Shown: positions 1-64,000 of the stretch, piece by piece
Layout: each line of letters opens with the position of its first letter
Numbering within the stretch: the first letter of the stretch is position 1
Assembly: GCA_019638705.1 (NCBI GenBank)
Contig: JAHBTI010000006.1
Location: 62,001 to 126,000 of the forward strand
DNA from: Bacteroidota bacterium
Lineage (GTDB): Bacteria > Bacteroidota > Bacteroidia > B-17B0 > Aurantibacillaceae
DNA length: 64,000 nt
Direction of reading: 5' to 3'
The notes under the pieces: generated by a model
Database searches by the model: none
Seen by the model: only the letters and a program-made list of their open reading frames with translations
Told to the model about the DNA's origin: nothing
Translations under genes and position numbers: made by a program

Positions 1-567
1 AAAGGCGTGGAAAGCTGGGCTACGCTTGGTTTTTTGCGTACTTACGAATATTCTGACGATAACATTCACTACAACTATTTTAATAAAGACGGTGAAGAAA
101 TTGTTCGCGGTTACACCTTTGACCAAGTGAAAGCTGACAGTCAATTAGTGAACCCCGGCTACATTCCGCGCCCAACCAACCAGTTAATCACGTTCGGTTT
201 GTTTTTTCAGGATTACTGGACACGCTTTCCTGCCTTTAAATTTAATTTGAATATGCAGTTTGGCAGCGGCTTACCTTTTGGACCGCCCACGCATTTGCGC
301 TGGCAGCAGGTGTTGCGTATGCCGCCTTATCGCCGTGTGGACGCAGGTTTTGCATACAATATTTTAAAAGCAAACCGCACCATAAAAAACAAAAATATGT
401 TTAATCACTTACAGGAAATGTGGGTGTTTTTGGAAATTTTTAATCTGCTGCAAATAAACAATACTGTGTCTTACACTTGGGTAATGGATGTTACAGGCAA
501 CCGCTACGCCATTCCGAATTATTTAACCAACCGACAAATTAATGTGAGGTTGCAGGTGAGATTTTAA
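1..567 (+). CDS. TonB-dependent receptor / outer-membrane beta-barrel protein, C-terminal part
   Basis: The frame is open from base 1, so the gene starts before the window; only the last 188 codons are present. The segment alternates aromatic and polar residues as beta-barrel strands do (for example LNMQFGSGLPFG and RRVDAGFAYNILK) and ends in a strand with C-terminal Phe (NVRLQVRF), the usual outer-membrane insertion signal. Bacteroidota TonB-dependent receptors end in this way. The substrate cannot be told from the fragment. Its stop codon overlaps, on the opposite strand, the stop codon of the next gene, so the two genes converge with no spacer. The barrel assignment is good; the receptor subfamily is inferred. 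Confidence 0.7.
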   Translation, partial: KGVESWATLGFLRTYEYSDDNIHYNYFNKDGEEIVRGYTFDQVKADSQLVNPGYIPRPTNQLITFGLFFQDYWTRFPAFKFNLNMQFGSGLPFGPPTHLRWQQVLRMPPYRRVDAGFAYNILKANRTIKNKNMFNHLQEMWVFLEIFNLLQINNTVSYTWVMDVTGNRYAIPNYLTNRQINVRLQVRF

Positions 568-1484
568 TACAAAAACGGAATTATTTTTTTATCCACGTTG
601 CCTGTATCAAAATGGGAAACTCTTTTGTAATACTCGTGCAGGTAACTGTTTAGCTTATCTACCGCCAATGAAATTCGCTCGTAGGTCAATTCTTTTTTAA
701 TTTTTATCGGAATGGCTTTATCGCTTTTTGCAATTTTACTTTTACCGTTGTTTTGTTTCAAGTCCTGCAACAGCGTTCTGTCCACCGTGTAGGGCTTTTC
801 ACTTACACCAACAAGAACTGATTCCGTTATCGTTACCTTATCCTGTATCACATACGGAAAAGGTTTTTTCAACTGATGAGCGTATTTGTTTTTTAAAACA
901 ATTGCCATTTCCTTAATCGGGTTTCCTTGTTCGCTTACAAAACGTGCAGAATCTTCAGGCACAAAACCAATGGAAGAATTGTAAGCATAATCACGCTCGG
1001 CAATGAGATAAAAATTTTCAGTCATTTCAATAGTGGGATTAACAATTAAGTTAGTGTCCAAAAAAATGCCGCTGCGCGCACCTTTCAGCAAAGTATCGCT
1101 GCTGTGAGCGTAAATAAAATATACTTTGCAAAAGTTTAAATGTTCTGTGTAGGCAAATAAAATGTTTTTGTTTACGGCAAATTGTTCGGCGGTTTTTTCT
1201 TGTGCCAGTTTTTCGTTTCCTGCTTTATTAAGCGCATCAATGGCTTTTTGGTTGGTCTGCAAACGCACTACAATTGCACCTTTTTTCAGTTGATTAATTT
1301 GCCATTCGGAAACGGTTGTTCTGCGTTTTTGAAAATTTTCAAACTGTTCAGGATTTTTATAGTCTTTGGAACTTTTTGCTTCATGCAAATTACTTTCCTG
1401 TGCTTGCAATGAAATAATTGGGAGCAACGAAACAAAAAGTAAAACTATTTTTCTATTTAACCGAAGAACCATTTTTAATTTCAT
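564..1484 (-). CDS. Secreted hypothetical protein
   Basis: This is a 306-residue protein with a clear Sec signal peptide: basic start, a hydrophobic run [12 protein letters not shown], then an AQ cleavage region near residue 29. The mature part is Lys-rich and mixed alpha/beta, with no motif I recognise and no lipobox. The reading frame starts inside the 3' end of metG (32-bp overlap; a second ATG at 1472 gives 20 bp), which suggests co-transcription and coupling with metG. A periplasmic or outer-membrane location is inferred from the signal peptide. Function unknown. Confidence 0.75.
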
Positions 1485-3489
1485 CTTTTACAGGCGCAAC
1501 AAAACTCAATTCGCCGTTGGCATTTTCAGCCATTAAAATCATGCCTTGACTTTCTATGCCTTTAATTTTGCGCGGCTCTAAGTTGGCAAGCAAGCACACG
1601 TTTTGTCCGATAATATCCTGCGGCTTGTAATATTGCGCAATGCCGCTCACAACGGTGCGTTTATCAACGCCTGTGTCTAACAACAATTTCAGCAACTTAT
1701 CTGTTTTCGGAACAAGTTCGGCTTCCAAAATAGTTGCCGTGCGAATATCCATTTTTGAAAAATCATCAAACGTAGTTGCCGCTTTAATAGGCTGCGCAGG
1801 TTTATTGGCTTCGTTTTCCATTTTACTTTTTTTCAGCTTGTCTAACTGAATTTGAATGTCGGCATCTTCCACTTTTGAAAACAACAATTCGTCTTTGTTA
1901 ATTGTGTGCCCCGCTACCATGTTGCTTGTTTGTGTTGCCGACAACCATTTCAACGGTTGAACATTGAGTAACGAAAATAATTTTTGCGAAGTGAAAGGTA
2001 AAAACGGCTCACACAAAATGGCGAGGTTGCACGAAATTTGCAAAGCCACATTCATTATGGTTTTCACACGCTCTTCATTGGTTTTAATGAGTTTCCAAGG
2101 CTCGGTATCGCCCAAATATTTATTTCCCAATCGCGCTACGTTCATCAGTTCGCCCACAGCTTCGCGGAAACGAAATTGCTCAATGGCTTTTGAAATTTTT
2201 TCGGGTGCTTTGGCTAATTCTTCCAGCACCAGCAAATCTTCTTTGGTGTAATTAGTTGCGTTCGGCACTTTTCCCTCGTAATATTTATGCGTTAAAACCA
2301 AAGTGCGGTTGATGAAATTTCCAAAAATGGCAAGCAATTCATTATTGTTTCTTGCCTGAAAATCTTTCCATGTAAAATCGTTGTCTTTGGTTTCAGGCGC
2401 GTTGCTGCAAAGGGTGTAGCGCAAGGCATCTTGCTTGTCTTTAAAATCCTGCAAATACTCGTGCAGCCACACCGCCCAATTTCGCGATGTAGAAATTTTA
2501 TCCCCCTCCAAATTCAAAAATTCGTTGGCAGGCACATTGTCGGACAAAATAAAATCGCCGTGTTCCATTAACATCGCAGGAAAAATAATGCAGTGAAACA
2601 CAATGTTGTCTTTTCCGATGAAATGAATGAGGCGTGTTTCTTTGTCTTTCCAATATTTCTGCCAATCGTTTGGAATTAAATCTTTAGTTGCCGAGATGTA
2701 ACCAATTGGCGCGTCAAACCAAACGTACAGCACTTTTCCCTCTGCGCCTTGCACAGGAACAGGAACGCCCCAATCCAAATCGCGGGTCATGGCGCGGGGT
2801 TGCAAACCATCGCCGCTATCCAACCAACTTTTGCATTGCCCGTAAACATTAGGTTTCCAGTCTTTATGCTGCTCAATGTAATTTTTAATTTTCGGCGACA
2901 ATTTATCCAAAGGCAAAAACCAATTCTTGGTTTCTTTCAGCACAGGCTTTGAACCTGAAAGTGTTGAACGCGGATTAATCAATTCGGTTGGTGATAAAGA
3001 AGTGCCGCATTTTTCGCATTGGTCGCCGTAAGCGTTGTCGTTGCTGCATTTTGGGCATGTGCCTACGATGTAGCGGTCAGCCAAAAATTGTTTGGCTTCT
3101 TCGTCATAATATTGTTCGGTGGTTTGTTCGGTAAACGCACCTTTATCGTATAATGTTTTAAAAAAATCGGAAGCCGTTTGATGATGTGTTTTGCTTGAAG
3201 TGCGGGAATAAATGTCAAACGAAATGCCAAACTCTTTAAAGGCATCACCCATAATTTTGTGGTATTTGTCCACTATGGCTTGTGGCGTTGTGTTTTCTTT
3301 TTTGGCTTTAATGGTAATGGGAACGCCGTGTTCGTCGCTGCCGCAGATGAATTTCACATCGTGTCCGCTGCTGCGCAAATAGCGCACATAAATATCCGAA
3401 GGCAAATAGCAACCTGCCAAATGCCCGATGTGCACAGGTCCGTTGGCATAAGGCAAAGCCGCCGTAACAAGAGTTCTTTTAAATGTCAT
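1453..3489 (-). CDS. metG: Methionyl-tRNA synthetase
   Basis: Class I aminoacyl-tRNA synthetase charging tRNA-Met in the cytoplasm. The ATP-binding HIGH motif is at residues 20-23, a CPKC...CEKC zinc knuckle lies in the connective peptide, and KISTS is the KMSKS-loop variant. The C-terminal ~105 residues form an EMAP-II/Trbp111-like tRNA-binding domain ([20 protein letters not shown]), as in other dimeric bacterial MetRS. Length from this start is 678 residues, normal for the family. An upstream in-frame ATG at 3522 would precede the likely -7 promoter element at 3503-3510, so the start MTFKRTLV at 3489 is preferred. The secreted-protein gene downstream overlaps its end. Confidence 0.97.
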
Positions 3490-3502
3490 ACGTAAAGAAT
3501 GG

Positions 3503-3510
3503 CAAAGATA
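3503..3510 (-). promoter_or_regulatory. -7 promoter element of metG
   Basis: Read on the minus strand this is TATCTTTG, an exact match to the Bacteroidota -7 consensus TAnnTTTG. It lies 13 bases upstream of the preferred metG ATG, leaving a very short leader. No convincing -33 TTTG is seen at the usual ~20-bp spacing. Confidence 0.5.
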
Positions 3511-3581
3511 AGGTTTATTCAAAACTCTAAATTCTAATTTCTAAACTCTAAAAGTTTAATTACTTTCGTTTGCATTGTTTT

Positions 3582-4475
3582 ATGACCATTATTCCTCCAT
3601 ACTTAAAAAAAGACGATACCATTTTAATTATTGGCACGGCGCGCGCAAGAAACAAAGAAGCCGTGCAGCCTGCGATTGATATTTTAAAATCGTGGGGATT
3701 AAATGTGGAACTTGGAAAAAATTTGTTTAAAGTTCATCATCAGTTTGCAGGAACAGACAAAGAACGTGCGGAAGATTTAACTTGGGCTATTAACCACAAA
3801 ACCGCGAAAGCCGTATTGATTGCAGGTGGCGGCTACGGCACATTGCGCATTATTGATAATGTAAAATTTAAGCCGCTTTTAAAATTTCCGAAATGGTTTG
3901 TGGGTTACAGCGACACCACCGTTATTCAAAGTCGTTTAGCAAAACTTGGCATAGCAAGCATACACGGCACTATGGCATTTCAGTTTGCAAAAAATGAAGA
4001 AGCAACCTTGAGCGTAAAAAAATTATTGTTCGGCGAAAAAGTAAATTACAACATTGAAAAACACACATTAAATCGTACAGGCAAGGCGCAAGGCGAAGTC
4101 GTTGGCGGAAATTTGTCGTTGATTTATGCTTTGAGCAACAGCGTGGACGATTTAAACACCAAAAACAAAATTTTATTCATAGAAGATTTGGACGAGCAAT
4201 TGTATCACATTGACCGTATGCTGTTGCAACTAAAACGCAGCGGCAAATTAAAACACCTGAAAGCCCTTATTATTGGCGGCATGACGGAAATGAAAGACAA
4301 CGCCATACCTTACGGAAAAACCGCCGAAGAAATTATTTTTGACGCGGTGAAAGAATACAACTATCCCTTATGTTTTAACTTCCCTGCGGGGCATATTGAA
4401 AAAAACATGGCTTTGTATTTCGGTAAAAAAGCAAAACTTGAAGTAACAAAAACGAAAGTGAGTTTTGGGTACTAA
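3582..4475 (+). CDS. ldcA: LD-carboxypeptidase (peptidase family S66)
   Basis: Murein LD-carboxypeptidase removing the terminal D-Ala from muropeptide tetrapeptides during cell-wall recycling. Family S66 marks: the AGGGYGTLRIID segment (residues 81-92), the nucleophile in FVGYSD (Ser110), and the later segment with catalytic Glu and His (AGHIEKN near residue 277). Length from this start is 297 residues, typical. An ATG 12 bases upstream (3570) is also in frame, but MTIIPPYLKKDD matches the usual family start. No signal peptide, so it is cytoplasmic. The gene stands alone, divergent from metG and convergent with the DinB-like gene. Confidence 0.92.
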   Translation: MTIIPPYLKKDDTILIIGTARARNKEAVQPAIDILKSWGLNVELGKNLFKVHHQFAGTDKERAEDLTWAINHKTAKAVLIAGGGYGTLRIIDNVKFKPLLKFPKWFVGYSDTTVIQSRLAKLGIASIHGTMAFQFAKNEEATLSVKKLLFGEKVNYNIEKHTLNRTGKAQGEVVGGNLSLIYALSNSVDDLNTKNKILFIEDLDEQLYHIDRMLLQLKRSGKLKHLKALIIGGMTEMKDNAIPYGKTAEEIIFDAVKEYNYPLCFNFPAGHIEKNMALYFGKKAKLEVTKTKVSFGY

Positions 4476-4476
4476 A

Positions 4477-4935
4477 CTACCGCTTATAAAAAATATAATC
4501 CGTAACCAAAGGCTCTATGCCGTTTTGCCTGAACTCCGAAGCTATTTGCCCACGATGATAGGTGGAATGATTAATCACATGAAACAACATATCGCCAACT
4601 TTATTTTGAAAAGATTGCCCTTTGCTGTTTTTGTAGTACGAGATACTGTTTAAATCAACGTTTTCTAAAATATAAATGCTGTGTTCGTAATTCGTTTGAT
4701 TGATTTGCTCAAAATCAACGGCATTATGAATATCGGCATTACGAATATTCCAAACGCCATAGTTTTGCAACTTGTTTTCAATTCTGCTGTTCCAAATATG
4801 ATGTGCGTTAAGTACATGACTGAACAGCTTCACCGATTTTTCACTTGTTTTCTCGGCTTGCGCCACAAACACTTCTGCCAACTTTTGATTGAAGTGGTAA
4901 TTGTATTCAAATAATTCTTTGAAAAAGGTTTCCAT
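4477..4935 (-). CDS. DinB-family protein (putative metal-dependent enzyme)
   Basis: This 152-residue protein has the DinB/YfiT four-helix-bundle pattern with three spaced metal-ligand histidines: one in the second helix (H45/H46 in NAHHIWNSR) and two in the last helix (H123 and H127 in INHSTYHRGQ). Family members bind Ni or Zn and several are thiol-dependent S-transferases (bacillithiol or mycothiol); the substrate of this one is unknown. It is not related to DNA polymerase IV despite the name. Its end lies 1 base from the stop of ldcA on the other strand, so the genes converge without a terminator. Confidence 0.88.
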   Translation of the reverse strand: METFFKELFEYNYHFNQKLAEVFVAQAEKTSEKSVKLFSHVLNAHHIWNSRIENKLQNYGVWNIRNADIHNAVDFEQINQTNYEHSIYILENVDLNSISYYKNSKGQSFQNKVGDMLFHVINHSTYHRGQIASEFRQNGIEPLVTDYIFYKR

Positions 4936-5035
4936 GTTTTTACTTGTTTGGTTTTGTAAAAATAAGGAATTGGAGTGAGTGATGAGAACGTCAGTACGTC
5001 TGCCAACAAACCCTTGTCAGCACCAATTATTTAAT

Positions 5036-5374
5036 TTAATGTTCAATTATTCTTGTCGCTATCAAATGTCCTGTCGAGTCAAAGTCAACAACCAAATAAT
5101 ATGGGTCAATATGAAAACCCGAATTACTTCCTATTGAATATGTCCAATGGATTTCATATTCTGCGGTGTCAATAATCTCTGCTTTATCTAAAAGTTCGTA
5201 CACCTTTTTAAAACTTGTTCCTTTTAATAAATAATTCTGTCTTAAGTCTTCTACCATGTCAAACCGAGGATTATCGGATTTCTGATTTTCGTTTTTGACC
5301 CAAGTTTCCCTGTCGTATTTAGGTTGACAACCTGAAAAAATAAAAATTGTCAATATTGTCACAAGATATTTCAT
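5036..5374 (-). CDS. Small lipoprotein, possibly BamE/SmpA-like
   Basis: The preferred start gives 112 residues: MKYLVTILTIFIFSGC is a lipoprotein signal with lipobox FSGC (Cys16). The mature part holds LLKGTSFKKVYELLDKA followed by strands ending YYLVVDFDSTGHLIATRII. This helix-hairpin then beta layout resembles the BamE/SmpA fold, but I rate the similarity as weak. A frame start 48 bases upstream (5422) would place residues before the signal peptide and is less likely. Base composition is more A/T-rich than in its neighbours. It lies downstream of the UDP-xylose synthase gene on the same strand. Confidence 0.7.
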   Translation of the reverse strand: MKYLVTILTIFIFSGCQPKYDRETWVKNENQKSDNPRFDMVEDLRQNYLLKGTSFKKVYELLDKAEIIDTAEYEIHWTYSIGSNSGFHIDPYYLVVDFDSTGHLIATRIIEH

Positions 5375-5428
5375 AATTGATGCTAACTCAAAAATATGCG
5401 TAATAAAACTACACAAATACACCGAAAG

Positions 5429-6412
5429 TTACTTCCCAAACTGCCTATGCTCTACTTTATTCAATTCATCTTTGCTTAATGATTTAAAATATTCGTAAGT
5501 AATTTTTAAACCTTCGGCGCGGTTTACTTTTGGCTGCCAGCCGAGAATTTCTTTTGCTTTGGTAATGTCGGGGCGGCGTTGTTTCGGGTCGTCTTTTGGC
5601 AAAGGCAAAGAAATTAATTTTTGTTTTGCGCCTGTGAGCTTCAAAATTTCTTCGCCAAATTCTTTAATCGTTATTTCGCTTGGGTTGCCAATGTTTACAG
5701 GCAAATGGTAATCGCTCAAGAGCAAACGGTAAATGCCTTCCACCAAATCGTCCACATAGCAAAAGCTGCGTGTTTGCGAGCCGTCGCCAAACATGGTGAG
5801 GTCTTCCCCGCGCAAAGCCTGCCCAATGAATGCAGGCAGCACACGTCCGTCATTCAAACGCATACGCGGTCCGTAAGTATTAAAAATTCGCACAATGCGC
5901 GTTTCCAAACCATGCGCATCGTGATACGCCATAGTAATCGCTTCCATAAAACGTTTGGCTTCGTCGTAGCAGCCGCGCGGTCCCACAGGATTTACATTAC
6001 CCCAATATTCTTCGTTTTGTGGGTGCACGTGCGGGTCGCCGTACACTTCGCTTGTGGAAGCAACAAGAACTCTCGCTTTCTTCACACGCGCCAAGCCAAG
6101 TATATTGTGCGTTCCCAACGATGACACTTTTAAAGTTTGAATGGGAATTTTTAAATAATCAATCGGGCTTGCAGGCGAAGCAAAATGCAAAATGTAATCC
6201 AAGTCGCCCGGCACAAACACAAATTTTGAAACATCATGATGATAAAATTCAAATTGCTCGAGCTTAAATAAATGCTCAATGTTTTTGAGGTCGCCTGTAA
6301 TCAGGTTGTCCATAGCTACCACGCGATAACTTTCTTTAATAAATCGGTCGCAAAGGTGAGAGCCGAGAAAGCCCGCTGCGCCTGTGATGAGAACTCGTTT
6401 TTGTTTTGTCAT
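5429..6412 (-). CDS. UDP-glucuronate decarboxylase (UDP-xylose synthase), SDR epimerase family
   Basis: Extended short-chain dehydrogenase converting UDP-glucuronate to UDP-xylose with bound NAD. It shows the Rossmann motif GAAGFLG (11-17), the catalytic set T120/S121 in [11 protein letters not shown]149 and K153 in YDEAK, and the family segment [10 protein letters not shown]...[15 protein letters not shown]. Length 327 matches bacterial UXS. It sits directly downstream of ugd, which makes its substrate, so together they supply UDP-xylose for surface polysaccharide. A family-B palindrome separates it from ugd. The UXS call is favoured over GDP- or dTDP-sugar enzymes by the [16 protein letters not shown] context. 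Confidence 0.9.
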
Positions 6413-6417
6413 GTCTT

Positions 6418-6534
6418 TTAATTAGTCAATTAGTTAATTCGGCAATTTGACAATTGGCTTGATGTGGCAATTAGTTAATTTGACAATTCGGCAATTCATT
6501 GGCTAATTGCCACATTGTCTCATCGTCTAATTAG
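6418..6534. repeat. Intergenic palindromic repeat, family B
   Basis: AT-rich repeat built from variants of TTAGTTAATT, GGCAATT and GACAATT. It contains the perfect inverted pair ATGTGGCAATTAG (6462-6474) and CTAATTGCCACAT (6503-6515), 28 bases apart. The same word set recurs at 7858-7945, 8306-8385 and 37828-37902. It fills the gap between ugd and uxs. Confidence 0.8.
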
Positions 6535-7849
6535 TACGAATACCAATACAATAGTAATCAAATCCCGTTTCTTTCATATCCTTATGGTCAAAGATATTTC
6601 GTCCGTCAAAAATCACTTTGTTGTTTAAACGTTTGCTTATTTCCTCAAAATCGGGTGAGCGAAATTCTGGCCACTCGGTTACAATTAACAAAGCATCGCT
6701 GTTGTTCAAAGTTTCGTACATATCGGTTGTGTAAGAAATGCTGTCGCCCAAAATGCGTTGCGCTTCGTGCATGGCAACAGGGTCATACGCCACAACGCTT
6801 GCGCCCGCTTTCAATAATTTTTCAATAATTACCAAACTTGGTGCTTCGCGCATATCGTCTGTTTTTGGTTTGAAAGACAATCCCCACAGCGCAAATGTTT
6901 TTCCTTTTAAATTGTTGTTGAAATGCGTGCGCACTTTATTAAACAACACTTCTTTTTGTGCTTCGTTTACTTCTTCCACCGCAGTTAAAACGCGCATGGT
7001 GTATTTATTTTCTTTCGCAGTTTTAATAATTGCTTTCACATCTTTCGGAAAACAACTTCCGCCATAGCCCACACCGGGGTAAATAAATTTTGTGCCGATA
7101 CGCGCATCGCTGCCAATGCCTTTGCGCACCATGTTCACGTCCGCGCCCATAATTTCGCAGAGGTTGGCAATGTCGTTCATAAAACTGATTTTGGTTGCGA
7201 GCATGGCATTTGCCGCGTACTTCGTCATTTCCGCGCTCGGAATATCCATAAAAATAATCGGGTGTCCGTTCAGCAAAAATGGTTTGTAGAGCTTGCGCAT
7301 AATTTCTTCGGCTTCCGTGCGGTCAGTTCCCACCACAATACGGTCGGGTTTCATAAAGTCTTCAATCGCCGCGCCCTCTTTCAAAAATTCAGGATTGGAA
7401 GCCACAAAAAATTCCATGTTTGAATTACGTTTATCTAATTCCGTTTGCACGGCTTTACGAACTTTTTCGGCAGTAGTAACAGGCACGGTTGATTTTGTAA
7501 CCACCACCAAAGGTTTTTGCATATGCTTGCCAATGTCGGAAGCAACACCCAACACATATTTTAAATCGGCAGAGCCATCTTCATCGGGCGGTGTGCCAAC
7601 GGCAATAAAAGCCACTTCCGCGCCCTGAATACTTTCCTGCAGGGAAGTTGAAAAATGCAAACGTTTTTTATCCACGTTGCGATGCACCATTTCTTCCAAA
7701 CCCGGTTCGTAAATAGGCAAGATGCCTTTGTGCAGGTTATCAATTTTCTTTTGGTCAATGTCCACGCAGGTAACATCAACGCCCACTTCGGCGAAGCAAG
7801 TTCCTGTTACTAATCCAACGTAGCCTGTTCCAACAATTACTATTTTCAT
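6527..7849 (-). CDS. ugd: UDP-glucose 6-dehydrogenase
   Basis: Oxidises UDP-glucose to UDP-glucuronate with 2 NAD+. It has the N-terminal Rossmann motif VGTGYVG (6-12), the TKSTVPVTT and NPEFLKEGAA segments, the catalytic Cys266 in GYGGSCFPKD, and the C-terminal UDP-binding domain (ALWGLSFKPKTDDMREAPS). Length 440 is typical. It lies upstream of UDP-xylose synthase and downstream of a DegT aminotransferase, which together suggest a nucleotide-sugar operon feeding capsule or exopolysaccharide. Both flanking gaps hold family-B palindromes. Confidence 0.97.
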   Translation of the reverse strand: MKIVIVGTGYVGLVTGTCFAEVGVDVTCVDIDQKKIDNLHKGILPIYEPGLEEMVHRNVDKKRLHFSTSLQESIQGAEVAFIAVGTPPDEDGSADLKYVLGVASDIGKHMQKPLVVVTKSTVPVTTAEKVRKAVQTELDKRNSNMEFFVASNPEFLKEGAAIEDFMKPDRIVVGTDRTEAEEIMRKLYKPFLLNGHPIIFMDIPSAEMTKYAANAMLATKISFMNDIANLCEIMGADVNMVRKGIGSDARIGTKFIYPGVGYGGSCFPKDVKAIIKTAKENKYTMRVLTAVEEVNEAQKEVLFNKVRTHFNNNLKGKTFALWGLSFKPKTDDMREAPSLVIIEKLLKAGASVVAYDPVAMHEAQRILGDSISYTTDMYETLNNSDALLIVTEWPEFRSPDFEEISKRLNNKVIFDGRNIFDHKDMKETGFDYYCIGIRTN

Positions 7850-7857
7850 ATTCTTTA

Positions 7858-7945
7858 ATTAGTTAATTAGTTAATTCGGCAATGTGACAATTAGCTAATT
7901 TAACAATTCATTGTCTCATTGACTAATTGCCGAATTGTCTAATTT
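7858..7945. repeat. Intergenic palindromic repeat, family B
   Basis: Second copy of the family, between the four-helix-bundle gene and ugd. The inverted core is AATTCGGCAAT on the left and ATTGCCGAATT on the right (perfect 11 bp), extended imperfectly on both sides by AATTAGTTA- and -GTCTAATT-type words. Confidence 0.8.
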
Positions 7946-8301
7946 TTTTGGTTAATTGTTTTCTTGGTAGATGATATTATTTTTGATAAAATTTTTATGA
8001 TGATTTCTAATTTATTTTTTAGTTCACTATTTGTGGGATATGTTTTTGCTTGCTCGCAGATAATCAGCCAATACATGGTTTCGTCAGCTTCTTTGTGAGC
8101 GATTTTTAATTTGTGAATGAAGTCTAACTTACTTTCTGCATTCTGCGCTTCGTGAACATTAGCACCAATTGAAGTTCCCGATTTCAACAATTGATTAGCA
8201 ACAACAAATTTTCTTTTCGCTTCCAATTCTTCAACAAAAGAAATAATTGCAATAGAAAATTCTATTGTCAAATTCAATATCGCATTTTCTTTTTGTTCCA
8301 T
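7939..8301 (-). CDS. Four-helix-bundle protein (S23 / 23S rRNA intervening-sequence family)
   Basis: A 120-residue protein predicted to be all alpha-helical, with the family signature LLKSGTSIGANVHEAQNAES followed by DFIHKLKIAHKEADETMYWL. Homologues (TIGR02436/S23) are encoded in rRNA intervening sequences and, very often in Bacteroidota, between polysaccharide-biosynthesis genes. Their biochemical role is unknown. Here it sits inside the ugd/DegT operon, flanked by family-B repeats on both sides. Confidence 0.88.
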   Translation of the reverse strand: MEQKENAILNLTIEFSIAIISFVEELEAKRKFVVANQLLKSGTSIGANVHEAQNAESKLDFIHKLKIAHKEADETMYWLIICEQAKTYPTNSELKNKLEIIIKILSKIISSTKKTINQKN

Positions 8302-8305
8302 AGTT

Positions 8306-8385
8306 CTTAATTAGTTAATTTGATAATTAGTCAATTTGACAATTAATTGGCTCATTGCCACATTGTCTAATTGACTAATTCTAAC
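8306..8385. repeat. Intergenic palindromic repeat, family B
   Basis: Third copy, between the DegT aminotransferase and the four-helix-bundle gene. Core inverted pair ATTAGTCAATT / AATTGACTAAT, with internal GACAATTAATTGG and CATTGCCACATTGTC words like those at 6462-6520. The right end runs into the last codons of the aminotransferase gene. Confidence 0.78.
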
Positions 8386-9503
8386 ACATTCTTACAAATA
8401 TAACCCAATGTTTCTTCATCTAACTCCGTGTGCATTGGCAATGACAAAACATTGGCGCATAATTTTTCTGTTACGGGAAAATCACCTTTTTTGTTTCTTT
8501 CGCTTCTAAATGCTTTTTGTTCGTGCAAGGGAATGGGATAATAAATCATAGCGGGAATGCCGCGCTCTGCTAATTGTTCACGCAATTTGGTTCTGTCCAC
8601 ACCATTCAACTGCAACGTATATTGATGAAAAACGTGCGTTGAATTTTTTATGCGAACAGGTGTTTTCAATTTCGGATTGTTGGCAAAAGCGGTGTCGTAA
8701 AACGCTGCTGCTTTTTGACGTGCTGCGGCGTATTCGTCCAAGTGTTTTAATTTTACTTTCAACACTGCCGCTTGTATCGTGTCCAATCGTGAGTTGCAAC
8801 CCAACACATCGTGCACGTATTGCACACTTTGTCCGTGATGAGAAATCATTTTCATTTTTTTTGCCAACTCATCATCGTTGGTGTACATCGCGCCACCGTC
8901 GCCATAGCAACCTAAATTTTTGCTCGGAAAAAAGGAAGTGCAACCAATGTGTCCTATTGTTCCTGCTTTTGCTTTTTTTCCGTCTGAGAACGTATAATCC
9001 GCGCCAATGGCTTGCGCCACGTCTTCAATCACAAACAAATTATGTTTTTTTGCAATCGCCATAATGCGTTCCATATTGGCACACTGTCCAAACAAATGCA
9101 CAGGAACAATAGCTTTTGTTTTCGCCGTAATGTTGCGTTCAATCGCATCGCAGTCAATATCAAAGGTGTCGGGATTTACATCAACCAACACAGGTGTTAA
9201 GCCTAACAAACCGATAACTTCGGCAGTAGCAACGTAAGTAAAACTTGCGGTAATTACTTCATCACCGCGCTGCAAGCCCAAAGCCATCATCGCAATTTGC
9301 AACGCATCAGTACCGTTAGCGCAAGGAATAACGTGCTTTACGTTTAAGTATTTTTCCAAGTCGGCTTGAAATTCTTTTACCGCCGCACCATTAATAAAGG
9401 CAGTTGTATTAATTACTTCCTGAATGCCCGCATCAACTTCGGTTTTTATTTTTTCGTACTGACCTTTGAGGTCAACCATTTGAATTTTTTTAGTAGAAAC
9501 CAT
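8367..9503 (-). CDS. DegT/DnrJ/EryC1/StrS-family sugar aminotransferase
   Basis: PLP-dependent aminotransferase transferring an amino group to a UDP-keto-sugar for surface glycans. PLP Lys195 sits in FFPSKNLGCYGDGG, the usual family motif. Other marks are CANGTDALQIA, VHLFGQCANM and the C-terminal HVFHQYTLQL and IYYPIPLHEQ segments, which resemble the WbpE/WlbC type acting on UDP-3-keto-GlcNAcA sugars; the exact substrate is inferred. ATG at 9503 is preferred over the TTG at 9509. It is the first gene of the sugar operon. Confidence 0.9.
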   Translation of the reverse strand: MVSTKKIQMVDLKGQYEKIKTEVDAGIQEVINTTAFINGAAVKEFQADLEKYLNVKHVIPCANGTDALQIAMMALGLQRGDEVITASFTYVATAEVIGLLGLTPVLVDVNPDTFDIDCDAIERNITAKTKAIVPVHLFGQCANMERIMAIAKKHNLFVIEDVAQAIGADYTFSDGKKAKAGTIGHIGCTSFFPSKNLGCYGDGGAMYTNDDELAKKMKMISHHGQSVQYVHDVLGCNSRLDTIQAAVLKVKLKHLDEYAAARQKAAAFYDTAFANNPKLKTPVRIKNSTHVFHQYTLQLNGVDRTKLREQLAERGIPAMIYYPIPLHEQKAFRSERNKKGDFPVTEKLCANVLSLPMHTELDEETLGYICKNVLELVN

Positions 9504-9527
9504 TAACAAGTTTTGAAGATTATAAAA

Positions 9528-11159
9528 TTAGTCTGCTTGCAAAAAAGGATATTTATAATCCACAGGCGGAACAAAAACTTCTTTAATTGTGCGCGGAGAA
9601 ACCCAACGCAGCAAATTTATTTTTGAACCTGCTTTGTCGTTTGTTCCGCTGCCGCGCGCACCGCCAAAGGGTTGCTGCCCCACAACCGCACCTGTACATT
9701 TGTCGTTAATGTAAAAATTGCCTGCGGCTTGATTTAATTTTTTTGTTGCCAAATCAATGGCATAGCGGTCTTGTGCAATGATTGCACCTGTGAGCGCGTA
9801 TATAGATGTTGTATCCACAATTTGCAATGTTTCTTCAAATTTATTTTCATCGTAAACGTAAATGCTCAACACAGGACCAAACAATTCTTCGCACATGGTT
9901 ACATAATTCGGATTTTTTACCAGCAACACAGTAGGTTCAATAAAATAACCTTTGCTCTTGTCGTAATTTCCGCCTGCTATAATTTCCACGTTGCTGTCTT
10001 TTTTAGCATTATCAATGTATTTGGCGAGTTTGTCAAAACTTTTTTCGTCAATTACGGCATTGATGAAATTGGTAAAATCCTCCGTTCCGCCCATTTTCAT
10101 TGATTTTAAATCGGCTTGTAAATTGGCTTTTACCTCGTTCCACAAATTGCTTGGAATGTAAGCGCGACTTGCCGCCGAACATTTTTGTCCCTGATACTCA
10201 AACGCACCGCGCGCAAGTGCCGTTGAAAGCACTTTTACATCAGCCGATTTATGCGCCATAATAAAATCTTTACCGCCTGTTTCGCCTACGATACGCGGAT
10301 ACGATTTATATTTATGAATGTTGTTCCCGATTGTTTGCCAAATATTTTGAAACACTTCGGTACTGCCTGTAAAGTGAATGCCCGCGAAATCTTTGTGATT
10401 AAAAATTACTTCTGCCGCATCAGGTCCGCTTGGGTAAATTAAATTAATCACACCGTCAGGAACGCCCGCCAAATTGAAAACTTCCATTAATACATTTGCC
10501 GCGTAAACCTGTGTGTTGCTTGGTTTCCACACCACCACATTGCCCATCATGGCGCAGCTTGAAGGTAAATTTCCTGCAATGGCGGTAAAATTAAACGGCG
10601 TTAAGGCGTAAATAAATCCTTCCAAAGGTCGCCATTCCACTCTGTTCCAAACACCGGGCGAAGAAATAGGTTGCTCCGAATAAATTTCCGTCATGTAATG
10701 CACATTAAAGCGCAAAAAATCTGCAAACTCGCAGGCACTGTCAATTTCTGCCTGATACACGCTTTTGCTTTGCCCCAACATGGTGGCAGCATTTATTTTG
10801 GCACGGTAAGTAGTAGAAATTAATTCGGCGGCACGCAAAAATATAGCGGCACGCGCTTCCCAACTTAAAGCAGCCCATTTTTCTTTTGCTGCCAAAGCCG
10901 CGTCAATGGCTTGATTAACGTGTTCTTTGCTGCTTTTATGAAAATGTCCGAGCGTGTGTTTGTGGTCGTGCGGCGGAGCTAAACGCGATGTTTCATTGCT
11001 GCGAATTTCTTTTCCGCCGATATACATGGGAATATCCAATTCTTTACTGCGCAATTCTTTCAGCATGGCTTGAAGCTCTTTGCGTTCGGGGCTTCCGGGT
11101 GTATAATTTTTTACGGGTTCGTTTACCGGAACGGGTACTTTATAAATTCCTTTTGGCAT
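9528..11159 (-). CDS. pruA: L-glutamate gamma-semialdehyde (1-pyrroline-5-carboxylate) dehydrogenase
   Basis: NAD-dependent aldehyde dehydrogenase completing proline catabolism: glutamate semialdehyde to glutamate. Motifs: TPFNFTAIAGNLP, general-base Glu293 in GETGGKD, nucleophile Cys327 in YQGQKCSAAS, and LFGPVLSIYVY. Length 543 fits the monofunctional mitochondrial-like type, not the PutA fusion. It has its own promoter region, with a -7 element at 11197-11204. No proline dehydrogenase gene is adjacent. Confidence 0.96.
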   Translation of the reverse strand: MPKGIYKVPVPVNEPVKNYTPGSPERKELQAMLKELRSKELDIPMYIGGKEIRSNETSRLAPPHDHKHTLGHFHKSSKEHVNQAIDAALAAKEKWAALSWEARAAIFLRAAELISTTYRAKINAATMLGQSKSVYQAEIDSACEFADFLRFNVHYMTEIYSEQPISSPGVWNRVEWRPLEGFIYALTPFNFTAIAGNLPSSCAMMGNVVVWKPSNTQVYAANVLMEVFNLAGVPDGVINLIYPSGPDAAEVIFNHKDFAGIHFTGSTEVFQNIWQTIGNNIHKYKSYPRIVGETGGKDFIMAHKSADVKVLSTALARGAFEYQGQKCSAASRAYIPSNLWNEVKANLQADLKSMKMGGTEDFTNFINAVIDEKSFDKLAKYIDNAKKDSNVEIIAGGNYDKSKGYFIEPTVLLVKNPNYVTMCEELFGPVLSIYVYDENKFEETLQIVDTTSIYALTGAIIAQDRYAIDLATKKLNQAAGNFYINDKCTGAVVGQQPFGGARGSGTNDKAGSKINLLRWVSPRTIKEVFVPPVDYKYPFLQAD

Positions 11160-11196
11160 AATGATTTGATTTTTGTTGTTTAAAAATTTTGAGGCT

Positions 11197-11204
11197 CAAA
11201 GATA
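11197..11204 (-). promoter_or_regulatory. -7 promoter element of pruA
   Basis: Minus-strand TATCTTTG, identical to the metG element, about 37 bases upstream of the pruA ATG and just after the parB terminator. TTTG occurs 12 bases further upstream, closer than the usual ~20, so the -33 is uncertain. Confidence 0.5.
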
Positions 11205-11216
11205 AGGTTCTTTAAA

Positions 11217-11250
11217 CAAAAAAAGTTGCCCGGTTTGAGCAACTTTTTTC
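11217..11250 (-). terminator. Rho-independent terminator after parB
   Basis: Stem AAAAAAGTTGC / GCAACTTTTTT with a short C/G-containing loop. Read on the minus strand it ends in a T run, 20 bases after the parB stop. It separates the parAB operon from pruA. Confidence 0.8.
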
Positions 11251-11269
11251 TGATTCTGTGATTTTAACT

Positions 11270-12160
11270 TCACTCAATCCCAAAGAACGAAACAATGTGT
11301 TTCAATTCATCGTCGTTACTGAAATTCAGGGTAATTGCGCCACCGCCTTTGCTGTTGCGTTTAAAGTTGTACGATTTATTGAAAATACCTTCCAAGCCTT
11401 TTGCAATCACTTGGTCTTCTATGGCTAATGGTCTTTCAACGCGCGAAACTTTTGGCGTTACTTTTAATTTTTCGCCGCGAGCCAAATCCTCAATTTGACG
11501 TACGGACAATTCTTGTTCCAAAGCCAAAGCAAAAATGGCTAACTGACGGTCTTCGTTATCAATGTTGATGAGGGCTTTGGCGTGTCCCATGGTAATGTCG
11601 CGTTCGCGCAAAGCTTTTTGAATGGGCGCGGGTAATTTTAATAAACGCAAAAAATTAGTTACGGTGCTGCGTTGTTTGCCAACTTTTTCGCTCAACTCTT
11701 CTTGGGTTAAATTACATTCGTCAATCAAACGTTTGTACGACAAAGAAACTTCAATCGGGTCAAGGTCTTCGCGCTGAATATTTTCAACCAAAGCCATTTC
11801 CAACATTTCCTGGTCATCGGCAATGCGAATGTACGCGGGAACTTCTTTCAATCCTGCCATTTGCGAAGCACGGAAACGGCGTTCGCCCGAAATTAATTGG
11901 TAACGGTCGTAACCCAATTTTCTCACCGTAAGCGGCTGAATAATGCCGTGTTGCTTAATGCTGTTGCTCAATTCCTGCAAAGCAGTTTCTTCAAAATTGG
12001 TGCGCGGTTGAAACGGATTGGTTTCAATGTTGCTTATTTTAATCACCGAAACGGAATTGACAACGGGCGCGCCCTCGCCAAGTGTTTTGGTGGTAATGTC
12101 TGTTCTTGCGTTTTCTAACAACGCGCTTAACCCTCGTCCTAATGCCGGTTTTTTGCTCAT
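11270..12160 (-). CDS. parB: Chromosome-partitioning protein ParB (Spo0J family)
   Basis: DNA-binding CTPase that loads at parS sites and works with ParA in origin segregation. It shows the N-terminal KPALGRGLSALL, the ParB/Srx CTP-binding domain with NPFQPR and the GERRFRAS box, then the KorB-like helix-turn-helix (LTQEELSEKVGKQRSTVTNFLRL) and a C-terminal dimerisation segment. Length 296 is normal for chromosomal ParB. It lies 86 bp downstream of parA; that gap holds a 13-bp perfect inverted repeat. No parS-like 16-mer was recognised by eye. Confidence 0.97.
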   Translation of the reverse strand: MSKKPALGRGLSALLENARTDITTKTLGEGAPVVNSVSVIKISNIETNPFQPRTNFEETALQELSNSIKQHGIIQPLTVRKLGYDRYQLISGERRFRASQMAGLKEVPAYIRIADDQEMLEMALVENIQREDLDPIEVSLSYKRLIDECNLTQEELSEKVGKQRSTVTNFLRLLKLPAPIQKALRERDITMGHAKALINIDNEDRQLAIFALALEQELSVRQIEDLARGEKLKVTPKVSRVERPLAIEDQVIAKGLEGIFNKSYNFKRNSKGGGAITLNFSNDDELKHIVSFFGIE

Positions 12161-12164
12161 GCCT

Positions 12165-12246
12165 TTTAGTTTTTAATTTTGAGTGATTAGTTTTAATACG
12201 ATGCTGCAAATTATTCAACACTAAAAACTAATCACTAAAAACTTAA
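12165..12246. repeat. Intergenic palindromic repeat, family C, between parA and parB
   Basis: Low-complexity palindrome made of AAAACTAA and TTAGTTTT words. Its perfect core is AGTGATTAGTTTT (12182-12194) with AAAACTAATCACT (12224-12236). Related sequence occurs at 3517-3560, 13084-13160 and 41373-41449. Confidence 0.78.
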
Positions 12247-13083
12247 TTATATATCTTCACTCAATTCTTCTTCGTTTTCCTGAATACTAATTGTGCGGTT
12301 TTTGTCGCTGATTTTTGTCAAGCCGTTGCGTTGCAAAATTTCGCGTGCCAAATTCAAATGACTTGTTGAGGCTTTTCCCGCCACATCGTGCATAATCACG
12401 GTTTTGCCAAAGCTCGGTGCTTCCGCCAATTTGGTGTTGCGGTGAATTAATGTATCAAACACCATGTCTTGAAAATGTGTTTTCACTTCTTCCACCACTT
12501 GGTTTGCCAAGCGCAAACGTCCGTCGTACATGGTGAGCAACACGCCTTCAATATCCAAACTTGTGTTCAAATGCGCTTGAACGATTTTGATTGTTTGCAA
12601 AAGTTTGCCCATTCCTTCCAAAGCAAAATATTCGCATTGCACAGGAATAATCACGCTGTCAGCGGCAGACAAACAGTTGATAACCGTTAAGCCTAAAGAC
12701 GGGCTGCAATCTACAATGATGAAATCGTATTTGTCTTTGATTTTGTCCATCGCCTTTTTCATCATGTACTCGCGGTTGGTAAGGTTTACCAGTTCAATTT
12801 CAATACCAACCAAATCGGCGTTTGTAGGCAACAAAAATAAATTCGGTGTTTCTGTTTTCACAATCACATCTTTCGGGTGAACGCTGTCAATAATACATTC
12901 GTACAATCCTGCTTTCACGCTTGCAGGGTCAATGCCCACACCCGAAGTGGCGTTTGCCTGCGGGTCGGCATCCACCAACAAAGTTTTATATTCCAAAACG
13001 GCGAGGCTTGCAGCCAAGTTGATTGCAGTAGTTGTTTTTCCTACGCCGCCTTTTTGATTTGCCATTGCTATGATTTTTCCCAT
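12247..13083 (-). CDS. parA: Chromosome-partitioning ATPase ParA (Soj family)
   Basis: Deviant Walker-A ATPase: KGGVGKTT at residues 11-18, switch-I/Walker-A' DADPQANAT, Walker B DFIIVDCSPSLG. With ATP it binds DNA non-specifically, and ParB stimulates its ATPase to drive origin segregation. Length 278 with no N-terminal helix-turn-helix indicates the chromosomal type rather than plasmid type Ia. It is first in a two-gene operon with parB. Confidence 0.97.
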   Translation of the reverse strand: MGKIIAMANQKGGVGKTTTAINLAASLAVLEYKTLLVDADPQANATSGVGIDPASVKAGLYECIIDSVHPKDVIVKTETPNLFLLPTNADLVGIEIELVNLTNREYMMKKAMDKIKDKYDFIIVDCSPSLGLTVINCLSAADSVIIPVQCEYFALEGMGKLLQTIKIVQAHLNTSLDIEGVLLTMYDGRLRLANQVVEEVKTHFQDMVFDTLIHRNTKLAEAPSFGKTVIMHDVAGKASTSHLNLAREILQRNGLTKISDKNRTISIQENEEELSEDI

Positions 13084-13160
13084 TGTTCTTTTAGTTTAAA
13101 GTTTTTAGTTCTTAGTTTGAAGTTGCGGTTTGAACTTCAAACCTAAAACTTCAAACTATT
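13084..13160. repeat. Intergenic repeat, family C
   Basis: Gap upstream of parA filled by TTAGTTTAAAG/TTTTTAGTTCTTAGT words on the left and CTAAAACTTCAAACTA on the right. GAAGTTGCGGTTTGAACTTC gives a central hairpin. No promoter consensus could be fixed inside it. Confidence 0.6.
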
Positions 13161-13836
13161 TCGTAATCGTTTCCCCAATTTTCAAAAGCGTTAATTTCTT
13201 CCCTGCCATATTAAATTTATTTATCGCTTCTTCGTGATTAATTTTTATTGGCGGAAAGGTGTCGTAGTGCATTCCGATAATGTCTTTACAATTAATAAAA
13301 TCGCAGGCTATTATTGCGTTTTCAGGTCCCATGGTAAAATTGTCGCCAATGGGCAAAAACGCAAAATTAATTTTACGATAATCGCCAATCAGTTTCATGT
13401 CGTAAGTAAGAGCCGTGTCGCCTGCGTAATAAAAATTTCCTTCCGCACTTTCAATCACAAAACCCAAAGGATTTCCGCCATACGTTCCGTCAGGCATTGA
13501 GCTTGAATGTTCGGCTTTTACGCATTTCACAAAACCGAAATCAAATGCTTTTTTTCCGCCTGTGTTCATGGCATGAAGATTTTCTACACCTTGTTTTTCT
13601 AACCAATTACAAATTTCATAAGCCCCGATAACAGTAGCTTTTGTGCGTTTTGCAATGGTAACGGCATCAGCAACATGGTCGCCATGCCCGTGAGAAACCA
13701 AAATGTAATCGGCAGGAATTTTAGTTATATCAATATGTTTTGCCAAGTCGTTAGGACTGATAAACGGGTCAAACAACAAATGCTTGCCGCCAACTTCAAC
13801 TCCAAAACAAGAATGACCGTAGTACATGATGTTCAT
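13156..13836 (-). CDS. Metallo-beta-lactamase-fold hydrolase (UPF0173 / UlaG-like)
   Basis: A 226-residue metal-dependent hydrolase. It begins with YYGHSCF, carries the Zn-binding HGHGDH motif (49-54), later FYYAGDTALTYD, and ends with GMHYDTFPPIK. UPF0173 proteins are cytoplasmic and mostly uncharacterised; the closest characterised relatives open lactones or hydrolyse phosphoesters. The substrate here is unknown. An in-frame ATG 9 bases upstream (13845) is an alternative start, but MNIMYYGHSCF fits the family start better. Confidence 0.9.
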   Translation of the reverse strand: MNIMYYGHSCFGVEVGGKHLLFDPFISPNDLAKHIDITKIPADYILVSHGHGDHVADAVTIAKRTKATVIGAYEICNWLEKQGVENLHAMNTGGKKAFDFGFVKCVKAEHSSSMPDGTYGGNPLGFVIESAEGNFYYAGDTALTYDMKLIGDYRKINFAFLPIGDNFTMGPENAIIACDFINCKDIIGMHYDTFPPIKINHEEAINKFNMAGKKLTLLKIGETITK

Positions 13837-13955
13837 AAAATGCAAACAATTAGTTAAAATTGCCGATTGTAAAATTAGTTATTTGAGGCTCTTTTCGGTT
13901 GTTAGTTTTAAACAACGGTGAATAAGAAAAGCCAACATTATGTTGATAAATTTTT

Positions 13956-14486
13956 ATGGAAAAAATAGTTGTTTTTAGTTGCACCAATCGCCCCAATAGT
14001 AAGACCTTGCAAGTGAGTAGAATATATGAAAATATATTGAAAGCAAAGGGCGCGGAAGTGCAGTTTTTAGATTTTAGAACCCTGCCACAAACACTTTTTT
14101 TAGAAGAAATTTTTGGAATGAAAACGGAAAGTTATCAGAAGTTAATTAACGGGTTTGTAACAAACAATCACAAATTTATCTTTGTGGTTCCTGAATACAA
14201 CGGCAGTTTCCCGGGCATTTTAAAACTGTTTTTAGACAGCATTCCAACAAAATTTTGGGCAGATAAAAAAGCCTGTTTGGTGGGAGTTTCAGATGGCAGA
14301 GCGGGAAACCTGCGCGGCATGGAACATTTAACAGGAATTTTACAATACTTGAAAATGCACGTTTTTTATAACAAACTTCCTATTTCGCTGATTAATAAAG
14401 TGATGAACGAACACGGGGTTTTTGTGAACGAAGACCAACAAAAAGTTTGCGAAATGCAGGTGGAGGGATTTTTGAATTGGAAGTAA
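13956..14486 (+). CDS. NADPH-dependent FMN reductase-family protein
   Basis: A 176-residue flavodoxin-like protein. The N-terminal strand and phosphate-binding loop (FSCTNRPNSKTLQVS) bind FMN, and VVPEYNGSFPGILKLFLD is the family motif. Members reduce free FMN, quinones or azo dyes with NAD(P)H; which applies here is unknown. It is preceded by a 110-bp gap and followed by a compound palindrome, so it is probably monocistronic or weakly linked to rsmE. Confidence 0.9.
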   Translation: MEKIVVFSCTNRPNSKTLQVSRIYENILKAKGAEVQFLDFRTLPQTLFLEEIFGMKTESYQKLINGFVTNNHKFIFVVPEYNGSFPGILKLFLDSIPTKFWADKKACLVGVSDGRAGNLRGMEHLTGILQYLKMHVFYNKLPISLINKVMNEHGVFVNEDQQKVCEMQVEGFLNWK

Positions 14487-14490
14487 TTTT

Positions 14491-14622
14491 GACACAGAGA
14501 CACATAGAGTGCTGTCATTCTGAGGAACGAAGAATCTGAAACAAATGAAACAGATGCTTCCTTCGTCAGCATGACACAACGCAAAAACTCCGTGCCTCAG
14601 AGCCTTTGTGCCTCTGTGTTTA
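14491..14622. repeat. Nested intergenic repeats (family F inside family A)
   Basis: Outer arms are the family-A words GACACAGAGACACATAGAG (14491-14509) and the complementary GTGCCTCTGTGTT region ending near 14622. Between them lies a different palindrome: a 26-base left arm at 14513-14538 beginning TGTCATTCTGAGG, and its right arm at 14551-14576 ending CAGCATGACA, complementary at 22 of 26 positions. A family-F left half also occurs at about 40678-40705. Confidence 0.8.
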
Positions 14623-14633
14623 AAAAAGAAATT

Positions 14634-15332
14634 ATGAATGTTTTTATAGCAACCATACAAAACAACATCGCCCTTTTAACACCCGAAGAAAGTTGGCATT
14701 GCGCCAAAGTGCTGCGCAAAAAAAGCGGCGACAACATTCATTTAATTGACGGCGTCGGAAATTTTTATGAGGGCGTGTTGCAACTCGTTTCCGAAAAACA
14801 ATGCACGGTAAAAATAACTTCCGAGCCAAGAAAACAAACGCCGAGAAATTACTTTTTGCACCTCGCCATTGCGCCCACAAAGCAAATTGACCGCATTGAA
14901 TGGCTGATTGAAAAATCCGTTGAAATTGGCATTGACGAAATAAGTTTTATTCAATGCAAAAACTCGGAGCGAACAAGTTTGAAAACTGAACGTATTCACA
15001 AAATTGTGGAAAGTGCGGTGAAACAAAGTTTGCAGGCGCGTATTCCAAAAATAAATGATTTGTTGCCGATTAAAGATTTTATGAAAAGCGTAAGCAGCGA
15101 ACAAAAACTCATTGCGCATTGTTTTGAAACGGAAAAGAAAAACATCAGGCAATTTGATTTTAAAAACAAAAGCACCTGTGTTTTAATTGGACCTGAAGGC
15201 GATTTTACTTTGGAAGAAGTGAAATTGGCGGAAGAAAATAATTTTCAGGCGTTAAGTCTTGGCAACAAACGTTTGAGAACTGAAACGGCGGGATTGTATG
15301 TGTGTAATGCGGTGGCTGTTTTGGTCGGTTAA
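14634..15332 (+). CDS. rsmE: 16S rRNA (uracil-1498-N3)-methyltransferase
   Basis: SPOUT-class (knotted) SAM-dependent methyltransferase modifying U1498 of 16S rRNA. It has an N-terminal PUA-like part (HCAKVLRKKSGD), then the catalytic segments AIAPTKQIDRIEWLIEKSVE, IGPEGDFTLEEV and the knot LGNKRLRTETAGLY. Length 232 from the ATG at 14634. The open frame extends upstream to 14571, but that part lies inside the family-A repeat, so the ATG at 14634 is preferred. Confidence 0.94.
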   Translation: MNVFIATIQNNIALLTPEESWHCAKVLRKKSGDNIHLIDGVGNFYEGVLQLVSEKQCTVKITSEPRKQTPRNYFLHLAIAPTKQIDRIEWLIEKSVEIGIDEISFIQCKNSERTSLKTERIHKIVESAVKQSLQARIPKINDLLPIKDFMKSVSSEQKLIAHCFETEKKNIRQFDFKNKSTCVLIGPEGDFTLEEVKLAEENNFQALSLGNKRLRTETAGLYVCNAVAVLVG

Positions 15333-15434
15333 TTTCAGGTGAAAAACCCAAATGTTAAAATGCTTGCAAGTTTGCATTAAAATTTGTTAATTAGCGACAA
15401 TTAACTTTTGTTTAACATTTTTAAATTTCACAAC

Positions 15435-17270
15435 ATGGAAAATTTTACAAAAAAACAAACAGTCATCACATCTTTTGGTACAATGATTAAGCGTTGTATG
15501 TATGTATGTATGTATATATGTATGTCGTTCTCGGCAAAGGCGCAAGTTCCTATATACAGCGAAACGTTTAGCAATGGAAATTTGGGTACAACCACCGCCG
15601 CTAACGGAATTAACGGAAATTGGGTTTGGTCTAATACCTGCGCCCGAAGTTCAATGCCTAATCACTCTGCCGGCGGACACGCTTTTTTCTTGGGCAACGG
15701 ATCTTCTTGTATGTTTGGAGAGATAAATGGCAATACAGTAAGCGGAAATTTAAGCACACCCCCAATTGCAATTCCCGCAAACGGAGCGTACATTACGTTT
15801 AATTACAGTATTCAAAATGAATGTAGCTGGATTTCTTCCACATGCTCTTACGATATATTGAGTTTTCAACTGTCAAATAATGGCGGCACTACCTTTAATA
15901 CAATTACAAACTCCAATACCGGAACTTTAACAGTAAACAACAACGGTTGGGTAGCCGTGAGTTATACATTACCGCTCCAATATACCAACACAAATATTAT
16001 TATCCGTTTTAATTTTAATGACATTGACGGTTTTGACAGTTTTTATGACGGCATATACATAGATGATATTATTGTAACGGGCTTTTGCACTCCGCCTACT
16101 GTTTCTATTACGGCAAGCGCAGATACAATTTGTCAGGGTACGCCCATTACCTTAGCTGCAAGCGGTACAGCATCAAATTACACCTTAACCGTTAGCGGGA
16201 ATTCTACGGGTACAGTGGCAAACACGCCATTAACCATTACCCCTTCGGTAAGCACCACTTATGTTATGCTTGGCGAGGATAACACAGGCTGCATGGGTAT
16301 TTCTTCATCACAGTACATACACGTTGTTCCGGCTCCGGTTGTAAATATTTGGTCTATTTACCCTGCGGCTGTTTGTTCGGGAGGCACGGCAACCATGTCT
16401 ATTGGTGGCGCAACAGATTATTTTTTAGAACCGGGCGGCATCATTCTTTCGGGTATTTCTTCTTACACGTTTATCCCCGATGTAAGCACCACTTATTCTT
16501 TAACCGGAACAAACAGCTACGGCTGTATGTCTTCTAACACATCTGTAAAAGCCATTACCGTAAAACCAACGCCAACCATTTCCGTAAACAGCGGTACTAT
16601 TTGCTCGGGACAAAGTTTCAGTCTTTCCCCTGTGGGCGGCGGCACTTATGTATATTCTCCTTTTGGTGCAGACGAAGTGGTAAGTCCGCCCACAGGTGTG
16701 TATTCATACACGGTAAACTCGTCGCTTGACGGCTGTGTAGGTAATCCTGCGGTAAGCGGACTTACGGTATATGCCATGCCAAACACCTTTGCCAATGCAT
16801 CAAATATTGATGTGTGTAAAACACAAACCGTGTCTTTAAATGCAAGCGGTGCTGACAGTTACTTGTGGAGTACAGGGGCTACTACTTCAATATCATCTGT
16901 GGGTTTTGTAAACACCCCAACGGGTACTGTTGTATATACTGTAACAGGCACTAACAGCGGTGCTTGCTCAAAAACAGCAACGGTGCAAATTACAGTTAAT
17001 GCCTGTGTAGGCATTGAAGAACAGCAAACTAACATCAACCATGTAATTGTTTATCCAAACCCAAGCAACGGAAAATTAACCGCTGAATTAAACAAAAAAG
17101 GTTTGGAAAAAAACATCACTTTAACAGACTTAACAGGTCGCGTAGTGATGACACACAAAACCACCAACGAAAAAATTGATTTTAACATCAGCGAATTAAA
17201 CAGTGGTATTTATTTTTTACAGGTACAGTCGGGTGCTGAAAAACACACCGTTAAAGTGGTGAAGGAGTAA
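15435..17270 (+). CDS. Secreted T9SS cargo protein with type A sorting domain
   Basis: The 611-residue protein has a signal peptide ending near SAKAQ, a jelly-roll/CUB-like first part (residues ~25-205), and three to four Ig/PKD-like repeats each with a TICQGTPITL or TICSGQSFSL-type motif. The C-terminal type A sorting domain has YPNPSNGKLT, LTDLTGRVV and SGIYFLQV. Such proteins cross the outer membrane by the type IX system and are lipid-anchored or released. The signal peptide is encoded by a TGTA tetranucleotide repeat. The start at 15435 (MENFTKK) is preferred over 15408. A strong terminator follows. Confidence 0.9.
   Translation: MENFTKKQTVITSFGTMIKRCMYVCMYICMSFSAKAQVPIYSETFSNGNLGTTTAANGINGNWVWSNTCARSSMPNHSAGGHAFFLGNGSSCMFGEINGNTVSGNLSTPPIAIPANGAYITFNYSIQNECSWISSTCSYDILSFQLSNNGGTTFNTITNSNTGTLTVNNNGWVAVSYTLPLQYTNTNIIIRFNFNDIDGFDSFYDGIYIDDIIVTGFCTPPTVSITASADTICQGTPITLAASGTASNYTLTVSGNSTGTVANTPLTITPSVSTTYVMLGEDNTGCMGISSSQYIHVVPAPVVNIWSIYPAAVCSGGTATMSIGGATDYFLEPGGIILSGISSYTFIPDVSTTYSLTGTNSYGCMSSNTSVKAITVKPTPTISVNSGTICSGQSFSLSPVGGGTYVYSPFGADEVVSPPTGVYSYTVNSSLDGCVGNPAVSGLTVYAMPNTFANASNIDVCKTQTVSLNASGADSYLWSTGATTSISSVGFVNTPTGTVVYTVTGTNSGACSKTATVQITVNACVGIEEQQTNINHVIVYPNPSNGKLTAELNKKGLEKNITLTDLTGRVVMTHKTTNEKIDFNISELNSGIYFLQVQSGAEKHTVKVVKE
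15495..15525 (+). repeat. TGTA tetranucleotide tract within signal-peptide codons
   Basis: Five perfect TGTA units (15495-15514), one TATA unit, then TGTATGT. The tract encodes the hydrophobic core MYVCMYICM of the signal peptide. Because the unit is 4 bp, gain or loss of one unit shifts the frame, while changes of three units keep it. Confidence 0.9.
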
Positions 17271-17301
17271 GCCTACCGAAATTTCCCAAAGAGGAACTTT
17301 G

Positions 17302-17338
17302 AAAAAATCCTCTGAAAATATTTTCAGAGGATTTTTTT
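17302..17338 (+). terminator. Rho-independent terminator after T9SS cargo gene
   Basis: Perfect inverted repeat with arms AATCCTCTGAAAAT and ATTTTCAGAGGATT, followed by a T run. It lies 32 bases after the stop and 21 bases before the next gene, which therefore needs its own promoter. Confidence 0.9.
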
Positions 17339-17359
17339 ATTTACCGATATTTACAAACC

Positions 17360-18268
17360 ATGCAAATCAACCGTTCTCAAATAGAGCCATTCAGAAAATT
17401 AGAACTGCTTGCCAAAAAAGTGGTGGAGGGTTTTATCACAGGTTTGCACAAAAGCCCTTTTCACGGCTTTTCGGTGGAATTTGCCGAACACCGATTGTAC
17501 AACACGGGCGAAAGCACCAAGCATATTGACTGGAAACTATTTGCCCGCTCCGAAAAATTATTTGTAAAACGCTACGAAGAAGAAACCAATTTGCGTTGTC
17601 AAATTGTGATTGATACTTCGGCGAGTATGCTGTTTCCAAAAGACACCGAAAACAACAAACTTACCTTTAGCGTTTACGCTGCCGCCGCTTTGTGCGAATT
17701 ATTAAAACAACAACGCGATGCCTTTGGTTTAACCTTGTTTGAAAAAGACATTACACAACACTTTCCGGCAAAGGGCAGTCCGCTGCATCAAAAAATAATT
17801 CTCAATGCTTTGCAGGAAGTATTGGACAATACACACGAAAACACAGGTACTTCGGCAGCTTCCGCGCTCAATCAAGTGGCGGAAATTATTCATCAACGCT
17901 CATTGGTTGTTATTTTCAGCGATATGTTTGAAAGCAATTCAGAGAACGAAGAATTGTTTTCCGCGCTTCAACATTTAAAATACAGAAAGCACGAAGTTGT
18001 GTTGTTTCATGTGGTTGATAAAAGCAAAGAATTGGATTTTGAATTTGAAAACAAACCATATCATTTTATTGATTTGGAAAGCGGCGAAGAAATAAAACTT
18101 AATCCTGCTCAAATGAAAGAGCAGTATAAAAAATCCATTTCTGCTTTTACCGAAGAACTCGAAACAAAATGCCAGCAATACAAAATTGATTTTGTGGAAG
18201 CTGATATTAACGCAGGTTTCAATACGGTACTTTATACTTATTTGGTGAAACGAAATGCGATGTTGTGA
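17360..18268 (+). CDS. DUF58 protein with von Willebrand A-like fold
   Basis: A 302-residue cytoplasmic protein with the DUF58 hallmark RLYNTGESTKHIDWKLFARS, then a vWA-like segment with MIDAS-type DTSASM and a later VIFSDMFE strand. In Bacteroidota DUF58 genes usually accompany a MoxR AAA+ ATPase and BatA/BatB genes involved in cell envelope integrity and stress; none of those partners is adjacent here. The start ATG at 17360 follows the terminator of the preceding gene. Confidence 0.9.
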   Translation: MQINRSQIEPFRKLELLAKKVVEGFITGLHKSPFHGFSVEFAEHRLYNTGESTKHIDWKLFARSEKLFVKRYEEETNLRCQIVIDTSASMLFPKDTENNKLTFSVYAAAALCELLKQQRDAFGLTLFEKDITQHFPAKGSPLHQKIILNALQEVLDNTHENTGTSAASALNQVAEIIHQRSLVVIFSDMFESNSENEELFSALQHLKYRKHEVVLFHVVDKSKELDFEFENKPYHFIDLESGEEIKLNPAQMKEQYKKSISAFTEELETKCQQYKIDFVEADINAGFNTVLYTYLVKRNAML

Positions 18269-18270
18269 AT

Positions 18271-18382
18271 TAACCACATAGAACACATAGTTTTTACCGC
18301 GAAAATTGTCGCAAAGTGGCAATACTATGTGAAAATTTAAAGCTTATAAAATAACTATCTCCACTATGTTCCTATGTGGTTA
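18271..18382. repeat. Intergenic palindromic repeat, family G
   Basis: Arms TAACCACATAGAACACATAG (18271-18290) and CTATGTTCCTATGTGGTTA (18364-18382) are inverted copies of each other apart from an A/G shift. The middle contains ACTATGTG and GCGAAAATTGTCGC. It fills the gap between the DUF58 and ureohydrolase-like genes; 18383-18472 shows nothing further. Confidence 0.78.
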
Positions 18383-18472
18383 AATTTGAACTCAAGTTTC
18401 TAAACATTCATTGTTAGTATAAAAATTCCTTTCTCAATTTTTCCAAAAACAAAACGCTCTACTTTTATTTAC

Positions 18473-19636
18473 ATGAGCGACATTGAACAATTTTTCAGTC
18501 CCGTAGAAAAAAATGATTCCTTCAACGAATTACAATTCGGAAATTTGTTTTTCATTCACGACAGGCAAAATAATTTTCCCTCACTTGAAAATATTGATAT
18601 TGCTATCATCGGAGTAACCGAAGAACGCAATGCGGAAAACAATGAAGGCTGCAAACTCGCGCCCGATAACGTTCGCAACTATCTATATAAATTATACGGT
18701 GGCAGTTTTTCGGCGCGTGTGGCTGATTTAGGAAACATCAATCAAGGACACACAACGGAAGACACTTATTTTGCTTTGCGAACAACGCTTGACGTTTTAA
18801 TTCGCAAAAACATTGTTCCCGTTATTATTGGCGGCTCGCAAGATTTGACTTACGCGCAGTTTCTCGGATACAAAGATTTGGAACAAACCATCAACATTGC
18901 CGCCATTGACAGCACCTTTGATATGGGAAATCCCGATGAAGACATTAGCAACACTTCCTATCTCGGAAAAATAATTTTACATCAGCCGAATTATTTATTC
19001 AATTACAGCAACATCGGCTACCAAACCTATTTGGTAAATCAAAGCAATTTGCAAATGATGAACCGCCTGTATTTTGATGCATACCGTTTGGGACAAGTGC
19101 GCGATAAAATTGAAGAAGCCGAGCCGATTATTCGTCAAGCCGATATGATTTCTTTTGACATTACTGCTATTAAACACTCTGACGCGCCCGCCAATCCTAA
19201 CGCTTCGCCAAACGGATTTTACGCCGAAGAAGCCTGCCAAATGATGCGATACGCGGGCATGAACGATAAATTATCTTCACTCGGCATTTACGAAATCAAT
19301 CCGAAATATGATGTGAGCGGAAAAACAGCGCACCTTGCCGCGCAAATGATTTGGTGTTTTATGGACGGTTTTTATTCGCGCAAAAACGATTTTCCGAACC
19401 GTACAAGTGCAGATTATGTGCGTTTTCATGTGGTGCTGGAAGACAGCAAGCACGAAATTAATTTTTACAAAAGCAAAAAAAGCGACCGTTGGTGGATGGA
19501 AATCCCCTACCCGCCGCTGAAAAATGTGAAATTTGAACGACACACGCTAATCCCTTGCAGCTACAAGGATTATGAGCAAGCCATTAATAACGAAATTCCC
19601 GACCGTTGGTGGCAAACGTATCAGAAACTATCCTGA
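18473..19636 (+). CDS. Ureohydrolase-fold (arginase/formimidoylglutamase-like) protein with degenerate metal site
   Basis: A 387-residue protein of the arginase/agmatinase/formimidoylglutamase fold. The three metal motifs align but are altered: GGSQD (120-124) replaces GGxHS/D, so the first His is Gln123; DSTFD (146-150) replaces DAHxD, so His is Thr148; SFDIT (227-231) replaces SFDVD, so the last Asp is Thr231. Three of six Mn ligands are therefore missing, and ordinary dimanganese hydrolysis is unlikely. It is 130 bp upstream of hutI, which is why such proteins are often annotated as HutG. The true role is unknown; a regulatory or non-hydrolytic function is an inference. Confidence 0.85.
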   Translation: MSDIEQFFSPVEKNDSFNELQFGNLFFIHDRQNNFPSLENIDIAIIGVTEERNAENNEGCKLAPDNVRNYLYKLYGGSFSARVADLGNINQGHTTEDTYFALRTTLDVLIRKNIVPVIIGGSQDLTYAQFLGYKDLEQTINIAAIDSTFDMGNPDEDISNTSYLGKIILHQPNYLFNYSNIGYQTYLVNQSNLQMMNRLYFDAYRLGQVRDKIEEAEPIIRQADMISFDITAIKHSDAPANPNASPNGFYAEEACQMMRYAGMNDKLSSLGIYEINPKYDVSGKTAHLAAQMIWCFMDGFYSRKNDFPNRTSADYVRFHVVLEDSKHEINFYKSKKSDRWWMEIPYPPLKNVKFERHTLIPCSYKDYEQAINNEIPDRWWQTYQKLS

Positions 19637-19705
19637 CACAGAGGTACGAAGGCACAGAGAAATAATAAAAAACTCCGTGCCTCATAAACTCTGTATCTCT
19701 GTGTT
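19635..19705. repeat. Intergenic palindromic repeat, family A
   Basis: The left arm starts GACACAGAGGTACGAAGGCA at 19635 and the right arm, ending ATCTCTGTGTT at 19705, is its imperfect reverse complement. This is the same word set as 14491-14622, 36767-36827 and 39245-39270. Confidence 0.8.
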
Positions 19706-19766
19706 AAAAAAGTGTTGAGCGAAGCGAAATACAAAAAACTATCTTTAAACCCTCAACTTTAAACTT

Positions 19767-21014
19767 ATGGGACTTCTTCTCAAAAATATTTCCGCATTAC
19801 TTTCTGTGTATGAAAATGCGCCGCAAAAATTATCAGGTGCTGAAATGAAAAAATTACCTGTGATTGAAAATGCTTGGTTAGCTTGCGATAATGGACTGAT
19901 TGCCGATTTCGGCAGCATGGACGATTTTCCGGGTATTACAGATTGGAAAAATTTGGAAGTGATTGATTGCACGGGAAAAACCGTAATGCCAAGTTTTGCT
20001 GACAGCCACACGCACATTGTTTACGCGGGAAATCGCTCGCAGGAATTTGTGGACAGAATAAACGGTTTGACTTATGAAGAAATTTACAACCGCGGTGGCG
20101 GCATTTTAAACTCCGCAAAAAAATTGCGCGGAACTTCCGAAAACGATTTGTTTGAACAAGCCTTAGAACGTTTAAAAGAAATTATCTCTCAAGGCACAGG
20201 CGCAGTAGAAATTAAAAGCGGTTATGGTTTAAACGTGGAAAGTGAATTAAAAATGCTGCGCGTTATTCGCCGACTGAAAGAAACAAATTTAATTCCCGTA
20301 AAGGCTACATTCCTTGGCGCACACGCCATTCCCGAAGAATTTAAAAACAACAAGCAAGGTTACATTGATTTAATCATCAACGAAATGTTGCCTGCCATTG
20401 AAAAAGAGAACTTGGCAGAGTTTATAGATATTTTTTGCGAGAAAGGATATTTTGACGAACACGAAACCAAACACATTTTGGAAGCGGGAAAAAAACACGG
20501 ACTTGTTCCAAAAGTTCATGCGGAGCAAATGAGCCACAGCAACGGCATTAAAGCAGCCGTTGAATGTAATGCCATTAGTGCCGACCATTTGGAATTTTGC
20601 AGCGATGATGATATTGCTTTGATGAAAAAATCTGACATCATGCCAACAATTCTTTCCGGTGCAGCATTTTTTTTGAATTTGCAATTACCGCCCGCCCGAA
20701 AAATGATTGATGCAGGATTGGCAGTAGCTTTTGCAAGTGATTTTAACCCCGGAAGCTCGCCAAGCGGCAACATGAAACTGATGATGAGCCTCGCTTGCAT
20801 TCAATATAAACTCACACCCGAAGAAGCCATTAACGCTACAACTATTAATACAGCTTACGCCATGAATTTGCAAAATGAAGTGGGTACAATTACCAATGGA
20901 AAATTGGCAAATCTCATTATTACAAAACCGATTAACAACTACGGATTTTTACCTTACGCTTTTGGCAGCGATTTAATCGACACCATTATTTTAAACGGAA
21001 AGGTTTGGAAATAA
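19767..21014 (+). CDS. hutI: Imidazolonepropionase
   Basis: Amidohydrolase-superfamily metalloenzyme of histidine degradation, converting imidazolone-5-propionate to N-formimino-L-glutamate. Metal motif SHTHIVYAGNR near residue 75, then EIKSGYGL, FLGAHAIPEEF, KVHAEQMSHSNG, and ASDFNPGSSPSGNM. Length 415 is standard. No hutH or hutU lies in the window; the preceding gene is the degenerate ureohydrolase homologue. A bidirectional terminator follows immediately. Confidence 0.97.
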   Translation: MGLLLKNISALLSVYENAPQKLSGAEMKKLPVIENAWLACDNGLIADFGSMDDFPGITDWKNLEVIDCTGKTVMPSFADSHTHIVYAGNRSQEFVDRINGLTYEEIYNRGGGILNSAKKLRGTSENDLFEQALERLKEIISQGTGAVEIKSGYGLNVESELKMLRVIRRLKETNLIPVKATFLGAHAIPEEFKNNKQGYIDLIINEMLPAIEKENLAEFIDIFCEKGYFDEHETKHILEAGKKHGLVPKVHAEQMSHSNGIKAAVECNAISADHLEFCSDDDIALMKKSDIMPTILSGAAFFLNLQLPPARKMIDAGLAVAFASDFNPGSSPSGNMKLMMSLACIQYKLTPEEAINATTINTAYAMNLQNEVGTITNGKLANLIITKPINNYGFLPYAFGSDLIDTIILNGKVWK

Positions 21015-21015
21015 A

Positions 21016-21040
21016 AAAGCCACCTTTTTTAGGTGGCTTT
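21016..21040. terminator. Bidirectional terminator between hutI and small lipoprotein
   Basis: Perfect stem AAAGCCACCT / AGGTGGCTTT with a TTTTT loop and A/T flanks on both sides, between two convergent genes. Confidence 0.85.
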
Positions 21041-21060
21041 ATATAATTCAAACAAATGAA

Positions 21061-21276
21061 TTATTTCAATTCGCATGAAATTCCTGTTCCATAAATAGCA
21101 TAAGTACTTGAAAGCGCATCACACGATGATTGTGCATCTTTCTTTTTAACTTTTTTGTACTCAATTTTTGCTAAACCAGCAGGAATACTTCCTCCTGAAC
21201 ATTCGCAAGTGTAATCTTTTTTGCACGAAGCCATTGATAAAGCGACTACGGCTGCAATCATAACGATTTTTTTCAT
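21061..21276 (-). CDS. Small lipoprotein
   Basis: A 71-residue protein with lipoprotein signal MKKIVMIAAVVALSMASC (Cys18 after SMAS) and a mature part with four further Cys (YTCECSGG...SSCDAL...ISCEL), possibly two disulfides. The mature part is Lys/Ser-rich. The frame extends 12 codons upstream to 21312, but the internal Met at 21276 gives a proper signal peptide. Function unknown; small Cys-rich lipoproteins of this kind are common and uncharacterised in Bacteroidota. Confidence 0.8.
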   Translation of the reverse strand: MKKIVMIAAVVALSMASCKKDYTCECSGGSIPAGLAKIEYKKVKKKDAQSSCDALSSTYAIYGTGISCELK

Positions 21277-21374
21277 TTTATTATTTTGTTTAAATTGGTT
21301 AATATGGAACAAGTTTCTGAAAAGAAAAGCAGATATGCAAGAAAAAGTTAAAAATATTTTCTTGTTTTTTCACA

Positions 21375-21382
21375 TAGCTTTG
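21375..21382 (+). promoter_or_regulatory. Possible -7 promoter element of acyP
   Basis: TAGCTTTG matches TAnnTTTG, 47 bases upstream of the preferred acyP start. No clear -33 at normal spacing. Confidence 0.35.
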
Positions 21383-21429
21383 TGTAAAATTTAGTGTTTT
21401 TAAGCGAATGTAAATACAAGGTTATAAAT

Positions 21430-21702
21430 ATGTTACACAATTATAGAATAACAGTAAAAGGTAAAGTGCAGGAGGTTGGCTATCGCTTTAATGCCCAGGC
21501 AATGGCGCATAAATACAACCTCACAGGTTTTGTAAAAAATCAGCACGACGGTTCTGTACTCATTTACGCCGAAGGTACTGACGAAAACATTAATAATTTT
21601 ATTGAGTGGTGTTATGTTGGTCCGCTGCTTGCCGAGGTAACAGAGGTACACGCCGAAGAAACAGATTTTGTGGGCTACCAAACATTTGAAATTAAGCGGT
21701 GA
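21430..21702 (+). CDS. acyP: Acylphosphatase
   Basis: Hydrolyses carboxyl-phosphate bonds of acylphosphates. The 90-residue ferredoxin-like fold carries catalytic Arg19 in VQEVGYRF and Asn37 in GFVKNQHDGSV, both conserved. Met at 21430 is preferred over 21394 because the family begins just before the first strand. The chaperone gene starts 22 bp downstream, so the two are probably co-transcribed. Confidence 0.95.
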   Translation: MLHNYRITVKGKVQEVGYRFNAQAMAHKYNLTGFVKNQHDGSVLIYAEGTDENINNFIEWCYVGPLLAEVTEVHAEETDFVGYQTFEIKR

Positions 21703-21724
21703 TTTATTAGTAATTTTATCACCT

Positions 21725-23074
21725 ATGTTTAAATTAAAATTCACGATTTTCCTGTTGTCATTTGGCTTTTGTGTGCAAGCGCAACAACAAGTGTTAGATA
21801 AAGTTATTGGCGTTGTGGCAAAATATCCCATTCTGTTAAGCGATTTGCAAAACACCATGTTGGAAAACGAAGAACAGGGTTACGCAAGCGACAAATGCAA
21901 GTCGTTTGAAATGCTGGTGTTTCAAAAACTGCTTTTGGCGCAGGCTGACAGGGACAGCGTAGTGGTGGACGACAAAGAAGTGGAACAGGAACTTTCGCGG
22001 CGTATGGCGTATTTCATTCAAAAATTTGGCAGCGAACAAAAATTGGAAACGTTTTACGGCAAACGCACCAACGTTATAAAAGACGAATTGCGTCACGAGG
22101 TACAGGAACAACTTGTTGCCAACAAAATGCAGGAAAAAATTACAGGCGATGTAAAACTTACACCCGCCGAAGTAAAAGCATTTTACAACGCTTTGCCGTC
22201 TGACAGTTTACCTTTTGTAAATTCGGAAGTGGAACTGCAACAATTAGTAAAGAAGCCCGGTTTTAGTGCCGATGCAAAACAAGAAGCAAAAGAAAAATTG
22301 GAAGAATACCGTCAGCGTGTTTTAAACAGCAACGATGCCGCCCGCACCATGAGTACCATGGCGCGTATGTACAGCGATGACCCGGGTTCGGCTCCGCAGG
22401 GCGGATTTTATGCAAGTGTGGCAAAAGGCGTGATGGACCCGAGCTTTGAATCTGTTGCGTTTCGTTTAAAAAACGGTGAAATCTCCACTATTTTTGAAAC
22501 GGCTTACGGTTATCACTTTATCAGATTGGTGCAGCGCAAAGGCGAATTGCTGGATTTACAGCACATTTTAATTCAGCCCAAAATGACCAACGAAGATTTT
22601 TTTCGTTGCAAACAGCAATTAGATACCATTTATAATTTAATCAAAGAAGGAAAAATTTCGTTTGAAGAGGCGGTAAGAAAATACAGCGATGATGCCGACA
22701 CCAAACAAAACGCGGGCTTGATGATTAATCCGCAAACGGCAAGTACAAAATTTGATAACGAAATTCTAAACCAAATTGACGATAAATTAGTGCCCACTTT
22801 AACCAATATGCAAATTGGCGACATCAGCGCACCCACGCAATACGCCATGCCCGACGGCAAACCTGCATTCAGGATTTTAAAACTGAAAAACAGAATTGAC
22901 CCCCACAAAACCAATTTAAAAGACGATTATCAAAAACTTGCCAATATGGCAACCGCCGACAAAAAACAAAAACAGATTAAAGAATTTATAAAAAAGCGTT
23001 CAAAAATTACTTACATAAAACTTGACCCTCAATACTCCTGTAAGTTTGAAAATGATTGGACGATAACAGAGTAG
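21725..23074 (+). CDS. Periplasmic parvulin-type peptidyl-prolyl isomerase (SurA-like)
   Basis: The 449-residue exported protein has a signal peptide (LLSFGFCVQAQ), a SurA N-domain-like helical segment (VVAKYPILLSDLQNTML...), and two PpiC-type parvulin domains (about residues 175-275, with YSDDPGSAPQGGFY, and 280-385, with YSDDADTKQNAG). It likely assists folding of outer-membrane proteins in the periplasm. The domain order and length match SurA of proteobacteria, but the sequence is diverged, so SurA-like is the safe name. The start chosen is the ATG just before the signal peptide. Confidence 0.9.
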   Translation: MFKLKFTIFLLSFGFCVQAQQQVLDKVIGVVAKYPILLSDLQNTMLENEEQGYASDKCKSFEMLVFQKLLLAQADRDSVVVDDKEVEQELSRRMAYFIQKFGSEQKLETFYGKRTNVIKDELRHEVQEQLVANKMQEKITGDVKLTPAEVKAFYNALPSDSLPFVNSEVELQQLVKKPGFSADAKQEAKEKLEEYRQRVLNSNDAARTMSTMARMYSDDPGSAPQGGFYASVAKGVMDPSFESVAFRLKNGEISTIFETAYGYHFIRLVQRKGELLDLQHILIQPKMTNEDFFRCKQQLDTIYNLIKEGKISFEEAVRKYSDDADTKQNAGLMINPQTASTKFDNEILNQIDDKLVPTLTNMQIGDISAPTQYAMPDGKPAFRILKLKNRIDPHKTNLKDDYQKLANMATADKKQKQIKEFIKKRSKITYIKLDPQYSCKFENDWTITE

Positions 23075-23157
23075 TTGAGCGTTGAAAGTTGAGTGAATTA
23101 GCAAACTCAAAACTTTACACAGAACTCTCAACTTTAAACATTAAACTTTAAACTAAC

Positions 23158-23886
23158 ATGAAACACGACACCATTACTCCATATAATTCCCAACAAGAAA
23201 AAAAAGAACAGGTAGCACAAATGTTTGACAACATTGCCAACCGCTACGATTTACTGAACAGCATTTTGTCGTTAGGCATACACAAAGGCTGGCGTAAAAA
23301 ATGCGTAAACATTTTAAAAACCAAACAACCGAAATTTATTTTGGACGTTGCCACAGGCACAGGCGATTTTGCTGTTGAATGTGCCAAACTCAATCCCGAA
23401 AAAATTACAGGCATTGACATCAGCGCGGGCATGATGAATTTTGGAAAAGAAAAAGTAAAGAAATTAAATTTAGACCATTTAATTTCCTTTGAATTGGGAA
23501 ATGCCGAAACCGTAAATTTTCCTGACAGCAGTTTTGATGCCATTGTTGTGGGCTTTGGTGTGCGCAATTTTCAAAATTTAGAAAAAGGTTTAAGTAACCT
23601 TTACCGAATGTTAAAACCAAACGGACAATTACTTGTGTTGGAGTTTTCATATCCCACAAACGTTTTCATAAAAGCAGGTTACAATTTTTATTTTTCTTAC
23701 ATCATACCGCTTGTCGGAAAACTGTTTTCTAAAGACACGCGCGCCTACGCTTACCTCACCAAAAGCGTAAAAGCATTTCCTAATAACGAACATTTTGTTG
23801 CCGTAATGAATAATTGCGGTTACAAACAAACATCTTACAAAACGTTGAGTTTTGGGATTGCTGCAATTTATGCGGGAAGTAAATAG
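23158..23886 (+). CDS. menG: Demethylmenaquinone C-methyltransferase
   Basis: SAM-dependent methyltransferase of the UbiE/MenG family, last step of menaquinone synthesis. Motif I VATGTGDFA, then GIDISAGMM, and the family blocks NRYDLLNSILSLGIHKGWR and VGFGVRNFQNLEKGL. Length 242 is standard. Bacteroidota use menaquinone only, so MenG is preferred over UbiE. It is preceded by a short family of TTGAAAGTTGAG / CTCAACTTT inverted words (23078-23140) and followed by a family-D repeat and a terminator. Confidence 0.96.
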   Translation: MKHDTITPYNSQQEKKEQVAQMFDNIANRYDLLNSILSLGIHKGWRKKCVNILKTKQPKFILDVATGTGDFAVECAKLNPEKITGIDISAGMMNFGKEKVKKLNLDHLISFELGNAETVNFPDSSFDAIVVGFGVRNFQNLEKGLSNLYRMLKPNGQLLVLEFSYPTNVFIKAGYNFYFSYIIPLVGKLFSKDTRAYAYLTKSVKAFPNNEHFVAVMNNCGYKQTSYKTLSFGIAAIYAGSK

Positions 23887-23892
23887 TTTTTA

Positions 23893-23953
23893 GCCACGAA
23901 TTACACGAATAAACACTAATCTGAATTTTGTATGAATTAGTGAAATTCGTGGC
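23893..23953. repeat. Intergenic palindromic repeat, family D
   Basis: The left arm GCCACGAATTACACGAAT... and right arm ...ATTAGTGAAATTCGTGGC are imperfect reverse complements. A second copy lies at 56093-56167, upstream of ftsY. Confidence 0.78.
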
Positions 23954-23971
23954 AGATTGCACTAACAAAAA

Positions 23972-24003
23972 AAACAGCCACGAAAAAAATCTCGCGGCTG
24001 TTT
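23972..24003. terminator. Bidirectional terminator between menG and PPIase gene
   Basis: Stem AAACAGCCACGA / TCGCGGCTGTTT with one A-C mismatch, flanked by A and T runs, between convergent genes. Confidence 0.75.
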
Positions 24004-24021
24004 CATTTTTAAAATCCTGAA

Positions 24022-26157
24022 TTACTTAACACTATTCAAAACATCATCGTTCACTTTGGCGGTATATTTCTTTTTCAGGTAAGCTAACCACTCGGTGTCT
24101 AAGTAGGTTTGGAAATCAGCCGTGGCGTTACCGCGGCTTTCAGCTAAAGTTTTTGGCGAGCTTGGTAAAATTTTGTTTACCACAATTACCAACACTTTGT
24201 TGTCTTTATCGTCTTTAATATCTTTTGCCACAACGCCCTGTTTCCAGTTGGCATCAACGTTTGCATTTTCACCTTTCAGGTAAGTAATGCTTTCAGCCGA
24301 CACATTTAATTGCGAAGATTTGTTTAAAGCATCAACAATTTGCTTTTCGTCTTTGTTAGCTTTTAACTGTTTGCGTACTTCTTTGGCAATTTTATCGTTT
24401 AAGCATTTGTAAGTTGTTACTTCGGCACGCTCGTCCCACATATAATTTTTCTTGTTTTTTTCGTAAAACTCGCGCAAACCTGCGGTGTCTTTCACTGCCC
24501 TGCTCCACACTTTTTGGTCGGTTAGGTCAAACAACAAAATGCCGTCGCGGTACTCGCGGTACAGGTTGGCAAAATCGGGCTGTTTTTTCTCTAATTGCGC
24601 ATCTTCAAAAGCAATTACACTTTCATCAACCCAATTTTTGTAAGTGGTTTTCATCACTTCATTTATATCGGTAGTTGGGCGGTAGGTCATTTGCGTTTCC
24701 AAATATTGGGCAAAATCGTTTTGCTTGTACGATTTTCCGCCGAGATTGAAAATTTCTTTGTTGCCCAATTTTGAAGCACGGGCTGCACTCCACGATGATT
24801 TCAGGTAAGTTGAATCCAACACTTTGCTCAACTCATCGCGGTTTTTCAAGTTCTCTTTAAAGTTGTTTTCTTTTTTTATGCGCGCAATTAATGCCTCGCG
24901 CCCCATTTGGTTACGGCTGTCGCGCGATATTCTGTTTTTCAGTTCGTTTTTTGCCTGCTCAAAACTTGGCACAGGTTTCAAATCTATGCGTTTGATAATG
25001 TGCCAGCCGTATTGTGTTATTACAGGCGCAGTTATATCGCCGTCTTTTTGCAAATTAAATGCGGCATCTTCAAACGCCTGTGGTAAACGCCCACCTTTAA
25101 ACGGCGGCATTAAACCGCCACGCTCGGCTGTTTGTTTATCATCGCTGAACTGGCGTGCCAAGTCTTCAAAATTTTGTCCGCCTTTTGCTTTTTGATACAA
25201 TTCGTCAATTTTTGTTTTGGCTTTTGCTTTGTCGTCTTCGCTTGCTCCTTTAGGAAACTTAGCCATAATGTGCGCTACCGTAATTTCTCCGCGAACCGCA
25301 CGAATGTTATATACTTTTACAATATGATACCCGAAGCGTGTGCGAACAATTTTACTCACCTCACCTGCTTTGGTATTAAAGGCGGCGTTTTCAAACGGAT
25401 ACACCATATCAAAGGCTGAGAAATAATTCAAATCGCCTTTGTTGTCAATTGCCGAAGGGTCTTCGCTGATTTTTGGCGCAAGGTCTTTAAATTTATCGGC
25501 TGCACCGCTTTGTAAATTTTTTACGGCAGACAGTCTGTTTTTGTAAACGCTGCTGTCAATTTTAGAACCTGCTGCCAAAAATTCGGGGGCAGGAACAACA
25601 ATAACACCGCTCGCGCTTTTAAGCAACTTTTCGTAATTGGCAATTTCGGTGGCTGTGGGCACTTTGCCCTGCACCGCACCGCGATACAAATTAATGCGTG
25701 TCCATGCTTCCAAGGTATCTTTCGGCAAAGCGTTTTCATCAACTTTTACCAAAATATGTGCCGCGTGAACCTGATTTTTTGTGCGTTCATAGGCTTCATT
25801 CAACAAATTATCATTGGTGTTTTTATCGGTAAGATACGGTGCGGTTAATTGACGGCGGTAGCCTGTCAGCTCGTTTCTGAAAGACGATAAAGTGTCTAAG
25901 CCTACCTGTTCGGCTTCCAGCACTTTGCTTTTAAAGAGTACAAACAAATCAACGTAATCTTTTACGGCTTTGCTGTTTCCCACTTCTTTAGCATTGTTTT
26001 TACGGTAAACGGCTTCAAACTCCGATTTTTTTACTTCATGTGCTTTCCCTGTTTCAGCATTGGTAATGGTCATAATCACAGGGTCTTGCTGCGCGGTGGC
26101 AAGGCTTACAAACGTGCTTACTGCCAAGGCAATAACTACGGTTTTTTTCATCTTCAT
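24022..26157 (-). CDS. Large periplasmic peptidyl-prolyl isomerase with two parvulin domains
   Basis: A 711-residue secreted protein with a signal peptide (VIALAVSTFVSLATAQQ) and two parvulin domains: residues ~125-265 (HAAHILVKVDEN...FGYHIVKVYNIR) and ~285-395 (VAHIMAKFPKG...FSDDKQTAERGGL...YGWHIIKRID). A long helical C-terminal part of about 300 residues follows. The layout resembles chaperones of the SurA/PpiD group found in Bacteroidota. Its likely work is outer-membrane protein folding. The preferred start is the first ATG; the third codon is also ATG. Confidence 0.88.
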   Translation of the reverse strand: MKMKKTVVIALAVSTFVSLATAQQDPVIMTITNAETGKAHEVKKSEFEAVYRKNNAKEVGNSKAVKDYVDLFVLFKSKVLEAEQVGLDTLSSFRNELTGYRRQLTAPYLTDKNTNDNLLNEAYERTKNQVHAAHILVKVDENALPKDTLEAWTRINLYRGAVQGKVPTATEIANYEKLLKSASGVIVVPAPEFLAAGSKIDSSVYKNRLSAVKNLQSGAADKFKDLAPKISEDPSAIDNKGDLNYFSAFDMVYPFENAAFNTKAGEVSKIVRTRFGYHIVKVYNIRAVRGEITVAHIMAKFPKGASEDDKAKAKTKIDELYQKAKGGQNFEDLARQFSDDKQTAERGGLMPPFKGGRLPQAFEDAAFNLQKDGDITAPVITQYGWHIIKRIDLKPVPSFEQAKNELKNRISRDSRNQMGREALIARIKKENNFKENLKNRDELSKVLDSTYLKSSWSAARASKLGNKEIFNLGGKSYKQNDFAQYLETQMTYRPTTDINEVMKTTYKNWVDESVIAFEDAQLEKKQPDFANLYREYRDGILLFDLTDQKVWSRAVKDTAGLREFYEKNKKNYMWDERAEVTTYKCLNDKIAKEVRKQLKANKDEKQIVDALNKSSQLNVSAESITYLKGENANVDANWKQGVVAKDIKDDKDNKVLVIVVNKILPSSPKTLAESRGNATADFQTYLDTEWLAYLKKKYTAKVNDDVLNSVK

Positions 26158-26184
26158 AATCTTCTTTTAATTTTTTTAGAGTGG

Positions 26185-26192
26185 CAAAGTTA
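26185..26192 (-). promoter_or_regulatory. -7 promoter element of the large PPIase gene
   Basis: Minus-strand TAACTTTG matches TAnnTTTG, 27 bases upstream of the ATG. The -33 element is not evident. Confidence 0.45.
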
Positions 26193-26207
26193 ATTTTTAT
26201 ACCGAAT

Positions 26208-27323
26208 TTATTTAAGGATTTCGGCAAGTTTTTCGGCTAAGGCTTCGCCGCGTAAATCTTTGGCTACAATTTTTCCGTCAGGTCCTATTAAATAGTTTTG
26301 CGGAATGGATTGCACGCCATATACTTTTCCGGCTTCGTTAGCCCAGCCTTTCAGGTCGCTGACATGTGTCCAAGTTAAATTATCCTGTGCAATGGCTGCC
26401 AGCCACGCATCTTTTTTTGAATCTAACGAAACGCCAAACACGGTAAAGCCTTTGTCTTTATAACGGTTGTATGCCGCTACCACAGCAGGATTTTCTCTGC
26501 GACACGGTCCGCACCAACTTGCCCAAAAATCTAACAGCACATATTTTCCTTTAAAGTCAGAAAGGCTTACATTTTTTCCTTCGGGGGTGGCTTGCGTAAA
26601 ATTGGTAGCAGGATAACCGACAGTAGTGCCCAAAGCCGTTGCCAAACGCTGATTTACGGCTTTTATGTAAGTGATGTAATGCAAACTTTTATCAATGGCT
26701 TTAAAGGCATCTTCCACTTCAGCCAAAGAAATATTTTGGTTATTAAAATCAGTATTCAGTACCCAACCGCTTACGGCAGATTTAGGGTGCGTTTTTATAA
26801 AGTTTTTAACACCGCCTATAAATCTGTTGTTTAAGTTTTGATATTCTTCGCGAATGGCGTTTTGCGTATTTACATCGTTGTTTTGAACGGCAGTATTAAA
26901 ATCATTCTGCATTTGTTGCTGAATTTGCACCAGTTCATTTACCATGCTTCGGTATTCCAAATAATCGGTTTGATGTTTTCCGCCTGTAACTGCTGAATAG
27001 GCAATGGAATCACCACCGGGTAAATTGGCTTTAAGCGGCGTTTCATCAACAAAAAATGTATAGTTTGGCTGCTCGCCCGCATTGTTGCTGTTGGTAAACC
27101 AATACAAATTAGGCTCTGTGCTTTTTAAAGCAAAGGCAAATTTTCCGCCCACAATTTTTGCCGAATCGGTTTTTGTGGCTTCGCCTGTGCTGTGATGCAA
27201 ATAAATGTACTTGCCTTTGCTGTTGCGAATGTTTCCGTCTATTTTAACCGAAAACGCTTTTTGCTGCGCCGAAACCATGCCGACAAGGCAGCTTGAAATA
27301 ATAACGAACGTTTTTTTAATCAT
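26208..27323 (-). CDS. TlpA-like thioredoxin-fold lipid-free secreted oxidoreductase
   Basis: The 371-residue exported protein has a signal peptide (VIISSCLVGMVSAQQ), an N-terminal DUF4369-like beta domain (KIDGNIRNSKGKYIYLHH), a helical linker and a C-terminal thioredoxin domain with the CGPC active site in FWASWCGPCRREN. It probably acts in periplasmic disulfide reduction; in this phylum such proteins are linked to cytochrome or extracytoplasmic thiol maturation, which is inference here. The first Cys is inside the signal and is not at a clear lipobox, so lipid anchoring is uncertain. Confidence 0.88.
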   Translation of the reverse strand: MIKKTFVIISSCLVGMVSAQQKAFSVKIDGNIRNSKGKYIYLHHSTGEATKTDSAKIVGGKFAFALKSTEPNLYWFTNSNNAGEQPNYTFFVDETPLKANLPGGDSIAYSAVTGGKHQTDYLEYRSMVNELVQIQQQMQNDFNTAVQNNDVNTQNAIREEYQNLNNRFIGGVKNFIKTHPKSAVSGWVLNTDFNNQNISLAEVEDAFKAIDKSLHYITYIKAVNQRLATALGTTVGYPATNFTQATPEGKNVSLSDFKGKYVLLDFWASWCGPCRRENPAVVAAYNRYKDKGFTVFGVSLDSKKDAWLAAIAQDNLTWTHVSDLKGWANEAGKVYGVQSIPQNYLIGPDGKIVAKDLRGEALAEKLAEILK

Positions 27324-27343
27324 GATTGCTTCGTGTGTTTCAA

Positions 27344-27351
27344 CAAATATA
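27344..27351 (-). promoter_or_regulatory. -7 promoter element of the TlpA-like gene
   Basis: Minus-strand TATATTTG matches TAnnTTTG, 20 bases upstream of the ATG. Confidence 0.5.
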
Positions 27352-27426
27352 CCAAGTTCATAAAGGACTATAACATATTTAGAATTTTTAACAGCGAAAA
27401 ATTATACAAACGCGCCATGGCATTCT

Positions 27427-27454
27427 GTAGAGACGGGCAATTGCCCGTCTCTAC
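27427..27454. repeat. Perfect 28-bp palindrome
   Basis: GTAGAGACGGGCAA followed directly by its exact reverse complement, with no loop. It lies 1 base past the stop codon of the T9SS gene on the minus strand. It is GC-richer than its surroundings. Confidence 0.9.
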
Positions 27455-27455
27455 A

Positions 27456-29780
27456 TCATTCAACAACAACCTTCTTCACCACGCTTGCCCTGCTTGTGCC
27501 TGCGGTAATTTTTATAAAATACAAGCCTTTTTCTTTGGGCAACTGAATAAGCACAGCGTTTATAAACACATTTTTTTGGGCAGGGTGTTGTATGCTTTCA
27601 ATAATTTCGCCTAAGCTGTTTATTACTTCTATGTCTGTTTCTGCGCCAAGCGGCGGAAAGCGCAACATTACCTCTCCGCTTGTGGGATTAGGAAATATTT
27701 GGGTGTAATAATTAAGCACATTTTGCTCGGCTATGCCTGTGGGCAGGGTGGGTGTGCTAACGCAAGCCTCGTTGCTGTAATTGCTGCCTGCGCTGTTGGT
27801 AGCAGCAACTTTATAGCAATACGTTGTTGTGTAGCTTAAACCTGTGTGCGTGTATGTTGTGGTGTTGGCGGGCAGCGTGGCTAACAATGAATAATTTGCT
27901 GTGCTGCCTGCGCCAATTTTAAAGTACAGGTCAAAACTATCTTCATCGTTGCTGTTGTCTGTCCATGCCACATGGTTGGTGAGGCTGCCGTTGTTTGTTG
28001 CGGTTAGGTTAAGCGGAGCGTTGGGTGCTGTGCCTGTGCTGTTGTTAGTGGGTGTGGCAGCACAACCCACATTGGTAAAAAAACTTGCGCCTATGTTATT
28101 TACGGCGCGCGCTTTGTAACAATAGTTACTGTTATAGCTTAACCCTGTGTGCGTGTAGCTTGTAGTATTGGCAGGCAGCGTAGCCAACAGCGAAAAAACT
28201 GCCGCACCGTTTATGTTATACCACAATTCATAGCTGCTCTCGTAGTTGGCATTATCTATCCATGTTACATGGTTGGTTAGCGTAGCTTGGTATTGTGCTG
28301 CCAAACTTGTAGGCGGTATTGGGCTTAAAGTTGTAAGCGTGCTGCCGCAGGGAAAACCAAATTTTGCAATAAAACCGTCTTCTGCGCCGCCAATTTTGTT
28401 TACGGCTGTGCCTGCGCTATCTAATGTACCGCTAAACATACCACCTATGTATATATTGCCTTGTTCGTCCATATCAAGTCCTCTGACTTCCTCTGCACCA
28501 CTACCTGATTGTGGTAGCATATTTATATTTATGAAATTACCCGCACCATTAAGTTTAGCTATACAACTTTGTTGTTGCCCTACGGCGGTGTAGGTAGTTG
28601 TATTAAAAGCCACACCACCAATAATAAGCCCATTACAATGAATGTTATTGTCTATGTCTGTATATTGCGGATTTATGGCTGCTGCGCCCGAAATTGGCGT
28701 TCCTGTTATGGCAGATATTAAATTCCCTGTACTGTGGTCTAAAGCATAAATGACAGTTCCAGTAGGAGCATTGCCACTGTTAATAGTATATCCGAAAACA
28801 TTTGCTCCATTCACAGCACCACCACCTACCATTACTGTATTTTGAGCAGTATCAAGTGCTATTCCATGATTCAAAGCATCTCCCCCCACTAATGTATTAT
28901 AACTTCTTTTGTACCATAACATAGTTCCGTTGGGAGAAAATTTTGCAACTAAACTGTTATTCCAATAATTATTTGGAGAAAGTGTTGTGCTTGGTACTAA
29001 AATTGTGCCATTACCTATATTAATGGTCTTGCTAAATGCTCCACTGATATATACATTATCGTTTCTGTCAAGAGTAATGCCTACAATGCGTGGTGGGTAG
29101 TATATCCCTGCACTAACTGTCGCATAACTATGAGTATTAATTACAATTCCCAATGTATTAGTGATATAACTTGAAACACCATTGGTTAATAAATAATTTC
29201 CTTGACTTGTAATAAATATCTTTGAGGCATCCGTAGCGTTAGCCACAGGAAAATTTGGGTAACCGTTTATACTAACGAAATTTCCCGATGTATCAAATTT
29301 TGCCATAAAAACATTTCCCCCAATATTAATAATTGTTGTATCCTGTATATTATTTCCGCCAAGTGTAAATGTTGTTGCACAATAGCCTAATACCATTACC
29401 TTTCCGTTATTATCCAATACTAACGAGGTTGCGTCATCGCCACTTGCCCCTCCCATTCTGCGCCACCAAAGCACATTGCCACAAGAGTTGTATTTTATCA
29501 GATAAGCATCTAAATTCCCATAGCCGCCTGTAGCGGGTAGTCCGTTGGTTACATTCACAAAAGTAGGATTAGGGTAAAAATAACCTACGGCATACACGTT
29601 GCCCTGCTTATCCGCTTTTATATCGGCAATCTTCTCATTGTGTGTAACGTTAAAGGGGTCGGAGGTGTTATTGTCGTTTACAGTGCCCACGCGCTTTGCC
29701 CATTGCCAATTTTGTGTTTGGCTCTGCGCGACAAAAAAGGCAAGCAATAAAAAAAGTAAAAAGGTAATGCTCGTTTTCAT
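27456..29780 (-). CDS. Large T9SS cargo protein with SBBP-type propeller and fibronectin III repeats
   Basis: A 774-residue secreted protein. After a signal peptide (FLLFLLLAFFVAQSQTQ), residues ~50-490 contain SBBP-like beta-propeller repeats (DKQGNVYAVGYF, DNNGKVMVLGYC, DRNDNVYISGAF). Two tandem fibronectin-III-like domains follow, each containing LLATLPANTT(S/T)YTHTGLSY. A type A sorting domain ends the protein (IFPNPTSGEVMLRF...GLYFIKITAG). It is predicted to be displayed on or released from the cell surface by T9SS; the ligand is unknown. The two Fn3 units are near-duplicates. Confidence 0.9.
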   Translation of the reverse strand: MKTSITFLLFLLLAFFVAQSQTQNWQWAKRVGTVNDNNTSDPFNVTHNEKIADIKADKQGNVYAVGYFYPNPTFVNVTNGLPATGGYGNLDAYLIKYNSCGNVLWWRRMGGASGDDATSLVLDNNGKVMVLGYCATTFTLGGNNIQDTTIINIGGNVFMAKFDTSGNFVSINGYPNFPVANATDASKIFITSQGNYLLTNGVSSYITNTLGIVINTHSYATVSAGIYYPPRIVGITLDRNDNVYISGAFSKTINIGNGTILVPSTTLSPNNYWNNSLVAKFSPNGTMLWYKRSYNTLVGGDALNHGIALDTAQNTVMVGGGAVNGANVFGYTINSGNAPTGTVIYALDHSTGNLISAITGTPISGAAAINPQYTDIDNNIHCNGLIIGGVAFNTTTYTAVGQQQSCIAKLNGAGNFININMLPQSGSGAEEVRGLDMDEQGNIYIGGMFSGTLDSAGTAVNKIGGAEDGFIAKFGFPCGSTLTTLSPIPPTSLAAQYQATLTNHVTWIDNANYESSYELWYNINGAAVFSLLATLPANTTSYTHTGLSYNSNYCYKARAVNNIGASFFTNVGCAATPTNNSTGTAPNAPLNLTATNNGSLTNHVAWTDNSNDEDSFDLYFKIGAGSTANYSLLATLPANTTTYTHTGLSYTTTYCYKVAATNSAGSNYSNEACVSTPTLPTGIAEQNVLNYYTQIFPNPTSGEVMLRFPPLGAETDIEVINSLGEIIESIQHPAQKNVFINAVLIQLPKEKGLYFIKITAGTSRASVVKKVVVE

Positions 29781-29816
29781 GTTGTATTTTTTTAATGGTT
29801 AAGTGCAGGTAAAGTA

Positions 29817-29824
29817 CAAAGTTA
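29817..29824 (-). promoter_or_regulatory. -7 promoter element of the SBBP/Fn3 T9SS gene
   Basis: Minus-strand TAACTTTG, matching TAnnTTTG, 36 bases upstream of the start codon. Confidence 0.45.
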
Positions 29825-29860
29825 TTTTTACAATGCGCTGTTCGTTCACACAGTTAAAAG

Positions 29861-29896
29861 GGTATTTCACACAAAAAAAGAGGTATTTCGCACAAA
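29861..29896. promoter_or_regulatory. 21-bp-spaced direct repeat in a divergent promoter region
   Basis: GGTATTTCACACAAA (29861-29875) and GGTATTTCGCACAAA (29882-29896) differ at one base and start 21 bp apart, two helical turns. They lie between two divergent T9SS cargo genes. This is the only structure noticed in the 298-bp gap 29781-30078 apart from the promoter elements; a regulator site is inferred only. Confidence 0.4.
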
Positions 29897-30066
29897 GGGC
29901 TGTTTTTTGGCGGAATTTTTAAGGTGTTTATATAGTTGAAAGTTGAGAAAGTTTGCCTATTGCCATTCCCTATTCCCTATTTAAAAATCTGTGAGGTAAA
30001 GAAGCGTTAATTATTAATCAGGAAAAAACCTTTATGTTTTTTCTTGCAAAACAAAACAGATTGGCG

Positions 30067-30074
30067 TACATTTG
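30067..30074 (+). promoter_or_regulatory. -7 promoter element of the type B T9SS gene
   Basis: TACATTTG matches TAnnTTTG and ends only 4 bases before the ATG at 30079, which would make the transcript leaderless or nearly so. Confidence 0.45.
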
Positions 30075-30078
30075 ATTT

Positions 30079-33000
30079 ATGCAAAAAAAATATCCTTTCG
30101 TTTTTTTTCTCTGTGTGTTTTTTATTGCGGCGCAAGCGCATGACGATAAGCGCGTGGTTACGCCACATGTAAATCCATCATTACGCTTTACCGAAAATGC
30201 AGGGCAATGGGAAAACAACATTTTGTTTCGCGCACAGCTTGACGGCGGCGCACTGTATGTGGAAAAAAACTGCCTTACTTTTAGTTTTTACGACAAGAAA
30301 AAATACCGCGCCATACATCACGGTGCTTTTGTGCGCGGCGAGGTGCGAGATTTAAACATTCAGTTTCACGCATACAAAATGCACTTTGAAAACTGCAACC
30401 CAAATGCAGGCATAGAAAAAATGCAGCAAGGCAGCGATTACGAAAATTTCTTTTTGGGCAACGATAAAAGCAAATGGAAAGGCGATGTAAAAAACTATCA
30501 TCAAATTTGGCTACGCGAATTATATAACGGCATTGATTACGAAGCCATCACTTCGGCTCGGGGCATGAAATACAACTTTCATGTAAAGCCTAATGCAGAC
30601 ATTACACAAATAAAACTACGCTACGAGGGCATTAACAACATAAAACTGAAAGACGGAAAACTGATTTTAAAACCCGAGGTAAACGAGGTAATTGAACACA
30701 AGCCTTACGCTTACCAAACCATTGACGGAACGATTACAGAAGTGCCCTGCGAATATAAGCTCAGCAAAAATGTGGTTACGTTTCATTTCCCAAAAGGCTA
30801 CAACAAAAATTACGATTTGGTAATTGACCCTTTGCTTGTGTTTGCGGCGCAATCAGGCTCTACGGCAGATAACTTCGGCATGACTGCCACCTTTGACCCT
30901 CAGGGAAATTTGTACGCAGGCGGTACGGTGTTTGGCAACGGCTATCCTACCACGGTGGGGGCTTTTCAAAGTTCGTTTAGCGGAATGCCAAGCGGATTTT
31001 CTTTAACTGATGTAGTAGTAACAAAATACAACAGCACAGGCACGGCTTTAATTTATTCCACCTATTTGGGCGGTACGGCATCGGAAGTGATTACAAGCAC
31101 CATTGTGGACAGCAACGGCAATTTGTGCTTATACGGCACAACAAGTTCTACCAATTTTCCTGTTACGCAGGGGGCTTACGACACTTCATTTAACGGCGGA
31201 CAGCAAATAAATTTCTTCTCAAACGGCACTCATTTTGAAAACGGCACGGATATTTACATTGCTAAATTTAACTCCACAGGCACAAATTTATTGGCTTGTA
31301 CTTATTTGGGCGGAAGCGGTAACGACGGCATAAACCATGTTAATCATCTTACACCGCTATGGTGGAATCCAAACATATCCGAATACGCTACGGATTCTTT
31401 GCAATACAATTACGGCGACCAGTACCGCGGCGAAATTCAATTGGACAATGCCAACAATATTTACGTTGTAAGTTCTACACGTTCTTCAAACTTCCCTATT
31501 GTAGGCGGTTTTGACAATACTTTGGGAGGAAAGCAAGATGCCATTATTGCAAAATTCAACTCCAACTTAACCGCCCTTATTTATTCAAGCTACGTTGGCG
31601 GCAACAGCAACGATGCAGGTTACGGATTAATTGTGAAAGACAATCACGAAGTGTATATGACAGGCGGAACGTGCAGCGGTGCAGGTTTCCCGGGTAGCGG
31701 CGGTTATCAGCCAAACTATCAGGGCGGTATTGCCGACGGTTTTGTGCTGCGCATACGAAACGACGGAAGTGTGGTAATGAACCGTACTTTTTTTGGCACA
31801 AGCCAATACGACCAAAGTTATTTTATTCAGGAGGGTAAATACGATGATATTTATATTTACGGACAATCGTTGGGCAACACGCCTGTGGTAACAGCAAGCA
31901 ATGCAGCAACTGTTTACAGCGTTGCCAACACACATCAGTTTATAGCGCGGTTTGATGAAACGCTTGGCTTTTTAACTCTGGCAACCAAATTTGGCAGTTC
32001 TACTTCGCACATGGATATTTCGCCCTGCGCGTTTGCGGTGGATAAATGCAACAACATTTACCTTTCGGGTTGGGGCGGTGATTTGGTTGGCGGCACTTAT
32101 GCCACAACAGGTATGCCTTTATTTCAGGCAACACAATCCACTACCGATGGCTTTGACTTTTATTTTATGGGGCTTGATTCCAATGCAACCAATTTGATGT
32201 ACGGCTCTTATTTTGGGGGTGCGCTAAGTCACGAACACGTTGATGGCGGTACTTCGCGCTTTGATGCCAGCGGAAAAATTTATCAGTCGGCTTGTGCGGG
32301 CTGTGCCAACAACGACGATTGGCCTGTTACGCCCGGTGCTTGGCCCAATACACCCGGCAACCCCAATCATTCAAGCAATTGCAACAATGGCGTAGTGAAA
32401 TTAGATTTTCAGTTGCAAATGACGGTTGCTTACATTACCACAAATACACTTTCGGGCTGTGCGCCCTTAACAACCACATTTGTAAACACCGTTCCCTCGC
32501 TAAATCCCGGCTCTACTTACACATGGTATTTGGGCGCAGGAAACACCACCACTACCAACCCCAGCCCCGTGGTTACGTTTAACAACCCCGGAAGTTACAC
32601 CATTGCATTGGTTATAAACGACAATTTAACCTGTAATAAAAAAGACAGTGCCGTCAGCATTGTTACCATATACCCGAAACCAACGGCAAATTTTTTAGTG
32701 AATGCTTCGCCAAGCGGTTCTTGCTCCACCATTATTTCGTTCAATCAGTCTTCATCGGGCAGTTTTGGCAGTAGTCCTTACTTATGGAATTTCGGGAACG
32801 GTGTAACAAGCACCGTGAGTGCGCCCTCATACACTTACCCAAGCACAGGTAATTATACCGTATCGCTTACGGTAACTGACATAAACGGCTGTGTTGCCAC
32901 TAAAACCGTGCCTGTAGGTGTACAAAACTTTACACCGGGAATTGTGCAAAGCGGCACGTTGTGTAACGGCGCATCAACGGTTATTTCGGCAAGCGGCGGT

Positions 33001-34644
33001 TCTAACTACACATGGACACCGTCCAACTCGTTAAACAGCAGTTTTACTCCTTCCCCTGTGGCAAACCCAAGCGTTACCACCATTTATTCGGTTGAAATAA
33101 ACGAAGCAGGTTGCGCCAAAACGCTCACCACACAAATTTTGGTAATACCCAAACCAAGCACTAATTTTTCGTTTTCGGGCGGACATTGCACCAATCAAAT
33201 TCAAACAAACAATTTGTCATCGGGCAGTTTGCCGAGCAATCCTTTTATATGGAATTTCGGGAACGGCGTAACAAGCACCGAACACTCCCCTTTATACACC
33301 TATCCCGACAACGGCACTTATACCATTACCTTAACCGCCACCGACATTAACGGCTGCACCGACATTAAAACACACACGGTGTCTGTGTTTAATTTTACAC
33401 CGGGAGTGGTGAGCGATGCCAGCTTGTGCACAGGCTCTTCTACCGTAATTGTTGCCGATGGCGGCACAGATTATACTTGGACACCTGCCAGTTTTTTAAA
33501 TGACAATACCGTTTCATCTCCGATTGCCAACCCCAATGTTACAACGGTGTATTCGGTAAACATTGTAAACACATTACCAACAGGCTATGCCTGTGCCAAA
33601 ACTTTAACTACCGAAGTGGTGGTGCGCCCAACGCCCGTTACTGCATTTTCATACAGCATGAATTTTTGCGGCGGCGGTGTTTGGTTTACCGACCAATCGT
33701 CTGACGATGTTTCGGCATGGCAATGGACTTTAACCCCCACCGCCACAAGCACCAACCAAAATGCGTATTATTTTTATCATCAGGGCGGAACATTTACGGT
33801 AAGCCTTGTTTCGGCAAACGAATATTTGTGTAAAAGCTCTCGCGATACGGTTATTGACGTGGGTGTTCCGCCCGAAGTATCGGCAAGTTCTTCGGTAAAC
33901 ATCTGCAAGGGCGACAGCGTTCAGCTTAACGCATCGGGCGGTATTTCTTATGAATGGACACCACCGCAAACGTTGGATTTCCCTACACTTGCCAATCCTA
34001 TTGCCATACCGCCTGTTACTACGGAATATTCGGTGGACATTGTTACAAACAAAACCAATACCGTAAACGGAAAACCCTGTGTGATGATGCTGACAAGCTA
34101 TGTGGAAGTTACCGAACTTTCAACCATACCAATAAAAGCAACGGCAAACCCCGTGATGATTACAATTGGCGAACACAGCACCCTGATTTATTTGGGAAGC
34201 CCCGGCGCATTGGTAACATGGCTGCCAAAAGGCAGCACAAGCCCTGAATTTGGCTACACCGTTACGGCTTCGCCCGACAGACCTACCACCTATACCGCAG
34301 TGGCAAGCAAAGGTCCGTGTGTGGAAGATACCAAAGTGGCGGTGGACGCTTACTCGGCAGGTTGTATTGATAACGATGTATTTATACCCAACACGTTTAC
34401 ACCAAACGGCGATGGCAAAAACGATGTGTTGTTTGTGAGGGGCGTAAAAGTGGACGAAGTGTATTTTGCCATTTACAACCGCTGGGGCGAATTGGTTTTT
34501 GAAACCAACGATAAAACCAAAGGCTGGGACGGCACTTACAAAGGCAAAGCTGCCGATGTGGGCGTGTTTGGTTATTACTTAAAAGTAAAATGTATTACAG
34601 GCGCAGAAGCCTTTAAGAAAGGGAATGTAACCTTGTTGAGATGA
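30079..34644 (+). CDS. Giant T9SS cargo protein with SBBP and PKD repeats, type B sorting domain
   Basis: A 1521-residue secreted protein. Signal peptide (FVFFLCVFFIAAQAH); an N-terminal domain to residue ~255; SBBP propeller-like repeats (~255-790: VVTKYNSTGTALIYSTYLGG, IAKFNSTGTNLLACTYLGG, IAKFNSNLTALIYSSYVGG); then about four PKD domains with NFGNGVTST and NYTVSLTVTDINGC motifs. The C-terminal gliding-associated (type B) sorting domain has NTFTPNGDGKNDVLF, IYNRWGELVFE and TKGWDGTYKG. Type B cargo is exported by T9SS. Adhesion or matrix function is inferred from the repeats. The adjacent PKD units are close duplicates. Confidence 0.92.
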   Translation: MQKKYPFVFFLCVFFIAAQAHDDKRVVTPHVNPSLRFTENAGQWENNILFRAQLDGGALYVEKNCLTFSFYDKKKYRAIHHGAFVRGEVRDLNIQFHAYKMHFENCNPNAGIEKMQQGSDYENFFLGNDKSKWKGDVKNYHQIWLRELYNGIDYEAITSARGMKYNFHVKPNADITQIKLRYEGINNIKLKDGKLILKPEVNEVIEHKPYAYQTIDGTITEVPCEYKLSKNVVTFHFPKGYNKNYDLVIDPLLVFAAQSGSTADNFGMTATFDPQGNLYAGGTVFGNGYPTTVGAFQSSFSGMPSGFSLTDVVVTKYNSTGTALIYSTYLGGTASEVITSTIVDSNGNLCLYGTTSSTNFPVTQGAYDTSFNGGQQINFFSNGTHFENGTDIYIAKFNSTGTNLLACTYLGGSGNDGINHVNHLTPLWWNPNISEYATDSLQYNYGDQYRGEIQLDNANNIYVVSSTRSSNFPIVGGFDNTLGGKQDAIIAKFNSNLTALIYSSYVGGNSNDAGYGLIVKDNHEVYMTGGTCSGAGFPGSGGYQPNYQGGIADGFVLRIRNDGSVVMNRTFFGTSQYDQSYFIQEGKYDDIYIYGQSLGNTPVVTASNAATVYSVANTHQFIARFDETLGFLTLATKFGSSTSHMDISPCAFAVDKCNNIYLSGWGGDLVGGTYATTGMPLFQATQSTTDGFDFYFMGLDSNATNLMYGSYFGGALSHEHVDGGTSRFDASGKIYQSACAGCANNDDWPVTPGAWPNTPGNPNHSSNCNNGVVKLDFQLQMTVAYITTNTLSGCAPLTTTFVNTVPSLNPGSTYTWYLGAGNTTTTNPSPVVTFNNPGSYTIALVINDNLTCNKKDSAVSIVTIYPKPTANFLVNASPSGSCSTIISFNQSSSGSFGSSPYLWNFGNGVTSTVSAPSYTYPSTGNYTVSLTVTDINGCVATKTVPVGVQNFTPGIVQSGTLCNGASTVISASGGSNYTWTPSNSLNSSFTPSPVANPSVTTIYSVEINEAGCAKTLTTQILVIPKPSTNFSFSGGHCTNQIQTNNLSSGSLPSNPFIWNFGNGVTSTEHSPLYTYPDNGTYTITLTATDINGCTDIKTHTVSVFNFTPGVVSDASLCTGSSTVIVADGGTDYTWTPASFLNDNTVSSPIANPNVTTVYSVNIVNTLPTGYACAKTLTTEVVVRPTPVTAFSYSMNFCGGGVWFTDQSSDDVSAWQWTLTPTATSTNQNAYYFYHQGGTFTVSLVSANEYLCKSSRDTVIDVGVPPEVSASSSVNICKGDSVQLNASGGISYEWTPPQTLDFPTLANPIAIPPVTTEYSVDIVTNKTNTVNGKPCVMMLTSYVEVTELSTIPIKATANPVMITIGEHSTLIYLGSPGALVTWLPKGSTSPEFGYTVTASPDRPTTYTAVASKGPCVEDTKVAVDAYSAGCIDNDVFIPNTFTPNGDGKNDVLFVRGVKVDEVYFAIYNRWGELVFETNDKTKGWDGTYKGKAADVGVFGYYLKVKCITGAEAFKKGNVTLLR

Positions 34645-34731
34645 TGAGGCTCAAAGAATATCACATCTTTTAACATTCAACTCTCTTTTTAATTTTTCAC
34701 TTTTACCGCTTAACAAAAAAAATAAAGAACC

Positions 34732-35586
34732 ATGTTACAACAATTAAAAACACTAAGCGCGGCACTTGCAATTACTGCAATCGGCGCAACTAATGTAAAT
34801 GCACAAGGCATAAAAATGCCTGCATCAAGTCCTTCGCAAAACATTAAACAGGCTTTTGGCTTGAGCGAATTAGTTATTGATTATTCACGTCCGAGCGCAA
34901 AAGGGCGCGTTATTTACGGCGAGCTTGTTCCTTACGGTGCTATATGGCGCACAGGTGCAAACGCTTCCACAAAAATTACCTTTGGCGAAAATGTATTGAT
35001 TGACGGCATTGCACTTCCTGCGGGAACGTATGCGTTATACTCCATTCCAAACAAAGACAATTGGGAACTGATGTTTTACAAAGATTTGACTTTAGGCGGA
35101 AGCGTTGATAAATACGACAAAGCCAACGAGGCACTCCGCATTGCCGTAAAACCAAAAGCCTTAAACGACAAAGTAGAAACATTTTCTATTGACGTTACGG
35201 ACATGACTTCATCAAGCGCAAACATTGAACTGACTTGGGAAAAAACCAAAGTGAGCTTTAACGCAACGGTGGCTGACCTTGACAGCAAAGTGATGAAAAG
35301 CATTGAAAGCAGCGTGTTGAAAGACAACCGCCCGTATTCACAGGCAGCAACTTACTATTACGAAAACGGTAAAGACCTGAAACAGGCACTTGAATGGGCT
35401 GACAAAGCCATTGCACAAAACCCGAAAGCATATTGGGTGGTATTGACAAAAGCAAAAATTCAGGCAAAACAAGGCGACAAAAAAGGTGCAACCGCTACCG
35501 CACAACAAGTAATTACTTTAGCCAAAGAAGCTAAAAACGATGATTACGTTCGTATGGCAGAAAAACTGATTGCCGAAAACAAATAA
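34732..35586 (+). CDS. DUF2911 protein with TPR-like C-terminus
   Basis: A 284-residue exported protein. After a signal peptide (AITAIGATNVNAQG) the DUF2911 domain spans residues ~24-190: MPASSPSQ, VIDYSRPSAKGRVIYG, GAIWRTGANASTKITF, LPAGTYALYSIP. The last ~90 residues are helical and contain LKQALEWADKAIAQNPKAYW, resembling tetratricopeptide repeats. DUF2911 proteins are frequent in Bacteroidota; function unknown. Confidence 0.9.
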   Translation: MLQQLKTLSAALAITAIGATNVNAQGIKMPASSPSQNIKQAFGLSELVIDYSRPSAKGRVIYGELVPYGAIWRTGANASTKITFGENVLIDGIALPAGTYALYSIPNKDNWELMFYKDLTLGGSVDKYDKANEALRIAVKPKALNDKVETFSIDVTDMTSSSANIELTWEKTKVSFNATVADLDSKVMKSIESSVLKDNRPYSQAATYYYENGKDLKQALEWADKAIAQNPKAYWVVLTKAKIQAKQGDKKGATATAQQVITLAKEAKNDDYVRMAEKLIAENK

Positions 35587-35624
35587 GCATTTGTTTAAAT
35601 TTTATTGTGAGTTTCCTACTTTTT

Positions 35625-35649
35625 GAATGCGTACTTTTGGTACGCATTC
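35625..35649 (+). terminator. Hairpin carrying a -7 promoter element
   Basis: Perfect 10-bp stem GAATGCGTAC / GTACGCATTC with loop TTTTG, 38 bases after the DUF2911 stop. The right flank is TTAATTTTT rather than a solid T run. The apex reads TACTTTTG (35632-35639), an exact TAnnTTTG match 26 bases before the SIMPL gene, so it could serve as terminator, promoter, or both. Confidence 0.55.
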
Positions 35650-35665
35650 TTAATTTTTATACGTT

Positions 35666-36352
35666 ATGAAAAAACTGATTTTAATTTTTGCTGCGGCGTT
35701 TTGCTTTGCAGCGCAGGCACAAGACATTCAAAAACCTTACATTGAAGTTACAGGCACAAGCGAAACCGAAGTAACACCCGATGAAATTACCATTACCATT
35801 ACCTTGCAGGAAAGCAAAGAGCGCGCCAACATTAACAAGCAGGAAGAGCGCATGAAAAAAGCCTTTACCGAACTGGGAATTAATTTAACCAACCTTACTT
35901 TAAATTCTGCCGATGCAGATTTTCAACGGGTAAAAGCCTTTAATAAAAAAGAAACCCTGATTTCAAAAACCTATCTTTTAAAACTAAGCAACGCCGAAAT
36001 ACTAAGCAAAGTATATCAAAAACTCTCTGAATTAGACGCACAAGATGCTTACATCTCAAAAGTAAATTACTCTAAAATAGAAGAGGTGAAAAAAGAAAAC
36101 AGTTTAAAAGCCTTGAAAGTTGCAAAAGAAAAAGCCGAAAATTTGCTTTCGGCTATTGGACACCAAACAGGTATGCCACTTCAAATTTATGAGCAACAAA
36201 ATGGTATTGTAAATCCTGTATCAAATTATAGAATGGCAACAAAAAGTGTTGCAAGATTATTTGATGCAGAAGATTCTTCAAGCGAACCCGACATTTCTTT
36301 CAGAAAAATAAAAATTGTAAACACTTTTTACGTTAAATACGAAATAAAATAA
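35666..36352 (+). CDS. SIMPL (DUF541) domain periplasmic protein
   Basis: A 228-residue exported protein. Signal peptide (ILIFAAAFCFAAQAQD), then the SIMPL fold: PYIEVTGTSETEVTPDEITITI is the characteristic opening, followed by KVAKEKAENLLSAIGHQTG. SIMPL relatives such as BP26 form oligomeric periplasmic rings; the function is unclear. The next gene begins 3 bases after its stop, so the two are one operon. Confidence 0.9.
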   Translation: MKKLILIFAAAFCFAAQAQDIQKPYIEVTGTSETEVTPDEITITITLQESKERANINKQEERMKKAFTELGINLTNLTLNSADADFQRVKAFNKKETLISKTYLLKLSNAEILSKVYQKLSELDAQDAYISKVNYSKIEEVKKENSLKALKVAKEKAENLLSAIGHQTGMPLQIYEQQNGIVNPVSNYRMATKSVARLFDAEDSSSEPDISFRKIKIVNTFYVKYEIK

Positions 36353-36355
36353 TTT

Positions 36356-36766
36356 GTGGCAGCATTCAGTATTCTCAGCGAAAGCAATAACACGCAATCA
36401 AACATTAAAGCCCTGTTTGAATTTTTAAGCGACTTTAAAAATTTTGCTTCTGTTTTACCCGAAGATAAAGTAGAAAATTTTCAATATTCGCAAAACGAAT
36501 GTTCGTTTGATATTAAAGGTATTACGCCCATGAGCATTAAAATTGCCGAGAAAAAACCTTATAAATACATTATATATTCAAGCGAGGGCTTGGCAAAATT
36601 TAATTTTCAACTCAAAGCGCAATTTGTTGGAAACGCTGATGAAAAAGGTCAATGCAACATTCAATTGGACGGCGACCTTAATCCATTTATTAAAGCCATG
36701 GCAGAAAAACCATTAACAAATTTGGTAAATGCCATGTCTTTAAAACTTTCGCAAATGCAGATATAA
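36356..36766 (+). CDS. SRPBCC (START-like) fold protein
   Basis: A 136-residue cytoplasmic protein starting at GTG 3 bases after the SIMPL stop. The pattern ALFEFLSDFKNFASVLPED, then strands FSFDIKGI-like and KYIIYSSEG, and a C-terminal helix ending LVNAMSLKLSQMQ, fits the polyketide-cyclase/START-like SRPBCC fold binding a hydrophobic ligand. No ligand or reaction can be named. No ATG is available upstream, so the GTG start is likely. Confidence 0.75.
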   Translation: MAAFSILSESNNTQSNIKALFEFLSDFKNFASVLPEDKVENFQYSQNECSFDIKGITPMSIKIAEKKPYKYIIYSSEGLAKFNFQLKAQFVGNADEKGQCNIQLDGDLNPFIKAMAEKPLTNLVNAMSLKLSQMQI

Positions 36767-36827
36767 ACACAACACTGAGGCTCTGAAGGCACAGAGAAAA
36801 AAACTCCGCGCCTCTGTGCCTCTGTGT
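36767..36827. repeat. Intergenic palindromic repeat, family A
   Basis: Left ACACAACACTGAGGCTCTG at 36767-36785 with GGCACAGAG; right CTCCGCGCCTCTGTGCCTCT... ending near 36827. Imperfect inverted copies of the CACAGAGGCACA word family. Confidence 0.78.
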
Positions 36828-36842
36828 CTTTTAAAACTAATT

Positions 36843-37124
36843 ATGAAAATAAACGCCGCCATACAATTATTGCCGCTCAAAACTTCCGATGAACGTTATT
36901 CGGTAATTGACAAAGCCATTGCGCTCATACAAAACAGCAGATTACATTACAAAGTGTGTCCTTTTGAAACAGTAGTGGAAGGCAGCAGCGAAGCAGTTTA
37001 CCAACTCATTCGCCAAATTCAGGAAGAAACGCTGAAAAACAACTGCGATGAATTAATTCTCAACATTAAAATTCATGCCGCCAACCGAGATTTGAGTTTT
37101 GAAGAAAAATTGGAGAAATATTAG
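36843..37124 (+). CDS. Thiamine-binding protein (YkoF / MTH1187 family)
   Basis: A 93-residue protein with the ferredoxin-like YkoF fold: AAIQLLPLKTSDERYSVIDKAI, HYKVCPFETVVEGSSEAVYQLIRQI, NCDELILNIKIH. Relatives bind thiamine or HMP. The start at 36843 avoids the repeat-derived upstream extension (to 36816). No thi genes or TPP riboswitch were seen beside it, so the ligand is inferred from the family. Confidence 0.85.
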   Translation: MKINAAIQLLPLKTSDERYSVIDKAIALIQNSRLHYKVCPFETVVEGSSEAVYQLIRQIQEETLKNNCDELILNIKIHAANRDLSFEEKLEKY

Positions 37125-37285
37125 CAATTATTTCATTTTTGTAGAAAATTCACCGTTCGGTTGGATTTGCTTAAAACTTTTCGCTTCTTTCAAAAAATAC
37201 CGTTTTTAATGAAAAATCGCTGAAAAAACGATTTTTTCAACAAAAACAAAGAAAAAAAGTGTTTTTCTAATAAAAAAATAACGTT

Positions 37286-37293
37286 TACTTTCG
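37286..37293 (+). promoter_or_regulatory. -7-like promoter element of accB
   Basis: TACTTTCG, one base off TAnnTTTG, 29 bases upstream of the accB ATG. The same TACTTTCG form occurs ahead of ldcA (about 3552) and of the gene at 48974, so it may be a variant used by this lineage. Confidence 0.4.
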
Positions 37294-37322
37294 CCCCCAC
37301 TAACTAATTAAATCATTCAAAC

Positions 37323-37826
37323 ATGAAATTAAATGAAATTCAAGATTTGATAAAATTTGTTTCCAAAAGTGGCGTAAGCGAAGTGGAGCTGGAAACAAAA
37401 GAAGTTAAAATCGTTATTAAAACAGGAAAAGGTTCTGCCACTCCTGTCATGATTCAGCAAGCACCTGTGCAAATGGCTGCCGCACCTGTTATGGCTGCTG
37501 CACCTGCTGCCATTGCCGCGCCCGCTCCTCAACAGGCTGCTGCGCCAAGCAATGCCATTCCTGCAGCAAATGCAGACGAGGGCAAATACCTTACCATTAA
37601 ATCGCCGATGATTGGCACATTCTACCGCTCGTCAAGCCCCGACAAACCACCGTTTGTAAACGTGGGCGACGATATTGATGCGGGAAAAACCGTGTGCATT
37701 ATTGAAGCCATGAAACTCTTTAACGAAATTGAAAGCGATATAAAAGGCAAAATCGTAAAAGTGTTGGTAAACGATGCTACACCTGTGGAATACGACCAAC
37801 CGCTTTTCCTTGTTGAGCCTGCATAA
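37323..37826 (+). CDS. accB: Biotin carboxyl carrier protein of acetyl-CoA carboxylase
   Basis: A 167-residue carrier. N-terminal helical part, a flexible Ala/Pro linker (residues ~45-75), then the biotinyl domain with biotin-accepting Lys in IEAMKLFNEIES and the preceding GTFYRSSSPDKPPFVNVGD. It carries CO2 on biotin between AccC and the carboxyltransferase in fatty-acid synthesis. It is followed by accC; a family-B palindrome lies between them. Confidence 0.95.
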   Translation: MKLNEIQDLIKFVSKSGVSEVELETKEVKIVIKTGKGSATPVMIQQAPVQMAAAPVMAAAPAAIAAPAPQQAAAPSNAIPAANADEGKYLTIKSPMIGTFYRSSSPDKPPFVNVGDDIDAGKTVCIIEAMKLFNEIESDIKGKIVKVLVNDATPVEYDQPLFLVEPA

Positions 37827-37827
37827 A

Positions 37828-37902
37828 TGAGACAATGAGTTAATGTGGCAATGCGACAATGAATTGTCTAATTGCCGAATTATCAAATTAGCTAATTAAA
37901 AC
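37828..37902. repeat. Intergenic palindromic repeat, family B, between accB and accC
   Basis: ATGAGACAATGAGTTAATG and GTGGCAATGCGACAATG words on the left; AATTGTCTAATTGCCGAATT and AATTAGCTAATT on the right. This is the same repeat family found at three junctions of the sugar operon, 30 kb away. Confidence 0.78.
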
Positions 37903-37904
37903 AC

Positions 37905-39245
37905 ATGTTTAAAAAAATACTCATAGCCAACCGCGGAGAAATTGCGTTGCGTGTTATTCGCACCTGCCGTGAAATGGGCATAAAAACCGTAGCGGTTTAT
38001 TCTACTGCCGATAAAGAAAGTTTGCATGTAAAGTTTGCCGACGAAGCCGTGTGCATTGGTCCTCCGCCAAGCAAAGACAGCTATTTGAGCATGGCAAACA
38101 TTATTGCGGCGGCTGAAATTACCAATGCCGATGCCATTCACCCCGGTTACGGATTTTTGAGCGAGAATGCCAAGTTCTCCGAAATATGCCGTCAGAACAA
38201 AATTAAATTCATTGGCGCAAGCCCCGAAATGATTAACGCCATGGGCGACAAAAGCAATGCCAAAGCTACTATGATTGCGGCGGGTGTGCCTTGTGTGCCG
38301 GGAACGGAAGGATTGATTACCGATATTGAAGTTGCGAAAAAAGATGCCAAACGCATTGGTTATCCTGTAATTATTAAAGCTACGGCGGGCGGCGGCGGGC
38401 GCGGCATGCGCATTATTTGGAAAGAAGAAGATTTGCAGCCCAACTTTGAAAGTGCCAGTAAAGAAGCCGAAGCCGCATTTGGCAACGGCGGTATGTATAT
38501 GGAAAAATTTGTGGAAGAGCCGCGCCACATTGAAATTCAAATTGTGGGCGACCAGTACGGAAAAGCCTGCCATTTGAGCGAGCGCGATTGTTCCATTCAG
38601 CGCCGTCATCAAAAATTGCTGGAAGAAACTCCCTCTCCGTTTATGACACCCGAACTGCGCGATGCTATGGGCGATGCAGCCGTAAAAGCTGCTCTCTCTA
38701 TCGGTTACGAAGGTGTGGGAACAGTAGAATTTTTGGTGGACAAGCACCGCAATTTTTATTTTATGGAAATGAACACGCGCATTCAGGTAGAGCACCCGAT
38801 TACCGAAGAGGTAATTGATTACGACTTAATCCGCGAACAAATTTTGGTAGCTGCGGGCGTTCCCATTTCAGGAAAAAATTATTATCCGCAGTTGTGCGCT
38901 ATTGAGTGCCGCATAAATGCCGAAGACCCTTTTAAAAACTTTGCGCCAAGTCCGGGTAAAATCACAATACTCCACACCCCCGGTGGACACGGTATTCGTG
39001 TGGACAGCCACGTTTACAGCGGTTACACCATTCCGCCAAATTACGACAGCATGGTGGGAAAACTCATTACCGTAGCACAAACCCGCGAAGAAGCCATTGC
39101 AAAAATGCACCGCGCGTTGAGCGAATATGTAATTGAGGGCGTAAAAACAACCATTCCTTTCCATTTGAAATTGATGCAAAACGAAGATTTTAAAGCAGGA
39201 AATTACACCACTAAGTTTTTGGAAACTTGGGATTTTAAAGCCTAA
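37905..39245 (+). CDS. accC: Biotin carboxylase subunit of acetyl-CoA carboxylase
   Basis: ATP-grasp enzyme carboxylating biotin on AccB with bicarbonate and ATP. It opens with [18 protein letters not shown], the ATP-grasp loop AGGGGRGMR, then [13 protein letters not shown] and the [17 protein letters not shown] block. Length 446 is that of the stand-alone bacterial AccC. It is in an operon with accB and followed by a half family-A repeat and a weak terminator. Confidence 0.97.
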
Positions 39246-39270
39246 CCACAGAGGCACAAAGAACACAGAG
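39245..39270. repeat. Half copy of family-A repeat
   Basis: ACCACAGAGGCACAAAGAAC... matches the left arm of family A only; no complementary right arm follows. Confidence 0.6.
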
Positions 39271-39273
39271 ATT

Positions 39274-39306
39274 AAAAAGTCATTACAATTTGTAGTGGCT
39301 TTTTTA
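39274..39306 (+). terminator. Rho-independent terminator after accC
   Basis: Stem AAAAAGTCATTACA / TGTAGTGGCTTTTT, closed with G-U pairs, then a T run. Confidence 0.65.
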
Positions 39307-39340
39307 TTTTTACTTTTGTCTTTCGTTTCAATAAAAAATT

Positions 39341-40621
39341 ATGAACGTTTTAATATTAGGTTCAGGCGGGCGCGAACACGCATTTGCATGGAAAATTGCA
39401 CAAAGCAAGCAATTACAAAATTTATACATTGCGCCGGGTAATGCAGGCACAGCCAATTGCGGCACTAACGTAAACATTGCCGTTACCGATTTTGAAGCCG
39501 TAAAAAATTTGGTGTGGGAAAAAGACATTGACTTGGTGTTGGTTGGTCCCGAAGACCCTTTGGTGAAAGGCATTCACGATTATTTTTTGAATGACGAGGT
39601 ATTGAAAGATGTGCCTGTGATTGGTCCAAAAAAAGACGGCGCGCAATTAGAGGGCAGCAAAGATTTCAGCAAACAATTTATGATGAAACACGGCGTACCG
39701 ACTGCGCGTTATGCTACGTTTACAAAAGATAATATAAACGAAGGCTTAAAGTTTTTAGAAACTCTAAACGCGCCTTACGTTTTAAAAGCAGACGGATTAG
39801 CCGCAGGCAAAGGCGTTTTGATTATTAACGACTTGGAAGAAGCAAAAACAGAATTGCAAAACATGCTCGTCAATTCCAAATTTGGCACGGCAAGCAGCAA
39901 AGTGGTGATTGAAGAATTTTTGCAAGGCATTGAGCTTTCGGTATTTGTTTTAACGGACGGAAAATCTTACAAACTACTTCCCGCTGCCAAAGATTACAAA
40001 CGCATTGGCGAGGGCGATACAGGCTTAAACACAGGCGGAATGGGCGCAGTTAGCCCTGTGCCGTTTGCCGATGAAACCTTTATTAAAAAAGTAGAAGAAA
40101 AAATTGTGAAGCCAAGCATTGCAGGATTAAACAAAGAAGGCATTGATTATCGCGGATTTATTTTTATCGGCTTGATGAATTGTAACGGCGAGCCTTTTGT
40201 GATTGAATACAACTGCCGCATGGGCGACCCTGAAACGGAAGTGGTTATTCCACGCATAAAATCGGATTTGTTGGATTTGCTGCATGGCGTAGCTACACAA
40301 ACGCTTCACCAAAAAAATTATGAAACTGTAAACGAAACCGCTACAACGGTGGTTATGGTAAGTGGCGGTTATCCCGAAGCGTTTGAAAAAGGAAAACCGG
40401 TGAACGGTTTAAATGAGCATCACGATTCTTTGGTGTTTCATTCGGGCACAGCGTTTAAAGGCGATGAGGTTATAACCAACGGCGGGCGCGTGTTTGCTGT
40501 TACTTCATTCGGAAATTCTATTGAAGAAGCGGTGAATAAAAGTTTTGCTACTGCGGATAAAATCAATTACGAGAAAAAATATTTTAGAAGAGATATTGGG
40601 AAAGATTTGATGAATTATTGA
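39341..40621 (+). CDS. purD: Phosphoribosylamine-glycine ligase
   Basis: ATP-grasp enzyme of purine synthesis joining glycine to 5-phosphoribosylamine. NVLILGSGGREHAFAWKIA at the start, the GPEDPLVKGI loop, LKADGLAAGKGVLI and FVIEYNCRMGDPETEVV. Length 426 matches GARS. It stands alone between accC and the ccm genes, with an inverted AACCATTAAG / CTTAATGGTT repeat (40622-40674) after it. Confidence 0.97.
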   Translation: MNVLILGSGGREHAFAWKIAQSKQLQNLYIAPGNAGTANCGTNVNIAVTDFEAVKNLVWEKDIDLVLVGPEDPLVKGIHDYFLNDEVLKDVPVIGPKKDGAQLEGSKDFSKQFMMKHGVPTARYATFTKDNINEGLKFLETLNAPYVLKADGLAAGKGVLIINDLEEAKTELQNMLVNSKFGTASSKVVIEEFLQGIELSVFVLTDGKSYKLLPAAKDYKRIGEGDTGLNTGGMGAVSPVPFADETFIKKVEEKIVKPSIAGLNKEGIDYRGFIFIGLMNCNGEPFVIEYNCRMGDPETEVVIPRIKSDLLDLLHGVATQTLHQKNYETVNETATTVVMVSGGYPEAFEKGKPVNGLNEHHDSLVFHSGTAFKGDEVITNGGRVFAVTSFGNSIEEAVNKSFATADKINYEKKYFRRDIGKDLMNY

Positions 40622-40710
40622 ACCATTAAGGTATTAAGATGATTAAGACTTAGTGTTCTTAATTTCTTAATGGTTTTGTCATTCTGAGCAAAGCAAAGAA
40701 TCTATTTCAT
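40622..40710. repeat. Intergenic inverted repeat and half of family F
   Basis: AACCATTAAGGTATTAAGA and TTCTTAATGGTT form an imperfect palindrome (40622-40674). It is followed by GTCATTCTGAGCAAAGCAAA at 40678, the same motif as the family-F left arm nested at 14513. Confidence 0.6.
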
Positions 40711-40721
40711 AGTTTTACATC

Positions 40722-41372
40722 ATGTTACGCGCACTCATAAAAAAAGAATTTCTTTTGGAATTTCGTCAGAAGTCCACATTGGGCGGGGTTTTGGTGTATG
40801 TCATCGGCACGGTGTTTATCAGCGCATTGTGTTTTAAAGCGCGGTTGGACAAACCAACCTGGAACGCTTTGTTTTGGGTAATTACTTTGTTTACATCGGT
40901 TACAATAAGCGGAAAAAGTTTTTTGAAAGAAACGGGCGGGCAGGCTTTGTTTAATTATTTGTATTACAGTCCGCGACAATTTATTATTGCCAAAATTTTG
41001 TACAACATGATTTTTATGCTGGCGTTAAGCGGCGTTACATTTTTCTTTTACGCATTTTTTATCGGTAATGAAGTTCAAAACCTCACTCTGTTTTTTATTG
41101 TGTTAATCCTTGCTTCCACAGGATTGGCAGGCATTTTAAGTTTAATGAGTGCCATTTCTTCCAAAGCAGGCGGCAATTTTGCGCTGATGAGCATTTTAAG
41201 TTTTCCTGTGCTGATGCCTTTAATTTTGGTCATTATCCGTCTTAGCAAACAAGCGGTGGACGGCATTGAATGGGCAGGTGTAAACCTTGATTTTATTGTG
41301 ATTTTGACGGCACTAAATGTTTTAACTATGGCACTTTCCTTTCTATTATTTCCGTATCTTTGGCGCGATTAA
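40722..41372 (+). CDS. ccmB: Heme exporter / ABC permease CcmB
   Basis: A 216-residue inner-membrane protein with about six transmembrane helices, the permease of the CcmAB transporter of cytochrome c maturation system I. MLRALIKKEFLLEFRQKSTLGG is the typical opening. CcmA is not in the window. The gene leads the cluster ccmB-ccmC-ccmD-ccmE. Confidence 0.9.
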   Translation: MLRALIKKEFLLEFRQKSTLGGVLVYVIGTVFISALCFKARLDKPTWNALFWVITLFTSVTISGKSFLKETGGQALFNYLYYSPRQFIIAKILYNMIFMLALSGVTFFFYAFFIGNEVQNLTLFFIVLILASTGLAGILSLMSAISSKAGGNFALMSILSFPVLMPLILVIIRLSKQAVDGIEWAGVNLDFIVILTALNVLTMALSFLLFPYLWRD

Positions 41373-41449
41373 TTTTTTAGTGTTTAGTTGTTAGTGTTTA
41401 GTTTTTAATAAAAGCCGATTACTAAGAACTAAAAATTAAAAACTAAGAA
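41373..41449. repeat. Intergenic repeat, family C
   Basis: Left words TTAGTGTTTAGTTGTTAGTG and right words ACTAAGAACTAAAAATTAAA make a low-complexity palindrome between ccmB and ccmC. Confidence 0.65.
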
Positions 41450-41450
41450 C

Positions 41451-42113
41451 TTGAAAAGGCATTTTTATAAAATATTCTCCGTCCTCATCATTCTTTACAC
41501 GCTCGTTTGGGGTTTGCTCAATCCCATTCCGCGTTTGGACATTTTAAACGAAACCATTCGCAATGTGTATTATCATGTACCAATTTGGTTTGCCATGTTG
41601 TTTATGATGTTTTTGAGTTGCGTGCAAAGCGTTATTTCACTTTCAAAAAATAATTTGGAAAACGACACCAAAGCTTTAAACGCAGCCATTGTAGGATTTT
41701 TTTTCAGCCTGCCCGGTTTGTTTACAGGCTGTATGTGGGCAAAATACACTTGGGGCACTTGGTGGACATTTCAAGACCCGAAACTGAACGGCGTTGCCAT
41801 CAGCATTTTAATTTATCTTGCGTATTTTATTTTACGCGCTTCTATTGACGATGAATTGAAACGTGCGCGTATTTCAGCCGTGTACAATGTTTTTGCATTT
41901 GTGATGATGAACGTTTTTATTATGGTGCTTCCGCGATTAACCGATTCGCTTCACCCCGGAAATGGCGGCAATCCTGCCTTTGGCAAATATGATTTAGACA
42001 GCAATATGCGCATGGTGTTTTATCCTGCCGTAATTGGGTGGATATTGTTCAGCTATTGGTTGTTTGAAATTAAAAACCGTATCAGTTCCATTAAAAATAA
42101 ATTACATGATTAA
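41451..42113 (+). CDS. ccmC: Heme handling protein CcmC
   Basis: A 220-residue protein with six transmembrane helices and the tryptophan-rich WWD-family motif TWGTWWTFQDPKLNG on the periplasmic side, flanked by His residues for heme. It presents heme to CcmE. The start is TTG at 41451: a stop codon at 41430 in the same frame and the absence of any ATG between them leave no normal start. The last 8 bases overlap ccmD. Confidence 0.93.
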   Translation: MKRHFYKIFSVLIILYTLVWGLLNPIPRLDILNETIRNVYYHVPIWFAMLFMMFLSCVQSVISLSKNNLENDTKALNAAIVGFFFSLPGLFTGCMWAKYTWGTWWTFQDPKLNGVAISILIYLAYFILRASIDDELKRARISAVYNVFAFVMMNVFIMVLPRLTDSLHPGNGGNPAFGKYDLDSNMRMVFYPAVIGWILFSYWLFEIKNRISSIKNKLHD

Positions 42114-42330
42114 ACGCTTTTATACTTTTTTGTTCGTACTCATTTCTTTTTTTGCTTCGGCACAAACGCCGCAAATGGCAGACACTTTTCGCGAAGAAGG
42201 AAAAATTTATGTCGTGATTTCCGTGATTGGAATTGTGTTTATCGCTCTTGTTTTCTTTTTAATATACTTGGAGCGTAAAGTGAAAAAATTGGAAGAAGAA
42301 TTAAGTCAAAAGTCAGAAGTTAAAAGTTAA
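42106..42330 (+). CDS. ccmD: CcmD-like small membrane protein
   Basis: A 74-residue protein overlapping the ccmC end by 8 bp (ATGATTAA). Signal-like N-terminus (FLFVLISFFASAQ), a single transmembrane helix (VVISVIGIVFIALVFFLIYL) and the charged tail ERKVKKLEEEL, the usual layout of CcmD, which helps release holo-CcmE. The assignment rests on position and topology more than sequence. Confidence 0.75.
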   Translation: MIKRFYTFLFVLISFFASAQTPQMADTFREEGKIYVVISVIGIVFIALVFFLIYLERKVKKLEEELSQKSEVKS

Positions 42331-42340
42331 AAGTAGAACG

Positions 42341-42727
42341 ATGAAAAAATTACACATACTCGCTATTATTATTATCGCCGTTGCCATTGGCGTTATTTTT
42401 GTGTCGCTGAAAAACACCAGCACTTACGCCGATTTTACGGAGGCAGCGGCTAATCCGAACAAAGAATACCATGTGGTGGGGACATTGGATAAAACGCAAC
42501 CGCAAATTTATGAGCCGCGCATAAACGCCGATGAATTTCTGTTCAGCATGATTGACAACAAAGGCGTGATAAAACAAGTGGTGCTGCACAAAAGCAAACC
42601 GCAGGATTTTGAAAAAAGCGAACAAATTGTTCTCATCGGAAAAATGCACGGCGACAATTTTCACGCCAAAGATATTTTAATGAAATGCCCAAGCAAGTAC
42701 AATGATGGTAATGTGCAGGTGGATTAA
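42341..42727 (+). CDS. ccmE: Heme chaperone CcmE, Cys-type
   Basis: A 128-residue inner-membrane-anchored heme chaperone: N-terminal helix (LAIIIIAVAIGVIFVSL), an OB-fold beta barrel, and the C-terminal heme motif CPSKY (Cys116, Tyr120). In most bacteria the covalent ligand is His (HxxxY), but here it is the CxxxY type known from archaea and Desulfovibrio. Family knowledge, not sequence, tells us the heme is covalently bound. ccmF and ccmH are not beside it; the next gene is convergent. Confidence 0.93.
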   Translation: MKKLHILAIIIIAVAIGVIFVSLKNTSTYADFTEAAANPNKEYHVVGTLDKTQPQIYEPRINADEFLFSMIDNKGVIKQVVLHKSKPQDFEKSEQIVLIGKMHGDNFHAKDILMKCPSKYNDGNVQVD

Positions 42728-42731
42728 AGTT

Positions 42732-43637
42732 TTATTTAGGCAATACACTGTTTTTTACTTTTTCCAAATGCGTGTCATATAACTGGTGAACCAAGCCGTC
42801 AGACAAACCCACTTGTGGTACAAATACTTTTTCAATGTCGGCGTTTTTCATAACGGTTAAAAATATTTTGGCAGCAGGAACAATCACATCGGCACGGTCG
42901 GGTTTCAAATCCAAACGTTCAATGCGCTCCTGATAGGTGTATGAGCAAAGCATTTCATAAATACCTTTCAGTTTGTCGTAGCTCAAATGTTTGGTTTCTT
43001 TTTTGCCACTCATTTTAAAAATTTTGTTGATGTTGCCACCCGAACCAATAGCAAACAAGGGGTGAATGCCCACGGTGTTTTTCTTGAGCCAGATTTTCAT
43101 TTCTTCCCATTCCTGCTTATCCGCTTTATCTAACAACATACGCACCGTGCCAATGTTAAATGATTTTGCCGAAATTACTTTGCTGTTGTAATACAAGGTA
43201 AGCTCGGTGCTGCCGCCACCCACATCAATATACAAATACGCATTTTTGGGATTTAATAATTCCTCCACATGATTGGAAAAAACCATAGAGGCTTCACTTT
43301 TTCCGTCAATAATTTCCACGTTCAGTCCCGTTTCGGTTTTAATGCGTTCAATAATTTGCACACCGTTTGAAGCATCGCGCATGGCACTCGTGGCAACGGC
43401 ACGGTAATCTTTCACATCGTAAGCCTTTATCAATTCAGAAAAGCCTTTTAAGGTTGTCATTAAACGTTCGGCTTTTTGCTCTGAAATTTTTCCGTTTACA
43501 AACACATCTTCGCCCAAACGAATGGGCATACGAAATAATTCTTCCTTACTGAAATGCGGTTTGCCGTCCACCACATACACGCGGCAAAACAAGAGTCGCA
43601 TGGCGTTACTGCCTATATCTATTGCTGCAAAAACCAT
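42732..43637 (-). CDS. ppx: Exopolyphosphatase (Ppx/GppA family)
   Basis: A 301-residue sugar-kinase/actin-like-fold enzyme removing phosphate from polyphosphate or pppGpp. It begins MVFAAIDIGSNAMRLLF, has RAVATSAMRDASNG and the DVGGGSTEL phosphate-binding loop. It is shorter than the E. coli enzyme (513) because only the N-terminal two domains are present, as is usual in Bacteroidota. The ATG overlaps the ppk1 stop by one base (TAATG), so it is translationally coupled to polyphosphate kinase. Confidence 0.92.
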   Translation of the reverse strand: MVFAAIDIGSNAMRLLFCRVYVVDGKPHFSKEELFRMPIRLGEDVFVNGKISEQKAERLMTTLKGFSELIKAYDVKDYRAVATSAMRDASNGVQIIERIKTETGLNVEIIDGKSEASMVFSNHVEELLNPKNAYLYIDVGGGSTELTLYYNSKVISAKSFNIGTVRMLLDKADKQEWEEMKIWLKKNTVGIHPLFAIGSGGNINKIFKMSGKKETKHLSYDKLKGIYEMLCSYTYQERIERLDLKPDRADVIVPAAKIFLTVMKNADIEKVFVPQVGLSDGLVHQLYDTHLEKVKNSVLPK

Positions 43638-45745
43638 TAGTTTAAAATAAGCTGCTGTTGTTTAGTTGTTGTTGCCAAATAATTATCGGTGTCTTTTTTC
43701 AGATAATTGTAAACCTCGTCCTGCGCACGATTTGTTTTTTCGCCTGCTTTTGGCAGTTTGTATTTATTTTCCTGCTTTTGGTCTATGATGCGAATTTTTG
43801 TATTGCCCGACAACTGAATATTAAGAATGTCTTTTAACTGTTTTCTGAGTTCGGCATCATAAATAGGCACTGCCACTTCGCTGCGCTGGTCAAGGTTTCG
43901 GCTCATCCAATCGGCAGAGGAAATAAAAATTTTCTCCTCGCCCTTGTTATGAAAAACAAAAATGCGTGCGTGTTCCAAGTATTTGTCCACCAAACTGTAT
44001 GCTTTAATATTCTCGCTCCAACCCGGCATTTCTGTTACTAAAGAGCAAGCTCCGCGAATAATTAAAGTAATGTGAACCCCTGCCCTGCTCGCTTCATACA
44101 GTTTTGCAATCATTTCCTTGTCCACCAAACTGTTCATTTTTAAAGTAATGGCAGCAGGCAGTTTATTTTTTGCGTGCTGAATTTCTTTGTTGATGAGTTG
44201 TATAAATTGTTTACGCATATAAAACGGCGCAACCAACAGATGTTTAAAGCTGTTTATCTTAAAATTGTTTTCGTAAAACTCAAACACTTTGTTTAAGTCG
44301 TTAGCAATTTCTTTATTGGCAGTGAGCAAAGAAAAATCGGTGTAAGTGCGCGAAGTTTTTTCGTTGAAATTTCCTGTGCCAATGTGCGCATAATTCACTT
44401 CCTTTCCGTTTTCGCGGGCAGTAATCACAAATAATTTTGAATGTACTTTCAAACCCGGTACGCCAAATATTACTCTCGCGCCTTCTTCCTGCAATTGGTT
44501 TGCCCAGTAAATATTGTTCTCTTCATCAAAGCGGGCTTGCAATTCCACAAGCACCAACACTTTTTTTCCGTTCTTCACCGCGTTAATTAAAGCGTTGGCA
44601 ATTTTTGAATTATCTGCCACGCGATAGAGAGTAATTTTTATGCTTTCCACCGTGGGGTCAATGGAAGCCTCGCGCAGCAAATTAATAATGTGATTGTAGC
44701 TGTGATACGGATAATGCAGCAAAATATCTTTTTGGCGAATAACTTTTAAGGTTGTTTCGCTGTTGTGATACAACAATTTGTGCTGCAATGGCATGGGGTG
44801 ATTGTAAAATAAATCGTGCCTGCCGATGTGCGGAAAAGCAATAAAATCTTTGAAGTTATGATAACGCCCGCCCGGAATGGCATTGTCTTTTTTATCCATG
44901 CCGAGTTTTTTCATGATGTATTTAAGCATATCATCGGGCATGGCAGCATCATACACAAAACGCACGGGAAGCCCCTGACTGCGGGCTTTTACACTTTTTG
45001 AAATTTTTTCAACCATGCTTTTGCTCACATCATTGTCCATATCCAGTTCCGCATCGCGCGTCAGTTTTATGTTATAGGCTTCAACAGTTTTGTAACCAAA
45101 CACCGAAAAAATTCCGCCGGCATTGCTGCGGATAACATCGTCAATCAACATGATGTAATGTTTTTTTCCGTGACTTGGCAACATCACAAAACGCGCCGTT
45201 TTAGACGGAATTTCAATCAAAGCATATTTTGTTTTTTTCTTTTCGGCAAGGGCTTCCAACTTTAAATACAAATAGCTTGATTTGTCTTTCATGTACGGAA
45301 AGGGCTTGTTATCGTCAATCATCACCGGAAAAAGATTGGACACTAATTCGGTTTCAAACAGTTCGGCAACGTACATGCGCTGCGTGCTGGTAAGCTGCTT
45401 TTCATTGAGGATAAACACATTTTTCATTGCCAGCTCCGCCAGCAATTCCTGATAAATTTCCTCAAAATGATTTTGCTGTTCAATTACTTTGCGTTGCAGG
45501 TGTATGAGCAATTCTTTCGGGTCTTCGCCGTAAAGCTCGTTTGCCCGTTTTCCTAATTTTGCCAAACGCTTAACCGTAGCCACACGCACACGGTAAAACT
45601 CATCGCGGTTGTTGCTGAAAATTCCCAAAAATTTTAAGCGTTCAATTAAAGGCGTGGTTTTATCTGCCGCTTCCTGCAACACACGCTCGTTAAATGCCAA
45701 CCAACTTAATTCGCGGTTGAAGTAAGGAAATACTTTTTTTTTCAT
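43637..45745 (-). CDS. ppk1: Polyphosphate kinase 1
   Basis: Makes polyphosphate from ATP. The 702-residue protein has the N-domain FNRELSWLAFNERVLQEA, the head domain, and the two PLD-like C-domains: VHSKLFVI...HIGTGNFNEKT (phosphorylated His region) and FVFHNKGEEKIFISSADWM. It forms an operon with ppx, the enzyme that degrades its product. Confidence 0.97.
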   Translation of the reverse strand: MKKKVFPYFNRELSWLAFNERVLQEAADKTTPLIERLKFLGIFSNNRDEFYRVRVATVKRLAKLGKRANELYGEDPKELLIHLQRKVIEQQNHFEEIYQELLAELAMKNVFILNEKQLTSTQRMYVAELFETELVSNLFPVMIDDNKPFPYMKDKSSYLYLKLEALAEKKKTKYALIEIPSKTARFVMLPSHGKKHYIMLIDDVIRSNAGGIFSVFGYKTVEAYNIKLTRDAELDMDNDVSKSMVEKISKSVKARSQGLPVRFVYDAAMPDDMLKYIMKKLGMDKKDNAIPGGRYHNFKDFIAFPHIGRHDLFYNHPMPLQHKLLYHNSETTLKVIRQKDILLHYPYHSYNHIINLLREASIDPTVESIKITLYRVADNSKIANALINAVKNGKKVLVLVELQARFDEENNIYWANQLQEEGARVIFGVPGLKVHSKLFVITARENGKEVNYAHIGTGNFNEKTSRTYTDFSLLTANKEIANDLNKVFEFYENNFKINSFKHLLVAPFYMRKQFIQLINKEIQHAKNKLPAAITLKMNSLVDKEMIAKLYEASRAGVHITLIIRGACSLVTEMPGWSENIKAYSLVDKYLEHARIFVFHNKGEEKIFISSADWMSRNLDQRSEVAVPIYDAELRKQLKDILNIQLSGNTKIRIIDQKQENKYKLPKAGEKTNRAQDEVYNYLKKDTDNYLATTTKQQQLILN

Positions 45746-45780
45746 GATTTACAAAATACAAGCACTAAAATACGTTTTGT

Positions 45781-47361
45781 TCACAAACAAACATTACAAT
45801 TTTCCGCACAGCGTTCACCGTCCATTGCCGCACTTACAATACCACCCGCATAGCCCGCACCTTCGCCACAAGGAAATAAATTTTTCAGTTGAGGGTGCTG
45901 CAAGGTTTCCTTATCTCGCGGAATGCGCACAGGTGTTGAGGTACGGCTTTCCACACCCACAATCACAGCTTCGTTAGTTAAATAGCCGCGCATTTTTCCG
46001 CCAAAGGCTTTAAAGCCCTCTTTTAAAGATGTTCCGATTAATTTACCCAACACCTGTTGCATTTCTACGCTTTTTAATCCCGGCATATAACTGCATTTTG
46101 GTAATGTGGCACTTTGTTTTCCGTTTACAAAATCCTGCAAACGCTGTGCAGGCGCGGTTTGAGTTTTACCGCCAAAAACCCATGCGTTTTTTTCTAATTC
46201 TTTTTGAAACTGCAAACCTGCGAGTGCGCCAAATTTTTTGTAGGGTTCAAAATCGCGTAATTCCAAACCAACAACAATGCCGCTGTTGGCGTAAGGATTG
46301 TTTCGTTTGCTCGGACTCCAACCGTTTGTAACAATTTCTTGCTGCTGCGTGGCGCAGGGTGCAATAATTCCGCCCGGGCACATACAAAACGAATACACGC
46401 CTCTGCCACCAACCTGATGCACCAAACTGTAACTTGCGGCAGGTAAATAATGTCGCTTTTCAATCACTTCGTTGAGTGTGCCGCAATGGTATTGCACTTT
46501 GTCAATCAGGTCTTGCGGGTGTTCGGCGCGCACGCCAAGTGCAAAAGGCTTTGCTTCCAGCAAGATGTTTTTTGTGTGCAGCAACTCATAAATGTCGCGT
46601 GCAGAGTGCCCTGTGGCAAGAATTAATTTTTGAACGGAAAATTGCTGTTCGCCCTTTTCGCTCAAAACTTTAATGGAAGAAATTTTATCTCCTGAAATAG
46701 TAAAGTCAATCAATTTGGTATTGAAATGAATTTCCCCGCCCTGATTTAAAATGGTTTCACGAATGTTTTGAATGAGTTGGGGCAATTTGTTTGTGCCGAT
46801 GTGCGGGTGCGCATCAATTAAAATTTCTTCGCTTGCACCATGAAACACCAAGATTTTCAAAATCTTTTCAATGTCGCCACGCTTGTTGGAACGTGTGTAA
46901 AGTTTTCCGTCGCTATATGTTCCTGCACCGCCTTCGCCAAAACAATAATTGCTTTCTGGGTTTACAATGTGTTCTTTGTTAATTGCCGCCAAATCTCTGC
47001 GGCGGGCTTTCACATCTTTTCCTCGTTCTATGATAATCGGTTTTATATTTAATTCCAAACAACGCAAAGCTGCGAACAAGCCCGCAGGTCCCGCACCAAC
47101 AATATGGCAGATTTGTTTTGCATTGGAAACATTGGGATAACTGAAAATGATTTTTTCCGAAACCAAATGTTCATCAACGGCAGCCAACACCGAGAGATTT
47201 ATTTTAATGTTTCGTCCGCGCGCATCAATGCTGCGTTTCAGAATTTTTACATGAAGCGTTGAATTTTTTTTTAAAGAAAGCTGTTGCTTAATTTCTTCTT
47301 TAAGCAGCGTTTCGTTTAAAGCCGTTTGCGGGCTGACTTGCAGTTGTAATTTTGTTTGCAT
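45781..47361 (-). CDS. FAD-dependent oxidoreductase (COG2509 family)
   Basis: A 526-residue protein. The N-terminal ~90 residues form a small alpha/beta domain, then the FAD Rossmann motif VGAGPAGLFAALRCLE, and PGLKSVEMQQVLGKLIGTS near the C-terminus. VYSFCMCPGGIIAPCATQQQ is the conserved Cys block of this family. COG2509 flavoproteins are widespread but the substrate is unknown. Cytoplasmic; single gene. Confidence 0.88.
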   Translation of the reverse strand: MQTKLQLQVSPQTALNETLLKEEIKQQLSLKKNSTLHVKILKRSIDARGRNIKINLSVLAAVDEHLVSEKIIFSYPNVSNAKQICHIVGAGPAGLFAALRCLELNIKPIIIERGKDVKARRRDLAAINKEHIVNPESNYCFGEGGAGTYSDGKLYTRSNKRGDIEKILKILVFHGASEEILIDAHPHIGTNKLPQLIQNIRETILNQGGEIHFNTKLIDFTISGDKISSIKVLSEKGEQQFSVQKLILATGHSARDIYELLHTKNILLEAKPFALGVRAEHPQDLIDKVQYHCGTLNEVIEKRHYLPAASYSLVHQVGGRGVYSFCMCPGGIIAPCATQQQEIVTNGWSPSKRNNPYANSGIVVGLELRDFEPYKKFGALAGLQFQKELEKNAWVFGGKTQTAPAQRLQDFVNGKQSATLPKCSYMPGLKSVEMQQVLGKLIGTSLKEGFKAFGGKMRGYLTNEAVIVGVESRTSTPVRIPRDKETLQHPQLKNLFPCGEGAGYAGGIVSAAMDGERCAENCNVCL

Positions 47362-47443
47362 GGTACGGAAGAGTTTTATTCTTCAAAAATTTTAAGCAAA
47401 TGTAATAATTTGTTGAAAGGATTTTTTCTTCTGCTTATGTTAA

Positions 47444-47633
47444 TGATTTGTCTAAAGTCCAATAAAGAATTGTCAGTTCGAGTAGGTTTGCTGCCTCTTT
47501 GCAAACCGTATCGAGAACTGAAGCCGTAAAATCACTTCTCGATACGCCTCCTTTCGTCGGCTACCCGAAGTAACAAAGGATACGCCCTCATTCTTCGGGC
47601 TACTCGAAGTAACAGAGGACTTTAGATAAATCA
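47444..47633. repeat. MITE-like composite palindromic element, family E
   Basis: Bounded by the 17-bp inverted pair TGATTTGTCTAAAGTCC (47444-47460) and GGACTTTAGATAAATCA (47617-47633), one mismatch. Inside are two hairpin units: 47477-47521 with CAGTTCGAGTAGGTTTGC and GCAAACCGTATCGAGAACTG arms, and a second with TTCTCGATACGCC and GGCTACTCGAAGT-type words. No target duplication was recognised at its ends. It occupies most of the 300-bp gap 47362-47661; no gene is seen. Confidence 0.75.
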
Positions 47634-47661
47634 ATGCAAATTGTCAATTACTACCACTTTT

Positions 47662-48900
47662 TTACTCAAACCTCAAACTTTCAATCGGGTCAAGTTGCGA
47701 AGCGCGTTTAGCAGGAATATAACCGCTTAGTAAACCAACGGAAATGCAAATAATTACGCCCGTAATAATCCAAAACCAAGGAATAAAAAAACCCGTATTT
47801 AAACTTAAACTGATAAAATTTCCGATAACAATACCCAACAAAATTCCCACCGCACCGCCAAGCACACAAATTACAACGCTCTCAATTAAAAATTGATTTC
47901 TGATAATGCTTTGCGTTGCGCCCAATGCTTTGCGTACACCAATTTCGCGGGTGCGTTCGGTTACGCTCACCAACATAATGTTCATTAGCCCGATAGCCGC
48001 GCCAAACAAGGTAATAAGCCCAATAACCGTTGCAACCATGGTTACTTTCTGCAAATCTTCAAGCAACATTTGCGCAAGATTGTCTGATTTTTCCATGTCA
48101 AAATCATCGGCTTCACTTGCAGGAATTTTTCTCACTTTTCTGAACAAACCCCTCGCTTCATTTAAAAACACATCTAACATCAACGTGTTTTTTGAAAGCA
48201 CGTTAATGGTATAACTCAAATCTTTTCCGCCAAAATATTGCCGCGCATTGTTAAGCGGAACAAGGCAAATTCTGTCGCCGCCAAAACCCGAAGCCGAGCC
48301 GCGCGGTTTTAAAACACCAATTACTTTGTATCGGGCTGCACCAACTTTTATAAACTTATCAATGGGGTTTACGTTTTTGCCAAACAAAGCCAATTGAATG
48401 TCTTTACCGATAATAACGTTGTGTGTGCTTCCAAAAATTTCAGAAGCGGAAAAATTTCTGCCTTTTTCCAGTTCGTAACCTGCGGTGATAATGTAGTTTT
48501 CATCGCTGCCGATTATCTGAATGTTGGGATTTGTTTTTCTGTTCTCATATTTCAGCCGCGCTATGTCGCTTGCCATTGCCGAAACCGAAGTAACAACAGG
48601 GAAATTAAATTCCTTTTTAAAGCGTAAAACTTCTTTGTATGAAATTGGCGTATATATTTTTGCTTTTTTACCTTTTCTGCCCACACGAATGTTTGTTTCG
48701 GCATTGCGAATGGTAAATGTGTTTGCGCCCATATCGGTAAAACTGCTGTTAATACCGTTTTTAATGGCATCAATGGCTGATAAAATGCCCACCAACGCCG
48801 TAATGCCAATGCTGATAATAAGCATGGTAATTAAGGCTCGCAAGCGGTTAGCTTTAATGGAATTAAAAGCTACGGAAATATTTTCTTTGAGAAAAGCCAA
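47662..48900 (-). CDS. MacB-like ABC transporter permease (FtsX family)
   Basis: A 412-residue inner-membrane protein: transmembrane helix near residues 20-45, a periplasmic MacB-type domain (~50-275), and three C-terminal helices with the FtsX signature [22 protein letters not shown] and DPIESLRFE at the end. It would pair with an ATPase of the LolD/MacB class, but none lies beside it. The substrate (lipoprotein, peptide or lipid) is unknown. Confidence 0.92.
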
Positions 48901-48973
48901 TGTTTAAAAGTAAAGATTAAACGGTTTGTTTTTGCTACTTTCGTTGGTGCAATAATAAAAATAAAATAAACAG

Positions 48974-49630
48974 ATGAAAGTAATAGTAACAGGAGCATCG
49001 GGCATGGTTGGCGAAGGCGTTATGCTCGAATGCCTTAGCAACACACAAGTAGAACAAGTTTTGGTTGTTGGTCGCCGCCCATGCGGAACAACACACCCCA
49101 AGTTGAAAGAAATTATTCATAAAGATTTTTATGATTTAACGAGTATTGAAAATGAATTAAAAGGCTACGATGCCTGTTTTTTTTGTTTGGGTACAACTTC
49201 GCTTGGCTTAAAAGAAGAAGCGTATTACAAAATCTCTTACACGCTTACCATGAATTTTGCAAATACTTTATGCAAACTCAACAGCGGCATGACTTTTTGC
49301 TACGTTTCGGGCGCAGGCACTTCTGGAAACGAAAACGCAAGAAATATGTGGGTGCGCGTAAAAAGTAAAACCGAAAATGATTTGCAAAAATTGCCGTTCA
49401 AACAAGTATTTAATTTCCGCCCTGCACTAATGACACCAACAAAAGGTATGAAGAACACGCAAAAATTGTACTACGCTTTTGCCTGGTTAGTTCCTGTGGT
49501 AAAATTATTTTCCAAAAACTTAGTATTGAGCTTGCAGCAAGTTGGCAAAGCCATGATTAACAGCGTGAGCAAAGGTTACACCAAATCTGCTTTGGAAGCT
49601 TCGGACATAAGAATATTAAGCGAAAAATGA
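48974..49630 (+). CDS. NAD(P)H-binding Rossmann-fold protein (atypical SDR)
   Basis: A 218-residue protein with the glycine-rich motif VTGASGMVGEGVM and LVVGRRP, followed by FCLGTTS and FCYVSGAGTSG. It resembles atypical SDR proteins of the HTATIP2/YwnB type. The cofactor is very likely NADP(H) from the RRP segment; the substrate is unknown. It overlaps the thioesterase gene by 4 bp (ATGA), so the pair is translationally coupled. Confidence 0.88.
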   Translation: MKVIVTGASGMVGEGVMLECLSNTQVEQVLVVGRRPCGTTHPKLKEIIHKDFYDLTSIENELKGYDACFFCLGTTSLGLKEEAYYKISYTLTMNFANTLCKLNSGMTFCYVSGAGTSGNENARNMWVRVKSKTENDLQKLPFKQVFNFRPALMTPTKGMKNTQKLYYAFAWLVPVVKLFSKNLVLSLQQVGKAMINSVSKGYTKSALEASDIRILSEK

Positions 49631-50046
49631 AAACCATACCTCAACAAGTTTTAGATAAAATGCTGGTGGGCGATAAATTCAGCGCGTGGTTGGGTTTGCA
49701 GGTTGAAAAAGTTGATACAGGTTATTGCAAACTGCATTACACCGTAAAAGAAGAAATGCTGAATGGTTTTGGCAGCATTCACGGCGGCATTTTATTTTCG
49801 GCGGCGGACAGTGCGCTTGCCTTTGCGTGTAATTCTCACGGCATTTTAAGTGTGGCTCTTGATGTTACAATTTCTTACACGCGCCCCGCCAAAGTTGGTG
49901 AAACTTTAACCGTTGAAGCAAAAGAATTAAATCTCACCAACAAAACAGGTTTGTACGATATTATTACAACCAACGAAAAAAACGAATTGGTCTGCGTTTT
50001 TAAAGGCACATCGTACCGCACAGGAAAAGATTTTTTAACGATGTGA
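49627..50046 (+). CDS. PaaI-family hotdog thioesterase
   Basis: A 139-residue hotdog-fold thioesterase with the PaaI signature NGFGSIHGGILFSAADSALAFA and VALDVTISYTRPAKVGETL. It hydrolyses acyl-CoA esters; the substrate is unknown. It starts inside the stop of the preceding SDR gene and its own TGA abuts the folD stop on the other strand with no spacer. Confidence 0.9.
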   Translation: MKTIPQQVLDKMLVGDKFSAWLGLQVEKVDTGYCKLHYTVKEEMLNGFGSIHGGILFSAADSALAFACNSHGILSVALDVTISYTRPAKVGETLTVEAKELNLTNKTGLYDIITTNEKNELVCVFKGTSYRTGKDFLTM

Positions 50047-50928
50047 TTATTTATAAATCCCTTTCTTCGCCGCCGACAAGGTGTTTTTTATCAACGAAGC
50101 AATGGTCATTGGTCCTACTCCGCCCGGAACGGGAGTAATGTAGCTACATTTCGGCGCAACTTCATCAAATTTTACATCGCCTTTTAATTTGTAGCCGCTT
50201 TTGGTTTCGGTACTCGCCACGCGGGTTGTACCAACGTCAATGACTACAACGCCGTCTTTCACCATGTCAGCTTTTAAAAATTCAGGACTGCCTAAAGCGC
50301 AAATGATGATGTCGGCATTTTGTGTAAATGATTTTAAATCTTTGGTTTTGCTGTGGCAAAGCGTAACGGTGCAGTTTCCGAGCGAAGTATTTTTTGCCAT
50401 TAAAATACTCATGGGTGAGCCTACAATGTGGCTGCGACCAATCACAACGCAATGCTTGCCCGAAGTTTCAATGTTGTATTTTTCCAAAAGCTGAACAATG
50501 CCGTAAGGCGTTGCGCTTACATAACAAGGTAAATTCAAAACCATGCGCCCAACGTTAATCGGGTGAAAACCGTCCACATCTTTTTTCGGGTCAATGGCTT
50601 CCAACACTTTGTGTTCGTTGATGTGGCGCGGCAAAGGCAGTTGCACAATAAATCCGTCAATGTCGTCATTGTTGTTTAAATCATAAACGGTCTGCAACAA
50701 TTTTTCTTCGGTTACATAGTCGGGGTGGCGAATGAACGTAGATTTAAACCCGACATTTTCGCAGGCTTTTATTTTTGCAGTTACATAGGTTTCGCTGCCG
50801 CCGTCGTTGCCCACCAATACTGCCGCGAGGTGCGGTTGTTTTTTTCCTGCGGCAATCATATTTTGCACTTCCTGTGCAATGCTTGCCTGAATTTCTTGCG
50901 ATATTTTTTTTCCGTCTATGAGGGTCAT
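50047..50928 (-). CDS. folD: Methylenetetrahydrofolate dehydrogenase / cyclohydrolase
   Basis: Bifunctional one-carbon enzyme (5,10-methylene-THF to 10-formyl-THF). [14 protein letters not shown] (catalytic Lys segment), [27 protein letters not shown] and the C-terminal [11 protein letters not shown]. Length 293 is standard. It begins only 6 bases after the stop of a RelE/ParE toxin gene on the same strand, so folD may be transcribed with the toxin-antitoxin pair. Confidence 0.97.
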
Positions 50929-50934
50929 AATTTT

Positions 50935-51240
50935 TTAATCTTTTTCTTCTTCCCAAAGTTCAGGGTTTCTTGAAGTGTGAAACACCGCTAAAATATTAAC
51001 CTGATTTTTATCTTCGAGATATTCAAAATGTATTCCGTAAGGAAATATGCTTGTAAAAGCCACTCTGATATTTGCGTAACGAATTTGATAAAGAAGCGGA
51101 TTTTGTATAATCAGCTTTACTTTTTTATCTACTTCTTTCAAAAAAAGTTTACCCAAACCTTTCCGTGCGTTATTGTACCAAAGTGCAGCTTCTTTTAAAT
51201 CTTGTTTTACAGAGGGCTCAACTCGCTTTTTAATTTTCAT
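50935..51240 (-). CDS. RelE/ParE-family toxin
   Basis: A 101-residue protein of the ParE/RelE toxin fold: VEPSVKQDLKEAALWYNNARKGLG helix, then the strands YGIHFEYLEDKNQVNILAVFHTSRNP that end in the typical HTSRNP. It overlaps the antitoxin gene by 4 bp and follows it. Gyrase or ribosome as target cannot be decided from sequence; ParE-type is somewhat favoured. Confidence 0.85.
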   Translation of the reverse strand: MKIKKRVEPSVKQDLKEAALWYNNARKGLGKLFLKEVDKKVKLIIQNPLLYQIRYANIRVAFTSIFPYGIHFEYLEDKNQVNILAVFHTSRNPELWEEEKD

Positions 51241-51470
51241 TTCAATTCTTTTTCGAGTTCAGCTAACATTTCATCAAAGTCCACTAAATTTTCAGGGTGA
51301 TTTTTTGCGCGGGCTTGGCGTTTTAAAACCTCTTTTTTTTGCCATTCAGGAATATCAACCGAAGCAGCATTTAAAAAATTTTTAATGGTTTCTAAAATTA
51401 AGGCTTGTTGCTTATGGTTAAGCAAGGGCAAATAATTGTTAACCTGTTTTTTTATAGCTGTTGCAGTCAT
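51237..51470 (-). CDS. Antitoxin (addiction module component)
   Basis: A 77-residue protein upstream of the toxin. N-terminal helices (NNYLPLLNHKQQALILETIKNFL), then a Lys/Arg-rich stretch and the acidic tail ENLVDFDEMLAELEKELK that resembles small addiction-module components of the TIGR02574 kind. DNA-binding and autoregulation are inferred from family behaviour. Confidence 0.75.
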   Translation of the reverse strand: MTATAIKKQVNNYLPLLNHKQQALILETIKNFLNAASVDIPEWQKKEVLKRQARAKNHPENLVDFDEMLAELEKELK

Positions 51471-51605
51471 GTTTACTGTTTTTTAATTACAACAAATTTA
51501 GCGAAATTATTTTTGCGTTTGGTTTTTACATAAAAACATCCGCGTTGCAAATACTGGCGAGTGGGGGCTTTCATCTTCAAATTAACTCATCATCTCATTT
51601 TCAAA

Positions 51606-52952
51606 TTAAAACTTCGGCATCATTCCCTTCGGCATATTTTTCATCATTTTTGCCATAGCAGATTTGTCGTTCATCATGCGCATCATTTTGCGGGTATCTT
51701 CAAATTGCTTTAAAAGTTTGTTCACTTCCTGAATGCCTTGCCCGCTGCCTTTGGCTATGCGGCTTCTGCGCGAACCATTTAATAATTCGGGTTTGTTGCG
51801 TTCTTCTGGTGTCATGCTTTGAATGATTGCTTCAATGCCTTTAAACGCATCATCGTCAATGTCCATGTTTTTCACCATTTTGCCCATGCCCGGTATCATG
51901 CCCATAAGGTCTTTCACGTTGCCCATTTTTTTAATCTGCTGCAACTGACCTAAGAAATCATTGAAGTCAAATTTATTGGTAGCAATTTTTTTGTTGAGCT
52001 TGCGTGCTTCTTCTTCGCTGAATTGCTCTTGTGCTTTTTCAACCAAACTCACCACGTCGCCCATGCCCAAAATACGGTCAGCCATACGTTCGGGATAGAA
52101 CACGTCTAAGGCTTCCATTTTTTCGCCTGTGCCAATGAACTTAATCGGTTTGTTTACCACGCTTTTAATTGACAAAGCCGCACCGCCGCGTGTGTCGCCG
52201 TCTAATTTGGTAAGGATAACGCCGTCAAAATCCAAACGGTCATTAAATGCTTTGGCTGTGTTTACGGCATCTTGCCCCGTCATGCTATCCACCACAAACA
52301 AAATTTCGTTTGGCTTTATGGCTTTTTTCAGGTCGGCAATTTCGTTCATCATTTGCTCGTCCACCGCCAAGCGACCGGCAGTATCTATCAGCACCACCGA
52401 GTTGTTGTTGTCTTTGGCTTGCTTAATGGCGGCTTCGGCAATTTTTACAGGATTTTTTTCTTCCTTGTTGCTAAATACTTCCACGCCGATTTGCTCACCA
52501 AGAACGTGCAATTGGTCAATCGCGGCGGGACGATACACATCGCAGGCAACCATTAATGGCTTTTTACCTTTTTTGGTTTTTAAATAGTTGGCGAGCTTGC
52601 CTGTAAAGGTAGTTTTACCCGAACCTTGCAAACCACTCATTAAAATAATGGTGGGATTGCCGCCCAAATAAATATCTTCTTTAGTGCCGCCCATTAAGGC
52701 AGCGAGTTCGTCGTGCGTAATTTTCACGAGCAATTGCCCCGGCGAAACAGCAGTTAAAACGTTTTGTCCGAGTGCTTTTTCTTTCACCGTGTCGGTAAAA
52801 GTTTTGGCTACTTTGTAGTTCACGTCCGCGTCAAGAAGGGCTTTGCGCACTTCTTTCATGGTTTCGGCTACGTTTATTTCGGTAATCCTGCCCTGCCCTT
52901 TCAACACCTTGAGGGCGCGGTCTAAATGTTCCTGTAAATTATCAAACATCAC
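51606..52952 (-). CDS. ffh: Signal recognition particle protein Ffh
   Basis: GTPase binding signal sequences and 4.5S RNA to target proteins to the membrane. N-domain (HLDRALKVLKGQGRITEINV), G-domain with P-loop GLQGSGKTTF, DTAGRLAVDEQ and TKLDGDTRGGAALS, and a methionine-rich M-domain (MMRMMNDKSAMAKMMKNMPK). Length 448 is standard. The receptor gene ftsY lies 3.2 kb away on the other strand. The 4.5S RNA gene (ffs) was not found here. Confidence 0.97.
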   Translation of the reverse strand: MMFDNLQEHLDRALKVLKGQGRITEINVAETMKEVRKALLDADVNYKVAKTFTDTVKEKALGQNVLTAVSPGQLLVKITHDELAALMGGTKEDIYLGGNPTIILMSGLQGSGKTTFTGKLANYLKTKKGKKPLMVACDVYRPAAIDQLHVLGEQIGVEVFSNKEEKNPVKIAEAAIKQAKDNNNSVVLIDTAGRLAVDEQMMNEIADLKKAIKPNEILFVVDSMTGQDAVNTAKAFNDRLDFDGVILTKLDGDTRGGAALSIKSVVNKPIKFIGTGEKMEALDVFYPERMADRILGMGDVVSLVEKAQEQFSEEEARKLNKKIATNKFDFNDFLGQLQQIKKMGNVKDLMGMIPGMGKMVKNMDIDDDAFKGIEAIIQSMTPEERNKPELLNGSRRSRIAKGSGQGIQEVNKLLKQFEDTRKMMRMMNDKSAMAKMMKNMPKGMMPKF

Positions 52953-53016
52953 AATTTTTTTTGGAGCGGTAAAGGTACAAAATAATGGGGAATGAGGATT
53001 TTGGTATTTTTACGCC

Positions 53017-53709
53017 ATGGCAGAATTTTTAACTACAAATGGAACTTCTCATCATATTGAGAATATAATTATTGAGGCGAAAACAAAGCTGACTTTAATT
53101 TCACCGTACTTACAACTTTCAAAAACATTTTACGAAAGATTGAAAGACGCTTCAAATAATGGAGTACGAATAAAAATAATATATGGCAAAGATGAATTAA
53201 AGCCTAACGAAAAAAATTCCCTTGCTGAACTACGAAACATAGAACTTTTTTTCTTTGAAAATCTTCACGCTAAATGCTACTTCAATGAAACCAAAATGGT
53301 TATTACATCAATGAATATGTATGAGTTTTCTGAAAAGAATAACAGAGAAATGGGCGTTTTGATTGATAGTGTTACAGATAAAGAATTGTTTAACAAAGCT
53401 ATAAATGAAGCTAACTCTATTATTAAATCTTCGGAACAAATTGGGCTTAAAAAAACGAATAGAACATCTTTTCAAGATACAGCAAAACACAAAAAGATAA
53501 TCAGAGGTTATTGTTTACGTTGTCAAAATCGCATTAATTATAATCCTAACAGACCACTTTGCGAAAGTTGTTATTCTATTTGGGCACAATATGAAAATCC
53601 TGATTACATAGAAAATGTATGTCATCGTTGCGGAGAGTTTGAGCAAACAAGCATGAACAAACCTCTCTGTTATAATTGTTATACCGAACATCAACGAGAA
53701 ATCTTTTAA
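53017..53709 (+). CDS. Single-HKD phospholipase D-like protein with two zinc ribbons
   Basis: A 230-residue cytoplasmic protein. Residues ~1-120 form a PLD fold with one HKD-like motif: His84 and Lys86 in HAKCYFNETK, then SMN (Asn100) and Glu111. The C-terminal region holds two CxxC-CxxC zinc ribbons (C166/169/182/185 and C202/205/218/221). Single-HKD enzymes usually act as dimers, often as nucleases (Nuc/BfiI type). Codon use is A-rich compared with neighbours. The stop overlaps the ribD ATG by one base (TAATG). Function unknown; nuclease is an inference. Confidence 0.85.
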   Translation: MAEFLTTNGTSHHIENIIIEAKTKLTLISPYLQLSKTFYERLKDASNNGVRIKIIYGKDELKPNEKNSLAELRNIELFFFENLHAKCYFNETKMVITSMNMYEFSEKNNREMGVLIDSVTDKELFNKAINEANSIIKSSEQIGLKKTNRTSFQDTAKHKKIIRGYCLRCQNRINYNPNRPLCESCYSIWAQYENPDYIENVCHRCGEFEQTSMNKPLCYNCYTEHQREIF

Positions 53710-54752
53710 TGCCTCACACATTTTATATGCAACAAGCCCTAAACCTTGCCAAACAAGGTTTCCCCGATGTTGCGCCAAATCCTTTGGTGGGTTGTGTGAT
53801 TGTGAAAGACGATAAAATTGTGGCGCAAGGTTATCACCAAAAATTTGGCGAGGCGCACGCCGAAGTAAATGCAATAAATAATTTACCTGCTCAACTGTCA
53901 ACTGCCAATTGCCAACTATACATTACTCTTGAACCTTGTAGTCATTTTGGGAAAACCCCACCCTGCGCAGATTTGATTATTTCCAAAGGGTTTAAAACTG
54001 TTGTGATAGCTTGCAAAGACCCAAATCCTTTGGTATCGGGTAACGGTATAAAAAAATTACAGCAAGCGGGCATTGAAGTCATCACAGGCGTTTTGGAACA
54101 AGAAGCGCGAGAACTCAACAAACAGTTTATTACCTACTTTGAAAAAAAACGCCCTTATATTAGTTTAAAATGGGCTATGACCGCAGATGGTTTTATCAGT
54201 AAAAATCCTGTGTCGAAAAACAGAGAGGAAAACGTAATTACAGGAATTGAAGCACAAACTTATGTTCATCAAATGCGCGCCGAAACTATGGCAATTATGG
54301 TTGGCAAAAACACGGTACTGAATGACAACCCGACATTAACAACACGTTTGGTAAAAGGAAAAAATCCCATTCGCATTTTTATTGACAAGAATTTGGAAGT
54401 GTCGCCACACTTCAACATTTACAATGCCGAAGCTCCAACCCTTGTGTTTAATAGCCAGAAAGACGAAATGCAAAATAACATTCGTTTCATCAAACTGAAT
54501 TTTGAGAACCATGTGTTGGAACAAATTTTAGAAACACTTTATCATTTAAAAATTCAAAGCCTTTTGGTGGAAGGCGGAACAACTTTGCTAAACAGTTTCA
54601 TAAACCAAAATTTGTGGGACGAAGCCTTTATTTTTCAAAATCCCAAACTCAACTTCGGAACAGGAATAAAAGCTCCCGAACTTTTGTTGGGTGAAAATTT
54701 TGAGAAGGTTGGCAAGGATTTTCTTTATAGACTAAAAAACACGAAAGAATAA
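53709..54752 (+). CDS. ribD: Bifunctional riboflavin biosynthesis deaminase/reductase
   Basis: Deaminates then reduces the pyrimidine precursor of riboflavin. The N-terminal deaminase has HAEVNAINN and the zinc motif EPCSHFGKTPPCAD; the C-terminal reductase has SLKWAMTADGFI and LLVEGGTTLLNSFI. Length from the ATG at 53709 is 347 residues, normal. The upstream frame (53676) lies inside the PLD gene, so 53709 is the start; it overlaps the PLD stop by one base. Confidence 0.95.
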   Translation: MPHTFYMQQALNLAKQGFPDVAPNPLVGCVIVKDDKIVAQGYHQKFGEAHAEVNAINNLPAQLSTANCQLYITLEPCSHFGKTPPCADLIISKGFKTVVIACKDPNPLVSGNGIKKLQQAGIEVITGVLEQEARELNKQFITYFEKKRPYISLKWAMTADGFISKNPVSKNREENVITGIEAQTYVHQMRAETMAIMVGKNTVLNDNPTLTTRLVKGKNPIRIFIDKNLEVSPHFNIYNAEAPTLVFNSQKDEMQNNIRFIKLNFENHVLEQILETLYHLKIQSLLVEGGTTLLNSFINQNLWDEAFIFQNPKLNFGTGIKAPELLLGENFEKVGKDFLYRLKNTKE

Positions 54753-54785
54753 AAAATCACTATTTTTGGAATTGCATAATTGAAA

Positions 54786-55184
54786 ATGTTTTTGAGAAAC
54801 GTACATATTTTTATTTTGCTTTTGTTTTCTGTATTGATTGTTAGTTGTGAATATAGAAATGCGTACACATACAAAATGCTCAATAAATCCAATCAGGAAA
54901 TAAAGATTGTTACCAAGAATTATGAGGGGATAGATTCTATACTTATTCCAATAAATTCTCAAGAAACAATATACATTTTAAAAGGTGGAGTGGGTGGCGG
55001 CAGAGTATCAAACCACGAAACAGATACTCATTTGAAAATATTTGAATATGTTGATTATTTTGAAGTATATCAAGATAGCACAAAATCAAAAACAGATTTT
55101 TCTTTATCAGGTGAGTGGAGTTATAAAGAAGACAACGCTCATTCAGGAACATATTCTTGCGAAGTTTATCAATCAGATTTTTAA
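54786..55184 (+). CDS. Lipoprotein, unknown
   Basis: A 132-residue protein with a lipoprotein signal (IFILLLFSVLIVSCEYR, lipobox LIVSC). The mature part is A/T-rich in coding, contains GGVGGGRVS and several strands, with no motif recognised. The first ATG (54786) is preferred; a TTG at 54780 is also in frame. It follows ribD by 33 bp. Confidence 0.75.
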   Translation: MFLRNVHIFILLLFSVLIVSCEYRNAYTYKMLNKSNQEIKIVTKNYEGIDSILIPINSQETIYILKGGVGGGRVSNHETDTHLKIFEYVDYFEVYQDSTKSKTDFSLSGEWSYKEDNAHSGTYSCEVYQSDF

Positions 55185-55310
55185 TTTCTCGTTTTCATTC
55201 AATAATTTCAAAAAGCGCAGAACTTTCAAACTTTTTAACTTTCAAACAAACAGGAAATCAGAAACCTGAAATCCGCAACAATTAAGCATTTGAGAGAAAA
55301 AACACATTTT

Positions 55311-55342
55311 TTTGGTACATTCGGTTTCTTAGTGTATATTTG
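55311..55342 (+). promoter_or_regulatory. Promoter of the rpmB operon
   Basis: -33 TTTG at 55311-55314 and -7 TATATTTG at 55335-55342 with 20 bases between them: the full Bacteroidota consensus at the expected spacing. It is 47 bases upstream of rpmB. Confidence 0.8.
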
Positions 55343-55389
55343 CGTCCCCTTAAAAAAGAGGAATTAATTAAAGATTAGATTTATACATC

Positions 55390-55626
55390 ATGTCACGTAT
55401 TTGTCAATTAACAGGAAAAAAAGCGATGGGCGGAAACAACGTTTCGTTTTCTAACAGAAAAACCCCACGTCAATTTAAAGTGAACTTGAAACGCAAACGT
55501 TTCTTTGTTCCCGAAACAGGCGAATGGGTTACGCTTCGCGTATCTACTTCGGCTTTGAAAAACATTAACAAAAAAGGCATCAGTGCCTGCTTAAAAGAAG
55601 CTAAAGCCAACGGCATTTTAGCATAA
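55390..55626 (+). CDS. rpmB: 50S ribosomal protein L28
   Basis: A 78-residue ribosomal protein with ICQLTGKKAMGGNNVSFSNRK at the start and RVSTSALKNINKKGI near the end. It lacks the zinc-binding Cys pairs of the C+ form. First gene of rpmB-rpmG-DUF4295, a Bacteroidota arrangement, behind a consensus promoter. Confidence 0.97.
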   Translation: MSRICQLTGKKAMGGNNVSFSNRKTPRQFKVNLKRKRFFVPETGEWVTLRVSTSALKNINKKGISACLKEAKANGILA

Positions 55627-55649
55627 GCATAAAATAATTTTAAGAAGTC

Positions 55650-55832
55650 ATGGCAAAAAAAGGTAACAGAATACAAGTTATTTTAGAGTGCACCGAGCAC
55701 AAAGAAAGCGGTAAACCGGGAACTTCCCGCTACATTACCACTAAAAACAAAAAGAACACCACCGAGCGTTTGGAGTTGAAAAAATTCAACCCCGTTTTAA
55801 AACGCATGACTGTTCACAAAGAAATTAAATAA
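55650..55832 (+). CDS. rpmG: 50S ribosomal protein L33
   Basis: A 60-residue ribosomal protein: [35 protein letters not shown]. It has a single Cys, so it is the zinc-free form. 23 bp after rpmB. Confidence 0.97.
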
Positions 55833-55851
55833 CCATTAAAATTTTAGAACA

Positions 55852-56007
55852 ATGGCAAAGAAAGTAGTAGCAACGCTTAAAACAGGTAAAGGCAAAGATT
55901 TTACCAAAGTGATTAAAATGATAAAATCGGCAAAAACAGGTGCGTACAATTTCCGTGAAGAAGTTGTGCATAACGACCATATCGCTGATTTTTTGAAATC
56001 AAAATAA
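55852..56007 (+). CDS. DUF4295 family protein
   Basis: A 51-residue basic protein (MAKKVVATLKTGKGKDFTKV...HNDHIADFLKSK) read directly from the DNA. DUF4295 proteins follow rpmG in Bacteroidota and are thought to be lineage-specific ribosome-associated proteins; that role is inferred from position. Starts 19 bp after rpmG and ends before a good terminator. Confidence 0.92.
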   Translation: MAKKVVATLKTGKGKDFTKVIKMIKSAKTGAYNFREEVVHNDHIADFLKSK

Positions 56008-56034
56008 TTCATTTTTTCATTTTTGATGTTATAG

Positions 56035-56067
56035 AAAATTCTTTCCTTTAGCGGGAAAGAATTTTTT
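56035..56067 (+). terminator. Terminator of the rpmB operon
   Basis: Stem AAAATTCTTTCC (56035-56046) / GGAAAGAATTTT (56054-56065) with T-rich tail, 27 bases after DUF4295. Confidence 0.85.
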
Positions 56068-56092
56068 GTTTTTACTACGTTCCAAAAATGAA

Positions 56093-56167
56093 GCCACGAA
56101 TTTCACCAATTACACAAATTAGAATTTAGAAATTAGATTTTAGGATTTGTTTAGTGAAATTCGTGGC
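56093..56167. repeat. Intergenic palindromic repeat, family D
   Basis: Left GCCACGAATTTCACCAATTA and right TTTAGTGAAATTCGTGGC with AGAATTTAGAAATTAGATTT between them. Same family as 23893-23953. Confidence 0.78.
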
Positions 56168-56183
56168 ATAAAAAATAAAGAGT

Positions 56184-57146
56184 ATGAGTTTTTTTTCAAA
56201 AATATTTACCAAAGAAAATAAAGAAAGCCTTGACAAAGGTTTGGAAAAAACCAAAGAAAGTTTTTTCGGCAAATTGGCTAAAGCCGTTGCAGGCAAAAGT
56301 ACCGTTGATGCGGACGTTTTAGACAATTTGGAAGAAGTGCTCATCACGGGCGATGTGGGTGTAAACACTACTTTGAAAATTATTAAACGCATTGAAGAAC
56401 GTGTGAAGCAAGATAAATATGTTACCACTTCTGAACTCAACAGCATTTTAAAAAACGAAATTGCCGCGCTGCTTTCCGAAAATAACAAAAATCAAAACCC
56501 CGGTGATTTTTCTGAAGCCTTACCAAATAAGCCGCACGTAATTATGGTAGTTGGCGTAAACGGCGCGGGAAAAACCACCACCATCGGAAAAATGGCGTAT
56601 CAATACAAGCAAGCGGGAAAATCAGTTGTGTTGGGCGCGGCAGATACATTTCGCGCGGCTGCCGTTGACCAGTTGGTAGTTTGGAGCGAACGTGCGGGTG
56701 TTCCAATTGTGCAGCAAGGCATGGGCGCAGACCCCGCCAGTGTGGCATTTGACACATTAAGCAGCGCGAAAGCAAAAAATGCCGATGTGGTAATTATTGA
56801 CACCGCAGGACGTTTGCACAACAAAATAAATTTAATGAACGAACTCACGAAAATTAAAAACGTGATGAAAAAAGTTGTTCCCGATGCGCCGCACGAAGTG
56901 ATGTTGGTATTGGACGGAAGCACAGGACAAAATGCCGTAGAGCAATGCCGTCAGTTTACCGCCGCAACTGATGTGAACGCACTTGCCGTTACAAAATTAG
57001 ACGGAACAGCCAAGGGCGGCGTGGTGATTGGTATTTCAGACGAATTTAAAATTCCGGTAAAATACATTGGTGTCGGCGAAAAAATGACCGACTTGCAAGT
57101 GTTTGATGCAGGTGAGTTTGTGGATAGTTTGTTTAGCAAAAGATAA
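56184..57146 (+). CDS. ftsY: Signal recognition particle receptor FtsY
   Basis: SRP-type GTPase at the membrane that receives Ffh-ribosome complexes. N-domain helices (KFFGKLAKAV-like start), P-loop VGVNGAGKTTTIGKMA, DTAGRLHNKINLMNE, TKLDGTAKGGVVIG. Length 320, with a short N-terminal A-domain as usual in Bacteroidota. Confidence 0.97.
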   Translation: MSFFSKIFTKENKESLDKGLEKTKESFFGKLAKAVAGKSTVDADVLDNLEEVLITGDVGVNTTLKIIKRIEERVKQDKYVTTSELNSILKNEIAALLSENNKNQNPGDFSEALPNKPHVIMVVGVNGAGKTTTIGKMAYQYKQAGKSVVLGAADTFRAAAVDQLVVWSERAGVPIVQQGMGADPASVAFDTLSSAKAKNADVVIIDTAGRLHNKINLMNELTKIKNVMKKVVPDAPHEVMLVLDGSTGQNAVEQCRQFTAATDVNALAVTKLDGTAKGGVVIGISDEFKIPVKYIGVGEKMTDLQVFDAGEFVDSLFSKR

Positions 57147-57414
57147 ATTACTCCGAACTTATGTTCTTGCTCTCAATTAATAATTAAAAACCATTACCAT
57201 GAAACGTAACATTATTTTTTCTTTATTGCTTGTTACAGGTTTAACGGCAATTAAGGCTCAAGACACTTTGAGTTCGCAACTAAAACGATCTATCGTAAAA
57301 AGATATTCAAGCATTCTGCCCCTGTTATCCGCAGCAGGCGAATTTGGCAGTGGAAGCAGTTCCTTTATAGACGGAACATTAGGACTTCGTATCGGACAAG
57401 GCATTAACATCAAA

Positions 57415-57422
57415 AAAATTAA
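57415..57422. repeat. Target-site duplication, left
   Basis: AAAATTAA immediately before the left inverted repeat; identical copy at 60348-60355. Confidence 0.93.
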
Positions 57423-57506
57423 GGTAACTATATATAATTTTACACAAAATAAATTTGTTTATATGTAAATAACTACTTATATTTGTCGTGTCAAAAATTA
57501 AAGGCA

Positions 57507-58436
57507 ATGATAAATATAGATATTAAATCAATCCCTCAACTATTAAAGGCTTTTCATAGTGAGCAAATTTGTATTGAGCATTTAGAGAAATTACGTTGGA
57601 ATGGCAATGTAATAAGCCCGTTTGATGAAACATCAAAAGTTTATAAGTGTGCAGGAAACAAATATCGTTGTAAAAATACAGGTAAGTATTTCAATGTTCG
57701 TACAGGCACTTTATTTGACAATACTAAAATTGAACTTCAAAAATGGTTTCTTGCTATCTATATTGTAACATCTCACAAAAAAGGCATTTCCTCGCTTCAA
57801 TTAGCCAAAGATATTGACGTAACACAAAAAACAGCGTGGTTTATGTTACAACGCATTCGCAACTGTTTTGGAATTGAAAATCCACATAGCGGCAATGGTG
57901 GAAGTTTAGATAATGAAGTTGAAATTGACGAGGCGTTTGTTGGCGGCAAAAACAAAAACAGGCATAAAAGCAAAAAAGTAGAAAATTCACAAGGTCGCTC
58001 TTATAAAGACAAAACACCTGTTTTAGGAATGGTTGAAAGGGGTGGTAAATTGGCTGCTAAAACCATTGAAAACACACAAGCCGAAACATTAACCCCTGAA
58101 ATCGTTGCAGCCGTTAAACAAACCGCAAACATTTATACCGATGAATGGTTAGGTTACAAAGATATTAAATGGATTTACGACCACGCTTTTGTTAAGCACA
58201 ATAGCCATGAATATGTTAATGGCAGAGTTCACACAAATACTATTGAGGGATTTTGGAGTTTATTAAAAAGAGGTATTTTCGGGATTTATCACTCAACATC
58301 TAAAAAGCATTTACAAAAATATGTTGATGAATTTGTGTTCCGTTACAATACACGTTCAAGTTCTGAAAGTGGACGTTTCAACCAATTACTTTCTAATTCC
58401 GAAAATCGTTTAACTTATAAAAATCTGATAAAATGA
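57507..58436 (+). CDS. IS1595-family transposase (ISXO2-like DDE)
   Basis: A 309-residue DDE transposase. N-terminal Cys residues (C22, C48, C55) are a reduced zinc ribbon, followed by FNVRTGTLFDNTKI typical of the family. The catalytic core has VEIDEAFVGGK (Asp141), YTDEWLGYKD (Asp212) and HTNTIEGFWSLLKRG (Glu247). It cuts at the inverted repeats of the surrounding element. The ATG at 57507 is used; an upstream TTG is not needed. Its stop overlaps the next gene by 4 bp. Confidence 0.95.
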   Translation: MINIDIKSIPQLLKAFHSEQICIEHLEKLRWNGNVISPFDETSKVYKCAGNKYRCKNTGKYFNVRTGTLFDNTKIELQKWFLAIYIVTSHKKGISSLQLAKDIDVTQKTAWFMLQRIRNCFGIENPHSGNGGSLDNEVEIDEAFVGGKNKNRHKSKKVENSQGRSYKDKTPVLGMVERGGKLAAKTIENTQAETLTPEIVAAVKQTANIYTDEWLGYKDIKWIYDHAFVKHNSHEYVNGRVHTNTIEGFWSLLKRGIFGIYHSTSKKHLQKYVDEFVFRYNTRSSSESGRFNQLLSNSENRLTYKNLIK

Positions 58437-59401
58437 AAAACGAATTATTAAAAGCAACACACGGGTCAGATAAAACCCAATTATCTTTAGGAGAAATTAA
58501 AATACCTTGCTATGTATTAAGTGATACAACAAGGGTTTTTTCTGGTAGAGGAATACAAAGGGCATTAGGCTCTAATGCAACATCGGGAACCTGGCTAACA
58601 AAGTTCATAAATGACTCGCCAATAACCAAACATTTAAAAACCGGTGTTTTAGAGCAACTTAACAATCCTATTAAGTTTCAAAGACCACAGGCAGGTGGCT
58701 CACAATCATCAACTTATGGGTATGAAGTTACTATTTTGATTGATATTTGCGACTCTATTTTAGAAGCAAATAAAACCGGTGATAAAATAGATATTGAAAT
58801 AGTCAATAATGCGCAATCTATCATAAGGTCAGTTGCAAAAGTTGGTATTATAGCATTAGTAGATGAGGTAACAGGCTACCAATATGACAGAGAAAGATTT
58901 GAATTACAAAAGATACTACAAGCATATATTTCAGACGAAATTTTAAAATGGCAACTTACCTTTACTGATGATTTCTACAAAGAAATTTATAGATTATGGG
59001 GACTTCCATTTATACCAAAATATATAAAAACAAAACCGTCTTTTATAGGCAAACTAACTTCAAAATACATATACGACCAAATGCCTAAAGGGGTAGTACA
59101 GAAGATAAAAGAAAAAACAGGAAAAACGGAAAGTGGGAATTGGAAATATAAGTGGCATCAGTCATTAACGCCTGAAATTGGAAAGGAACATTTGAAGAAA
59201 CAAATTATAGAAGTTACAACGCTAATGTCTATTTCTCAATCAAAAGAGCAGTTTCAATCCCTGTTTGAGAAAAAATACCAATCAAGGGTTCAATTAGAAT
59301 TAGAATTTAATGAGGAAATAAAAGAACCTGACTTGTCCCAATTCAATAAGCGGCTAAAAACAGCCTTAAACTATAATCCAAAGAATAAAGAGCCAAACTA
59401 A
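58433..59401 (+). CDS. P63C-domain protein, transposon cargo
   Basis: A 322-residue protein overlapping the transposase end by 4 bp (ATGA), thus translationally coupled. The middle has VTGYQYDRERFELQKILQAYI and the WQLTFTDDFYKEIYRLWGLP block, which mark the P63C domain (Pfam PF10546), known from phage and bacterial proteins. The N-terminus (CYVLSDTTRVFSGRGIQRALG) resembles a KilA-like/Phage antirepressor opening, but this is uncertain. The C-terminus is helical and charged. Function unknown. Confidence 0.85.
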   Translation: MKNELLKATHGSDKTQLSLGEIKIPCYVLSDTTRVFSGRGIQRALGSNATSGTWLTKFINDSPITKHLKTGVLEQLNNPIKFQRPQAGGSQSSTYGYEVTILIDICDSILEANKTGDKIDIEIVNNAQSIIRSVAKVGIIALVDEVTGYQYDRERFELQKILQAYISDEILKWQLTFTDDFYKEIYRLWGLPFIPKYIKTKPSFIGKLTSKYIYDQMPKGVVQKIKEKTGKTESGNWKYKWHQSLTPEIGKEHLKKQIIEVTTLMSISQSKEQFQSLFEKKYQSRVQLELEFNEEIKEPDLSQFNKRLKTALNYNPKNKEPN

Positions 59402-59418
59402 TATCGGCTCTTTTTTTT
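59387..59418 (+). terminator. Rho-independent terminator after P63C gene
   Basis: Stem AAAGAGCC (59387-59394) / GGCTCTTT (59406-59413) followed by a run of T, overlapping the stop codon region. Confidence 0.8.
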
Positions 59419-59486
59419 ATTTTGTAATATTATTTCTATACACATAAAATCTAAATATATTTTTTTCATATATTTGGCTCGATATT

Positions 59487-59649
59487 GCAGGCGTTAGTTT
59501 GCTTTGGTTGCCGAAAGTTTCGAAATCCCCAACCACAAATCACAAACTAAACTATTTGCTTGCGTCCTATGGGCGTGAGTTTTGGTTTATTTGATTTGTA
59601 GGTCTTCGAAACACCTCGGCAATAAGTAAATTATTGTCTCACGCCCTGC
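59487..59649. other. Long self-complementary non-coding segment inside the transposon
   Basis: Nested inverted pairs in order: GCAGGCGT (59487) with ACGCCCTGC (59641-59649); a TTGCCGAA...TTTCGAA arm at 59508-59524 with TTCGAAACACCTCGGCAA at 59605-59622; AACCACAAATCACAAACTAA (from 59531) with GTTTTGGTTTATTTGATTTG (59579-59598). The inner apex also holds GGGCGTGAG (59571-59579), complementary to CTCACGCCC (59639-59647), which competes with the outer stem. Nested pairs at this density suggest a folded RNA or a DNA hairpin. It fills most of the 301-bp gap 59402-59702; no gene is seen there. Confidence 0.6.
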
Positions 59650-59702
59650 TTATTTTATATAACGTTACGAGAGAGGCATAGTGACATAAATAACAAATAT
59701 TT

Positions 59703-60089
59703 ATGAAAACTTTAAGGTGGGTATTATTTGCACCAGTATTTCTATTTTACACAACGCTTCCCCAACATTATGCTGAACAACTAAGTAGGTGGGGGTGGTC
59801 ATTGCACCCAACAACTGATATGTGGCTTGTGAAATTATTTTATCTTTTTCTTAATTTTTTTATTTCTGCTACTTCATGGAGCATTTTTGCTGTTGTGGCT
59901 ATGTATTTAATAAGAATAGCTCCTAATACAAAATTAGGAGGAATTATTTTGTTGCTGATTATAGGAACATTAATTTTAATGTCATGGATTTTAGCTTGGA
60001 GTAGCCTTGATAAAATAGATATTGTTTTTGATGTAGAAATTTTAATGATATTATTAGCCGCGTCATCTGGAGCGTTTAAATCAAATTAA
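59703..60089 (+). CDS. Four-helix membrane protein, transposon cargo
   Basis: A 128-residue protein with about four hydrophobic segments: WVLFAPVFLFYTTL, LVKLFYLFLNFFISA, IFAVVAMYLIRIA and LGGIILLLIIGTLILMSWIL. No recognised family. It lies between the self-complementary segment and the small charged protein gene and is inside the element. Confidence 0.7.
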   Translation: MKTLRWVLFAPVFLFYTTLPQHYAEQLSRWGWSLHPTTDMWLVKLFYLFLNFFISATSWSIFAVVAMYLIRIAPNTKLGGIILLLIIGTLILMSWILAWSSLDKIDIVFDVEILMILLAASSGAFKSN

Positions 60090-60104
60090 CTTTATACTAT
60101 AATT

Positions 60105-60308
60105 ATGGAAAATTACGAGCAACAACAGAAGAAGTACAAAGAGGGACTAAAAGCGTTCAAGGAGCAGTTATTGAAGAAAAACAAACAAGAGATGAAAGAA
60201 GCCGAGAAGATGTCGCAGCGACAATACTCTTGGGAGCAGAAACGCAAGCAGATAGACGAGAGCTTTCAGACACACGGTCAGGCAAATCCGAACAAGAGGC
60301 GTTTATGA
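60105..60308 (+). CDS. Small charged Lys/Gln/Glu-rich protein, transposon cargo
   Basis: A 67-residue protein of mainly E, K and Q (KEGLKAFKEQLLKKNKQEMK), predicted to be one helix or coiled coil, ending NPNKRRL. Starts 15 bases after the membrane protein stop, and its stop is 16 bases before the right inverted repeat. No family recognised. Confidence 0.65.
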   Translation: MENYEQQQKKYKEGLKAFKEQLLKKNKQEMKEAEKMSQRQYSWEQKRKQIDESFQTHGQANPNKRRL

Positions 60309-60347
60309 CTATGTTAAATTTTTAGTGTAAATTTGTATGTAGTTACC

Positions 60348-60355
60348 AAAATTAA
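60348..60355. repeat. Target-site duplication, right
   Basis: AAAATTAA directly after the right inverted repeat, matching 57415-57422. Confidence 0.93.
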
Positions 60356-60786
60356 TATTGGTATTGATGTAAGCCACGAAGTATATTATCAAAAAGGCTC
60401 AAACAATACATTTATTTCTTATTTGCGCGCTTATGGTGAATATCAATTTTATCAAAACAAAAAAGCAACATTTCTTGTAGGCGTAAGACCTTACGGTTTC
60501 AGATTTGAGTACACGCCTACGGATTGGTATCAGTTTTTGAATGACCCGATTGACGGAAAACAGCATACGCACTTTATTGGAGGTGTTTCCTTATACACAA
60601 GTGCAGATATTAGAATTCGAGAAAAATGTCATCTTGTATTCGGCTTAGGTTTGGATAAAAAATTTTCTACAAAGAGTGGTTTGCTACCACGAAATTTACC
60701 AATGATTTTCATGCTTGATTTCCGTGCACCGTTTCCGAAATTTATGATGAAGAAAAATTCAAAAGTTCAGAATTATTACTAATCAC

Positions 60787-60818
60787 AAAAAAGCCCCGAA
60801 GTTTTTCGGGGCTTTTTT
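60787..60818. terminator. Bidirectional terminator between the broken gene and infC
   Basis: Stem AAAAAAGCCCCGAA (60787-60800) / TTCGGGGCTTTTTT (60805-60818) with loop GTTT; good on both strands. Confidence 0.88.
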
Positions 60819-60841
60819 AATGTTCTGCACTTAACTAAAAT

Positions 60842-61474
60842 TTACTTCTTCTTAGGTCCAATAAGCATTTGCATTCTCTTTCCTTCCAAAACAGGTAACT
60901 GCTCTGCTTTTCCGTATTCTTCCAGTTCGTTGGCAAAGCGCAATAATAAAATTTCGCCCTGTTCTTTAAAGGCAATCTGGCGACCGCGAAAAAACACATA
61001 AGCTTTTACTTTGCTGCCTTCCTGCAAAAATTTAATGGCATGATTTTTCTTGAAATTAAAATCGTGTTCGTCCGTGTGCGGACCAAAACGAATATCTTTT
61101 ATCACCACTTTGGCGGCTTTGGATTTTATTTCTTTGGCTTTCTTCTTTTGTTCGTAAAGGAATTTGCCGTAATCAACAATTTTACAAACAGGAGGGTCAA
61201 TATTCGGCGCAATTTCTACAAGGTCTAAGCCCTGCTCTTCCGCCATTTTCAAGGCTTTTGAAACAGGATAAACGCCGCTTTCTATGTCATCGCCCACCAC
61301 ACGCACTTTCGGCGAGGTGATGCGTTCATTTATGCGGTGTTGTTCTTCTTTTACGCCCGGTCTTTTGTAACCTTCTTTCAGGGCACGGTTTCTTGGTCTT
61401 GGTGGTTGTTGTTGTGTGCCTGCATTGGGAGTATTACTCTTAGGTGCAAACGTGTTTGGTTTCTTTTTATTGAT
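60842..61474 (-). CDS. infC: Translation initiation factor IF-3 with likely AUC/AUU start
   Basis: IF-3 discriminates against wrong start codons and keeps the 30S subunit free. Domains: [20 protein letters not shown] (N-domain), [37 protein letters not shown], and the C-domain ending [10 protein letters not shown]. The open frame has no ATG upstream of the conserved part. A perfect GGAGG (61480-61484) sits 5 bases before ATC (61472-61474) and 2 bases before ATT (61475-61477). A TTG at 61510 has no such site. ATC is used here; either gives ~210 residues. infC follows thrS. rpmI and rplT, the usual next genes, are absent. Confidence 0.92.
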
Positions 61475-61479
61475 AATAG

Positions 61480-61484
61480 CCTCC
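61480..61484 (-). promoter_or_regulatory. Shine-Dalgarno of infC
   Basis: Minus-strand GGAGG, five bases before ATC. SD sequences of this strength are rare in Bacteroidota and this one points to the rare start codon. Confidence 0.65.
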
Positions 61485-61523
61485 GCTTTTAAATTGTTAA
61501 TTGCCGACAAAATTACTAAAATT

Positions 61524-63473
61524 TTATTGGTTTAATTTCTGATTAAAATCATTTTCAATGAGTTTGTTCACATGGCTTGCAAAATCTGTTAATGAAAACT
61601 CGCCAATATCGCCTTTGCCGTGAACACGCGCCGACACTTTTTGCTCGGCTTCTTCTTTTTCGCCTACAATCAGCATAAACGGAATTTTTTTCAATTCCTG
61701 GTCGCGTATTTTTTTGCCGATTTTTTCGTTGCGGTCGTCCACAAAGCCGCGCAGTTCCATACCTGACAAGGTTTCCAAAACGTTTTGCGCATACTCGTTG
61801 TATTTTTCGCTGATTGGCAAAACAGCAAACTGGTCAGGTGTGAGCCACAGCGGAAATTTTCCACCGCAATGTTCAATCAGCACCGCAATAAAACGTTCCA
61901 AACTACCGAATGGTGCACGGTGTATCATTACAGGGCGGTGTTTTTGATTGTCGCTGCCCATGTATTCCAACTCAAAACGTTCTGGCAAATTGTAATCCAC
62001 TTGAATTGTGCCAAGCTGCCATTGTCTGCCCAAAGCATCTTTCACCATAAAATCCAATTTCGGACCATAAAACGCCGCTTCGCCGTATTCTGTAACGGTT
62101 TTCAACCCTTTTTCTTTTGCGGCTTCAATAATGGCATTTTCGGCTTTTTCCCAATTTTCTTCGCTGCCAATGTATTTGCTACGGTCTTCTTTGTCGCGCA
62201 ACGAAATTTGTGCGGTGTAATCTTTAAAATCCAAGGCATTAAACACATGAAGCACCAAATCAATCACTTTTATAAATTCTTCTTTCACCTGGTCGGGGCG
62301 GCAAAACAAATGCGCATCGTCTTGCGTAAAGCCGCGAACACGGGTTAAACCGTGCAATTCGCCGTGTTGCTCGTAACGATACACCGTTCCAAATTCTGCC
62401 AAGCGCAAAGGCAAATCTTTGTATGAACGCGGCGAAGATTTATAAATTTCGCAGTGGTGCGGGCAATTCATCGGCTTCAACAAAAATTCTTCCCCGTCTT
62501 GCGGCGTTTTAATCGGCTGAAAAGAATCTTTTCCGTATTTCTCGTAATGCCCCGAAGTAACGTACAAAGCCTTATGCCCGATGTGCGGTGTTGCCACCTG
62601 CAGATAGCCCGCTTTGAGTTGAGATTTTTGCATGAAGTTAATTAAACGTTCGCGCAAAGCCGCGCCCTTAGGCAACCACAGAGGTAAGCCCATACCTACT
62701 CTTTCTGAAAAAGTAAACAACTCCAATTCTTTTCCGAGTTTGCGGTGGTCGCGTTTTTTAGCTTCTTCCAAAAGCACTAAATATTCTTTCAGCTCTTTGT
62801 CTTTCGGGAAAGTAATGCCGTAAACGCGGGTGAGCATTTTATTTTTTTCATCGCCTTTCCAGTACGCACCTGCCACGTTTAAAATTTTGGCAGCCTTTAT
62901 AAATCCTGTGTTCGGAATGTGAGGTCCGCGACATAAATCGGTAAAATTACCTTGTGTGTAAAGCGTGATATTGCCGTCTTCCAAGCGTTCCAGCAAATCT
63001 AATTTGTATTCATCGCCTTTGTCTTTAAAGTAAGCAATGGCATCTTGTTTGGAAATTTCTTTGCGTACATAAACATTGTTTTGCCGCGCCAGTTCCAACA
63101 TTTTTTGTTCAATCTTTTCAAAATCTGCGGGCGACAAGGTATGTCCGTTTAAATCCACATCGTAATAAAATCCGTTTTCCAAAGGAGGACCAACCCAAAA
63201 TTTCACACCGGGATACAAGGCTTCCAAAGCCTCAGCCATTAAGTGCGCCGAAGAATGCCATAAGGTTTCTTTGCCCAATTCATCGTTCCACGTTAATAAA
63301 CTTAACGTGCTGTCTGAATTAATGGGGCGAGAAGCGTCCCAAGTTTCGTTGTTTACTTTTGCTGCTAAAACGTTGCGTGCCAAGCCTTCGCTGATACTTT
63401 GCGCAATTTGCATGGCGGTAGTTCCTTTTTGATAGTCGCGAACTGAACCGTCGGGAAGAGTAATTTTTATCAT
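61524..63473 (-). CDS. thrS: Threonyl-tRNA synthetase
   Basis: Class II synthetase with an N-terminal TGS domain (~1-60), an editing domain ([16 protein letters not shown], then the Cys in [13 protein letters not shown]), and the catalytic core with zinc ligands in [13 protein letters not shown] and motif 3 [16 protein letters not shown]. The C-terminal anticodon domain has [15 protein letters not shown]. Length 649 is standard. Its 5' leader (63474-63525) contains an ACCTG / CAGGT hairpin and a TATCTTCG -7 element (63518-63525); whether threonine or its own protein regulates it cannot be told. Confidence 0.97.
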
Positions 63474-63517
63474 ATTGTTTTTGTACCTGCAAACAACACA
63501 GGTTTAAATTTCAATGG

Positions 63518-63525
63518 CGAAGATA
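63518..63525 (-). promoter_or_regulatory. -7-like promoter element of thrS-infC
   Basis: Minus-strand TATCTTCG, one base from TAnnTTTG, 45 bases upstream of thrS. Confidence 0.4.
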
Positions 63526-63563
63526 GTGGATTTTTTGTTTAAAGATTTGGCGAATTGTATTTT

Positions 63564-64000
63564 TCAACTCAGAGAGTTGTTCTCAATAAACTGATAAAAA
63601 CGTTCTTTGTATTGTTCGGCTACGGTTATGCGCTCGTTGTTTATCACAATTTGGTTGCGCTCAACGGTTGAAATTTTATTTAAAGCCACAATAAAAGAAC
63701 GGTGTACGCGCATAAATTGCTCTTCGGGCAATTCCTGTTCCAGCGTTTTTAAACTCATTAACGTTAATATTGGTTTGGCTTGAGTATTCACCCAAATTTT
63801 AACGTAATCTTTTAAGCCTTCAATGTAAAATATATCGTTTAAGTTTATTTTTATTTGCTTGTAATCCGACCTTACAAAAATAAAACGGTCGTGTTGTGAG
63901 GCTTTTGTTTTTTCTTCGCCAATGTTAATGCGCTCTGCCGCTTTGTTGGCAGCTTTCAAAAATTCAGAATAATTAAATGGTTTCAGCAAATAATCTACCG
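63564..64000 (-). CDS. LytTR-family response regulator, C-terminal part
   Basis: The frame is open to the window edge, so the 5' part of the gene lies beyond 64000. The visible residues are the end of the receiver domain (VDYLLKPFNYSEFLKAA) and a LytTR DNA-binding domain (KINLNDIFYIEGLKDYVKIW, MRVHRSFIVALNKISTVERNQ). These regulators act with a histidine kinase of the LytS/YehU type, usually adjacent; not visible here. DNA target unknown. Confidence 0.92.
   Translation of the reverse strand, partial: VDYLLKPFNYSEFLKAANKAAERINIGEEKTKASQHDRFIFVRSDYKQIKINLNDIFYIEGLKDYVKIWVNTQAKPILTLMSLKTLEQELPEEQFMRVHRSFIVALNKISTVERNQIVINNERITVAEQYKERFYQFIENNSLS

Follow-up and report, generated by a model that had tools for sequence, protein, structure and literature searches.

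An IS1595 transposon inserted in a host gene

The window (the whole 64,000-nucleotide stretch of Bacteroidota DNA analyzed here) contains a complete transposon of 2925 bp at positions 57423-60347. Its ends are a left terminal inverted repeat (57423..57445, + strand; GGTAACTATATATAATTTTACAC) and a right one (60325..60347, - strand; GGTAACTACATACAAATTTACAC) that are identical at 20/23 positions. On either side stands one copy of a perfect 8-bp target duplication with no assigned strand (AAAATTAA; left copy 57415..57422, right copy 60348..60355). The end pattern GGTAACTAYATA is found in the 64 kb only at the two element ends, versus 0.25 occurrences expected. Between these ends lie a transposase gene (tnp), an accessory gene with a P63C domain, a structured leader element, and genes for two small proteins, one of the membrane and one charged. 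The element is single-copy in its genome, with the tnp and P63C genes each present once.

The insertion has broken a host gene for an exported-protein-like product (57199..60782, + strand). Without the element and one duplication copy, the flanks 57199-57422 and 60356-60782 join into one uninterrupted frame of 216 codons, so that the sequence on its own demonstrates insertion into a gene: IS1595-type transposition produced the 8-bp duplication and the disrupted gene. The first-pass annotation had suggested looking for related empty sites. Across the 39 other genomes of the genus that we searched, no homologue of the interrupted gene turned up, so the empty site is read from the restored frame.

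The tnp gene (57507..58436, + strand) encodes an IS1595-family DDE transposase of 309 aa from the ATG used, assigned with curated models and an alignment. It matches NF033547 with E 3e-59 (200.3 bits, cut-off 75) and PF12762 with E 1e-44 (152 bits, cut-off 27), and D141, D212 and E247 are invariant in the alignment; a possible N-terminal zinc ribbon scores 14.9 bits against PF12760, under the cut-off of 25.4. In its DDE_Tnp_IS1595 domain, its GG-starting inverted repeats, its 8-bp duplication and its single transposase, the element agrees with the IS1595 family (ISXO2-like transposases). Descriptions of that family give it a single transposase gene (PMC8101967, PMC12561309), a state that is usual rather than a strict family criterion; with three genes besides tnp between its ends, the element does not match this plain form. 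It also differs from what these papers describe in having an accessory protein with a shared tail, neither of which they mention.

The annotation was therefore right to call this a complete single-transposase IS1595 element with exact ends and further genes. It had also held that cargo is unusual for such an element, a reading we reject, since cargo is common among relatives: MTnSag1 and tISCpe8 are published IS1595-type mobilizable transposons with cargo (PMC5704250), and the majority of the related elements that we could bound carry more than tnp. In MTnSag1 and tISCpe8, as here, an IS1595 transposase mobilizes other genes between comparable ends (25-bp inverted repeats and 8-bp repeats; PMC5704250); they differ in being mobilizable elements, tISCpe8 being, by its title at least, a lincomycin resistance element (PMC5704250). 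As an IS1595 transposon with cargo, the element is ordinary.

Cargo of another kind is seen at L085, where a complete IS1595 element of 3322 bp (3944-7265 on the transposase strand; 24-bp perfect inverted repeats) carries a type II methyltransferase, with the tail motif described below (here SFDDVLKKVVG) in its N-terminus, and a 385-aa partner. At two further IS1595 loci (L124, L125), large DNA-methylase-like genes begin at the tnp stop codon.

An accessory protein with a variable head and a shared tail

The accessory gene (58433..59401, + strand) overlaps tnp by 4 nt and encodes a protein of 322 aa, made up of a Bro-N-like N-terminal part, a P63C domain (PF10546, E 1e-26, 93.7 bits, cut-off 26.1) and a C-terminal tail. 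The annotation had counted it as cargo and had proposed a search of other Bacteroidota for IS1595 transposases followed by a P63C gene. That search was positive, with tnp and P63C as neighbors in six other loci; the two genes overlap or abut in Apibacter muscae, a Paraprevotella MAG and Flavobacterium lotistagni, and likewise in three further Bacteroidia genomes (L119-L121; P63C E 9e-22 to 2e-32). Several of the elements are complete. The Flavobacterium copy (L006) spans 2838 bp, with inverted repeats of the same type, nearly identical ends and a perfect 8-bp duplication; P63C elements with perfect 8-bp duplications measure 3700 bp (L139) and 2969 bp (L140), and counterparts with a KilA-N gene measure 2309 bp (L117) and 2406 bp (L118). 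The element at L121 (2045 bp, perfect 8-bp duplication AAATTTAC) has nothing inside except tnp and P63C. Because the pair recurs and stands alone at L121, P63C is no chance passenger of the window copy; core gene is a better description of it than cargo. A search for literature on IS1595 elements with P63C or KilA-N genes found nothing.

The tail (SQFNKRLKTALNYNPKNKEPN, 59336..59398, + strand; LSQFNKRLKTALNYNPKN in the comparison of protein ends) is common to accessory proteins of other IS1595 elements and follows the pattern [DS]-F-[DN]-K-x-L-K. It closes not only P63C proteins (L119, TNFDKQLKGLLAVPPPRK; L121, NDFDKTLKGILSVPLP) and the accessory protein of L006 (LSGFNKNLQQGLNFDPN) but also KilA-N proteins (L117, LSPFNKTLRQATDYNPN; L118, STFDKELGAILKVPPPDKKK; L122, SEFDKAIDQLLKFNP), small proteins of no known type and Lys-rich mini-proteins behind other IS1595 transposases (for example L129, GSFDEVLKAMINTP); L060 (LSDFNKALLKARHFKK) and L070 (LIDFNEKIKAALKFVP) provide further instances. 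In Apibacter (L003), the tail residues can be read by eye in another frame beyond the present stop codon.

The instances were at first picked by eye, a selection that a held-out set partly cures. A leave-one-out profile places the tail where expected in most proteins; with close relatives left out, the window tail alone is not significant (p 0.23), so that it is the set as a whole that carries the case. When trained on the first set and applied to the held-out set, the profile finds the tail in L118, L121, L122, L129 and L131 (p <= 0.0065) and in L119 (p 0.067), each time at the C-terminus; in held-out L117 and L120 the eye picks out a tail, although the profile has its best match elsewhere. 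Counted over all ORFs in the collected loci, the profile scores at least 12 bits in 14/155 ORFs just downstream of tnp versus 5/2523 elsewhere (Fisher 2e-14), and three of those five are themselves short, with the motif towards their end. By the profile, the tail is at the C-terminus of none of 15 P63C proteins from phages, plasmids and other loci. Some IS1595 elements were not seen to have a tailed protein at all (12/41 rows of the transposase tree). On an alphaproteobacterial plasmid, an IS1595 transposase is followed at +206 by a 49-aa protein with a tail-like stretch (L111, RFNERLRKLAKQK), a resemblance hinting that the tail may reach beyond Bacteroidota.

The heads in front of this tail vary. 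In the transposase tree, the clade that includes the window holds 17 rows (support 100/99), all but one with a tailed protein, and P63C, KilA-N and other heads are intermingled in it. The transposases of L118 (KilA-N head) and L119 (P63C head) are sisters (77% identical, support 100/96), their elements share 74% DNA identity between the left end and the tnp stop codon, where homology breaks off, and both accessory genes end in the tail. Such a pattern, read from the tree and the alignments, shows that heads are exchanged between elements.

For the window head itself, the predicted structure is of modest confidence (pLDDT 71, pTM 0.45). Its best matches in a viral fold search include Mx8 p63, repressor-domain, Bro-N and antirepressor models, the Bro-N models at low TM-scores, and no Bro-N or KilA-N Pfam domain matches; among solved structures, the P63C protein has no match by sequence and none by fold in the PDB. 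By Pfam (P63C) and a weak Bro-N fold match, the head thus resembles the P63C/Bro-N/KilA-N regulators of phages (Mx8 p63, antirepressors), whereas the phage and plasmid proteins lack the tail and do not sit beside an IS1595 transposase. One P63C protein of this kind, from Streptococcus satellite phage Javan441 (L014, 5965-6927), is 53% identical to that of the window and is without the tail.

Probable payload genes and a structured leader

Behind the accessory gene, the 128-aa protein (59703..60089, + strand), likely payload, is hydrophobic, with about 3-4 membrane segments in a simple hydropathy scan, and has no homologue in the other genomes of the class that were searched or in plasmids. The 67-aa charged protein (60105..60308, + strand) is also without a homologue: its weak matches (E 0.001-0.005) fall inside larger signaling-type proteins, and we read them as charged-helix similarity. 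Neither protein matches a family. Small membrane proteins are encoded at the equivalent place in L117 and L118, with no sequence similarity noticed.

A conserved structured leader (59490..59646, + strand) ends 56 nt before the ATG of the membrane-protein gene. It corresponds to what had been noted as a self-complementary segment. Self-complementarity alone does not make it strange, as other window segments score equally high; it is the conservation of the leader that counts. The segment 59402-59702, with 59490-59646 as its core, folds with a z of -5.7 relative to shuffles. Segments of the same plan occur in L004, L139, L060, L061, L063, L132 and L133, and a covariance model adds copies in L059, L072 and L074. 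The plan starts with a 5' GCGT, followed by a long imperfect hairpin of varying sequence whose 3' side carries GG and CC (mostly AGG and ACC), an apical strand GCGTGGG and a 3' strand CCCACGC, at a near-constant spacing of 64-66 nt in exact matches; one strand of the window's leader reads CUCACGCCC. Over 15 sequences, the GCGTGGG and CCCACGC strands pair in 98.3% of cells versus 40-60% in slid controls, and 4/8 pairs vary on both sides. In 11/15 copies the 3' strand also complements a segment just downstream, through 5 to 7 Watson-Crick pairs; most of these matches, though not all, beat shuffles, and the one in the window copy is weak. As the 3' strand matches both the apical strand and the downstream segment, two mutually exclusive pairings are possible.

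The leader is widespread. At least one copy is present in 55/242 Bacteroidia genomes, by E-values that are rough, and the window's own genome has four more confident copies (L147-L150; C5, C18, C23 and C9) that lie off the transposon. The genes that follow them are one for an exported protein, two resembling DNA methyltransferases and one of LuxR type; in this genome no other relative of the window transposase was found. We reject the idea of an IS1595-specific RNA, since most copies are away from IS1595. Among loci with a recognizable closing helix, which include a few repeats of copies beside IS1595, a gene starts 40-65 nt past the 3' strand in 18/26, versus 6.5% of random positions. The leader typically lies about 55 nt ahead of genes for envelope proteins or methyltransferases; named by eye, the genes behind it are mostly those of exported, lipo- or membrane proteins, with some DNA methylases.

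Its fixed distance from start codons and the ability of its 3' strand to pair either with the apical strand or, in the majority of copies, further downstream are features that the leader shares with riboswitches and attenuators (cis-regulatory leader RNAs); it differs from these in matching no Rfam 15 family. The Rfam 15 covariance models gave only a chance match elsewhere in the window and, in six loci with other copies, no match at the element. In a comparison by eye with integron attC sites, the fixed position before start codons speaks against a cassette-end site. From position and conservation, this candidate RNA (or DNA) element probably controls expression of the payload gene.

These distributions also bear on the proposal that P63C, membrane protein, small protein and palindrome form one module, and they do not favor it: P63C tracks the transposase, the palindrome is found far from IS1595 as well, and the membrane and small proteins were found nowhere else.

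Interpretation and alternatives

We propose that the element is made up of a two-gene core, tnp and the overlapping accessory gene, and a separate payload. By comparison between elements, the accessory protein combines an exchangeable phage-regulator head, here Bro-N-like plus P63C, with a constant C-terminal tail. The tail most likely docks the protein on the complex of transposase and ends, and the head, which binds DNA in its phage relatives, would tune transposition through expression, end pairing or target choice. The membrane and charged protein genes would be the payload, sitting behind a leader that probably controls payload expression. For this reading of the window element, with docking, tuning and leader control all included, we put the chances at about even. 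The general form of the proposal is held more tentatively and falls somewhat short of that: in Bacteroidota, and perhaps more widely, IS1595 elements would use a modular cofactor with a swappable DNA-binding head and a docking tail, and their payload, like many dispersed envelope and restriction genes, would be under an undescribed, switch-like leader RNA.

Within the open-licence literature that could be searched, both the accessory gene, with its tail and swapped heads, and the leader are new. Should the tail indeed dock on the transposase, the IS1595 family would pair one transposase with interchangeable heads for regulation or targeting. Such a design would naturally allow the place or time of an element's movement to change, and the tail would offer a sequence handle by which to recognize accessory proteins lacking any other similarity. 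Independently of the transposon, the leader is a candidate for a new family of regulatory RNAs, occurring in roughly one in five of the Bacteroidia genomes searched and positioned before secreted, lipoprotein, membrane and DNA-methylase genes.

The tail might instead dock on a host factor (e.g., replication or chromosome proteins) or act as a stability signal, with the transposase untouched by the accessory protein. A short, helix-like tail with K/P residues at its end would fit this, and Lys-rich tail-only proteins would suit nucleoid binding; yet the tail tracks IS1595 transposases, and P63C proteins of phages and plasmids do without it, and we regard this alternative as unlikely.

A cassette for phage defense or superinfection exclusion, in which P63C senses or regulates and the membrane protein is the effector, appears improbable to us. 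In its favor, a type II methyltransferase and its partner (L085) or DNA-methylase-like genes (L124, L125) are found in related IS1595 elements, tailed genes are again followed by small membrane proteins in L117 and L118, and P63C genes of phages and plasmids lie near repressor, integrase, sieB, Abi and DndB genes. However, PADLOC found no match among the four proteins of the element, and P63C stays constant beside tnp while the downstream genes vary or are absent (L121), which is not how one half of a defense pair would behave. The L085 genes make a defensive payload possible in the family, unproven in the window element. Defense had been one function suggested in the first-pass annotation, and nothing positive for it emerged from the window copy; transposition control, the other option that it named, agrees with the two-gene-core reading that we prefer.

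Still more doubtful is a mere transcriptional repressor or antirepressor of tnp, of phage origin and with the tail as a relic of gene-end ancestry: the heads are indeed of phage-regulator types (KilA-N, Bro-N, P63C), but the tail is present on unrelated heads, in Lys-rich mini-proteins and near the N-terminus of the L085 methyltransferase, and its retention across such different contexts suggests that it is selected as such.

Apart from IS1595, a Sphingomonadaceae locus (L007, 2866-4876) has a P63C gene divergent from a DDE transposase gene that looks IS1-like by eye, a possible second association between a transposon and P63C.
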